A DNA stretch of 64,000 nucleotides from Scatophagus argus (Eukaryota; Chordata; Actinopteri; Scatophagidae): NCBI RefSeq assembly GCF_020382885.2, contig NC_058506.1, positions 10,456,318 through 10,520,317 of the forward strand, given 5' to 3'. This document shows, piece after piece, positions 1 to 64,000 of this stretch (position 1 is its first letter; each line of letters starts with the position of its first letter). A program made the position numbers and the translations under genes. The notes beneath the pieces are model-generated. The model saw only the letters and a list, made by a program, of their open reading frames with translations. It was not told where the DNA came from and searched no databases.

Positions 1-2700
1 TCCATGGCTATGTGCACCACTTAAACCATGAGACAAACAAGCTGAGGCATTCTAAGAGTCACCCCCTCTAAAGGCGGCTGCTCAGGAACTGTGAGGCTTT
101 TGATATAGCATTAAGCTCCGGCTGATTATTTTTCCCACTGTCGTGTGGTGTGCTGCACTCTGCTATGGGAAAATTTAAGGTTTTGTATTTTGTAAATGCC
201 CATTGTGAACAAGATGAGAAGAAATCAGCTGGATAATTACTTGATGATAGCTTTATAATAATAAGGTATGGTGAATATTAATGATTTGTTAACACAGAAG
301 AGAAGTGGTACTGTTAAATTATCATCAAATAATCTAAAACATAAGCATTTTTACAGCCATGGGTGGTTAATTGTTTTGATAAGCTGCCTTAGCTTCAGTA
401 ATAAACAAACAAAAAAACAAACCTCCAAATGACACACAAAAAAGCTAGTTAAGAGGAACTTGATTTGGGTAGGGGCTATTTTGTCATGATATACAAGGGT
501 TAGGATGAACTTCAGAGTTTAACTTTAAAATCACACAGATGAGAAGTCCTAAAAGTCATATGAAATTATAACAGCTACAGAGTTCTCATGTCATTCTCTG
601 TGATGCTGATAAAGATCACGTGATATGGTTAAAAGTTCTGAAAAAAGGCTAGTAAACTGACCTCAATTACAGAAGTGTTTTATCCCCAAATACTAAAGGG
701 AAATGTTTTTCTTATGCACAAAATTTAAAGCTTTATAGGTGTGTTTTATAAAAGTGTTTACGGATTATTCCTTTTAAAGGCTGATCTCTTACCTGGGATT
801 TCTGGCTGTCTGAGGTGAAGAGTAGGACTCAATAGTTAACTCAACCGCTGCTCCTTAACTTCCTCTTCCTCGTCAGCAGGAGGATCTGTCCAATGAAGAA
901 ATATACTGTGACATATCTGTCTTTGTGCAAGACTCCTATCACTTTTCAGTAAGGGCAAGTCAAAGAAATAAACAGATCACATAGCCAGATAGATTACAAC
1001 TGTCTTAAATCATATATTTAGAAACTCTTAAAATCACCTAAAAGAACTGGCACCAAGTGAAAATTAAAGGTTTAACCAGAATTCAAAACAAAATTAAACT
1101 CAAGACTTTACTCACAAAAGACAGCTAAAAAACAACTGGTGGCAATCAAAGCAAAAAGGGCTAAGATATCCTTAGTTTTAGCACTGAAGCTTGTGTCTAC
1201 ATTTCCTACGATGAAACTTATGCTATAAACTTTCTTTATATTAGATGTTTTGGAGAGCTCCCTCCAGAGCCACAGAAGACACACAACTAGCAGCTCTCAT
1301 GATGAGTAGCCTAAGCTTTATGTGTAAAATAGGTGAAGTGTCTCCTTTAATAAAATGTCGGTTCACGCTATGGAGACCAAAACGCTGAAATTTTCAAGGA
1401 AGCAGTTTCATGACTCTGCACAACATGGATACCATGACTTAAAATGAACAGCTCAACGTGACAGAGGAAAACTGAATGTTAAGGATTTATACACTGATAC
1501 TCATGACACATCTCAGCGTGTGTGTAAGTGTGTGAGTGTGTGTATGGTGCTCACTCTCACTGGATAATAACTGGCAAGGCATTGGGAGTGATCAATATGG
1601 AGTAGGACTAGAAAGCCATAATAGGAGGACAAATATCAGAGGAGAGCAGTCTGGGTGTCTGTGTGTAATGGATGATAGAGGTGTTAGTGTTTGGGCCGGT
1701 GTGCAGTAAGTGGGTAAGCTGGTGGTTGGCTACATTCTGTGAAACCAGTATGGTCAATGATGGTGATAATGTGGAGGTTAAGTACTGTATTGGGGTTAAT
1801 ACTTCTGAGCTGGCCAAGAGATTATGGCACTGTCTAAAACATGGAAGACCCCTCAGTGAAATGCTTTGCTCCCAGGCTTAACAGCAGACTGACGCCATCA
1901 AGAGTACATGGACCAAAATAGCATTCAAATTACAGATAAAAGGGTCTAGCTGAAAAAATGGTGAGATCCCAATTTAAATATGAGATGGAGATTGTGAACA
2001 ATGGCTTCTTCAAAGTGAAACTTCATAGATTTATTTTGAGAATAATCTGCCTCCCTTCGGTCTCAATGAGGAGGCTCATGTCAGCCTTTCTTTTGAACGT
2101 CACTTGACTAGTTTAATTTAGTGGTTTTCATATGTTCAAATATTTTCCAGCCACATCACCATAATATACAATATTTAGAAAATGAAAATGTCTACAATCT
2201 ATTAAATAACAAATCAAGATGGAGACTGAATTTCTTTTGAAGGTCATCCTGTAACTTCAACAGTAACATTATAGAGGGTATTTGTCCTTCCTTTGCTATT
2301 GTTTTCTGTTCAGCTAGCTCAACAGCATGTCTCAAAAATTTTGTAAAATCAATTATTTGGTTTTTGATGATATATGTTGAGAGTTTAAGAGTAAATTGTA
2401 TATTTTTGGTATGACTGGTTGACATGGGCATATTGTAATCAGTTTTGTGCTGATCAATACATGTACTGCAGGCTATTCTATGTCATGTTAATCACCTGCC
2501 TGTTTCAGTCAAATAAAGGTTTGAGATACAATCTAATATGAATAAATTGGATTTGCTTTTATTTGCTTGCTTGAAAAAAAAGAATGAAAAAAAAGCAAAG
2601 TCATAAGATCAAAATGGCTGCAGAGGTTTTCTTTATATTTCAGTTAAGCTTCTCCTCTTGGGCAGCTGTCCCTTTTAGCACTAGTCAGGCCACTCTGTAC
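1..2700. other. Gene-free stretch
   Basis: AT-rich sequence with short TG runs near 1517-1545. I found no exon with good splice signals or protein similarity. A 79-codon open frame on the - strand (2192-2431) reads somewhat like protein but matches no family I recognise, so it is not called. Confidence 0.5.
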
Positions 2701-3190
2701 TTAAAGTAATAGTTAAACATTTCAGGAAATACACTTAAATCCTTTCTTGTCAAGAGTTACATGAAAAAGAATGATGCAATTCTTATGTCTGTCCATCAAA
2801 GCTGATGCTGCAGCCAAGAGCTGGTTAGCTTAGTTTAGCATAAAGACTGGAAACAGATGCAAACAACCAGCATGGTTCAGTTCTATGGTAAAAAAAATGC
2901 TTTAAAAAGCACATTTGCTTTCTCCAGCACCTTTACAGATCACAAATAAAACATTACATGTTGTTCATTTAATTCAGACAAAAACTAGAGGGTAAAAACA
3001 TGTTGAGGTTTGACCCTTGGGTTATGAGCTGGACTACTTCTTGTACTGGTGCTGTGATTTCCAGCAGTTTTCAGCTGTCCTTAAACTATGCTAAGCTAAT
3101 AGGCTCCTAAAGTTGTGTCAGTCTTTTAATTTAACTCTTAGCAAGGATGCAAATAAGCATATTTACCCAAATGTTTAATTTTTCTTTTAA
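2701..3190. mobile_element. TTAA-flanked MITE with long inverted repeats
   Basis: The two ends are imperfect inverted repeats of about 55 bp. The left end, starting at 2701, and the reverse complement of the right end share the pattern TTAAACATTT..GGAAATA. Each end is bounded by TTAA (2701-2704 and 3187-3190), which looks like a 4-bp target duplication. The inside (around 2825-2870) contains the phrase 'gcttagtttagcataaagac', typical of a very common non-coding teleost repeat. No transposase is encoded, so it is a non-autonomous element. The TTAA target suggests piggyBac-like mobilisation, which is an inference. The divergence between the two ends shows it is an old copy. Confidence 0.65.
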
Positions 3191-5865
3191 ACTAGTTGTT
3201 GTGCCTCCTGACCACTGGGAGGAGCCTCAGGTCTTCACAACAGAGACCTCGGGCTGTTCTAGGGTCATGGCTAAAACAGCCTCCTGAGAGTCCCAGAGAG
3301 GCCACATCTGTTCAAAACCGTTTGATTATACACTGTGGTTTGTATACTTCCTGTGTTTTTACACTCTCTTAACTTCTGTTTTGAAAAGTACTCTGTAATA
3401 AGTTTCGTGCCACTTAAATTGCATAAATCTAATGCAAAAAAATTGCAAGTTAACTTTTACTTAAAACCCATCACCAATGCAGATTACATTGTGATAATAA
3501 GATTTAACAATGTCTCTGAGAAACAAGCAATGCCCCCATAACATCTATGAGTTACAGAATCATGATGTGCTACTTATAACAATTTAAGCCCCTATATCTG
3601 GGTTACACTAGTCCATCCAGATGATGCCATCTGTGAGAAAAGAGCAGTGTGTGTGTGTGTGTGTGTGTATAGCTTTCAAATCAAATACTGAGTGTCTCAT
3701 TTCATTATTAATCCTGGTTGTCCCTACTAAGATGTTAATAGACTGGCTGGGATTTACATACTGCTGTTTATGTCAAGAGGACAGTGTAAAAAAAAAAAAA
3801 TTGAAAATACACTGAAGAAACTCAAAGACTGTAGATCAAGACTTGCTTTTGGACAACAGAAAAACCTGAAATGAAATGAAGCTACAGTTATTTAATCAAT
3901 CAGTCAATCGTCAGAGAATCCAAAAATAAATAAATAAATAAAAATGCAGCTGTCAGGAAAAATACCAAACATTCACCATTTTCTCCGCTAGAAATCGCTT
4001 TTCTCTGTTCTATCACCAGTTTTGACCCTTTGTCAGTGAAAATAAGTAATCTTAATTTTAAGAATTCATGTTGGCTGCATATCTGAAGTCAGTGATTACA
4101 TTACATTACTGATTAATCAATCAGCACATTAATCAACAATCTGAGTCTTCTTTACTGGCAGCTTTAATTTGATTAGTCGTTAATATAAATAATTAGAAAA
4201 TGCCACATTAATGTCCAGTTCGTAGAAGACAGCTAATTGTTTTGAACAGCAGGACTAAAACATCCCGACACTGGATGTCAAACTGCTGGCATGACGGCCG
4301 TGATTGGATGACAGAAAGTAAATCTGCTGGGCAAATCCCCTCATGGCTCAAGCTGTGATTTGGATTGGAGCGATTTGTTTTCACAGTGAACCTGCCGAGA
4401 TGACTTCTGTCACTGTCCAAACCACGACTGCGGCAGGCTATGAAAGAGATTGTTTAATTAGGACGACAAAGACTGGACTCAACTTGCACCGCTCCGTCCC
4501 AGCGTGCTGAAAAAACGCACCAACTGACAGGCTAACTCAACGGCAACTCTATGGTAGGACTGATGTTATTGTGTTGTTATGCCACTGACATGTTGTTAGA
4601 CTTCGTGTGTGTCAGCTTAAAAAAGTTACCTGCTGTTAGACGTTTAAGCAGACAGCTCTGAGACTGACAGCCGCTTCGGAAAACATCACACATATGACAG
4701 ACTAGCTAGCATTGCAGTAGCAGAATGAGGGTGTAACGCTCACGCAGTGACTTATGGGAAATTTAAGGCGAATCATATTATATTGTATTATATTATAGTT
4801 TCTTTGTTATGGTTGCGTGCCATCCAACTTACGTAACTATGAATTTGTTTGCTTAATATCTTTACATTAACTCCATAGTTAATAGTTCAAATAGACTTTG
4901 GCTGAAAGTACCTCCAAGTCACTTGATTTTCTTGCAACCACAAAGACAATAGTGAGTACTGAAAAAAATATTTTATTTATGTTGTTGTTGCTGCATCTGA
5001 AATGAGGAGAAAATGCTTACAGTTAATAGACAGCCTCTCAGACAGGTGAACTGAAGGCTGGTTGTGGAGGAAGTGACTCCTGGATCTGTGTCTTGACATC
5101 ATGGGTCATATATGTTTATAATGCTCAAATGTTGAGTGAAGTGAAGCAGATCCACGTTCACTGACATCTTTATATACAATCACTGATAGTGTTACTCCCC
5201 TGTGAAATCAAATGTTAATGCGTTCTTTCTGCTTTGTTTACCGTGGTACACAGAAAATGAAAATTATGCTCCTTAATGTAAATTGTTCTTAATGTTACTA
5301 CATACCTGTAATCATTGGCAATCACTTGTCTCAAGTCCACCCAATTAAGTAGTTTAAAGTGCGTTGCAAATTCCCTTAATAACAGTCACATCTGTTATCT
5401 TCTCACCTTTTCTGTCACAATAAGCTGGCTGACTAAAACAGTTGTTTCTAAGCATGGTTAATCATTTAGAAAACTGTCCAACACAGCACAATAGCTGTAG
5501 CACTTTGACAAGTGGTGATAAATTGTGACATTCAACAGTAAGTGGCCCAGTATTCAACACAACAGATATAACAGAATCATAAAAGGTTTACTTTTGATTT
5601 TGATGCTGTCCATTACATATTTTACCACTCTTTTTAAACTAATATAAGCAAAACAAAAAAGCAACACAGTTATGTGCATTAACCTGGACTCTCTGCTTAA
5701 TGCATAGGTCAGCGTATGTGCCTTTAGACAGCATGTTTGATTGCCAATCTTGTTGCTTCATGAATTTGGACTACTGCTGACTCAACAGGTTGTAGTATCC
5801 AGTGAGCTGTCATGGCTGTCCTCTGTCCCCCAGCAGGTGCTATGGCCGAGATGTGAGAAGGGGTC
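3191..5865. other. 5' flank and probable 5' UTR of wasf3
   Basis: No coding exon is visible. A (TG)n run lies at 3647-3668. A more GC-rich stretch at about 4380-4552 ends in a plausible splice donor (tctatg then gtagga at 4553) and could be the non-coding first exon of wasf3. The acceptor just before the wasf3 start codon would be the ccccag near 5828-5833. This 5' structure is an inference. Confidence 0.35.
3647..3668. repeat. (GT)n microsatellite
   Basis: Eleven uninterrupted GT units. Confidence 0.9.
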
Positions 5866-6266
5866 ATGCCTTTGGTCAAGAGAAACATTGAGCCTCGGCA
5901 CTTGTGTCACAGTGCAGTGCCTGATGGGATTGGCAACGAGCTGGAATGTGTAACCAACAACACGCTGTCCGCCATCATCCGCCAGCTCAGCAGTCTGAGT
6001 AAGATCACAGTTACACATATTTAACTATGTCTGTGTCATAGCATCTAATCTGAGATCATGTTTTTTCAATAAATGTAAAGTGTAGCCATGCCTTAATGTA
6101 ATGTGGATTTAACTTAGAAGGACAACTGCACCAACTTTGGAGAAGAATCACCCCAAATTAGTATAAAACAAGTCAAATAAAAGTCATGGAACAACTCAGT
6201 GCATGCAGTTATATTTCTAACTTGTGTCTTTAGCTGTTTAGTGACATGACGCAAAAGCCCAGCACG

Positions 6267-6297
<31 letters not shown>

Positions 6298-9200
6298 GGT
6301 GGTCGGATGCTATGACACAACAGCAGATCAAAGCTTCCTTGCAACTATCACCCATTTGTTTCAGTTAATGTACATTATTATTCAACACGGTAGTCAATAC
6401 TAACATATATCTACTGTAGACTCTAACCAGCAAATTTGTACAGAAGCAAACTGGTTTGAATGGTTAAAAATGTGTCACCACAATAAATGATGGGCACTGA
6501 AATATGGGAGACAGAGAGGGAAAAGGTAGAGGAAAAGACTATTTTGGGAAACAAATTTACTCCTGGACATCTGGCCCATGAATACCCTGATTAGTGTGTG
6601 TGTGTGTGTGTGTGTGTGGATTTAGTGAAGTTACAGAAGCTTAGAGCTTACCGTAAAGCTTTGTGTCGCAGGCAGATAAGACGGAGAGTGAGTGGGCGGA
6701 GACAAAAACAGAGGCAGTCTAATGATAGCTTCCACATTAAGTGGATCTGAGCTCTTTGATGTGAGCCATTCGTGCTGTTATGTGCAGGGAATAAACACTT
6801 TACATATTGTACAATCCATAGAAATATAATGGACTCAGACATGCACAAGCAGTACTTGTCAAATATAAAGAATCCTTGTTTTATAAAATAGTTGAGCACA
6901 GAACAGCAAACACACAGGATTTCTAAGTTGTACTCAACCTGTCAAGAATCTTCTTCATTAGAAAACACAAGAGAGTTGATGTGTAGGTGTGCTGCCCTTT
7001 GTTTACCTGATAGATTTGACCTTTTCTGTTTGTTAAGACCTCCGTTTTTTTCCTCCCTTTCATTTTGGGTTCTTTGCTCTGGTTGCAGGTAAGCATGCAG
7101 AAAATGTTTTTGGGGAGCTTTTTAACGAGGCCAACACCTTTTATGGGCGTGCCAACTCTCTCCAGGACCGAATCGACCGCCTGGCCATCAAGGTCACCCA
7201 GCTGGACTCCAGCGTGGAGGAGGGTTAGTTCATATCATTCATTCTCACATGCTTTGTCCATCCATAATTCCATTTTCTATACTGGCTGGAGCCTATCCCA
7301 GCTGAGAGGCGGGGTTCACTCTGGACTGGTCACCAGTCAATCGCAGGGCTGACACACAAAGACAGACAATCACACATGCACACACTCACACCTAGAGTAA
7401 CCAGTTAACCTGATGTGCATGTTTTTGGGATTGTGGGAGGGAAGAGTACCCGCAACATGCAAACTCCACACAGAAGGGATGGACCGGGATTTGAACCTGG
7501 AACCCTCTTGCTGTGAGGCGACATTGCTAACCACTGTGTTACTGTTTTGTAGTCTCTCTTCAGGACATAAACATGAGGAAGGCATTCAAAAGCTCTACTG
7601 CCCAGGACCAGCAGGTTTTATCCAAGGACAGCACTCCAGACTCTGTGGCTGAGATGCACAGAAGAAGCGACAGGGCTCCTCCACTCAGCACCCTGACTGC
7701 CTACAGGTACTGCCTGCCTTGTAACAACCGCAACATCTGAGCAGATTACATTTTCAGTTAAAGCGTTTCAATTCACGCATGACGTTGTTTTTTAAATACA
7801 GAGAGGATTCCACTGATGCGATGAAATTCTACTCAGACCCGTCGTACTTTTTTGACTTGTGGAAGGAGAAAATGCTGCAGGACACAGAGGAGAAGAGGAA
7901 AGAAAGGCGGAGGCAAAGGGTGAGAGTACACTCTACCCACTGCTTCATTTTTATCTATTCATATGGCGAGTGGATTTTCATCTTCTTCTTTCGGCTCCTC
8001 AATCCTATTGTCCCAGGAGCAGAAGCGATGCGTGGAAAGCAGCACCCTCCAGCGCGAGGTGAAGAAGGTGAGGAAGGCTCGAAACCGCAGGCAAGAGTGG
8101 AACGTGATGGCATTCGACAAGGAGCTTCGCCCAGATCACCGCCACCCGCAGACTCTCCGTCGAGGGGCATCATCGGAGGGCTCGCTCTCGCCAGACGGCA
8201 GGTCAGACCTTATTTTTTGAGCCACAGTAGGTGTGTTTTAAAGGGGCATTTTAAAAGTCACAAAATGTACAGCTTTGGAGAGTTTTCTTCCAGTGATAAC
8301 AGTTGTTACATCTGATCTCTGTGATACTGAAATATTTTTATAGTTTTATGTTCACCAGAAAGTCAATAAAAAGAAATATTATCTTAAGGATTTTCTTGAC
8401 AGTCTGATCACATAACGTCCTTCATGTTTTTGCTGCTATTTCCTATTTCCTGTCATTCTTTAGTTTTAAATATGCAAAGAAAGGTAACATTTATCCTGAA
8501 AACACACCTTTAAATCTTATATATAACTTTATTTAGTCATTGAGTGGCACTCTTATGCGTTTCTGGAAATGTTAGTGAAAACTGAAGACAAATGCTGGAT
8601 GGAAAATGTCATGAATCGTACCTTTTGGCTCAAATATCTCTGTTGTGTAAAGCTTCAGTTTCGATTTTATAACAACAAATCCACCATCTGGACATGTGAA
8701 AGCATCTGAATGAGAAGCTCTTTGTCTTTCATTGTTTGTCCAGGCCTGACCTCCCAGATTACCCCATCCCACCAGTGCCTCCCCACGCTGTTTGTAATTA
8801 TGCCAAGTCACATGATTACGTGCCTGGGAACGCACACCCGTCACCACCTGTGGAGCATGAATACCACAGCATTGACGTCAACTACAAGAGAGTAACCTAC
8901 GACACAGCAGAGCCTCACGCTGCAGAACGCATGAACGGCTCAACACATCCACCTGCAGATTACAAGTATGTTTCTTGTTATGCATACCCAGAGAAAGACT
9001 TACATGTAATGCCAACAAAATATAATCCTCTTTCTTTCACTGTCCACCAGCTCCATCCCTCCACCTCCTGCCCCAGGCCCACCCATCCCATCAGCCCAGA
9101 CAGCATTTGGTTTTCCTATGGGCTCACTACCACCAACACCACATAATGGAGTTTTGCACGTAGGCCCAGGCTACCTGCTGCCACCTGTACCTCCTCCGGC

Positions 9201-9660
9201 GCCGCGCGTGGTCCCTCCTCCCCCAGGCCCCCCACCTCCACCCCTCCCTCCTCCAGCTGCACCCTCACACCTAACAGGACAGGGCGAAGGTGGCAGAGCT
9301 GAGACAAAACCTGTGAGAGATGCAAGAAGTGACCTGCTGTCCGCCATCCGCATAGGTAATTATCTGGCATTATTGGCATTGTTTGGCAGAGAAAAGCAAA
9401 CATGATCGTAGGAAACTATATCCTGTCCTGTACGTGACCTGTACATGACAGGGGCACAATACCTGATCTTATTTTAACAAACTCTGTGTGTGACCTTATT
9501 AGGCATCCAGCTGAAGAAAGTCCAAGAGCAGCAGGAGCAGCAGAACAAGCGTGAGCCAGTGGGGAATGATGTGGCCACCATCTTGTCTCGACGTATTGCC
9601 GTGGAGTACAGTGACTCTGAAGATGACTCTGAGTTGGAAGAAAATGAGTGGTCGGACTGA
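5866..9660 (+). CDS. wasf3: WAVE3, WASP family member 3 (actin nucleation promoter)
   Basis: WAVE3 is part of the WAVE regulatory complex at the leading edge, where it links Rac to Arp2/3-driven actin branching. Coding exons: 5866-5998, 7089-7223, 7553-7706, 7802-7919, 8017-8201, 8744-8965, 9051-9355, 9503-9660. They sum to 470 codons (469 aa; human WASF3 is about 500). The start gives [14 protein letters not shown], the invariant WAVE N-terminus. The WAVE homology domain covers about residues 1-170 ([37 protein letters not shown]). A basic stretch ([16 protein letters not shown]) follows, then a proline-rich region in exon 7. The VCA tail has a WH2 ([19 protein letters not shown]) and an acidic end ([14 protein letters not shown]). 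[17 protein letters not shown] and KARNRRQEW favour WASF3 over WASF1 or WASF2. The acidic end has the Arp2/3-binding tryptophan. Intron 2 carries a LINE-tail-like repeat. Confidence 0.93.
6266..6296 (+). repeat. (GTTTT)n microsatellite in wasf3 intron 1
   Basis: Tandem GTTTT units ending in a short T run. On the other strand this reads (AAAAC)n. Confidence 0.85.
6594..6618. repeat. (GT)n microsatellite in wasf3 intron 1
   Basis: About twelve GT units without interruption. Confidence 0.9.
7257..7541 (+). repeat. Teleost LINE/SINE-tail repeat, copy 1 (wasf3 intron 2)
   Basis: Begins with tccatccat...ttttctatactgg and continues through 'cacacaaagacagacaatc', 'catgtttttgggattgtggg' and 'gcaaactccacacagaaggg' to a tRNA-like phrase 'gatttgaacctgg'. 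The same string of phrases recurs at 53990, 56828 and 58988. It is a very common fish interspersed repeat, probably the 3' tail of an RTE-type LINE or a SINE built on it. I assign the family from memory only. Confidence 0.7.
8531..8561 (+). repeat. 31-bp perfect inverted repeat, left arm (wasf3 intron 5)
   Basis: This 31-mer (starting atttagtcattgagtggcac) is the exact reverse complement of 10913-10943. Similarity continues imperfectly on the AT-rich side. Both arms may be fragments of one dispersed element. Confidence 0.8.
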
Positions 9661-9700
9661 CCACTTGGCTGAAATTTTGCTTTACTGGATCATCAATACA

Positions 9701-9706
9701 AATAAA
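9701..9706 (+). terminator. Proximal polyadenylation signal of wasf3
   Basis: AATAAA 41 bases after the wasf3 stop codon. A second AATAAA at 10543-10548, followed by GT-rich sequence (tctgttctgtgagtg), is a plausible distal signal that would give a 3' UTR of about 0.9 kb. Confidence 0.45.
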
Positions 9707-10542
9707 GCAAAACTGTGATTCCTCCATTCTGGCTTCACCTAGAGGACCCCACATACCAACCCACTGCTGCCAGAGTACTTTTACTTCATCTTGTGTTATT
9801 AATATATGCTGCCACATGCATTTTTTATGAGGAAATAGCATGAGTGAGCACTGTGCTTCTGAAACAGATCTATTATATACAGTTTACTGATTAATTGTGA
9901 TAAATAAATGTTTAGTTTTCTACTGCTAATGAAATGCTTTCTAACTTAAGTTAGATAAAAGCTTTTTCTAACTTTAGTCTAAACGGTATGTTCTGATAAA
10001 GTGTCTTCTCCTAATAACAATCTGACACCTTGAACATAGCATAGCATCACTCCATTGATGAAATGAGCTGTAGACCTTAAAATGGACATTTCCGGTGCTC
10101 GTCGTTTTTCACTGAAGACATTTTGACGAGTCACAGAAACGTGCAGCTCTAAATAATGGAATGATTGGCTAATTTCCATGTAGCTGCTTCAGTTTCAGGG
10201 TATTGTGCATGTCAACTCACTGTCATGCTGTGATGGCTAAGTTACTCACTTCATTAGAACAGAGTCAATGCTTTTCCTGTTATGACAGTCAAATTCTCAA
10301 AGACTTGTTATTTATTAATGATTGCAACAAGATAAAGTAAAATCCTGAAGGATTTCAGTATTTATTTATTTATTCATTTATCAATTTATGGAATTTCCCA
10401 TTCCTGATAATATTCTGGATTAAATATAACTGTCCCTATATCATGTGAGTGTTTGATGCATAATTCCATTATGTATTTTGTAATTACTACCTCAGTTTGT
10501 GACCATTTCACTGTCCTACAGTATTCTGTCTTGAACAGTCTG

Positions 10543-10548
10543 AATAAA
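10543..10548 (+). terminator. Possible distal polyadenylation signal of wasf3
   Basis: AATAAA followed within 20 bases by a GT-rich element. The stretch from 9661 to here is AT-rich, non-coding and otherwise unremarkable, as expected for a 3' UTR. Confidence 0.45.
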
Positions 10549-10912
10549 GTTCTGTTCTGTGAGTGAATTATTGAACTTCTTGAAAATATTCACATTACAT
10601 TTTTTCAAAATCAAAAAGAAAATTGTGTTGTGATCACCTCATCCTTTACTATCTCATTCTTCCTCCTGATTAAAACTTAAACTTTCTCAGATAGGGGCCA
10701 TCATAATCTTACAGTGCAACCTAAACAGGATAACTATGATTAACTATAAAATAACTATAAACTAACTGTAATTGTTTAGTTCATGTGCAGATGTGCAGGT
10801 TTTCATTGTGTAAATGGCACAATAGCAGCAAAGCATTTTTGAGCCTCTGACAGCATAATTATCTTGAGGCAATATCTTAATTAATAATTATTTATTACAG
10901 TGGTGGCTGATT

Positions 10913-10943
10913 AACGCATAAGAGTGCCACTCAATGACTAAAT
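10913..10943 (-). repeat. 31-bp perfect inverted repeat, right arm
   Basis: Exact reverse complement of 8531-8561, about 2.4 kb away and beyond the likely wasf3 end. Confidence 0.8.
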
Positions 10944-11219
10944 TAAATTATATATGAAATACCTTAGTTTACAGGTCATGTTACAAGGTATTTGTGCACA
11001 TGTAGTTATATGTAGTAGCATAAAAAGTGTGGGTATTAAACTGATGAAAAAAGTAGCCCAAAAGCTAAAATACAAATAATGAACAATAAAGTTGTTAGTT
11101 GTTTATTTAAAAACTGAAACAATCCTAGTTGGTTCACTGAGATGAAGGTTTACTGTATATCCAGCAGAGGTCAGTAATATAGTGGGCAGGAAAGCCAAGC
11201 TTATCATCGACTAGGAAAC

Positions 11220-11404
11220 GGTTGCGCTTCGGACGCCATGTTGGTTCTACAGATAGCCAGCCAAGTGAGAATGTAGGAAACCGGTTGAGCCACAATGGAG
11301 ATGTTTTCTTTCCGTGACAGTCTGGTCCCTGGCAGGTGATTAGCACAGCGAAGCTCCTCCTGCTACGTTAAACACGAACCTGGAGAATTGTATATAAAGT
11401 CAAG
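11220..11404 (+). promoter_or_regulatory. atp6v1a: Probable promoter and non-coding exon 1 of atp6v1a
   Basis: Contains 'gacgccatgttgg', close to a YY1-type site on the reverse strand, and ends in a good splice donor (gtcaag then gtgaga at 11405). The matching acceptor is tctctccag before 11980, and the start codon follows at 12007. The transcription start itself cannot be placed by reading. Confidence 0.4.
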
Positions 11405-12006
11405 GTGAGATACTTATATTAATAATTAGCTTTTAGATATACAAATATCTGAGACTTCTTTACAGTCTTGGAACAAATATTCCGTGAATAATCGTTAATT
11501 TAGTGATGATGGAAATGAGCTTGTGTTTGCTAGTTGGTGTACGCGTACACGCACAAATCAGCTTTGCTCTCAGCTTTACGTGTGTGCAGAAACAGACATT
11601 ATGCTACCATCTGACGAACGATCATATCCTCAGCGACGAAGACCACTGAGTTACTTCACCTTATCACAATCCTAGTTCAAATTGAAATCCGTGTTAAATT
11701 TTGTAGCCTCAGCTGAGTTAGCTAGTGACCTTACATCGTCAGGTTTGATCATTCATGTCGCAGACTGAGCTGTGCTGGCACTCTAAGATGTCACTATAGG
11801 ATGGTATGGTGCTCATATTTCCATTTTATCGTAAAGTGTAAGTCATTTCAGCCTGGTTAACATTAGCTAAAACGTGCTGCTGATGATACGTGTAAGATAA
11901 ATTATGCTAAAGGTTTGTCACTAAGTGCATTCAGGAAAAATGACTTTACAGCATCTGGGTCTCATTTCTGTCTCTCCAGGAATTCTGCAGGACAGAAACA
12001 ATCAAG

Positions 12007-16500
<4,494 letters not shown>

Positions 16501-17163
16501 GTGTCTTACCTCTCACCTCCTCTCCCAAACATCCACACCCCAGTGCAGTGCAACATAGTGCAGATTAACTGGCCCGTGTTCTGAATGTCCACCTCTGTCA
16601 TGTGAAATCGTTTATGCCTCTATGTTTACTCTTCCCCCCCCCTCCAGACATTCCATGACCTGCACAAATGTCTATTTCATTTTGTTGATTTTTGAAACTT
16701 TTACTTCAGAAATACAGTACTGGAATCCCCTAAAATACCTGAAGACATGGTTTGCTCTGCAGATGTAGCAACACCTTCACTCAACCCAATTGCTTGGCAC
16801 TTACCGATCACTGCACCATCATGTTGTGGTTACAATCAGTGGGCCCCTGTTAAGTGCTGCACTTGCACTTAACCAATAGCTGCAACAAGAAAATGGAAAG
16901 TTTCACTTCCCCCAGGTGTGACAGTGATCAATACAGGTTGTTAATTAAACTGGAACATGCACATGAGTAAAGGGACAGAAGCGCTGTGTTGCTGTATATC
17001 AGGGGGTTAAAAGCATTCTTCCACCTCTTACCTCTTCCGTGTGATAGTGATGTTGTGGACTATTTACTTGATATTATGTGAAAAAATGTGAATGAATGAG
17101 TGTTAGAGTTGTGTTGTAAGAGATGTCTCATTATTGTATTGATGGTATGATACTGTCTCCTTA

Positions 17164-17169
17164 AATAAA
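17164..17169 (+). terminator. atp6v1a: Polyadenylation signal of atp6v1a
   Basis: AATAAA about 660 bases after the stop, followed by a GT-containing stretch (ttgattgtgtg). The 3' UTR 16501-17180 includes a C-rich run near 16635. Confidence 0.65.
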
Positions 17170-18456
17170 TGGCTTAAATTGATTGTGTGAACATCTGAAA
17201 TCCTGCTTCGTGAAGAAAAGGATGAAGAGATTTCATTGCAAATAGTAGCAATCTTAAAATGTCTTCCTGTCAGAACAGATGGGAAAGTCTGTTTTATGTT
17301 ATTTATGTATCTGAAACAGCTGAACAGGAGTGCGAGTTGACCTGAGACTGTTGCAAGTCGCCTGTAGGTGGAGCACATATGTAGCTTAAATTCTGCAGAC
17401 TGACCAAGAGGACAAGGCTGTTGGATTTTACTCACCACACTGAACTTGTATCAACACTTGTTTGAAGCTACATTATATACTCAGTCTGAAATATCTGAGT
17501 TTTACTCTGCCTGCACTTTCATATGAAATGCACATATTCTAAACATCATGTTTGTCACTTAATCCCCGTTTGCATACAAAACAGACAGCCTGACATGCTG
17601 ACATTTTTTGAAATCCTTAAACTTATCAGTCTGGGGAACAGATCCAGCCTATGTTGAGAATTTATTTTTAAATCAGGTCCATAAGTTAGTGTCCTAATAA
17701 TTTAATACAATATTAGAATGATAAAATCTTCTACAAAAATTGAAATTCCAGCATAAAAATTGGCTTTTTTTCACATTTTATAAGCTGTGCCTAACTTTCA
17801 ACTTGCAAGTACAAATACTTGAAGCCTCTCATTACTGTAATGATCATTTACTATTCTTTACTCCGTCCAAACTATTTATTTAGTTAATGCTCAAAAACTG
17901 CTCATTTCATTCCGTGATGAAGTAGTTTGCTCAGATTTGATTGCCATTTGACCGGAATTGTGAGCGACATCTCCTCAACTGTCTTCATATTTTCATTCAA
18001 TTACTGCTAATTTTAGTTTGGCACACAAATCTATGCAAGGTCACCATTTTGAGACCCACCCACTTGAAGTATGACAATCAGTATACCAAATGCATGGGAA
18101 TGTGGAGGAGAAGACCAGTTTCATCAAACAGGACAGCAAAAGTATTTGTTCCCTTCACTTCATTTACTCGTCATGCTTTGTTCGTTGCACATTCAGCCTG
18201 TGGTGCAGTTTGCTGATGTGTGATTTTCAGCGTGTACTGTCAGCTCAGCCCGTTGTCTACGACTCCCAGCTTTAATTCCTCCAAAATAGATTAGAGCCAG
18301 TATCTCGGGTTCCGGGCTCCATCAAGACTAATGGAAGCATAACCCACAGGAGCAAGAGCAGCATCTTTGTCTCTGCATTGATTCAGTCCACGTGTGGACA
18401 TTAAGAGGTTTCAGTGGGCTGAGAATATGCTAGTCTATCGCTTATAATGCACCTGC

Positions 18457-18485
<29 letters not shown>
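18457..18485. repeat. (TG)n microsatellite
   Basis: About fourteen TG units. Confidence 0.9.
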
Positions 18486-18488
<3 letters not shown>

Positions 18489-20729
18489 GAACATATTATA
18501 GGGACTACATGGGTTTGCTCATGTGAAAGTGGCAGATTCCATCACATCTGTGGATTGAAGTGTGTGTGATTGGTGCTTAGGTTCACCAGGCATTTGTCCA
18601 CTACAAAGACAGCAAAATGCTAAAAAAATCTTTTCTGTAACTACTGACATTCTCATCTCCAATGTCAGCAGACAGATGACTTAGCAACTGCTGCTTGTCT
18701 CTGACTACTTCATGAACTTAAGAGTATTTGCTACTTGCTTCCTTGTTGGCAAACAAACTTTTTGCTGAAGTGTTCATGAGCAAGAATCTGAATCCAAATT
18801 CCAAACAGAGCAGGAGGAGCTGAGTTGTATGTGACCCTGTGCTCTAACCTTGTTCCAAAAGTCAGAGTATAATGTATTAAAAAAAAAAAAAAAAAATGCC
18901 AGCTCATATTAACAGCAATACACACACATACACTCTTCCAGAGATCTCCAGGTTGCTTGTGGGAGGAAATATGATGCTAGAGGGTGGAGCTGCCCTGTGG
19001 ATCATCACTCACTCTCTCATCTATGAGTGCCTGTCATGCCTCTCATACACACTCTTGTCCAGCTCAGTGTGGATTGTCAGGGCTGCCGCTGAACACCTCA
19101 ACATAGCCTGTCAGCTGTGGATCGAGGTATGAAAGGCTCTTGGCTGTCTTGGCTCCCTCAGCCACTCGAGGTAGCACCTATATTTACTAAGTATACCAGT
19201 ATTAAAGCTTCAGATGGTAACTGACAGAAGCTGTGAAACAGAAGTAGGCTATGCTAGAGAACGACTTGTGAACTATTTAATGACATGTGAGGAGGATAGT
19301 CTTGGGGAAAGCGAGCTGGCAGATGCAACACAATATCAAACCACTTGTCAGTCGCCTTCTGTTGGGACACTTCCACTGTGGGAATCCAAGAACTGAAAAC
19401 CGTCTCACTGCTCTGATACAGTGTCACCGCAGCACTACCACAGCAGTAACATGCCAATTTCCTTTTTCAACACAAATGACTGATGAGAAAGTAGGCTGCT
19501 GTTTTCATTTCATCCCCCCGCCTTAGTCATTTAACGAAGGAGTTTGGTGACAAGGGGTCAGCTTCTTAATCATTTTCCTCGTCATCATGCTGAAGACAGC
19601 GTGACTTTTATGAGGACATAGGAAATCTGACATTTCAGACAACGCGCACTGATGGTTTTGTGTTTTCCTTGAGGAGACTAAAGGTAAGTTAAAAGAGAAA
19701 GACTTATTCTTGGCTTTGTTAAAGGTGGATTTTCCTTTTGACATGATCAGAACATTTGTGTAAACACTTCAGTAAGTCATTGTCGGCGATCATTATTACA
19801 TGAATATTTCTTATGTAACCCAAGTTATAAACAAGACTGAAATAATAACTCACACTGACAATAACTCAAGATCATCTCTGAGTGTTGAGGACTTTGGTTT
19901 GCTGGCCCAGATAGTTTGTCCCTGTGGACAAAGTGTCCTTGTTTCAACTAATTACATCCAGCTCTCAGGGACTGAGAATCCTCTGATTTTGGAAAATATA
20001 AATTTTCATAACAAACAGATCTTGTGGTAAGTTACAAACATGGGTTATGAGTTATTCTGTTGCTTTATAAATCTGTCATAAAGTGCTTGTTTTTTGCTGG
20101 ATTCCAGATGTTTTATGTCCCTGTGAGCAGTAAAAGTAGCAGTAGCTTTCTCACTGTCAGCAGTTTCCATTTCTTGTTTGTCTGAGACCATCTCGATTGT
20201 GTGTGAGCGAGTCTCCTGTAATGATGATCATTTTTCCTCCTGGGCTCCAAACCTAAACCTGGAATAAGATTTACACTGGACCCTGAATTTCATATTTATC
20301 ATCATTATGGTATAGAGAAACAGTTGAGATAAAAGTATAAAAGTAAAAGTAGTCAATGCAAAAAAACATCCCATGTGACTGTCATTTTATTATTTGATTA
20401 TGATTACTTGTGCATTCATGTAAAAGCTGGATTTAACTGTTGTAGTTGGTTTAATCTTTTTATTATTTTTTCCATTATTTCGACTGATTGTTAGGTTTAC
20501 AAAAAGCTCTCAAATGTCATCACATGTACCCAGAGTCCAAAGTGACGCCCTCACAACTGTTTAGTCCAACAAAGCGAAAACCACAAAATTTTTTTACAAA
20601 TAAATGAAAAAATATTATTTTTTCCAAGAAGAATTCATTTTCTGTCAACAAATCACCTGATCGGCTACTCATTTTGGCTGTACTTTTATATATTGTTGGA
20701 TAGTTTGGTGTAAAATTATAGCTGTCAGA

Positions 20730-20795
20730 TAAATGTAGCCAAGTACAAAGACACAATATTTCCCCCTAAAATATTGTGGAGTATAAGTACATGGT
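20730..20795. repeat. Dispersed teleost repeat fragment (gtacaatatt/ggagta type)
   Basis: Resembles the widespread fish motif in which 'gtacaatatt' and 'ggagtataagtac' face each other. Related fragments are seen at 25705-25860 and 27770-27830. The family is not assigned. Confidence 0.4.
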
Positions 20796-21081
20796 TATGA
20801 AAAGAAAAGATGTGTGTGTGCGTGCGTGTGCTTGCTTGCTTGCTGCATACATGGACTGGGCGTTCACATACTAAATGAATATTGTTCTCCCATGTAAGAA
20901 AACGCATAAATCATTAAAAACATTTGTTCTGAGGCCTGTCATTGGTTGTGGTAGGTAGTTACACAGCATAAAGTCCGTACACTAATGTGCAGTAACGCTT
21001 TATAATTAAAGAGTTTTACAATGACCGCCTTTTATGTTGAAACAACAGCTTGTTAACTGCAGTCATCTTTAGCAAGCCATT

Positions 21082-23930
21082 ATGAAATGGGAGAAGTTAA
21101 AGCCTCCGGAGCCAGATGATCCTATGTGTTGCTGTGAGTGTGATATCTACCAGTACGGATGTTGCTGTGACTGTGAAGATATGGACGAAGCCTTTAACAG
21201 GTATGAACTTGAGGAAAAGGGTCGGCGCTGAGTACCACTAGAATATTCTGAACTGGAAAGGAAAAGTAAAAGAAGCCACGTGTTTGCTTGATTTAAATGT
21301 TATTCACAAAAAGTTGCACCTTGTAAAAAAAAAAAAAAAAAAAAAGTCTTCAATCTTCTCATCTAACTTTCAGAAAGAAAGCAAACATTCCAAAGCTTTA
21401 ATACAGTGCATACACATTGCAATGAGGGGGAGCAACTGGGCATCCACAGTTCATTATTTTCCCTCTGAAAGGTTCATTTGGCCCTTATTACAGGAAAGTC
21501 TCTCTCAGATTTCCTCACAAAGTAAGCATAATAAGCTGTGCTTTAAATCCTGAAACAAAAGCAAAACAAAAGTACTTCATTAGAAATCCATATGAGTGAT
21601 TTTAGAGTGTACTGACAAATGTATGCAGCACAAGCACATGAAAAACAAATTACTTTCCACTAATGACACCAAACAACAGATGACTTTGATCACTACTGTT
21701 CTCTGTAGGTGGCTGAAAGACAGACCGCCCAAAAGTGGATGCCAGTCTGCTGTACTTGGGGCCATGATTGACAACCTGGAGATCTCCATGATCCCAGCCC
21801 TGGTGCTGCTACCTCTCCTGCTGCGGGTTGCAGCTCTGCACTACCTGCTGGGCATCATCATCCTGACAGCTCTGCCCGGACTGGTGCTGTGGTACTATTA
21901 CGCCACACACCGAAAGAGGAGACGCACCCTCTTCTTCCTCACTCTTTCGCTGTACTCGCTGTTCTACATGTACTACCTCTTCATCACAGAGATTTTACCA
22001 CGTGGAGACGTGGGCCAGCTGCAGCTGTGCACTGTGACCGGTGGCATGATTTTCACCATCGTCTCTCTTATTCTCACCAAGAGAGGCCCAGGATTTGTGA
22101 CCACTTCCCCACATGAAGCACAAGGTCACAGTCAGGAGGTGAGCAAGGACCTTAACGGATCTATCCAATCAGCAGCCTCCTCCTCTGGGACTGCAGAACA
22201 GGAGCAAACAACAAAACAGGCCCTGGCAGCAAAATGGAGCAGGTGTCCCGTGTGTAAAATAATTCGACCCCCTCGGGCCGGACACTGTCGAACCTGTGGA
22301 TCCTGTGTCCAGCGTCTGGACCACCACTGCATCTGGTAGGTTGGATTTAACATACCGATATTTGTTTACTTATTTATTGATGGATTTCATTATCTTTTTG
22401 CGTTAATGTGTATTGACAGATCATAAAGATGAATGTAGATTTATGAGCGATTAGATAACTGCCCTGATATTTCACACATACAGCCACAATTTCAAGTGTA
22501 ATTTCAGCTTGATTCTAACTGATTTTCTCTCTTACACATAGTTGTATAACTGTCTCTGCATTGAAAACTAACACTTAGAGACTCCAAAGCAGCATGTCTC
22601 TCCATAAATAATGATAATTCACAGTTTTAACAGCTTTGAAAAAATTTTTTTCTGAGGGTGAATGCATGAATGTTGTCTTGTTGAGGTTATGCTCTATGCA
22701 ATAAATATATGTATACTGAATTACTGCTTCATTATCCACTGTAGATATTTTGGCAATATTTAATGTGGCAACAATATCAGATTACTGGTACCAATGTTGA
22801 CGCACATATTTTTTCCCACCTAAGGCCGTATGTAAACTTATAAAACTTTTACTGCTGCTTTAACCTGTTCTGATTGTTACACTGTGCTGTGTGTGCTGAG
22901 GCGCTGTAGGATAAACAGCTGTGTTGGACAGGCAAATCATCGCTGTTTCCTGCTGACCCTCTCTGTGTTCGTGTTGACCTCTCTGTATGGGATCACTTTG
23001 GTGCTGTCCAGCCTCTGTCCTCGACAGTATCTAATGACGGCTCTCTTCTACTGCCCCGCCGTCTACAGCCAGCCCAGGTACAGCACTCTTTAACAAACAC
23101 ACTGACAACCCGCCTTTTCAGCATAGTTGTCATAGTTAAATTGCTGTAATAACTGTATTTCTATATTTATTGCCTTTCTTTATATATGTTGACATGGGAA
23201 GTTAGCATGAACAGCAGAAACGCTTGAGGAAAGCATTGCAGATGTGCTCTTTTTTTGCTTTGAGGTGACGTGTGGCTCACTGTAGAAACCTGGCTTTTTG
23301 TCATATTTATGATGAATGAAGATTGGTTTACGCTGATTATCTCTCAGATCAACTTAAAATGTGTTGCCAAAAGTGAAACGATGGAATTGTACAAATGTGG
23401 CAAAGATATAACAAATAGATAAAGTGATTAAGTGCTCAGCTGCCAGGGTGGAGCATGAAACTCAAGGGTCTTAACAGTGTTTTTGTCTCGCAGCTATCCA
23501 ACCTTTCATTGTCGCTGTGAACAGAGTGACAGAGGGGTATTGTTTTTTAAAAAAATATTTTAAAAGTTTAAAAGACTGTGCTTTTAAATGCATTTGAAAC
23601 ACTGTAGCCTGCTATATTGCTGTTGTGTTATATCCGCCTGTTGTTTACGTTCACAGCACGGCTCTTTGCTTCACCTGTGCTTGGTACAGCAGCATTGTCA
23701 CAGGTGGGCTGCTTTACCTGCTGGTGACACAAGTTGTGAATATCAGCTTCAATGTGACGGAGCGCGAGTCTCAGCTGGCTGTGAGGAACAAAACGGGCCA
23801 GAGCCGCCTGTGGGGACTGGCCATCGACACAGGAGAATATTCACGTGGCTTCTATCAGAACTGGGTTGAGTTCCTCACCATGGCAGATGCCTCGGTTTCT
23901 CCTCGCTCCAGCTTCACCGACTTGGTCTAG
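21082..23930 (+). CDS. zdhhc23: DHHC palmitoyltransferase ZDHHC23 (NIDD)
   Basis: This is an integral membrane S-acyltransferase. In mammals ZDHHC23/NIDD binds neuronal nitric-oxide synthase and palmitoylates BK channels. Coding exons: 21082-21200, 21709-22335, 22910-23077, 23657-23930; 395 aa (human about 409). The N-terminus carries two Cys-rich clusters ([19 protein letters not shown]), as in human. Several hydrophobic helices follow ([21 protein letters not shown], then [11 protein letters not shown], then [16 protein letters not shown]). The cysteine-rich catalytic domain ([21 protein letters not shown]) ends in DHHCIWINSCVG; the active Cys lies at the exon 2/3 boundary region. Further membrane helices come next, then the conserved tail [16 protein letters not shown]. 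The protein ends in TDLV, a D-x-V type PDZ ligand comparable to the human EDIV. It lies next to atp6v1a, as in human 3q13. Confidence 0.95.
21324..21345 (+). repeat. Poly-A tract in zdhhc23 intron 1
   Basis: A homopolymer of about 21 A without a recognisable SINE body in front of it. Confidence 0.7.
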
Positions 23931-24264
23931 TTTCACTTTATACTCTCCAGTAATAGGATGATAACAAAGAACACAGCGTGTGACGTGTGACAATTTCAAT
24001 CGATGGTGACTTCCAATGCTTTTTGCATTCCAGCCTATTGATATAAAACATTATAAACTATAAAATAATCAAATAATATTAAGCTTCTGATATTGACTGC
24101 TTGATAAACTACACAATGATGATTGTTTGGGCGTTGGTATTTGTTGCACAGTTGTCTATTGGAGGACATAGCCTACAGACATAAGGCCAAATGAATTCAG
24201 AAACATAATTTCTAATGTCTGATTGAATTCAAAATATTGCTGACAACGTGTCATTTTAACATGA

Positions 24265-24270
24265 AATAAA
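24265..24270 (+). terminator. zdhhc23: Polyadenylation signal of zdhhc23
   Basis: AATAAA 335 bases after the zdhhc23 stop codon, giving a short 3' UTR. Confidence 0.6.
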
Positions 24271-25704
24271 AGCCTTGTAATTAAAGATGGGCGACTCTGT
24301 GGGGTTCATGTGAAAGAAGAATAGGAGTAGCTCTGTTGGCTCTGCAAACATCTTACATACCTAGAAATCTGATGTATGTAGAGATGTACAAATGTATTAA
24401 CAATAACAATACGGCACATATAACAATACTTTGTAGCATATTATTATCAATATTATTAATATTAATATTGGCATATTAACATAAGGCCTTGTGACTGTTT
24501 TCTGTCATGCAGATGATGACTAGAATATTTTTTTTTTCATGGAGCCAACTGAGGTCATCAACGTAAGAGAAATCCCGTGCAGGGACAAGTTGGGGAGATA
24601 ATATATCCCATCCTAACACTTTTATGAAATGTAATTTTAGACTGTTCAGTCAGCATTAGGTATAACAAAACAGGCATGAAAAACTGGCACAAACAAATAG
24701 AGCATTTGACCCTGTGAGTCAGTGGTGGGTGTACAGTCATAACTTCCTGCAGCAGCTTCAGTCATCTGTACTGTTATGACTGATGCAATCTTGTATTTCC
24801 TGTATTTACTTAATATTCTTGTCTGCAGTGCTCCATTATTGATTTAATCTAATGGTTTTTGTCCATCGCTGTCTCATAGTGCCAATGCAGCTCCCTTTAC
24901 AATACCCAGACCTACACATTTTGAGACATGCAGGGATTGTCTCTGTAAAGACTAAGTTACAGATATTAACCTGTCCACCATTTTAATGTATAACATTTAA
25001 TGTGACTCTATTAACCCGTACAGAGCATTAAAAACAAACTTAACAGTTTATGCACTCTCCTGTAATGTCAGCGTTTCATCCACTTCCCATTATTTCCCAT
25101 TATCATTTCTTATAATGCACATCTTGGGTGGAGATAATCGATCAAGCTGTTTAAATCAATACATTTCCTCCATTTAAATCACTCAGTCCATCAACTGATA
25201 TGTTTATTTGGTGTCTCCATTGCTCTTATGTTCTGGCCAGTGGATCCACAGGCAGTCAGCTGGTATGAATTTTCTTTCCTTTGGTGCCTCCCTCAGGCCA
25301 GTCTCTACATTTCCGCCAAGTGGCCAAAGGCCTACACCAACTAGTTCAAGCAGGCTTTAATACTCAGCAGCAAGATTTTACATGTTTCTCACTGGTTGTC
25401 TGCCTTTAGTCCAGTGCTTAACTGTGTACACTGATCAATTGATATACACACAATATTTATATTACTGCTGTTTTTAGTGCAAGTGCTTAGAAACTGAGGA
25501 ATGGACGTAAATGTTATGTTACAGTTCATTGTGTTTAATATAGTTTCATATCTGAAATTTGGCACTTTTACTACGTAAATGTGAGTTGTATTCCATAAGA
25601 GTTGGGTTCACTCACTGGTGCAATACATACAGTACATCTGTTGTTCAGGCTGTATGTACTCCTTTGTACTGATTTGTACCTGATTTGTTTGTCCATTGAG
25701 GAGC

Positions 25705-25860
25705 AGTAGTGGAAAGTAACTAAGTGTGTTTATTAAAATATTTAAATACAATTTTCAGGCGCTTGTACTGTAAGTTTTTCCATTTTCTGATATGTTATAC
25801 TTTACACTTCACCACAATTCAGAGGCAAATATTATATACTATATATTACATAAATGATGC
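25705..25860. repeat. Degenerate dispersed teleost repeat
   Basis: 'agtagtggaaagtaactaag' followed by 'tacaattttcaggcgcttgt' and 'cagaggcaaatatt' is the order of phrases in a very abundant fish interspersed repeat. This copy is diverged. The family is not assigned. Confidence 0.5.
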
Positions 25861-27769
25861 AAAAATATAATCAACAAATAAATTATGAAGTAATTTCACA
25901 ATTGTGCAGTGCCTTGTTTCACAGCAAGACACTACAACAGTTGGCGATCAGATTGAGATGATGCGGCTCACTGCAGAAACTACTGAAAATCTTTAATTTG
26001 CTGTTGAAAACCCACGTTTTTAACTGAGCTTTTCCAAAAGCATCACCGTGAAACTTTACACATTTGTGCTGCTCAAGATAAAACCCAAATTCAAATGCTT
26101 TTCACTTTGGTCACTCCATGAGCTTTCCTCTAGCGCCATCCTCAGGCCAAACAGAATCCTCAGCACATGAAACTCATGTTACTTGGAACTAGACCTTTTC
26201 ATCTGGGCCTACTACTTATGTATCCTGAAAAATAAATCTATGTCTGTTCATTTTAGCCATCATATTAATATTCTTGTGTGTAATTACCATTTTATTAGCA
26301 TTTTGGATCTGATGAATATTTATGACAGAGAATTAAAAAAAAAAGTTTTTATTCTTATTCCCTGACTTTAATCTATCTAAGCATAGAGACTGTGACATGC
26401 TTAGGGCAAGGAGCTGCTAACAAAATATTCAGACATATTTTCTCTGTGATGGGGTATTAAACGGGGAACTTTTCCGTTATTCATAGAAATCAGATAAGTC
26501 AGATAAAGCGGAGCAATTCATTACATCCACTTCATCCATTTCCTGGGTGCTGGGCCAAAGTCACACATTTAAAGATTCATGCTGTATTCATATTCATATC
26601 ATTCAGAATGTAAATACAAACAACCAACTGGGAGAAATTCTTTGGTGAAGCTTGGAGGAGAAAAACACTACAAGAGTATCTACAAACTGCTGCAAAAAAT
26701 GGCTGAAAAGCAAACATGACAGGCAGTTTCATTAAAATAAAATACAGTATTAACTCTAATTGAACCGGCTCATCGAAGTTCATCAAGAGGGGGCTAATGA
26801 GCTATTAAAAATACACTGAACATCTGATCATGTAGACTTTTTATATGGCAAAATGACAAGGCCAGGAGTGGAAGCACAATCTTGTAAACGTATGAACAGT
26901 CCCAAGTAATAACTGGAGGATTTCTATTTTATCCTTGCGCAGAACTTTGCAGTGATTATTGCCTTTTATAAATTTGCATGAAGCTTTAATAAATCTCGTG
27001 GGTGAATGTAAATAATGATTCAAAAATCGGAACATTGTTGTAACAATTTGTAAATTATTGGAAAATGTGCACTAAGTGGATTTCTACCACTGCAATCTTC
27101 AGTATGTATAAAATACAAGTATGACAGACTTTTCTGACACAACATTACTTTAAATATTTGTTTTCTCTGGGCAAAAGGCATGTCTGTTTAAACTGTCAAG
27201 GTATGTAGGTCAGGGGAATCTATGTACGGTGGCATGTATCTGCCTGCACTGCACTGGCCTGTTTCCAACTAACTACATTAATTCAGCTCCTCATCATCAC
27301 TTCTGGATTCAGCTGAGGCAAGAATCTACAGAAAAGTCGAGGGCTCAGCCTTATGACCAAACTACTCAAAGCTAACCTAATCACGAGTATGCTGGAAATG
27401 GTTTCAGTGAAATATCCGGAATAAAACATCATAATTTATTTGTTGACTATATTTTGCATGAATCTGCAAACTAACAAAAGCTTTAAAACCAAAGTAACAG
27501 TAAAAAAAGACCTCAAAATTGTACTAAGGCACAATACTTCAGTAAACGTAGTTAGTTCTCACTGAAACAGAGCTATATTTATACCTGCTGAATTTTGCAG
27601 TAATACATTAGTGCATTAATGTTGCAGTACAGGGCAGCACTTTGACACTTTACTAATATTTAGTGTGACACACAAAATAAAGATTAGTTCATAACGTATA
27701 ACTGAAAGAGAAGTAGTTCAGCCCTTGGAGCAGTCTTAACTCATCTCTCTGTCCTGTTATGACATCCTT

Positions 27770-27830
27770 ACAGTTGTGGAAGAAGTATTCAGATCCTCCA
27801 CTTATGTATAAGTACTAATACCACACTATA
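27770..27830. repeat. Degenerate dispersed teleost repeat fragment
   Basis: 'gaagaagtattcagatcctc' followed by 'agtactaataccacactata' is the other end of the abundant fish repeat seen at 25705-25860. Confidence 0.55.
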
Positions 27831-28964
27831 AAAAAACACTAAAACCCAACAAATCCAAAAGGGGTTTTAAATAGTTAATTTACCTTACGAGGTGGGAAAG
27901 TTTTTTCAAGTAATATGGGAACACTTAATCCTTTGGTTTATCAGAGACATTCAAAGTCAAAATCACATTTAGAAAATACATGTCCATTTCATTGGACAGC
28001 AAGAGGATGAAATATTGTAATCTGAAAAGTAATTAGTAACTAAAGATGTCTATGATGTTTGCTTCAGAGATGTGATGGAGTAGAAGCACAAAGTCGTATG
28101 AGATTTAAACACACAAGTTAAGTACCGTACAAGCACCTCAAATTTGTACTTGTACTGCTTTTGAGCAGACAAGAAATATTATATGCCATTTACACTTCCG
28201 TTGCTCTAGTACATAGAGTGAGCGATTTAATACTTAAGTTATAATCAATTAGCTGATGAAGACTGTGTGATATGATCAATGATTATGAGATTGTAAACCT
28301 TAGAAAAAGCTATTACAAATTATTACATTCCGTACATCTGTTTCATGTATTTTTAATTTGAATGAGAAGGGGGCAGAATTTACAGACTTTAAACCCATTA
28401 AAAACAGACACTATAGTTCTTCCTGGAAAGCATTTCAATTCACCAAATGTTGATGCATGCGTTGGGGATCCAATCTGGGAGGGCATTTGTGTTGTCTCTG
28501 TGTTTTACTATTGCGACTGCTGACAGATGATTTTTATTCTGTGGTCTCTGTGGCCATGGAAAGCACTGGACGGCGGCCACTGCTTTGTTTACCTCTCTTG
28601 GTTGCTGTGTTTTTCAAGCTTATACTCACAAATTGGAGGCCTCAGTAAGTGCATTATCAAATAAAAGCTCTTCATCTCTTAGCTACTGGTATGTGGGAGA
28701 CAGAGAGATATAAAATATAGTCTCTACCCATTTGTTATTCAGACTTTGCTGTTTCTTAGCACATTTCTCCTGCCTGCTGTCCACTGTCACACATTCAGCT
28801 CTTACACAGTTGACTGAATTCTGCCCTGGCAGGACTATATGCTCACCTTCTGGCTGTGAGAGTTTATTTGTCTAAGGCTTCACGTGTTTGAACCCATCCC
28901 AGCTGCAGGGATTTGGGTGGGTGGGTGTGCTGGCTGGGAGGGAAAAGATGATTTCACTCTCCAC

Positions 28965-28972
28965 TATATAAA
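28965..28972 (+). promoter_or_regulatory. TATA box of the lipocalin gene
   Basis: TATATAAA lies 77 bases before the start codon at 29049, in a good place for initiation near 28995-29000. A TATA box fits a tissue-restricted, strongly expressed secreted protein. Confidence 0.7.
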
Positions 28973-29048
28973 GGGTAGTCAGGCAGAACTTCAACAACAG
29001 ATCTCCAGGTCTCCCTCCGCACTCTTCTCCATCATCGTTTCTGCAGCT

Positions 29049-30474
29049 ATGACTTTACTGCTGACATTGCTGGGAGCTGTGCTCTGCTCCTTTTCGGTGT
29101 CTTCTGAAATCCTCCCCCAGGCAGACTTCAATTTACAGGCGGTAAGACACAATTAATGGATGGCCTATCACCAGTTTTTATTCTAAGCAGAGTAGTGCTT
29201 AAAATAAAAACCTTGTCTGCATTTTGTCTAACTCCCCCTCACAAGAGCTGCAGCCTGTGCCTCTGTCGAAAGGAAAGTTTTCGGTTACACGGTGTTTGAT
29301 AGCATGCTTAAAATGTGCTAAAATGAGAGAGACAATGAGTATCTGACTTTGACTGGCTGTTGTAAACCTGCCTATACTTCCTACCTATTTTGTAAAATCA
29401 TTGCATGTACTTGAATCATTAAATCAAACATGTATACACCATATTTTTGCAAAGTCATAAATTTGTGAAAAATATTTTCACATGCTGTTAATGTTAAGGT
29501 TATAACATTATTATAAATAAATTATATATATATATTTTAAAACACATTTGCTAAATGCAGTGTAAATATGTGCAGTGTTTTTTTGTTACTTCTGCTATGT
29601 TCACCTGGCCTGTGTCTACAGACCGCAGGGAAGTGGTACCTGATTGGATTTGCCAGTAATGCTCAGTGGTTTGTCGACCGCAAAGCTAACATGAAGATGG
29701 GCACAGCCATGTTCACCCCAACTGCAGATGGGGACCTGGACCTCTCATATGCCAGTCTGAGGTGAGTGTGAGAGGAAGGATAGGGACAGAGGAAAGAAAG
29801 AAAAGTGGTGACACTGTTAACATGTTTCAATGGTTTCCATGCAGCTCTGATGGCTCTTGTTGGAGACTGAACAATCTGGCCAAGAAGACTGATGTGCCTG
29901 GAAAATTCTCGTACACAAGTCAGCGTAAGTGCAAACACACACACAGCCACATTTAAACCAGCCACAGTATTTCTGTTTTCACATGATCTGTTCTGTCTCC
30001 CTCCTTTCGTCAGGCTTGGGGAATGAGAATGGCATGCTTATGGTGGATGTGAAGTACGACGAGTACGCCCTGATGCACATCACTTCCACCCAGGGGGATG
30101 TCCTCACTGTCGTCAACAAACTATACGGTACAGTCATCGTTAGCCATGCTGTGCACTGTATTATGAATCTAAATGTGTTCAGCAGCTCAGCACAGACATG
30201 GATACTGTACAACACATGTATAACACATGAATCTCCGGTGGTTTGGCAGGCCGCAGCATGGACCTCAGCGCTGATCTGCTGGAGAAGTTCAGGCAGTTCT
30301 CCTTGGAGACTGGCATCCTTCCTGAAAACATTGCTTTCCTTCCAAAAAATGGTACATTTTATTTTAATGGAGAGGTTTACATTAAAAAAAAAAAAGAAAA
30401 AAAGAATTATGTTAAGCACTAATCACTTTATCCTTTCCTTATTTCCTTCTGTAGCGGAGTGCCCAGTTGCCTAG
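29049..30474 (+). CDS. Secreted lipocalin, PTGDS-like
   Basis: This is a small carrier of hydrophobic ligands of the lipocalin family, nearest to prostaglandin-D2-synthase-like fish lipocalins. Exons: 29049-29141, 29622-29761, 29845-29924, 30014-30127, 30250-30351, 30455-30474; 182 aa. Residues 1-19 look like a signal peptide ([19 protein letters not shown]). Lipocalin motif 1 is GKW at 34-36 ([16 protein letters not shown]); motif 2 is YDEYAL. Cys83 (DGSCW) and Cys179 (AECPVA) match the conserved lipocalin disulphide. The end resembles human PTGDS ([21 protein letters not shown]). The position of the PGD-synthase nucleophile, Cys65 in human, is Gly58 here, so it is probably a binding protein and not a synthase. 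A TATA box lies just upstream. The exact orthologue name is uncertain, so no symbol is given. Confidence 0.9.
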
Positions 30475-30555
30475 TTTTCCAACCATTGCATGTCAGTGAT
30501 GCTGCCTGAAGACCTTAAAGTTTATTGAAAGTATTCGACAGGTGTGAACTGCTCC

Positions 30556-30561
30556 AATAAA
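30556..30561 (+). terminator. Polyadenylation signal of the lipocalin gene
   Basis: AATAAA 82 bases after the stop codon, followed by an A-rich then T-rich stretch. Confidence 0.75.
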
Positions 30562-32755
30562 AACAAGAAGAAAAAAATAATCTTGTCATTTATTCTGCTC
30601 TTTCAGATTTTAACGCTAGCTCCTAATGCCCCTAAACATGATGTAAAGCCCAGTTTCAAAATTTTATCTACCTGCAGTTGTAACTGAGCACAGCCACAGC
30701 CATTTTTGTCACGGTTAAGAAAAGATTACAAACACGACATCCAGTGCTGTCCTTCAGAATACCCACTGTTCAGCCCACATACACTACAGAGACAAAAGTA
30801 TTACACCAACAGGGATGTCAATGAAATTTTTTTGCACATTCATGCAGCAGAGCATTTGTGAGGTCAAGCACTTTAGGAAACATCAGCTTTGCTTCTTTTT
30901 TTTTTTCTTTTTAGGAAGGAAATGAATTTGACAAGTTTGCCATAACTTAAGGAGTACACAGTGCACCTTTAAACTCAGGTTGACGGGGAGCAGAGAACCT
31001 TTCCCTCTTCAGCAAGCAAAACGCACATTGTACTGCAGAGTGAAGCTCCAACATGCAAACGTAGTGACGATAAGCCAAAGATGCTGAGCAGAAGGGGGTC
31101 ATTAACAATGGGCAAATAAAAGACAAACAGCTAAAATACTTTGTTTTTATTTCCTTTTTTAACAAATACGCTGAAGTACATCCATAACAACACAGTTCAG
31201 ATTTCCTTTTTATCAAGTGTTTACATCTACACGCTTTGTACAGGGTTGTATACAAAACAATAATTTACGTCCCATAGAAGTCTAGTTACACTTAACTATA
31301 CAACAACTTGTAACTGAAATAAATATAAAAACGGAAATAATCACAGATGATAACAAAAATGTAAAAAGCCATAGTACAAGTACACCACCAGAACCTGTCT
31401 TCTGAAGTTGTATCTAAAAAGACATTTTTCCCTTTCTACTTGTAAAAGTACATCGTGTGTGTGTGTGTGTGTGTGTCTGTGGGAAACTTCAGACTTCAGT
31501 CCATAGATTCATAACAGCAGCACCAGTTAGGCTGTATGATTCAAATTTAGACCACACAGTTACATTAGGATACTGATATGAATGTTTTTTTTTAACCCAG
31601 CCTAATATTTGTATCACACTGATACTTGTAGATTATGCTTTTTCTACAATTTAACAGATATTGTGTCAATTCATAGGAAAAACAAATTTGTTCATAGAAA
31701 AACAAACCATCTGTATGAAGAGCTCATTATCGGTAAGGTTGAAAGCATACATTTTCTTCATCACAAAAAAAAAAATCTTTTTTTTTTTTTGTTTTCTTTC
31801 AAAGAACTGACATTTCACCCCTGGGGTTGCATTACTGGATTCAATACTGTCAGCCAAGGCTTCATCTCTGCTGCTTTGGGCACAAGTCCTTAACAACTTA
31901 CAGTACACTTACTGACTTGAAAATGAGATATCAGACTGCTGTAGGATAATCAAGCAACGGGGTAAAGATGGCATGGTGATATAGGTGCATATGTGAGCTT
32001 TTATTCACTACCATGATACATCGACTATTTCACTGTGTAGTTTGTGTTAATTCCATGTTCGTAGACCCCCGGTGCACATAGCAAAGAATGACTGATTCGT
32101 TTGATGTGGTACTGTACACAGCCAGCCTTCTGTTTCCGCCAAACACAACGAGAAGCACTATGTTACAGACTGATGGGGTAAGAGCACCGGGGAGCACAAC
32201 GGATGGTTTTCATTCAGTCATATTCTATCTCTCACACACATACACAACTTGATTACTGCATTCATCTTGATCTTTACCAGGATGGCAAGTGCTACTGGGA
32301 AGAGGTTGCTAATCCATACTGCTGTGTTTAGTACAGTTTAAAAAAATGAAGTAAATTACACTTCATGTTTGAGACAAATAATTAGGACCATTTTGAGTGA
32401 CAACTGATTGCTTCCTGCAAAATTAAAAATGTATATCTACAAAGAGACATCTGCACAATCTGCCATGCACACCGTCACCAGCAAGGGACATGCAGTTAAA
32501 AAGTGCAAGTCTACGGAGGGGTTCTGTTGCTAACTCTGACAGAGCATTAACGTTATGTACACGTGTATACACTTCTGAACAAACATTAGGCTGAGGATCA
32601 AAAAAGAGCAAAACAACAGAATGGACCAAGTGCAGCACGCACACACCACATTATTTCAGCATAAACGGTGCTGTTCTGAGGGTGCAGTGATAGGGGTGTG
32701 ATGGTTGTTTCAACATTGTTCTTTCGTTGTGGCACAGTATTTGGCTCGGCCAGAG
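30562..32755 (-). other. zfx: Probable long 3' UTR of zfx and convergent gap
   Basis: Non-coding sequence downstream of the zfx stop. On the - strand AATAAA occurs at 31146-31151, which would give a 3' UTR of about 1.6 kb; another lies near 31999-32004. A (GT)n run is at 31455-31476. The lipocalin and zfx genes converge here. The exact end cannot be set by reading. Confidence 0.4.
31455..31476. repeat. (GT)n microsatellite
   Basis: Eleven GT units in the probable zfx 3' UTR. Confidence 0.85.
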
Positions 32756-35700
32756 TCACTCCGCCTGCACCACATCCTTGTGGTGACGCATGATATGCTG
32801 GTTCTTCTCCGAGGGTCGCCGGAAGCCTTTCGAGCAGATCTCGCAGCGGTGTGGATAGTCTTTTGTGTGAATGGAAATCACGTGTCGCTTGAAACCCGAT
32901 GCATCCCCAGTGCTGTAGTCACAGTACTGGCACTGGTAAATTCTCCTTTCCTTTTGTCCTTTGCCAATAACTACAGTCACACTGCTGGCTAAGCTGGCTG
33001 CACTGACTCTACCTGGTGGGCCAGAGCCACTGGACCCACTGGGTGCAGACTTTTTAGGTGTCGCAACAGGGGTGTGTGTCTCTGTCCTCTTGACCTCACT
33101 CTTTTCGGGAGAGGCCTGTTGCTCCTTTGTGTGGACAGACAAGATATGACGACTGAGAACAAAAGGGTCTGCATTTTTATAGTTGCAGTGTCGGCACTGA
33201 TGGAGTTTCTTGGTGCGGTGGGATACCGAGTGCTTCTTCAGTTCAGACGGTCGGTGGAAGCCTTTACCACAGATGGCACATTTGTGTGGGTAGTCCTTGG
33301 TGTGAACAGATATAATATGGCGTTTCAGGTCACTGGAGTTGGAACTTTTGTGATCACAGTGGGCACAATGGTGGGTCTTATTCTCCTCGTGTGTTAGTCC
33401 ATGCTGCATCAGCTCCTCCTCCTCTGCAAAGGTCTGGAAACAGCGCTCACATTTGTATGGCATCTCTTTGCTATGCTTAGTCTTGATGTGCGTCTTGAGA
33501 TTGGAAGAATCGGCCGACTTGTAGTCGCAGTACAGGCAGGAGTAAGGCTTTTCGCCAGTGTGCGTGCGCATGTGTTTCTTCAACTCTGACGGGTGCCGAA
33601 AACCTTTCCCACATTCCACACAGATGTGGGGGAAGCTTTTGCTGTGAACAGCCAACAAGTGCCGGTTGAGCAGTCCTTGCTCTGCAGTTTCATAGTCACA
33701 AAACTTGCATTTGTGCATTTTGGTGGGCGGTGGAGGCGCCTGGTTCTTGGGCTCTCTGTGGTGGTGCTGCAGTCTGTGAGAAAACAGCGCCGCCTGCTGG
33801 TGGAATTCCTTGCCACACATTTCACACTCAAATGGGGCCTTGCTGCTCAGAGCGTGCACCTCCATGTGGTTATGCAGGCTGGCTTTCTTGTTGGTAGTGA
33901 AGTCACAGTCTGTACATTGATACTTTTTTCTTGTCAGAACATCCTGGTGGTGATTCTTGGTGTGGCGTTTCAGAAAACCTCGTGACTTGAACTTCTTGCC
34001 ACAAAGCATGCATGGGTAAACTGTCAAAGGCTGACCATATGGACCAATGATGATGGCTGGAGAGAACAATGACAAGACGGAAACAGAAATGACAACGTAG
34101 TCAGATATCTCCAGCATAAATCTTGTAAAATCTGGGAATATATATGTACAGATTAGACATATTTAGCACAGTGCAGCAGTAACAATTATATTTATAATGA
34201 TTCTTTTAAGTTAGGCTAACACACCCACTGCTTAACTGCACCCGTTACCAGCCGACCCCTCCTTTTAAACACAATAGTCTTTGGTAACGCATGTATAATG
34301 TTTGTTGTGGGAACTGACTCTGTCTCTCACAGAATCAGTTGTTTTGATTTCTTTTGTGATATTATTTATTTTTTACGCATTTGTTTATTTATTTATCGCT
34401 TGCTGTGGACACAAGATTTGCCACCGAGGGGTGTCACAGCAAAATTATTATTCAAAATGATTATTTTTTTCACATTTTTCTTCTGCACAATTAACAGGAT
34501 GACGTGGAACAGGGAAGGCAAATGACAAACAAATTAGCCACTTGAAACAGATTGGACTGAACCCAGTCATGCTAATGTCAAAGACTGCCACCAAAAACAA
34601 ACGCAATGTGTTATTTGATGAGAATATTCCATTTACATTCTTCCAAAACTGACGATTTCCATGTCCTCCGAGTTGCTCTTACCTGTCTGTACCTGCCGAG
34701 GCTCAGACCGTCTCTTGCTCTTGTTGCGTTGTCTATTGATTTCATTGACCCCATCGGATTCATCAATGTGCAGCAGGGCGCTGGCTGCACCGTTTCGGTT
34801 TTCACAACTCTCACTATCCTCCGCACCTGCAAGACCAACAGAATGTATTTACCACAAAAATTAAATAAACCAATAAATACAACAAAAACGAAAGACAGCT
34901 TCTGTAAAAGCTTAAGCCAAGACACTCATAGACGTGGTTGATGCACAGCCTTCCAATTTGGTTTTAAAAGCAATTTAATAGACAGGGGTGCTGACCATAC
35001 GCAGCTGCCCAGGCCACAGGCATGAAGTCCTTGCTTAGAGACACGCTGTCATACGAGCGGTCGTGAGTTACTGGCTCTTCACCTCCTACCACCACCTCCA
35101 TATAAACCTCATCAGTCACCTTGGACCCACCTGTAGATGAGCCCAACATGTACAAAACCAAAAAACTAGTGACGTTTAGTTTCATGTCAGTCATCCCCTC
35201 CTCGTTAGATGTAAATTACTCACCATGGTTTCCTTGATTGTGATGAGAATCCCCGACAGACATGTAAACCATCTTCTCTCTGAGCGCTTGGCCCGAAGTC
35301 TCAGTTAACGCCCCACACTCTGTGTCTCCATCGCTGATGTCAACCGATTCTCCTGCAGAATAAAAACACCTATTAAATCCTTCACGTTCTGGCAAATCTG
35401 CCCAATGTCTCTGTTAAAGGGAAACAATGCCAGGCCAAAAAATTGTTTTAACTGTCATAAATCCATTCATTCCTTTATTTTAAGATGACCACCAAGGATG
35501 GACAGACATCCTGTTTTCCAAAAACAGAAAAGGGCATTACTGGCCAGTAACTTCCACAAAGAGACAGTTCTTCTAATCAACAATAACATTTATATAGTGA
35601 TGCACCGATCGACAGGGACCGGAACTGGCCAGTTTTCAGCATTCTCAGCCCAGAGCAGAGAGTGGCGGGGCAGTCTCCCGTATCCCTGGCTCCTAGTTGG

Positions 35701-38700
35701 TTAGTTTTGTCCATGCACAGCACATACCCACAGCGGGGCAGGCAATAACATCACAGCCACCCACTAACATGTCTTTATCGTGGACAAAAAACACAAAGCT
35801 CGCAATCTGTAATACATGTAAGGCCCAAGTAAGCCATTGGAGAGTGCCATGAAAACGTTTGGAACAATAAACCCTATCAGACATTTGAAACACCATCAAC
35901 CAGCTGAACGTGCCCAGTTTGAAGAAGCTAGCAAAGCAAAAACGGCTAAAGCTAAAGCTAGCCAGAGCTCAGTGCCAAACACAAGCCAACGCCATCTCTC
36001 GTCTTTCTTTGGTATGAGCAGTGAAAAGACCAAAGCAATTAACAGGAAAATTATGGAATTCATGGCCCTGGATGATCAACTGTGCTCCATGGTTGAGAAC
36101 AGAGGCTTCAGAAATATGATAAATTATCTCAGTCCTGGTCAATTTATAAGCATGCTGTAAAACAATACAAGTAACTGACATATGTTTCTGTTAAATAAAT
36201 CTGTTGCACCTGCTTTTGCTTGGTATTTGTAGCTCTTTCCAGTTGCTTTATTTTGGGAGGAAAATATAAAGTGAAATAATTTCTTTTATTATGAAAGTAA
36301 AATGTTGCATTGAAGAAACACTGATTTTGTCTATATGTACTGTCAGTTACAGCTCTTGGGGAATTGGAAGAAAACTGCAATCAGTGCACCTCTACATTTA
36401 TATATTTTCTAATTATTTGTACTGGTTGGTGGTTGATGTAATACAAACTGTAACCAGTCAGCTAGCATAAAGAGGAGTTTTGTTTTACATGGTATTGAAA
36501 CAAGAGAATTTCATGGACAAACCCACATCCAACAGGGTACTTTGTGGAAATCACTAGTACTAGTACTAGTGAAGGGTGAAAACATAACCTTAACAAAGAT
36601 AAAGCTTTACTTCTACTCACCCATATCATCCTCCCCAGAATCAGCCTTGAAGATGTACACCTTAATCACCTCCTGTCCATCCTCATCCTTCTCCACTTCC
36701 TGGTCCTCCACAGCTCCCTCCACTGTTACCTCTGTTCCATCCTCGGACACCATTTTACCAGCTTCATCCACTGCCGTGGAGGAGGACACAAATCGCATTT
36801 CATTAAAGACGTGCCAGTGTGTGTGGGGTCTACCAGACATGAGCTGGTAACAGTAAATTAAATTTAACAACGTACCACTATTTTTGCTGAGTGAAGATGC
36901 AGCTTGAACGCTATTTTACCATTTCACAACATTCTTGAATTCTAAAGTAATGATCACAATTAATACTTCACGCTTTTCTGAATACTTAATAAATGTTATG
37001 CAGTCAATTCTGGGATGTGATACCATCAGTTTTCTTCAAAATAAATTGTTTAGGAGTAGTTCTGGGTTATCAACAACAGCAAATTACAACTGACTTTATA
37101 TGCCATCATTTCAAAATGTAACTGAGTTCAAACACCTCATAGCCTTTTATAAGTGCTTAGCCATCTTAAAACAAAGTATAAATTAATTACTAACACTACA
37201 TGACAGTCAGCTTCATGTCTATTCAACAGCAAAAACATTCAGTGGTTTGGTCAGTACGGAGTAACTGTTGCATTTATTGTAGCATGAAAGAAAACTGGCT
37301 ACATGTGCTAATCACATGGCTATGTGCCAGGGATGTTTCAAAATTGACATTTGTTACAGTCCAAACAGTTTACAAACTCAACTGTCAGCAACAACCAGTC
37401 AATAATTTAGACAAAAAGTGTCACAAGTTTGTGAAGAACAGAGATGTATCTGAATAGCTATCATAAACCTGAAGACTCAACCAGAAATAAACAAACTGCT
37501 ATATTCTTAGTTGTAAGCAAGCCTATGTCATTTTAAAAACACTGCAAACCATACAAATAAAAAAAATGAAATTAAAATTATATCATGTGATATACTTAAT
37601 TCACATTTATGTGTATAAAGGCCCCATCTACATTTAGTGTCTTGTCATTTAGCCATGTATATGGATCTTTGTTGGTCAGATCATGATTCTGATTCCAACC
37701 AGTCTTCGTTTTCCTGGCTACATGCAAATTAAGGTCAGCCCTCACCCAGTCTAGGAGGAGGTAATATACACCTGAAACTGGTAACAGCCAAATACCCCAG
37801 AAGAAGAGTAACTTCTGTTCTTTAGCAATTTAACTACAACAATAAGAGCATTTTAACATTAGCTAACAACGATCTATAATCTAACACAAACACATAAACA
37901 GACTGGCCAATTTAGGTGTAATCTAACTGCTGTTCTTAGGGCAGAGGAGTCAGAACATGGTTGAATTAAGAATATCAGCAGGCATTTCCACAAACTGCTT
38001 GCTGACATAGTTACACTATAGGAGGAGCACGGTTTATGTGTCCATCTTTGAGGGAATGCTGTCTTTACACCATTTTAACATCTGGAAAAAAGGCCACTGC
38101 CTCCTCCATTTCTGAAAGTGGTTTCACATACTACATTTCAATCCATCTTCAATGCTTCTTGGATGCATTTACACAGATGGCATCTGCTAAAGTGACTAAG
38201 TGTAAATGGGGTCCATATGCTTTCCAGAGGAGCAACAGCACATGTAAATGCAATCCCAGCAGAGCAGAGCAGTAAACTTACAGGATATCATTAGATAATC
38301 TCCACAGCCATCTTGGTCATCCTCCTGCTGCTCTGGGTCCAACCCATCTTCGGGGATGTCTCCCATGGCAACACCTTCCTCCTCGCCCTCCAGAGCCATC
38401 ACACAGGTTTCTACAGCGACATCTTCATCTTCATCGCAGTGCACATACTCAGAAACCACATCCTCAACAGCATCCTGGATGACTAGCTCATCTGGGGCAA
38501 ACCTGTGAACTGCCATGCCTTCCCCTTCGCCTTCTGACACCAACACAGTCTCTTGAAGCTCCACAACAAACTCCTGCCCGCTGGCACCACCCTCATCTGG
38601 AAGAAGCAGGATTATCCAGTTAACCAGATAGCACTCAATTGTGTGTGTATGTTTTAAATGGCAAATTAAGTGTTACTAATTTCTTTCTGACATCATGCAA

Positions 38701-38943
38701 CCTTATGATTTTAAAGTGAACACCCATAACAATCACTCCAGATGACTTTACTTATGCCATTCAAATATTTCATGTTATCTGGCTAACCAAAGAGTCCTGC
38801 TTCTTGAAATACCCCAACACTACCATGCACTAACTTTCTGTAAATAAAAAACATTAATTTAAGCATGGCTAATTACCCGATCCGTGTAATATTATTTTAG
38901 GCTCTTCAGAATGTATTGAAAGCCTGGTGACATCCTCATCCAT
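32756..38943 (-). CDS. zfx: ZFX/ZFY-type zinc-finger transcription activator
   Basis: This is a nuclear DNA-binding activator; human ZFX binds AGGCCT-containing sites just downstream of many promoters. Coding exons in reading order: 38943-38877, 38596-38282, 36770-36621, 35352-35224, 35130-34996, 34826-34683, 34056-32756; 746 aa. The start gives [15 protein letters not shown]. An acidic activation region carries the ZFX phrases [64 protein letters not shown] and [10 protein letters not shown]. The last two separate it from ZNF711. A basic stretch ([11 protein letters not shown]) precedes [15 protein letters not shown]. The final exon encodes twelve C2H2 fingers. Human ZFX has thirteen: the counterpart of finger 11 is absent, and 66 residues rich in S, P, K and G (32933-33130) stand there. 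Finger 2 onward otherwise aligns closely. The intron between exons 3 and 4 carries a hAT element. The 5' UTR exon lies further right. Confidence 0.95.
35595..36394 (+). mobile_element. hAT DNA transposon, 800-bp deletion derivative, in a zfx intron
   Basis: The left terminal repeat starts TAGTGATGCACCGATCG. The right end, reverse-complemented, reads TAGAGGTGCACTGATTG. The element is flanked on both sides by the identical 8-bp duplication CATTTATA (35587-35594 and 36395-36402), which is diagnostic of hAT. Inside, on the + strand, is the 5' part of a transposase. A BED finger begins [12 protein letters not shown] and, after a frameshift, continues [19 protein letters not shown]. Then comes [17 protein letters not shown] (open at 35837-36160). 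The catalytic RNase-H domain is missing, so the copy cannot move on its own. It lies antisense to zfx, between its coding exons 3 and 4. Confidence 0.9.
36552..36571. repeat. 20-bp perfect palindrome
   Basis: CACTAGTACTAGTACTAGTG equals its own reverse complement. It lies in a zfx intron about 50 bases beyond the exon 3 donor. Confidence 0.8.
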
Positions 38944-40840
38944 TGTCCTCGCACTGCATTTGTTACTGAAGAGCTGAAAACAAATAACAGAAAGCTTAGA
39001 TGGTTGGCAACAAAAGATAAACAAACTCCAGGAACCTCAACGACTGATCAGACAAGATATTCATATTGTTTAATCATACTGTTACTCACCAGAGTTACTT
39101 AAGAATAAAGTCTCTACATCCTTATGCATTATTTAATGAATTTCCGGTTTGTTTTTTTCAGTATGATGCTAATCTAACAGAGTGGCCCAATAGCAGGACC
39201 CAAGTTCATTTCCTCACACACAGTATTATCTGTGTGCTACAACTGCAAATCTAAAGCAACTGAATTTGCACCCAGTCAAGCAAAAATTGTGTGCGTTTGT
39301 GGTCATTAACGTGATTGGAAACCAAATGAATTTTATAATAGAAAACCTGATGGTCAAAAGTGATTCTAACACTGTATGTTAACCTAAACAGAATCGAATA
39401 ATTTCAATTCCAGGCACGCCCAGGGAGAGCCACAACGAGCATGTTGTCCTTTGCTTGTTGAATACAAACATGGTGTGCATGTTGTTAATTTGATATTATA
39501 ATGTGATTCACATGACAGAGAGGTTACTCGCCTGATGTTGCACAATCGCTGCAGCTTCAGCATCGCAGCTAATACATATCCATTTTAGTAGCAGTAAATA
39601 CTGTATGCATTGGTTTGTGTATGCTTAATCGTGTAAGCATTATACACACAAGATTTTCTACAAATAGTAATTCTGGGTTTCAGGACTCAGTTCCTTTTTC
39701 AAAGCAACCAAAGTGTGTCCAACTCCATGGCACCACAAACTGGAACGCGTCAAACACAAAAAGCTGGTATCAAAGAATGACCCACTGATTCACACTTCAC
39801 AGTGGTTATTCATTCAATAGGCATCAGTATATAAACTTTTCAAACAATTCCCTGTTCTAATAAGCCTTATTAATGTGAACAATAAATATACATTTATATG
39901 ATTAGTCAATCATGTTAATCTTGAAGCTATACTAACTGCTCTGCTTTATATCCAAGTGCTCTGGCTTGAATTCTGCAGCTGAAATGAACATTTCTCTGTG
40001 GAGAGCTTCGTTTGACATTTTAATTTAACATATTTGAACACAACAACAAGACCTCATATCAATTATAGTGCTTCACTGGCAAACTTTTTAAAGGGGTTAG
40101 GGTTAGGGACAGCCAATGACTGATTAAATTACTATTACAACGATTTATATTTGCATTGTGTGTTTGTATCTGCGACAAATGTAAGCCAAGTGAAATGATC
40201 AGTGTCACATTTGCCAAGCCTGCATTACTACTTCAGGTACCGAAATTCGAGTAATATTTAAGTCCAGCTGGCACTACCTTCTTGGTGGAAATCTAAGAGA
40301 GACCACATGCGACAAAAAAATCTCCCTGCCACACACGGGAGCTAAGGAGATGTAAACAGTGGTGTGGACGATGCAGCCGGGGTGCCATTTAATTTCAACT
40401 GAATGTACCATCCCCCACCTCCAGGTTGAAAATGATACCTACTGTGCGTGGAGACGTGATGCACAACGCAGTGCACCAGTGTGCTGAAAGATACCGCAAA
40501 AATATTAAAACCTACAAGGGTGGTCAGAGCAACTTAGCTACTCATTCATGCAAGACTAAACACTGCGTAAACCCCGATGAGATGATCAACGGTAATGCCT
40601 TTCACTGGAGTATCATTAGCACTGAATACATGCGCCAAGCCCGACTGTCACGGCCAAACCACACATTTACGGACAGCTAATGGCATAAACATACATGCAG
40701 CATGATAAAGGATCATAATAAGGGAGGCTATGTTAGGTCTACACTGGCGCCGCACTGTAGTAGGCAGCTAGCTAGAGGAGGCTAGACACGCACACACACA
40801 TACACACTCCTTTTCTACAACCTATTTTCAACACACTGGC

Positions 40841-40853
40841 GTCCGCCATTTTG
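40841..40853 (-). promoter_or_regulatory. YY1-like site in the probable zfx promoter
   Basis: On the - strand it reads caaaatggcggac, a close match to the YY1 core AAnATGGCGG. Such sites usually lie just downstream of a transcription start in TATA-less promoters, so zfx transcription probably begins slightly to the right. Confidence 0.55.
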
Positions 40854-41059
40854 TTAGCTTGGTTGTCTGAACGAATGCTAAATTTAACGCTAATTGAAAA
40901 TACCTCTCGGCAATGAAAAATTGTCGACTGCACTTCTGTTGATGGCTATATTGCACATTCGCGTTGACTCCTTCTGTTACAAAAGACGTTAGGCGACGAC
41001 AAGCGACGCAGACAAAAACCCGCTCCTTTCAGCGGGCTGGCTAGCTAATATAACCGAAT

Positions 41060-41132
41060 AGGCCAGGACGGCCAATTACGGCCTCTATAGAGGCCTGGGC
41101 CTGAGAAGAAAAGGCCCAACCCTCTGCGGCCT
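41060..41132. promoter_or_regulatory. Cluster of GGCC/AGGCC motifs near the zfx promoter
   Basis: Seven GGCC in about 72 bases (41061, 41070, 41080, 41092, 41098, 41113, 41128). Six of them read AGGCC or GGCCT. One is a full AGGCCT, inside the 16-bp palindrome GGCCTCTATAGAGGCC (41080-41095). AGGCCT is the core of the known ZFX motif, so autoregulation is possible. Confidence 0.45.
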
Positions 41133-42304
41133 CTCTATGTGAATAAAGAAATAAATTAAAGTACCACATGCATGAAAAAAACAAAAAGACACGGGCACAA
41201 ATACAAACACAGCTCTGCAAACGGGCGCCATAGGCGCAAAAACAACCCGCGTACCAGATTTATGCTGCAGGGATGGCCTCTGTCCGCTCCTCGGCTTCCC
41301 AGGCCGCCTAGTTCCCCCAGACTCGGGCAGGATTCAGTCGGGAATTTTGTGTTATTTGGGCGGGCCGGAGAGGAGCAGAGAAGGAGGGGTTAGGGGTTGT
41401 TTCTGGAGCTCTGCTGAAAGCAAAGCAGGACGTCTGGAGCCAGATCTTGTCATGCTACAGCCCCCCGCTCCTCCAGATCCGAGGCCGCCGTCAGCACGAC
41501 ACGTCACAGCCCGAGAGCAGCAGGAAAATGCGGAAGGGTTGTGGTGGAAATAACACCGGCAGGCACCAAACAGGCCATAATCCGAGGTCCACTGTTCAAA
41601 TGGGTCATTTCAAAACGTAATTCGTTTATGCCCCAAGGTTGGCGTAGCTACAAATGGGCTGTAGAGTGCTTCACCTCCCCAAACTGCAGACTGGCATGTA
41701 GCGATGAGGTGGACAATGAAAGGTGTTTAAACAACGATCCCCAGACAGACAACATCCAGCATTTAAACAAACCGCCGACTAGTTTTCCAGTGAGACACTG
41801 ACACAGTATCAGTTTCATAGTGAGTGTTCCTATCCAAATGTGTAGTCACAACAACGATAAGTCAGTTGCCTTGTAGTTTAAGTTCATCCACATTTTCTCT
41901 AGAAGTAAGAAACAGACTTCTATTTATGTGTAATTTACGCAAAGGTATGGCAGTGAGGCAGTCGGAAAAACCTTCTGGTTCTACAGGCAGACATAAGTAT
42001 GAAAATAAGAAAATATCGAGTGCATACTCAAATTACACGTATTTTATTTACTTTTACCGACTGTATTTCTGTCCTGCATTTCAGAGGAAACACTTTAGCC
42101 TAATTTTAGTTAACTATGTTTACCTGACAGGGAATTATGACATGCTGTTATACAGGTTATTATCAGTATCTAACACACAATACAGCTGTTTTAAACTGAA
42201 CTATTAGTGTGTATAGCAGGTAGAATTACTTACTGTAGAAATCCTAATTCTAGGATTCAAGGAGCTTTATTGTCATTTCACACATGTAGAAACATGTGTT
42301 ATAC

Positions 42305-42312
<8 letters not shown>

Positions 42313-42345
<33 letters not shown>
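42313..42345. repeat. (AT)n microsatellite
   Basis: About sixteen AT units. Confidence 0.9.
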
Positions 42346-42346
<1 letters not shown>

Positions 42347-42570
42347 TTTTATCTGTAATATCACATACATTCATCGGATAATGCTTCTTCAACTTACACA
42401 ACTTAACTTCAATACAATCATTATACTTCTAGTCGAGTATTTTACAGTTTGGTCTTACTACTTTTACTTCCTTTTACTTCTTTGAAAACTTCCACCACTG
42501 ATTCTAAGGCACATGGGGATAAATATTGTCTTGTAACTTACAACAAGCAAAGGTTCAATCTTAGGTACAC

Positions 42571-42576
42571 TTTATT
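42571..42576 (-). terminator. sat1: Polyadenylation signal of sat1
   Basis: AATAAA on the - strand, about 250 bases after the sat1 stop codon. Confidence 0.6.
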
Positions 42577-42825
42577 TATTTTACACTTTTAGTGTAATGG
42601 TAATAAAGAAATACAGAAATTCAGAACAAAAAGATGCAAATTATTATTAGTGTCCCCAACCACGGGGTCCAGATTAAGTGAAATCAGCAGAAATCGTTCG
42701 CTATCAAAGGTAACAGGTGTTTTTTGAATGTATTCATTCGGACTGTTCCAAATCACTAACCAGACAAAACAGGATTATTGCTATCAAGTTAAGTAATAGA
42801 AGTACAAGTCACTTTACAGTAAACT

Positions 42826-43853
42826 CTATTTAGCAGTCATTTTCAGCAAGTCCTCCTTTTCAATCTCAAAAAGACGCCAGCCCTCGGAGGAGGAGAGATC
42901 AGCTGCTCCTCTTCGCTTGTAGAACTCAATAGACTTTGTGTTGTTTTCTGCTACTATGAAATGCATGCCACTACAGCGAGTCCTCACTGCCGTCTAGGGA
43001 AAGGGAAAAAGCAAAGACACATATTAAGCATTGAACAAATTTGAGATTAGGTTGAATCTTTCACCAAAGAAGCATTAGCTGCACATTGGCAACCATACCT
43101 CACTCAGAGCCTTCAGGATCTGTGAACCAATGCCGAGACCTGATGAAAGATTAAATGTACAGAACAGTTAGTACATGACATTGTGTACAAATAGGTCGCC
43201 AAGGTAACCGATTAACTTTTATTATCATCATATACATATACAGTATTTGTCAGTAAGTCAGTACCACGGAACTCCTGCATGACATAAAAGTCTTCCAAGT
43301 AGAGAAGCTTTCCAATCCAAGGGTCATACGTGAAGTAGTACATGGCAAATGCGATCACAGTGTACTCTAGAGGAAAACACTACAAGTTAGAGGTTGGATT
43401 TAAAAAGTAAACCCGTTTCTTAGGAAATGTATCTCTTAAAATGCTAAAAGCTTTGCCTTAAACACATGTTCTTACCCCCTGAGCTCTGCTCTTTTGGAAT
43501 TTCGGCAACCAGACAGTGGTAGAATGGGTGATCCCCAAAGCCATCTTCAAGTAGCTCTACAAGTAGGACATTGCTTTAAAAAGAGTGTACACAGATGGAA
43601 AACATTTTTGCAAATCCAGTTGAAGTTCAATGCAAACTAAAGCACCTTTCTCACTCAGCACGACCTTCTCCTCCATCTCTTCAAATTTAGCAAGTTCCTA
43701 AAAGGCAAAAAGATAATAGATTTGCTGTCAAATGGTCCTAATGCCCTGTTGGTTGTTAAAATATTTGGCTTTGAACATTTGACTTACCTTTATGAGTCGC
43801 AACATATCAGACACATCCCTGGGTTCAGCTTTCCGTAATATAAAACTGGCCAT
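42826..43853 (-). CDS. sat1: Diamine acetyltransferase 1 (spermidine/spermine N1-acetyltransferase)
   Basis: Cytosolic GNAT enzyme that transfers acetyl from acetyl-CoA to N1 of spermidine and spermine; it is the controlling step of polyamine breakdown and export. Six coding exons in reading order: 43853-43788, 43697-43646, 43556-43476, 43366-43265, 43139-43099, 42993-42826; 169 aa (human 171). Conserved landmarks are [60 protein letters not shown], the acetyl-CoA loop [12 protein letters not shown], and [22 protein letters not shown] with the catalytic tyrosine. The C-terminus is [13 protein letters not shown]; human ends MATEE. Introns are very short (about 85-145 nt). SAT1 lies beside ZFX and PRDX4 in human as well. 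Confidence 0.96.
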
Positions 43854-45316
43854 TTTCTCTTTTTACCCTTTTTCCCTTTGCTCACTAGTCCTCTGAATGT
43901 GAATAAAAGCAAAATTTGTTTCTTCATCCGCACCTAAGGAGTTCAACCCCCGGCAAAGAACTTAGAAAACCAGCACATAGAATTGTATGGGACGCTTCAC
44001 ACAGAGTGGAACAGCAGCTTTGAGAACTTTGCTTTTATGTATCCCTGGATGAGGTAAAGATCCATATATGGTCAAATAACCCTTTACATCTTGTTTTTTT
44101 CTTCTGCTGTCCACGTCTTATCTTTGTGTTTATGGCTGTTCGTAATTTGAATGTCGTTTAAAAGGTAAATATTAACCCGACCTGGAAAAAAACAACCAGA
44201 ACTCAGAAGGTCTGTAAAGCTGAATATAACAATAACCCGGGGGTGAAAATGAATGTGAAACCTATGCATACCTATTAACAATAAACCAGTTTTTCTTCAG
44301 TCTCTGACAGCACACAGACAGTCAAGCAATCATTTGCATTGCTGGTAGAACAACTAAACTTTTATTGATTTATTATGGTCCCATTTGTATAATATGTTGT
44401 TAATTGGTTTCCCTTCAACGAAGAAAATGAGTTGGGACCTTCTAGGTTATCAACAGCCAGGAGTGAGCAGGTGATCAAACCTTCATTAAAGACAAGAATG
44501 GGATATGGTGACATCTTTTTGTGTGATGATTAGCCAGGAAAGCATCTTTAGTTAAATGTTTTGAGTGTGTATGTTGACACTCAAAATGGCTGGAGATGCA
44601 CATCAAACAGATGTCTAATGTCTAATTTTCAGTATCTGTCCTTTAAATAGGCTTTATGCTGCTATGAAAAAACAACAAACTTTTGGATGCATTTCAAATG
44701 CAGTTGCAAAGCCTAAAAAATCAGTTAGTCATGTAATTTCTTGCATAAATGTTTTCTCCACAAACTCTCCCAGTCATTAGTCAGCTACACTTTCAGTTAA
44801 CAATCCCACATGCAGAACATACTTTGATACATTAGCAGTAGTGTTGTGGTTATTGCTGCACTTTAAATTTCCTGTCCCTTTAATATTTAGGATTCAGCAG
44901 GAATGTGATGTTAACTTGTTCAGATTAGTCTTTAGTGAGGTTTAAGTTAAGTATAAATAATTTATCCAGCATTTGAAATTTTTCCTCTTCAGTACATATT
45001 TGGATGAGCATTGTTGAAGGTTGCTAACAACTGCTTCATTGTTTATTTATCATATGATAATAAGGAACTTTAATTTGCTGTTTGCCCTAAACACTTCCAG
45101 TGAAAACAGGTTTTATCTTTTGAGTAAATAAGAAGAGTTGTCTTAACTGACATGCATGAAGTGCATTTGGGAATTTCCAAGGCAAGATAAAAATCAATGA
45201 CACCTGTTCCCTCTGGGTGTGATGCAGGCTTTGAAACTTTCTGCACTGAAGAAAACGAAAGCATGAACTGAGGTGAATCTAAAAGACCAGACAGATGGCA
45301 TTTTAGGAAAACATAT
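43854..45316. other. Gap between prdx4 and sat1, with the sat1 5' flank
   Basis: No exon recognised. The sat1 transcription start must lie just right of 43853, but no TATA box or CpG-rich core stands out. The rest is AT-rich and featureless. Confidence 0.4.
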
Positions 45317-45322
45317 TTTATT
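45317..45322 (-). terminator. prdx4: Polyadenylation signal of prdx4
   Basis: AATAAA on the - strand, 53 bases after the prdx4 stop codon. Confidence 0.7.
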
Positions 45323-45374
45323 TGTTCTTTCGTTAAGTGTTGGATTTCACAGACTGGGGCGGAAGAAACGAAGA

Positions 45375-48300
45375 TCAGTTCAGTTTATCAAAATACTTCA
45401 GCTTGCCTGAAGGGTCTGGAATGATCTGTGGGAAAGAATTTATCAACATTAGAGCACAAATCTGGTTTGCGTTTCACAAGACTAGGTCAAAACCAACTAT
45501 ATGGCTAATTGTGGCCAATTTGTTAAGGGGTTTACTGGTAGTGGTGGTCCCAGTAATATTTGTTATTAAGGTGTATTCAAGTAGTAGATCACATGACATG
45601 GTTTTGCTACATTTGAGTTTGTTTTTTTTATTTTTAAATTACAAATGCAGTTGCAAGAACAATACTTTCTATTCATATCTTCGTATGATTGAATTGAAAT
45701 ACAACATATTTTAATTGTAATTACTCTATTATTATTATTATAACTTTAGTCATTATATATCAACCCACACACTCTTTCATCTGTTTCTATGTGCAGATGT
45801 CTTTTGTTTTTTTTGTATCACTGGTATTTAGTGTTTTGTCAGAGGGATTGTTGTTGTGTTTTCCTTCATGGCTCTTGGTACACAGAGTCTACACAGCACA
45901 AATGTGAGTCTTTAAACTAACATCCTCCAGATATGAAAATGTACTCATAAACTGTTTTTTCAAAACCTTGAACTTGACTGCATGTAAAGTTAATGAATAA
46001 AATGTGCAATCGAATAAATAAAAAAATATATTTGTTTTTGCAAAACAGACAGAGACAGCTTGTCATTTAGACAAACATAACATTTGTTACTGCGCTGGCT
46101 GGATACAGACAAACTGATGTGCAAATGCATCTGTATCCTATCTGAAATTTTCTGTCTATTGCAACACTGTAGTTAGTCACCAGGGATCTGAATCACAGCC
46201 ATGACGGTGATACTCACTGTGGCGCTGCCTGGTTTCCACCCTGCTGGACATACTGTTAAAAAAAATGACACAACTGCAGTCAGCACAAGAAAAACACATA
46301 TTAGTTCCACCCACTGCTGCATTACTCCATCGCAGTCACGAAAACAAACAAGAATGACTCTCAGCTCATCAAATAAATGAGCTTCTCGTACCTTCTCCGT
46401 GTTTGTCGGTGTACTGGAAGGCCTGCACCAGCCGCAGGGTCTCATCCACAGATCTTCCCACAGGAAGATCGTTCATGGTGATCTGTCTCAGGATGCCCTT
46501 GTTGTCGATGATGAAAAGTCCCCTGTGAGGGATTCAAGCACAGCCTACTGTCACATGGCTGTGAAGCATGTAACTTTTGCTCACTGCTGAAGCACCTCAG
46601 TGGCGTGGCAGTGGTTCAGGAGAAGACATGCTTCTTTAAGTTTATCTCTTTTGTCATGAATGCAAATGTGACATTGTACCTCAGTGTGTGTCCTTGGTCC
46701 TCCAGGTAGACGCCATAGTTTTTTGAAATCTGGTGAGTGACATCTGACAACAGAGGGATTTTCATTTGTCCAAGTCCACCCTGCTTCCTGGGTGTGTTGA
46801 TCCTGGTATTAACGAGAAATGAAAAACAAAAAAAAAACAACTCAGGAGCACAAAATAATCAAACCAAAATTAACCAATAAATAGAGGTAAAACATATTAA
46901 AAAAGTCCCCTTCAGAAAACATGTAAGCCTACTCGAATCCCTAAAATGTATTTGATTCCAAACTGTTGGGATCATTATTCCTCTTCAGTCAGTCTACTAT
47001 AGCGTTATTATTAGGTTTCTTCTTAAATCTGACAGCACTTTGTGGGTGTGATGGGGACGGCAAACTTACCAGGCCAGGTGGGTGAACTGGGAGTCGACGG
47101 AGCAGGCAACCACCTCTGTGTTGATGGCACGAAACTCATGCACACGATCGCTGAATGCAATGATCTCAGTGGGGCAGACAAATGTGCTACAAAGAAACAG
47201 AGCAAACCCATTTATGTAAGAATACAGTCTGTGGTGCAGCGAGCCCAGGCACACAAATGAAGCGATTATGTAATGTGTGTGTCAGATGTTACTCACAAGT
47301 CCAGGGGATAGAAGAAAAAGACAAGATATTTGCCTTTGTAGTCTGACAGCTTCAGCTCCTTGAATTCACCGTTAATAACGGCTGTTCCCTCCCAGTGCGG
47401 TGCAGGCTTTGAAACTGAAGTGTGAAGAATATATAAATTAATAAAACAAGTATATTATTTTTTTTATGTATTTTTTTCATGCTTTACATCCATTACATGC
47501 ATTTTGAGGCTACAAATATTAAATGTCACATGTCCTGCAAAAATTCACAGGGATTAAAAGATTACAGGGGTGCTTTATCTTTTAAATGGCACACTGAGAT
47601 GCTCATAATATTCTGTATTGGTGCTAATTTAACTCCAATATATATCTATATTTCATATCCCATTTACTCATATTGCTATTTCCTACTTTGTGCAGAGTTT
47701 TGCTGTTTGTTTTAACTATTTAAAAGCCTTTTCCTCTTTGTATCTTTCTAATTTTCTATATTAATTATACATGGCGCGAATGCACAGCTTATGGAGATGT
47801 TAATGAAGATTGTCCCTTCCCGATACTCTTCCCTTGCCCTACCCGATTGTGGTTGTCATAAACTGCCAGTTCAGTCCTGCATCTACAATAATAAGTCATC
47901 GTTACTTTGATGAGTTCTCTTCTCACACTGCATGCATTACATTATTTTGAATGCATTTGCTCAGTTAGCCTATGGAGGACCCATATCTGCTCCTGCACAA
48001 AAACTGGAACAGCAGTCAGTCCTGTGGCGTGGGGTAAAGTCTCACACCACATGAGGACACATGACAAACAGAGTGAAAAGGTGAAGGGGAGCAGGGCCAC
48101 AAGCTTAATGACCAACTCAGACACTTAATGTGCTGACAACAGTGTATGTTAGGGCTTTAAACAAGCCCTCGCGAGTTAACAGCAGATGCCTCTGAGTGTT
48201 TCAAAGTGTTTCTGTTATTGTGTCCAACACTCAACCCTCCCCGACGAGCCGTGCTGGTGCTGGGCCATACACCGTCATGTGCCCTCGGAGGGGGCGGAGG

Positions 48301-48814
48301 GAAGATCCCTATCCAGTGAACTTCATAGAATGACGTGTCCTACAAAACCCGTCTGATTAAAAGTTCAATAACCTCTCCCGCTGTCAAAAGAGAATTAAAC
48401 CATACGCCAGTGAAATATGAACACGGGCTGCAGAGAGACACTTGTCAGTATGTTTCCATTGTCCTGGCAGCAGGAGCAGCACCACGCTGAAGCCGCTACT
48501 GCAGCAGCTGTTCGCAACAGAAGAGCAAACCTCTGCGCGCTTTCATTGCGCACAAACTAACTTGTCACCTCTGGCTGAAATCATGAGACAAACTCACTCT
48601 TGGCTTTGCTGAGGTGCAGGGAATGGTCAGACACAGGCACCCGGAAAGCCTCCCCAGGATAGACGTGTCCTCCCGCGTAGTTGTGACACTGGGAGTTTTT
48701 CACATGAGCGTCTTCCTCTGCAGATGTGACTGTGGAGAGGACGACGAGGAGGAGCGCGGCACGGAGCGCGCAGAAAAGCTCCTTCTTTGCATTTGTGTGA
48801 AAGAGAATCTCCAT
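45375..48814 (-). CDS. prdx4: Peroxiredoxin 4 (ER 2-Cys peroxidase)
   Basis: Reduces hydrogen peroxide in the endoplasmic reticulum and passes disulphides to PDI. Seven coding exons in reading order: 48814-48598, 47414-47297, 47186-47070, 46802-46680, 46522-46392, 46252-46218, 45425-45375; 263 aa (human 271). Residues 1 to about 31 form a signal peptide ([20 protein letters not shown]). The extra N-terminal Cys of PRDX4 is kept ([17 protein letters not shown]). The peroxidatic Cys is in FVCPTEI, and the resolving Cys in [13 protein letters not shown]. The GGLG motif and the C-terminal YF (KLKYFDKLN) mark a hyperoxidation-sensitive typical 2-Cys enzyme. The last exon is only 17 codons and sits about 790 bases beyond exon 6. 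A genomic read-through of exon 6 would give a false C-terminus. An in-frame upstream ATG at 48910 would bury the signal peptide, so the start at 48814 is preferred. Confidence 0.96.
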
Positions 48815-50008
48815 TGCGCCGTCGCTTTGGGAGCACGTAGCCACAGCCTGGCAATGCGTTTCACACCGAGGATTTGAAGAGACGTTCTTCCTCCTCCTCT
48901 TCTTCTTCACACAAGTTTTGCAGCAGCTGGCGTCCTTATTGTTGCATTACTGCCATCTTCTGGAGTTAATTAGCTCAATTCCTTTGCCACATTCTTTCCT
49001 CTTTCACCCAGCTTCTTTGATGAATCACTGAATGAATGAATGAATGAATGAATGAAAACCGCTTCCCTTCCATGAATCAACTTACCTGTCCCTCTACGGA
49101 CTTCATTCAACTCCGACATAGTGAATGAATTTGTTTTAAATTCTTCACCCAGGATCCTTGCGCTTTTTTTGTAATTCTACCTTTATTTTCCTTGTCTTTC
49201 CGCTTTTCCTCAGTAATTTCTCACCAAATCCGAGAGTCTGTTATTTTACATAGCTTATATTTTGTCTTTCCTCAATGTCTATACTGTGCCTTTAATCTGT
49301 ATATCAGTATTAGCTGTATTAGACTTGTGACTGCAGCCTCAGACCCTGCAGCATCCATTACTGGTCAGTAAATGTCTACAGGTTTTATTTCCTTTTTGCA
49401 GCTTTAATATTTTCTTATCAAAGCATTTTTATTTCTGAATCTCATCTACATAATTTCACATCTTATAAAGAGTTTCTAGATACACTTGAACAGAAGTCCT
49501 TACTGTACTCTTCATATACACAGCTATATTGTTTTCCACTTCCTCAGAGCAGCTGAAATGTATTTTTTTGTTTTCTTTCTTTTTACCTTTCTGTGATTGC
49601 ATCCTCATCTCTGCAGTTGAGATGTTAATTGCCAGCTACCTTTGACTAGAATTAAGGATCACCATCTGATTATTTCGTATTTGGCCACTGAGCTGGTAAC
49701 TGGGTGCATTTCTTTCTTCAGATTAGCATGCTCTTTTTTCAGTCACTTAAAATGCATATTACGTATGTTACTTTGCAGTCTTGATCCTTCACTGAGGTTT
49801 GTTTAGTCATCAGTTATTATCCAAGTGCGTCTAACTTGCACTAAAAAAACAAAGTGTTTCTATTCCATTCAAAACGTGACACGTTCTCATTTTGAAAAGA
49901 CCCTTAAGTATGAAAAGAAAGTGTTGTGTTTCCTGAATTATCCTGGTCAGATGGAGAAATGTTAATTCAAGCAGCTTTTGAAAAGAGAGTGAATTTGTCT
50001 ATGAAACA
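48815..50008. other. Gap between togaram-like gene and prdx4
   Basis: Includes the prdx4 5' flank with a pyrimidine-rich stretch (48885-48905) and a (GAAT)n run (49030-49055). The remainder is T-rich and shows no exon. Confidence 0.4.
49030..49055. repeat. (GAAT)n microsatellite
   Basis: About six tandem GAAT units. Confidence 0.85.
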
Positions 50009-50014
50009 TTTATT
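50009..50014 (-). terminator. Polyadenylation signal of the togaram-like gene
   Basis: AATAAA on the - strand, 71 bases after the stop codon. Confidence 0.6.
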
Positions 50015-50084
50015 TGCAAAAACAGCACATACAATGACAACGTGTTTTTGAAACAACACTGCAGTATTGCGGAGCTCATTCACT

Positions 50085-52840
50085 TCACTTGGCCTTCTTT
50101 ATTATCTTGGCCAGCTGCCTTCTCTCATTTTCTGGGATGATCTTTGTCCACAGGTGCAAAAAGTCCTTGTGGCGAGCCAGTTCATGGAGGATTATTTGCC
50201 CATGGTGCCTGTTGAGAGTTGTATTTTTCATTTAGCACAATGTTCAAAGAATAAAGTAAAGATTTTGAAAACAAACAAAAAGAAATTAAAATAAAAACTA
50301 ATTTGTACACTAAAATAATTGAACTTGATAACCCACCTCACTTCTGGTGCAGCATCCACAGACATTTTAGAGACAGCAGTCAGGAAGCGTTCAGTGAAGC
50401 TCCTTCCTGCCTTCAACATGTGAGCTGCTCCAAATTTGTCAGTCAGCAGGTGCAGGTGTTGTGCTGTGCTTCCTCTTATTGCAGCACAACGGTGGCTGAG
50501 GAAGGACAAAGACAGAGAAATAAAATAAATCAGGTGATTATGTTTCACCTTATTGTATTCCCTTATAACGCTTGTGCTTATAAAATGAATGCAGCTTTTT
50601 GTCTCTTACCTCAGCCCTGTGTTCAGCAGAGCGCTCACAGTCCTACCATGGCTACAATTCTGCACCAGGGCGTCAAGTGCAAGATTGACCTGCTGGTGAA
50701 TAAACTCATTTGTGGTTTGGGCAAGTTTCAGAAGCAGAGCTCGGCCTGTTCCTTCTGCCTCCGGGTCCATGGCTGTCTGGAGGTGAACGTACAGCTCAGC
50801 TAGTGTGCTGACAGCTGCGCAAGCAACTGCAGAGCGCAAGTTTTTCACCTGCACAGCAAAAATAAACACCATCATTAAAGATTGCACACTCACAGACACG
50901 TGTTGGCAAATGAAAATGCATTGAACACAAAGATGGAAACAAAGATACAAAGAGGAGAATGTGCACAATACCTCCTCAATGAGCACCAGGCACACTTGAT
51001 GAAGTTGAGTCTTCAAGATGTCTGAGTGGTGCTGTGCTAGAGCTCGGATGGTTTTCAGGCCCTCTGTTTTCTTCATCCTGCATGTTTATGTGACAAGAAT
51101 GATTTAATTGCACTGTACAACACTTCAGGAATGACACAAACAACCCTAATACACCTGCAATTGCTGCAAATAGTGATAGTTTTAAATGTAAAGCATAATT
51201 AAACACAAATGTACGCTTCACTGGGAGATGTTGCACCAGCTGATGTAAGATGCAGCTCATAATATTTACTGGCTAGTAGAGTGTGTAAAATGGCATTTGG
51301 ATGAGGGTTTTCTAGTGTCAAGGTCTTACCAGTCATCTGAGGAGAGCAGCTTGAAGCTAAGAGACAGGCTCTCCACAGGATTGTTCAAAGGCTGCAGATC
51401 CACCTTTTTGTCTTTAGCAGGCTGGAAGCAGCAATCTCTGGCTTCTACTAAAGCACACAATACTCTTTAGTCACCTTTCTTTCATTCAAAGCATTGTATT
51501 TAGTGTAGCTACTGTAACTCTTTACAAAAATCTGTAAGGAATGTATGAATAAAAGCTGAAGTTCACAGCTTGTATTACTATTATTCAGCACGTGCATAGA
51601 TTAACGTACCTGCTTTACTGATGACCTTTGCGGGACGCAGGATCATTCCGGGTCGAGACCCTTTTCTTTTTGTTTGAGGAGCTGTTGGAGGGCTTGGGGC
51701 CAGAAGCGTCTCCACAGGCGTCCTCTTGGCAGCAGCTGGCGGTTGAGGAGAAGGAACAGTGTTGAGCTGGATGCGCTTAGGTCCCTCCGCACTAACCTCA
51801 ACCTTATCTTTTCCAGACTGGCGCCTACATCCATCTGCAACCTCCTTGACTGTTGAGATAAACAATATATAATAACTGAGACAAAGTCCAAAGATTTGAG
51901 CAGAACATCCCTGTGTCTCTATGATTCCATCAGAAACTAGCCTGAACAGCAACAAAAGAAAGACATCTTTAGAGGGACTGACCTGCTCCATTCAGTCTGG
52001 TTGATAACAGAGGCAGCCGGGACACTTTGCTCCTAGAGCGTAGCACCGCTTGAGGAGGAGCTGGTGTGAAGGTTGCAACCTGAACAGAGCTTGCAATCAG
52101 AGGAATGGCCCTCAGGTCACTGGGTGTGTGAGTATCCACAGAGCTGAGGCTGGACCAAGACCTGATAGAAGCAGCTGGGCTCTCTCTGTCTCCCACCTGA
52201 GCCTGCTCGCTGCTAAGTAGCATCAGGTCACAAGAGGAACTGTCATCCTCTTCCTCATCCGAACTCTCAGAGCTCTGTTGGTTTTTGTTTATGCACTCCA
52301 CACTGAAATGAGATGCATCTGAAAGAGGGCTCAACCGCCTTCCTCGCAGGGAGGGAGCTTGTCTTCTGGGAAAAGCTGGTGGTTGAGCTGAAGGCAGAGT
52401 GGCGTGCTTAGCGAAGAGTCCCAGCCTCTCCAGAACAGCATCGTTTCGGGCTTTTACAGAAGCACACAGCCTTTCTGCGTGTTGCATTAACGCAGCCCTC
52501 TCAGCTCTCTTTGCCCTTTCTATGTCCAAGATCCTGGACTCACTGGTGAAACCAACAGGGTTCTCCTGTCTACACTGGCTCCCAGTTTGCTGTGGAAATG
52601 AAGTACAATAAAATCACTGAGTAATTTATAATCTGTAATAACCCAGTACTTTTGTAAGGTGACAGAGAAGTTTTTAAAGCAGTCAGCTGCTCTGTGTGCA
52701 TCAAAGAAAAACCTTGAGATACAAACAGAAGGAAGGTCAGAGATGAGCAGAGTTGGTTTACTTACAGAAGCATCTTCGCACTCACTGCGGCTCCTCTGCC
52801 AAAACCGGTGGAAGATGCTTGATGTTTCTTGATTATCCAT
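50085..52840 (-). CDS. TOGARAM-like protein with a single C-terminal TOG region
   Basis: Probable microtubule/ciliary protein of the Crescerin (TOGARAM/FAM179) family, whose TOG domains bind tubulin. Eight coding exons in reading order: 52840-52766, 52589-51983, 51849-51610, 51447-51330, 51077-50972, 50848-50610, 50495-50337, 50208-50085; 555 aa. Residues 1 to about 310 are low-complexity, Ser/Pro/Arg-rich, with an acidic run (SSESSDEEEDDSSS). From about residue 330 the sequence is helical HEAT-like: SLSFKLLSSDDWMKKTEGLK, LARALAQHHSD-type helix, VCLVLIEEVKNLRSAVACAA, GTGRALLLKLAQTTNEFIHQ, ALDALVQNCSHGRTVSALLN, then TAQHLHLLTDKFGAAHML. It ends WTKIIPENERRQLAKIIKKAK. Human TOGARAM2 is about 1,000 aa with more TOG domains, so this is a short form. 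Family membership is fairly sure, the orthologue is not. An in-frame upstream ATG at 52903 is an alternative start. Confidence 0.75.
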
Positions 52841-53568
52841 CACTTCCGAAAAAGGCGTCAAAATTTTCCAGGAGAAATAAGCACTAGAAATAACTTTCTT
52901 CACTCGATTTCTCTCTGTCTGCTCAGTCTGTGTTACCTTGCTGGCTCCTACAGTTAGAACATGGAATGTCGGAATGTCACAGTTGGAAGTGATCTTAGAA
53001 CCTCAGAAAATTCTGTTCTGGACTCTCTGTGTGTGTGTGTGCGTGTGTGTGTGTGTGTTTGAAATTCAGCATTTCAAGTGGATTATATAGATTACCTACA
53101 TTGAGTAAAGGTTAGCGTGTCTTTTATTGTAGGTAATGCATGGAAGTGGCAAATATTTTGATAGGTGATCAGTTATCTGTTGTTCTCTCTGTATTTCTTC
53201 ACAGTGAATCATTCAGCGTAACACTCCGTCAAACTGATCAAGACACCACTGTTTAAGTTTTTACGATTTATTAAAAGCAAAGTCAAACCCATGAAAAGTT
53301 ATAGTTTATTGAATTTACTGACTGATTCATTTCCTGAATAAAACCCTTTATTTTTAATGTAATAATGAATAATGCATTAATAATACATGCACTGATCTCT
53401 ATAAAATCAGCATCTATGGACGACACCTGTGGACATATGCATAAACATAAATTTCAGTTCTAGTGAATTAATCAGCAAACAACTTGCTCAAACCTCCACA
53501 GATAAAGTACATTAGGGTCATTGTGTTGTCAGCAGCAAAAACATTCTCAATGAAAAAATATTTATAAT
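52841..53568. other. Gap between the two minus-strand genes
   Basis: Contains a (GT)n run with one interruption (53029-53058), then AT-rich sequence without a recognisable exon. Confidence 0.4.
53029..53058. repeat. (GT)n microsatellite with one GC interruption
   Basis: About fifteen dinucleotide units. Confidence 0.85.
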
Positions 53569-53574
53569 TTTATT
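53569..53574 (-). terminator. Polyadenylation signal of the pdha1-like paralogue
   Basis: AATAAA on the - strand, 154 bases after the stop codon of the E1 alpha paralogue. Confidence 0.5.
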
Positions 53575-53727
53575 TTTAAAATAAACATTACTGGTTGACA
53601 CAGAAAACTTAACCTGCATGATTCAGCCCTGCGTGTATATCTGATCCATACATTTTGGATCTGTGTTAAAATGTCGCATGCTGCAGAGAAAGAGTATACA
53701 GTGGGAGTAAGAAGGAGTCTGTACGCT

Positions 53728-56700
53728 TTAAACAGACTTCAGCTTGGTCCATGGGTTTGTGCCGCGCACCTCCAGGGTTGGACTGCCACAGAAGATGTGG
53801 TTACACAGTTCCTCCAGTGGGGGTTCAGGGTTTGTAATCGCAAACTGTGCAGCTTCTTCCACTTCTTTAATAATACCCACATCCACCTCCTACATGGCCA
53901 GGCAGCGGAACAAAAACAGATGTTATTCGAACATATGGGTGCTTACAACATTCTGATCAGTGGATAAGTTGTTGATCACGGAGAATAAAACTATCCATCC
54001 ATCCATTTTCTATACTGCTTGTCCTTCAGCTGACTGCGGCAAGAGGCGAGGTTCACCCTGTACTGGTTGTCGGTCAATTGTAGGACTGACACACAAAGAC
54101 AGACAACCACACATGCACACATTCACTCCTAAGGGCAATGTAGAGTAGCCAGTTAATCTAACTGGGATTGTGGGAGGAAGCTGGAGTACCCGGAGTGCCG
54201 GTAGTTTGTTAGATTTTAGTCTGGTGTCATGCCTGTGTCAAGGCTCATCCCAAATAGGATTAAACATCCAAAACATACGTGAATCACAATTTATTACAAA
54301 TCTTTTCATTCATTTAAAGTAACAGGCTACCTACAGCTCATTTATCAAGAAATTTTGGCTACAATTGCAGGTCTTATTCCCTCCTTCAGTCAGGAATTTG
54401 TGCATTTTTTTTATTTATCTCAGACTTCAGTACTATTTTGTCTTCCATACTCTCCCCTGTTTAAAGCTCCTAGAAATTTTCAGCTTGAATAAACTACCTC
54501 AAGCTCCTCCTTGCTGGTCATGTTGTTGCTGAGCATCCGCTCCCTCAGCATAGAGATAGGATCGCTCTCTCTGCGGACCTTCTCAACCTCCTCCCGTGAG
54601 CGATAGCTGGGGTGGGAGATATTGGAGCAAGAACGTTACATTTTTACACCTATTACTTATTCAAAGAGCCAAAGTTGAATTAATCTTAATCTGTCATTGT
54701 TATCATCATCATCACCTTCATCACTACCTTCCTCATGAAACTAAAACAGTGTTACAACAATCAGCAACATCAATTTAAAATAAGGAGTAACAGTGACTCA
54801 GTAAAAACTACATAAGCACAAGAGCACACACGCTCTTTTACCTCAGGTGATCTTCACCCTCATGATGTCCAGCAAAACGGAAGGTCTTAAGCTCCAGAAG
54901 AATGGGACCCTGAATACAAATTGAGTTACAGTACAAGTTAGACAGAAATATGGTAAAGACATGACATAAACTATTAGAATACATTAATACATTTTTGTAA
55001 TTATCAGTTGACAATTAACACAACCTAAAAAGAAAAACTGTTAATTCACCTTCCCAGATCGGCAGTGGTCAGCCGCAAACCTGGTTGCCTCACGAACACA
55101 CAAAACGTCCATCCCATCCACCTAAACATAAAGCCACAAGTTTGCACAGGTTCCCACCAAAAGAGATGAATTTTAGATATTAAGAATCACTGAAATGCAT
55201 TGGAAAGTAAGGGTCATAGAAGGTGATAATGTCAGGGCCATATGTCTGTGGTCTGCAGAATTAATGATTGAGTTTAATTCTTGAAGAGCAACAACCATGC
55301 AGACAAACAGTCTCTCTACCAAGTAAGGGAAATCTCTCTCAGAAGAAAAAAATTAAGAACCGTACCCTGAGACCAGGAATGAAATCTCCTCTCTTGTAGA
55401 AGTCTGTGCTTGCAGACACTCGCTTTATTGCCGTACCTTTAGCATACCTGTTGTTCTCACAGACAAAAATGACAGGCAACTTCCACAGAGCAGCCATGTT
55501 GAAGGTTTCAAAAACCTGACCCTGTGGAACACAGAAACAGAGAAGAAGCTTTGTTTACTCTAAGCCAGTGTATACAGCTACTGATATGTTACAGTGTTAA
55601 TCAGTTCAATGTGTAAACTTGCAAGCATTAAGATTTCTGTCATATACTGTACCTGATTGGCTGCACCATCACCATAGACACAAACACTCAGTTCATTTTT
55701 GTTCTGATACTTGCAAGCAAAAGCTAGACCAGCACCTAGGGGAACCTCAGGACAGTACAGACAGAGACAAAGTTACATAATTCTTAACTTTAAATAGTAA
55801 TACTATCCATGTGAATGAAAACAGCTGATGAGATTTGCCCTGAGATGCTGTCTAGGCTGACAAGGAAGCCCAAAACTGTTGCATGAGTTACTGCTCCGAG
55901 TTACGCAGTTTATATCTCAGGATTGGGGAAACAGGGAACATGATGGGTATGGGCATAGTACTGGACTGTTGTGGTCAAGAGGGAGCTGAACTGGAAGGCA
56001 GAGAGCTCACAGTAAAGCTACCGCTCCTTTCCACTGAAAAGGAGCCAGCTGAGTTGATTGGGACATCTGATTGAGATGACTCCTTGGCACTTTCCTTTGG
56101 ACGTTTTGCAGCACATCCAACTATGAGGACAAGTGGGGCCAGACCAAGAACTCATTGTATATGAGTTGCATATCTCATCTGGCCTGGGAAGGTCTTGAAA
56201 TACCTCAAGAGGAGGTGGAAAATGTTGCTGTGGAGAGTGATGTCTGAAATACACCGTTTATCCTGCTGCCACCACAACCCGATTCTTTCTTATATTTCTC
56301 TTGCAGTCCCTCATTGCTACACAAGAGCAATACTAATCACTGTAGAGCCAGTATTAAAATTGTATAAAAATGACAGGTGACGTAACAACCTGCTGGAGTT
56401 AGTGGAGAGTTGCTTCAGTTAAGCCACTACAGTTGTTGTCATTATGTTGAGTATTTACCTGAGATCCAACAATACCATTTCCTCCATAGAACGTTTTAGC
56501 GAACATATGCATGGAGCCTCCTCTGCCCTTTGAAATACCTGCACTTCTACCTGAAAACCAAGTGATGAGAACGGTGACAACACAGAAAAACTGAACTTGG
56601 GCCAAAATACAGCACGTTCAAAACTTACCAGCAAGCTCAGACATGATTTCTTCAAGCGACCCGCCCCTGGTGTAAGCAAAACCATGAGTACGATATGCAG

Positions 56701-59294
56701 TGATCAGGTGGTCGCTTAAGTTAATTTCTGCTTCAATACCAACTGCACAGGCTTCCTACAAGGAGAAAGCAAAAAGATATATTTTTTTGGAAACTGGGAA
56801 AATGGGAATGGTTTTTGTTGAGATTTGGGACAGCTGACTGCGGGCAAGAGGCGTCATTCACCCTGGACTGGTCGCCAGTCAATCGCAGGACTGACACACA
56901 AAGACAGACAACCATACATGCACACACTCACACCTAGGGGTAAAATAGAGTAGCCAGTTAACTTAATGTACATGTTTTTGGGACTATGGGAGGAAGCCAG
57001 AGTACCCAGAAAAAACCCACGCAGGCACAGGGAGAACATGCAAAATCCACACAGAAGGGACAGGCTGACAGCATCATTGGTGCATCAACAAGATCCAGGT
57101 GGGGAAGACAAACTCAGAAGATTTTGCAGCTCTGATTATTAACTGATTATGTGGAGTGGAATCCATAGTATTTGGTAAATCACAAATAATGTGTTGATAT
57201 GAATATTTTATTACAAAAACGTCAAATAGCTAGTGTTTTTATGAGTGCATTGGGTATTTGTGCAGGAAGACAACAGGATCATGGAGAGAAAGCACACACT
57301 GAAAAGGAGTGGCAAAGCCGGATTAAAATAAAATTTGCTGAGGTAGTTTGTTATAATGCTACTTATCTTTTGTTTTCCTGTTGAACTCGCAATATGTGTC
57401 AACTCAGTGAAGCTTCCTCGATTGGGTGGTGCCTGTATTGCTGGCAGTGCAAGGCGTAGGTCCCATTTTGTGTGATTGCTTCAAATTGCATCTACTCTTG
57501 ACAATGACTTGTGTAATCTGTTAGGCTACTCTCTTTTCTGCAGACAGGAAGATGTAGTTAGTTTCATTGTTAACTGTATTATATTATTCCAATTCCATAT
57601 CATCTTTATAATTACAAAGATGATCAAGACTAGTCCAATAATTCTATCAAGACTGTCCAGATGATCCATAATGCTGTTGTGCATGTACTGACAAGAATTA
57701 TATTAAGAGATCATATTTCTCCTACCGTGGCTTCTCTGCACTGGTTCCCTGTATATACTGAGCATAAAATTAAGATCCACACCTACAAAGCCCTAATGTT
57801 CAGGCATCTTCATATCTTGAACTGTGCAGAGTAAGTGGAATGGGAGCCAGAGCCTTCGTCTATCAAGCTCCCCTGATGTGGAACCATCTTCCAGTCCCTC
57901 TCTGTATTTAAAAAGGTAGGTTTACAGCTTTCCCTTTTTGGTAGCGCTTATATCATTACTATTATTATTGTTGTTGTTGTTGTTGTTGTTTTTGCACATG
58001 TCTGAGTGTCTCTCTGCACATTCCTATTACACACATGTAATATATTTGTATATAAGTGGAAATATCAATTGTACTCCACCTGGCCATTGTACAGGTGGCA
58101 GGCACCTCTAATAATCTGCTGCTTGAAGAGCTGTTCAGCCTTCAGCTCGAAACACCGGATCGTCTGCATCGTGCGGTAGTACTGCAGACCCTCGTTACGA
58201 GTCAGAACCACCTGAGTGGCTGGGCCCTCATCCAGCTTGTGGAGGTCACTTTTCTGAAAAAAGGAAAACAATAACCATAAATCGTAGTGTGTAGTGTGAA
58301 TATATTTGTTTGACAAAACAGATTAAAAAAAAAAGCATTTAACCTCTATTTCAAAGGTAGCGTGAGAGGTGAAGCTGCTGTATGCATGTGCTGACAGCAC
58401 CCCTGCAGCTCCCTGCAAAAAGAGAAATGAATATGCTTCATTTGTCATGTCCAAGAAATGATGTTAACTTTATTCAATCAATTTAATTTTTGGCTCGTGT
58501 CTGTGCTGTCTTGTAATTTCTTGTCTTGTGGTTTTATTTTGTCACTTCTTCCTGTCTTTGTCTGTGTCTATTGTCCCCCTCCTTTGGAATTATCTGTCTC
58601 CTCCCTGATTATTTGCATCTGTGGCCTTACCTTGTGTGTGTGCATATAGTCCTTGTCTCCCTTTGTCCTGTGCCAGTTCGTCTTGTCCCTTGTGTCAAAC
58701 AACCAGCATCATCTCCATGCCTTTGCCTTTGCCGTTGTCACTGCCATTGCCAGTGCCAGGTCTTGTTATTTTGTTACATTGTTCAAGTGATTTTCTGTTT
58801 GTTTTCTTAGCCTGGCTTGAGTCAAGGGAGTTTTTTGTTTCTTAGATTAGCATAGGTTTTTTTTCTCTGTGAAGAATTATTTTCAGTTTGTACCTTTTGT
58901 GAATAAAAGTTTTATTTTGAAACTTTGAGAATCGTGCATTTGTGTTCAGGTCCGTTAGTTCAGTCGTTACATTATTATGAAAGTCCATCTGTCCGTATGT
59001 TTTTTATACCGCTTATCCAAGCCTATCCCAGCTGACTACGGGCGAGACTTATAATAACAAGTGAATCACATATATGGTACAGAAAATTAGACAAAAAAAA
59101 TTAGACAAAATGTTAGAACATAAGAAATTTCTGTTTTTGTTTCTTTCTTTTGATAATACTTATACTGAATTTGAAAGCCTCATCATAAAAACAAACTCCA
59201 TTGGTCAATTTTCTGGTATTTCACAGTGTAAGTATGCCAGACTTACTTTTCTCTGAACAGCCGTCCTCAGCGTGTTGGAAATAATGTTCAACAT
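53728..59294 (-). CDS. Divergent pyruvate dehydrogenase E1 alpha paralogue (intact)
   Basis: E1 alpha of the mitochondrial pyruvate dehydrogenase complex decarboxylates pyruvate with thiamine diphosphate. Eleven coding exons in reading order: 59294-59247, 58412-58344, 58253-58080, 56755-56629, 56550-56459, 55745-55653, 55521-55366, 55121-55050, 54909-54842, 54606-54498, 53889-53728; 389 aa (human PDHA1 390), so numbering matches. Residues 1-30 are a basic mitochondrial leader ([16 protein letters not shown]). Kept: [35 protein letters not shown], the ThDP motif GDGAANQ (195-201) to NN (224-225), and His292. Changed: Ser232 is Ala ([10 protein letters not shown]), His290 is Ala, Ser293 is His. 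The loop [13 protein letters not shown] becomes [13 protein letters not shown]; Ser300 remains. It lies just downstream of a canonical copy, in the same direction, with CNHIF and RGTNPW shared, so the pair is a tandem duplication. Introns carry several repeats. No frame break: a live gene. Confidence 0.93.
53990..54197 (+). repeat. Teleost LINE/SINE-tail repeat, copy 2
   Basis: Begins 'tccatccatccattttctat' and follows the same order of phrases as copy 1, ending in 'ggagtacccggag'. It lies in the last intron of the E1 alpha paralogue, antisense to it. Confidence 0.7.
56828..57061 (+). repeat. Teleost LINE/SINE-tail repeat, copy 3
   Basis: Runs from 'cagctgactgcgggcaagag' through 'agtagccagttaacttaatg' to 'aaatccacacagaaggga'. 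It lacks the tccatccat head. It lies in intron 3 of the E1 alpha paralogue, antisense to it. Confidence 0.75.
57640..57912 (+). mobile_element. LINE fragment (C-terminal end of a reverse transcriptase ORF)
   Basis: The + strand translates as [15 protein letters not shown], then [28 protein letters not shown] and, after stops, a trailing part resembling the LWNxLPxxL end. This is the typical tail of L2/Rex1/CR1-like non-LTR reverse transcriptases (HWLPV motif). The fragment is short, has in-frame stops and is dead. It sits in intron 3 of the E1 alpha paralogue. Confidence 0.75.
57969..57990. repeat. (TTG)n microsatellite
   Basis: About seven TTG units following a short ATT run, in intron 3 of the E1 alpha paralogue. 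It directly follows the LINE fragment and could be its tail. Confidence 0.8.
58988..59048 (+). repeat. Teleost LINE/SINE-tail repeat, copy 4 (short)
   Basis: 'tataccgcttatccaagcct' followed by 'cccagctgactacgggcgag' matches the head of copies 1-3 only. It is truncated and lies in intron 1 of the E1 alpha paralogue. Confidence 0.6.
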
Positions 59295-62200
59295 CTTGAT
59301 GTGAGAAGCAACTGACACTCCTTACCTTATACTACAGTCTTCATCACTAACAAATAGGTTGTCTTTCTGGTCTGATTACTTCACACACATACCGTAAACA
59401 CGCCTGTGCTAAGGTACACAATCAAATGTATACTTACAAGGAGACATCATACTGCAGTTACAGGCCCTGGGTGGCAGCAGTGAGTCGTTGTAATATTTTC
59501 TAATGTTTTGCAATATATTTAGGTTTTAAGCCCATTATCTCATAGATTAGAGATTAGAGACAGAGAATAGATTTTCTCCCAATCACACCTTGAATTAACT
59601 ACAGATAAACATAGTCAAATGTTTTCAGACATCATGCTGAGAACCAGTTTATTTTATGCAGAAATGTAGGGGAACTTATGTGTGTTTGAACAGATGTTTT
59701 GTCATTCATAGAAAACCTATGCGAAATGTGAAATGTCAAACAAATGAGGTTATGAGGTAGATTTATTGCAGAAGATGCCAAACATACGAATGCTTGTCAG
59801 TCGAGATCAATTCCTTAGCTGTCAAAACTACTTGTGTCCACAAGACTGTCTTTAGTGCTTCAGACAGTTACTTCTTCACCAGGGGCCAGTCATGTACTGT
59901 AGTAATGCTGGGAAACGAGGGAGGGACCCTGTACAATTAGATCACTCAGCATGGTGGCTCTTAACATTGTAGTCAAATAAGATGTGGTATCTGAGAGGTT
60001 GGAGGCTCTGCCTGGGAATGGTCATTTTGGCCATGTTGCTCATATATTGCTGTGTCCACCAAGAATCAACACCTCAGTCTGTAACTCTTTGTGGCGTTTA
60101 GCCAATTCATCTGATTTTTAAACTGTTGTAAAACTGTAAAACCACTTCACCATCCACCATCACCATTGTCTTGCTGACAAAAATCAATTATTGTAGCTTG
60201 TAACGAGACCCCGTCGCTGTTATCCTGATGTTAATTTACAAAAAAAAAGCCAAGCAAATTTTCTAAGACTAATGTCGGTTTCATCAGCGATGACTCAGAC
60301 TCAGACTGACTTGTAAAAGAAACTGCTCATTAGTGCTGATTTTTGTACTCCACTTAAGTAATTTAAGATGAGACTTATTCCCTCCCTAAACCAGAAGAAC
60401 TTTGGCTGGCATAAGCAGCAAAAAACAAAACAAAAAACAAGCCACAAATGAAACGGGAAAAGCAAATGTTCACATGGGTGCTACGTCTACACCCACAAAA
60501 CAAAAAGGTTTTAATTTGAAAATCATGTCCCTGTTTTTTTTTGTTGTTTTTTTTAATAAACCAATCTTTACTTTACTGAAATGGTAACATGCATTGGCTG
60601 TTCACTGATGTACAAGGTCAAAGCTGTGGACAACAGCTGTGCATATAGACCAAAACAAGTACACAAACACAGTACTTTACAAGATTTTTATTACAAGCCA
60701 CGCATGCATAAAACCAGTGATTCTATGGAGCGTTTCCTTGCATCATCCGCCACCCTCAATGTAACAGTTTACAACAACAAATACACTGTAAGCATTTTCA
60801 ATTGTTTCAAGACAGGTACAGACATTTCAAATTGTAGTTTGTCTTCTTATGAATACTTTACACATTACAGAGAAAAGACCCTTCGCTTCTAACCCGTTAA
60901 GTTGTTACAATGTCACACTAGTGTTACACTATGTAGATATATGGGCCGTTTTCATTTTGCTACCTGAGGTGTCACTCAGTTCATGTGTTCAAGTATTTGA
61001 CAAGAAAAAAGCAGACAAATTCAAAATGTATCCCTGTAAGTCACGTTCCACTTCTGGTGTCATGTGAGCCAAAGCGGCACATGAAGCTACTGAGGTTCTC
61101 TCTGCTGAAACAACAACACCTAATCCAGCATCATGTGAAGAGCGAAGCTTTGATGATGAATGCACTTTGACTAAAAGTCTTTATGTTAACATTCATCATT
61201 GATGGTTCAGCTTGTGGTCATTTTTATAAAAACAGAGTAAGAGCTTCTCTAAATATATGACAATGAACAGTTGATGTTTGTGAAACTCCAAAGGCACCCG
61301 AGCACCTGAGTATCTGCAGAATAACCACATGAATATGAACACACCGTGAAGAGCTGACTTTCTAGATGGATAAATCACCTGAGGATAGACTCATCCACTA
61401 GACAATACAATGCCTGCCAGGCACATGTGTGGTTTGGCAAGACAAATTAAAATTTCAAACCTTTCCCTTGGTATTTTTTTTAATTTTGTTTTACCATACA
61501 TATTAAGAGATAAACATATGGAGATAGTCTTTGCCTTGCTGCCTTTAATGGTGTCTTTATAACAGGGGGTTAAATAAAAGACAAGAAAAAAAAAAGAACT
61601 AGTTAACTCAGACTGAATGGTTTATCGTGTACACTTCAGTATAAAGAGTACAAAGTCTTTTTTTTTTTTTTTTTAACAGCTTGGACATTCTCAGATGAAT
61701 AGTGAAGGAAGGACATTTGTTTTATTGCACCTCAAAAGTGACCAGAGATAATCGTCAAACAAGCAAATTTTGAATCTTAAATATATTCACATGGGGCCCG
61801 ATTAACAAAACCTTCTGAAGATAAGTGCTTTATGTTATTTACATCCCTCAAAAAACAAAAAAACTGTTATTAATTTATATCTTTTGGTAATTGTACAAGA
61901 CAGAACTTTAAATAATCTACCAACACCCAGGACTGTGATTTGGATGGCTAAACATTAAACGAAAGATCTGCATTGTGGTGAGTTTCCCAATGGTTGAATA
62001 TTCTTCAAGAAAAATATAAATAGATATGGGACAGAACAGCTGATTGTGGAAGCTGCTTTTCAAATGGTACAAATTTGACTGGCAGTAACTGGCTCTTCTG
62101 AAAGCAGAAAAACGAGCCCTGATACCCCTGATTGTGAATTACAGCATAAAACAAAGTTTTGAAAAAGGTTTTGTCTATTTATGTTCTTGTCAATCTTTGT

Positions 62201-62413
62201 TATATTCTCAGAATCTCTTTGTGAATGTGGTCCCTGTTGATAAAATAAACAGCACTCCAATTAATTTACTTGCTGATTTTTCAAGCTCTGGATCTGAGGC
62301 ACTAGATCATGGTATATTATATGAGTGTGTGTGTAGATGTGTGAGTATATTTGAGGGGTAGGGGTCAGGGTGTTAATATATCATAATTGGGTGGGCAGGG
62401 TGATGACAAAACT
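59295..62413. other. Spacer between the two E1 alpha genes
   Basis: Holds the promoter of the paralogue on its left and the 3' UTR of canonical pdha1 on its right. AATAAA on the - strand at 61721-61726 would give pdha1 a 3' UTR of about 0.7 kb. Several T- and A-tracts occur (60236-60248, 60533-60553, 61659-61676). No coding exon is seen. Confidence 0.4.
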
Positions 62414-64000
62414 TCAGCTAACAGACTTCAGCTTGGCCCAGGGGTTTGTGCCTCGCACCTCCAGAGGTGGATTGTTGTGAAAGATGTGGTTGCACAATTC
62501 ATCCAGTTGGGGTTCGGGATCTGTGGTGGCAAACTGAGTGGCTTCTTCAATTTCCTTCCTCACCTCCACATCAATCTCCTACAGACATAGTAGAAAATTT
62601 TAGGAATTACTCCAACAGTCTGTTAGAGTACATCTGCACGACCAAAGGTATTTGGTTATGTGGGTTTTCTGTTCAATTAGAGAAAATAAAGTTATGTGTG
62701 TGCTCAATTCAATACATTTATTCACTATTAAAAAAATGTGTTGAGGACTATCTTAACAGATCTTGATCACTGAGGCACCTGCAGTGGACAAAATACATCA
62801 ATCCATACAGCATATAGTAGACCAATGTGTATCTAAGGGGTTGAAGGGTGCTTTCACACCTACAGTTCAGATCAACCATTGACATTTACAAAGATGGACA
62901 ACATGTCTCACACACAGGCATGAAACCATGCCTACAAAAGAGACAATTTACATTCTTCTTTCTTATTCAACTGGAAACTACAACCACTTCCAAACTGCAG
63001 ACATAAAACTGCACATCCGGTTGTCTGATGGCTGAAGCCAACTTCTTAACAGTATTTGTGCTGTAGTGAGCTCATCTGGCAGGTGACCGTGGAGCCGAGA
63101 CAGAAACTCTTGTGTTAAAACAAAGCACTGCAGCTTTGTGTGTGCAGCTGGAGGCTGCGGCTCACTTCCTCAATATACACAATCCTGACTCTCACTATAA
63201 TTATGAATTAAATTTAGACTTTGAAATCTAAATTTAAATGAATGTTTTAAAAGCCACTAAAAAAATACATAAGTGTGAGCATTTGTTCTTTTTACAAACT
63301 ATAAGTACCTTGAGCTCCTCCACACTGGCCATATTGTTGCTGAGCATGCGGTCCTTCAGCATGGAGATGGGGTCACTCTTACCGCGGACCTCCTGGATCT
63401 CCTCACGTGTGCGGTAACTGAAAGGGGAGAGATTGGTGCAGGGATGTTGTAGGGATGCACTACTACACTTTTTTTTTAGAGCTGATGCTAAATCAAATTG
63501 CTGTAACTTCAGTATTTGAAACTTCTGATTAAAAGCAATGCACTACATTGACTAACCACTGTATGATATGAAGATGATTGATTTGGGATCATTGTGCAAA
63601 AACCAGCAAGCAATAGAACAAAATGTAACTTTAACTTTGCTAATAACTCCAAGTATGGTTACATTTCTAATCAGAGAACTTCCTCCTGTATTATTCAAGT
63701 CAGACATTCGCCTGCTAAAGCCAATAGCCATGTTAGTGTCTGTGTTGAGTCCATCCCTGGGATGTGGTCACAGCGTTGCAAGGCAACTACAGCAGGGAGA
63801 AGAGTACATGAAGACTACTGTGGCAGAAGCAAGGGGCAGTAGCACAGTGAGGACAGGATATAAATGATTAATATACTAGTAAATCAATTAATAAATAAAA
63901 ACATTTTAAAAACACCTCCAAAAAAGAGTCATTTAAATAGGACAGGAACTGATCATTTACCTGACACCAGGATCACTCATACTGTGTCCATGATAGCGGT
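62414..64000 (-). CDS. pdha1: Pyruvate dehydrogenase E1 alpha, canonical copy (3' part only)
   Basis: Only the last three coding exons are in the window: 64000-63961 (cut by the edge), 63417-63309 and 62578-62414. The first encodes [13 protein letters not shown], the unchanged active-site loop with Ser293 and Ser300, the two PDK/PDP-controlled serines. The second encodes [20 protein letters not shown] and ends in SVEELK. The last encodes [20 protein letters not shown] and ends in [13 protein letters not shown] before TGA. Every landmark matches human PDHA1. The 109-nt penultimate exon has exactly the same length as in the neighbouring paralogue. Transcription runs leftward toward that paralogue. 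The mitochondrial leader and ThDP motif must lie beyond 64000. Confidence 0.95.

Follow-up and report, generated by a model that had tools for sequence, protein, structure and literature searches.

The minus strand of the window, a 64,000-nucleotide stretch of the Scatophagus argus genome, carries a divergent PDH E1-alpha paralogue, here called F, which may well be a working, tandem-duplicated mitochondrial E1-alpha whose two active-site loops were rewritten after duplication, with altered control and altered coupling to E2. This reading derives from sequence comparison and is held with middling confidence. Alignment to human PDHA1 places Ala at Ser232, His at Ser293 and a retained Ser300, residues that the first-pass annotation had read correctly. 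Only one of the three phosphoserines is thus left, and for this reason F is not classed as a PDK-regulated PDHA1-type subunit. F gives up PDH-specific residues while the family-wide E1-alpha core is spared. Because the changes cluster in the two loops that carry the off-switches, F probably makes a differently regulated, and perhaps differently reacting, enzyme.

The coding sequence of F runs on the minus strand from an ATG at 59294 to a stop codon ending at 53728. It comprises 1170 nt in 11 exons and encodes 389 aa, with GT...AG at 10/10 introns. The coordinates in the first-pass annotation were exact and are here supplied with a strand, and its full-length frame, ThDP motif and splice sites all hold in the 11-exon model. 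The mitochondrial leader that it also described is putative, being judged by eye and from the homology of exon 2 to that of a neighbouring gene, U. The features of F and of the part of U within the window are as follows.

53728..59294, minus strand: F, divergent PDH E1-alpha paralogue (gene model, human PDHA1 match, TIGR03182)
59247..59294, minus strand: F exon 1, start codon and putative leader (gene model)
58344..58412, minus strand: F exon 2, putative leader end and start of the mature protein (gene model; 77% nucleotide identity to U exon 2)
58080..58253, minus strand: F exon 3 (gene model)
56629..56755, minus strand: F exon 4 (gene model)
56459..56550, minus strand: F exon 5 (gene model)
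55653..55745, minus strand: F exon 6, first half of the ThDP motif, GDG (gene model, alignment)
55366..55521, minus strand: F exon 7, second half of the ThDP motif, NN, and the inner active-site/phosphorylation loop with M229K, S232A and E234K
55050..55121, minus strand: F exon 8 (gene model)
54842..54909, minus strand: F exon 9, rewritten outer active-site/phosphorylation loop including 293H
54498..54606, minus strand: F exon 10, which finishes the Ser300 codon split by intron 9 and continues with YR
53728..53889, minus strand: F exon 11 and stop (AATAAA downstream at 53574)
62414..64000, minus strand, running past the window edge: 3' part of U, canonical PDH E1-alpha
63961-64000, 63309-63417 and 62414-62578, minus strand: end of exon 9, exon 10 and exon 11 of U

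The F C terminus is one codon shorter than that of U (KSV stop versus KSVS stop, 53728-53733), and this early stop looks like a 3-nt insertion that carries the stop. A CpG-rich promoter was not seen near the F start, as CpG observed/expected is 0.23-0.49 across 59000-60500. Introns 10 and 3 hold 85% identical copies of a 124-nt element (54038-54161 and 56843-56966) that looks like a dispersed fish repeat. Elsewhere in the window, a CLASP_N-type exon (50609-51085, minus strand; 27.6 bits, cut-off 27) marks the gene directly 3' of F on the same strand. A ZFX/ZFY-like gene on the minus strand (32759-38672) includes one exon of zinc fingers, with 8 C2H2 stretches, and one acidic exon, which weakly matches the activation region of Zfx/Zfy (17.3 bits against a cut-off of 25). 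An open stretch on the plus strand (21596-22336) extends into a DHHC palmitoyltransferase domain.

By descent and by profile, F belongs to the PDH E1-alpha family, and its enzyme activity is predicted. The closest solved protein is human PDHA1 (E 3.8e-171), to which F aligns from residue 28 through the C terminus with no gap, at 66% identity (122 differences/360) and with a complete ThDP motif (GDG...NN). It scores above the curated cut-off of the NCBIfam equivalog TIGR03182 (418.6 versus 393.85 bits), as do U (455.9) and a third copy, T (456.3), and in a protein tree of 11 rows it clusters with U, T and human at 100/100.

F and U form a tandem pair on the same strand, with U on the 5' side and F on the 3' side. 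The organism's own genome was searched (570.7 Mb in 48 contigs, in which the window is C14:10456318-10520317); exons 2-11 of U were read there, its exon 1 was not located, and exons 3-11 of T were found on contig C18. A family search of the genome contigs gave one distant locus, at 28% identity. Over exons 3-11 the intron positions of F are common to U and T, and both sister copies keep canonical loops with Ser232, Ser293 and Ser300. F and U share 259/350 amino acids. At the four-fold sites common to all three copies (n=98), 34 agree in F and U only, 13 in F and T only and 10 in U and T only (34 versus 13, p=0.003). Since these sites favour F with U, the F/U pair most likely arose by a tandem duplication that postdates the split of U from T. 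Synonymous divergence (dS, NG86) is 0.81 for F-U, against 2.4 for U-T and 3.2 for F-T, the latter two saturated. In teleosts, two clades of E1-alpha that go back to the genome duplication of this group have been described (PMC5554223), and we infer that T and U belong to them. An origin of F as an ancient pre-tetrapod paralogue was considered and rejected: the protein tree does set F outside U, T and human (86/89), against the tandem-pair reading, but a clade of F and U is not rejected (p-AU 0.097), and because the F branch is long its outermost position is likely to reflect long-branch attraction.

The two lost serines are only part of a broader change. The first-pass annotation had described two of three phosphoserines as lost; S232A and S293H stand, but that account is too narrow, as the outer loop is rewritten, the inner loop is changed and a canonical neighbour lies beside the gene. 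Residues 293-299 are all replaced in F, and further loop changes are Y287F, Y289F, H290A, G228A, M229K, V233I and E234K. In the outer loop, F reads GHHEGED where human, U, T and two alphaproteobacterial rows read GHSMSDP; among the bacterial and archaeal rows, GHSMSDP was not found in all of those annotated pdhA. Lineage-specific changes, counted across 350 codons wherever human and the two remaining fish copies have the same residue, number 57 in F, 16 in T and 7 in U. The earlier description of an otherwise conserved protein is not supported as stated, given this count of 57 F-specific changes against 7 in U.

The clustering of these changes at the regulatory loops, also proposed in the first-pass annotation, is upheld. 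Residues 293-299 form a run of seven changed sites among the 263 conserved in human, U and T (scan-statistic P=0.004). When the loop boundaries are transferred from the G. stearothermophilus enzyme (inner 226-235, outer 289-311), 18/32 loop sites are changed in F versus 39/231 others (Fisher p=4.5e-6), and the corresponding loop counts are 0/32 in U and 1/33 in T. The narrower outer loop of PMC2663715 (296-313) gives 14/26 versus 43/237 (p=1.4e-4), and the inner loop alone gives 5/9 versus 52/254 (p=0.025). With our own limits of 226-236 and 286-300, which were drawn after the data had been seen, the counts are 16/25 versus 41/238. A compensated double frameshift was tried as the origin of the new outer loop and is not supported, since allowing gaps in the alignment to U raises the score by 5 units (P=0.28).

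The core of the protein gives a different picture. F keeps 22/22 of the columns that are invariant in E1-alpha (12 bacterial/archaeal E1s plus human), including R288, H292 and the ThDP-motif residues, and 57/67 near-invariant columns, compared with 60 each in human, U and T. For columns invariant in four PDHs, the figures are 84/95 in F, 95 in U and 93 in T. The PDH-specific residues lost in F are R73C, Y82F, F90A, A136S, V189L, M229K, Y287F, S293H, M294E, D296E and P297D. F resembles vertebrate PDHA1, including U and T, in its 11 exons, ThDP motif, His292 and site 2 (Ser300), but differs from them in the absence of sites 1 and 3 and in the change of both active-site loops.

Published work on E1 suggests what such changes could do. 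A single phosphorylated serine, whichever of the three it is, reportedly inactivates PDHA1; the most frequent target is site 1 (Ser293), and the serines are carried by loops through which the lipoyl domain is recruited (PMC4059968). A Y289F substitution resists Src (PMC5041892). In a bacterial E1, the inner and outer loops become ordered around ThDP and engage or gate the lipoyl domain; His271, which equals human His292 by position, has been proposed to assist acyl transfer; and the alpha-subunit substitution I206A gave 1331% of artificial-acceptor activity with 35% of complex activity (PMC2663715). I206 of that alpha subunit is taken as human M229 from a mutagenesis primer in PMC2663715 together with the Limosilactobacillus row. 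On this mapping, M229K puts a lysine at the bacterial residue that contacts the ThDP thiazolium ring; other in-frame rows have no Lys there.

The proposed mechanism is that, after duplication, the F inner loop (site 3) and outer loop (sites 1 and 2) were rewritten, with the ThDP-binding and catalytic core retained. F would then most likely assemble with the E1-beta of the fish into a second E1 species, with F as its only alpha chain or together with alpha chains of U or T. Neither PDK at sites 1 and 3 nor Src at Tyr289 would act on this species, which would be switchable only at Ser300, if at all, and would probably have altered coupling to the E2 lipoyl domain. Ser300 may still switch F off. 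As docking of the E2 lipoyl domain also involves these loops, kinase control and E2 coupling have probably both changed, and a PDH that is constitutively active is just one of the possible readings. With His292 kept, and with K229 and a new outer loop, F would therefore probably bind ThDP and decarboxylate pyruvate with a changed acyl handover. Losses at PDH-conserved sites (R73C, F90A, M229K) could in addition weaken catalysis. We infer that F is expressed, pairs with E1-beta, escapes the kinase at the lost sites and is altered in its coupling.

In a search of the genome with PF02779, a single PDHB locus was found, at C3:23.94 Mb, and it keeps the E2-contact residue Asp319 (YLDSP). The same search gave a more distant E1-beta-like locus on C9, which we take to be BCKDHB, and three further places (two on C8 and one at C3:12.83 Mb) with no PDHB match; because only the best candidates are scored, a PDHB copy may have been missed. 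With one E1-beta locus found, the mixed tetramers suggested in the first-pass annotation are plausible. Sharing of E1-beta has a mammalian parallel in PDHA2, a testis E1-alpha able to use the same E1-beta as the housekeeping form does (PMC12377818). F is likewise a second E1-alpha that could share E1-beta, but it is an 11-exon tandem duplicate, unlike PDHA2, which is a single-exon retrogene (PMC12377818).

An alternative that is unlikely, again judged from sequence, is that the F loops are uncoupled from the lipoyl domain, so that F-E1 would decarboxylate pyruvate and give acetaldehyde or, with a second carbonyl, acetoin. Such an enzyme would be convergently acetoin-dehydrogenase-like or Carassius-like. 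The outer loop of F was compared with those of 20 usable bacterial and archaeal E1-alphas; 21 rows had been hand-picked among 40 listed of 652 plasmid records, and Azospirillum TSH58 was left out because its translation was in a wrong frame. The F loop (286-297) scores 46 against TYRYRGHYEGDE of Haladaptatus and 32-36 against five other EG-type (GHFEGD-type) rows, whereas its scores against the bacterial PDH rows of the HSM type (n=5) are 20-27 and that against human is 26. It scores 38 against the single locus annotated acetoin oxidoreductase (GHILGE), and low scorers (19-25) also occur among the non-PDH rows. Random replacement of six positions gives P=0.020 (BLOSUM-conditional) or 0.005 (flat) for the best loop score, and P=0.010 or 0.012 for its excess over the PDH rows. 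Relative to the pattern GH[FY]EG[DE], whose name EG type is coined here, GHHEGE of F matches at E294, G295 and the acid at 296, and has His at 293. Reading this type as acetoin-type is partly our assumption, as the gene annotated NAD kinase before two such loci is presumably AcoX.

Likeness to the acetoin-dehydrogenase-type E1-alpha lies in the outer loop (GH-x-EG-acid), in Phe289, as in some rows, and in a charged residue at 229. The difference is that F sits in the vertebrate PDHA clade, outside the acetoin-type clade, and has K229 where the acetoin-type rows have Glu. The resemblance of the loop is suggestive, and is not proof of acetoin chemistry. The bacterial I206A enzyme (PMC2663715) offers a precedent for decarboxylation with reduced complex activity, and a fish pyruvate decarboxylase derived from E1 is known, namely Carassius E1-alpha3/E1-beta2, in which the change is D319N in E1-beta (PMC5554223). 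Modelling in that study predicted no change to E1 from any further substitution, and phosphorylation of E1-alpha persists in muscle (PMC5554223). F resembles the Carassius enzyme as a fish E1 paralogue with a likely changed role, but its changes lie in the E1-alpha loops, and the E1-beta found keeps Asp319. Since a single PDHB locus was found and Asp319 is retained in it, there is no sign of a Carassius-type second E1-beta among the best candidates scored with PF02779. A specific form of this alternative is distinctly unlikely: that F and ordinary E1-beta together form a pyruvate decarboxylase/carboligase free of regulation, or else an E1 that uses a new acyl acceptor, whose outer loop converged on that of acetoin-dehydrogenase E1 and which, unlike the Carassius enzyme, was reached through E1-alpha. 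Literature on fish PDHA1 paralogues, tandem copies and phosphosite loss yielded the Carassius work and no title or abstract on an F-like gene; gene databases and most subscription papers fell outside the scope of this search, and the gene may already be catalogued.

The interpretation favoured in the first-pass annotation, in which F is normally coupled and, freed from the main off-switch, keeps PDH partly active in some tissue or stage, is as unlikely as the uncoupled alternative on the sequence features considered here. S293H and S232A do remove PDK sites 1 and 3, and the core residues are kept. However, Ser300 is also kept, and a single phosphorylated site, whichever it is, reportedly inactivates the enzyme (PMC4059968). 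Moreover, the loop is changed far beyond the serines, including M294, D296 and P297, which are invariant in the 4 PDHs compared. Because the rewritten loops engage the lipoyl domain, normal PDH flux with F may be lower, not higher. It is quite unlikely that F is instead a catalytically weak or dead alpha subunit, acting as a dosage buffer or as a dominant-negative partner that occupies E1-beta. The changes at seven PDH-conserved sites (R73C, F90A, M229K, S293H, M294E, D296E and P297D) and the finding of one E1-beta locus to compete for would fit such a role, but all 22 columns invariant among the 13 E1-alphas, with the ThDP-motif residues and His292 among them, are retained.

The preferred reading, a working E1-alpha with rewritten loops, also has to be weighed against decay. 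In a two-ratio codon model with three taxa, omega reaches 0.37 on the F branch, against 0.043 for U and T together (p=1.8e-10 versus one ratio). A free-ratio model beats the two-ratio model (p=0.0098) and gives 0.24 for F, 0.13 for U and 0.03 for T, so the contrast between F and U alone is approximately twofold and of uncertain size; the count of 57 versus 7 amino-acid changes is independent of the omega model. The first-pass annotation had proposed dN/dS as a check on decay, and under both models the estimate for F is below 1, but neutrality is not cleanly rejected: fixing omega of F at 1 gives p=0.066 versus the two-ratio model, or 0.083 without the loops. As a neutral F branch is just marginally worse, the codon model alone is no proof of constraint. 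Within F, omega is approximately 2 for the loop codons and 0.33 for the rest, and a loop omega of 2 is better than 1 by just 2.7 lnL units, such that simple loss of constraint also fits. A stronger argument than the codon model is the intact frame at an F-U dS of approximately 0.8, which argues against decay. In neutral drift simulations of the F frame (n=400 each, indels not counted), stop-free runs fell from 16% at 0.05 substitutions/site to 0.75% at 0.1, 0.25% at 0.2 and 0 at 0.35. It is very unlikely that F is a decaying copy under relaxed constraint and without selected function, despite its raised omega, a neutral model that is not cleanly rejected (p=0.066) and a shortened C terminus. 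Its 390 codons are free of stops and frameshifts and all splice sites are kept, whereas in the neutral simulations the frame is lost at much lower divergence, and the changes gather in two functional loops with the family-wide core spared. Altered function is likelier than decay, in agreement with the first-pass annotation.

PDK control of PDHA1 is the main gate from glycolysis to the TCA cycle. F, lying beside a canonical sister, is a natural experiment on two questions: whether a vertebrate E1 can work without sites 1 and 3, and whether the loops can change without loss of lipoyl coupling. If F proves to be uncoupled, a pyruvate decarboxylase or acetoin-forming enzyme would have arisen in vertebrates a second time and independently.
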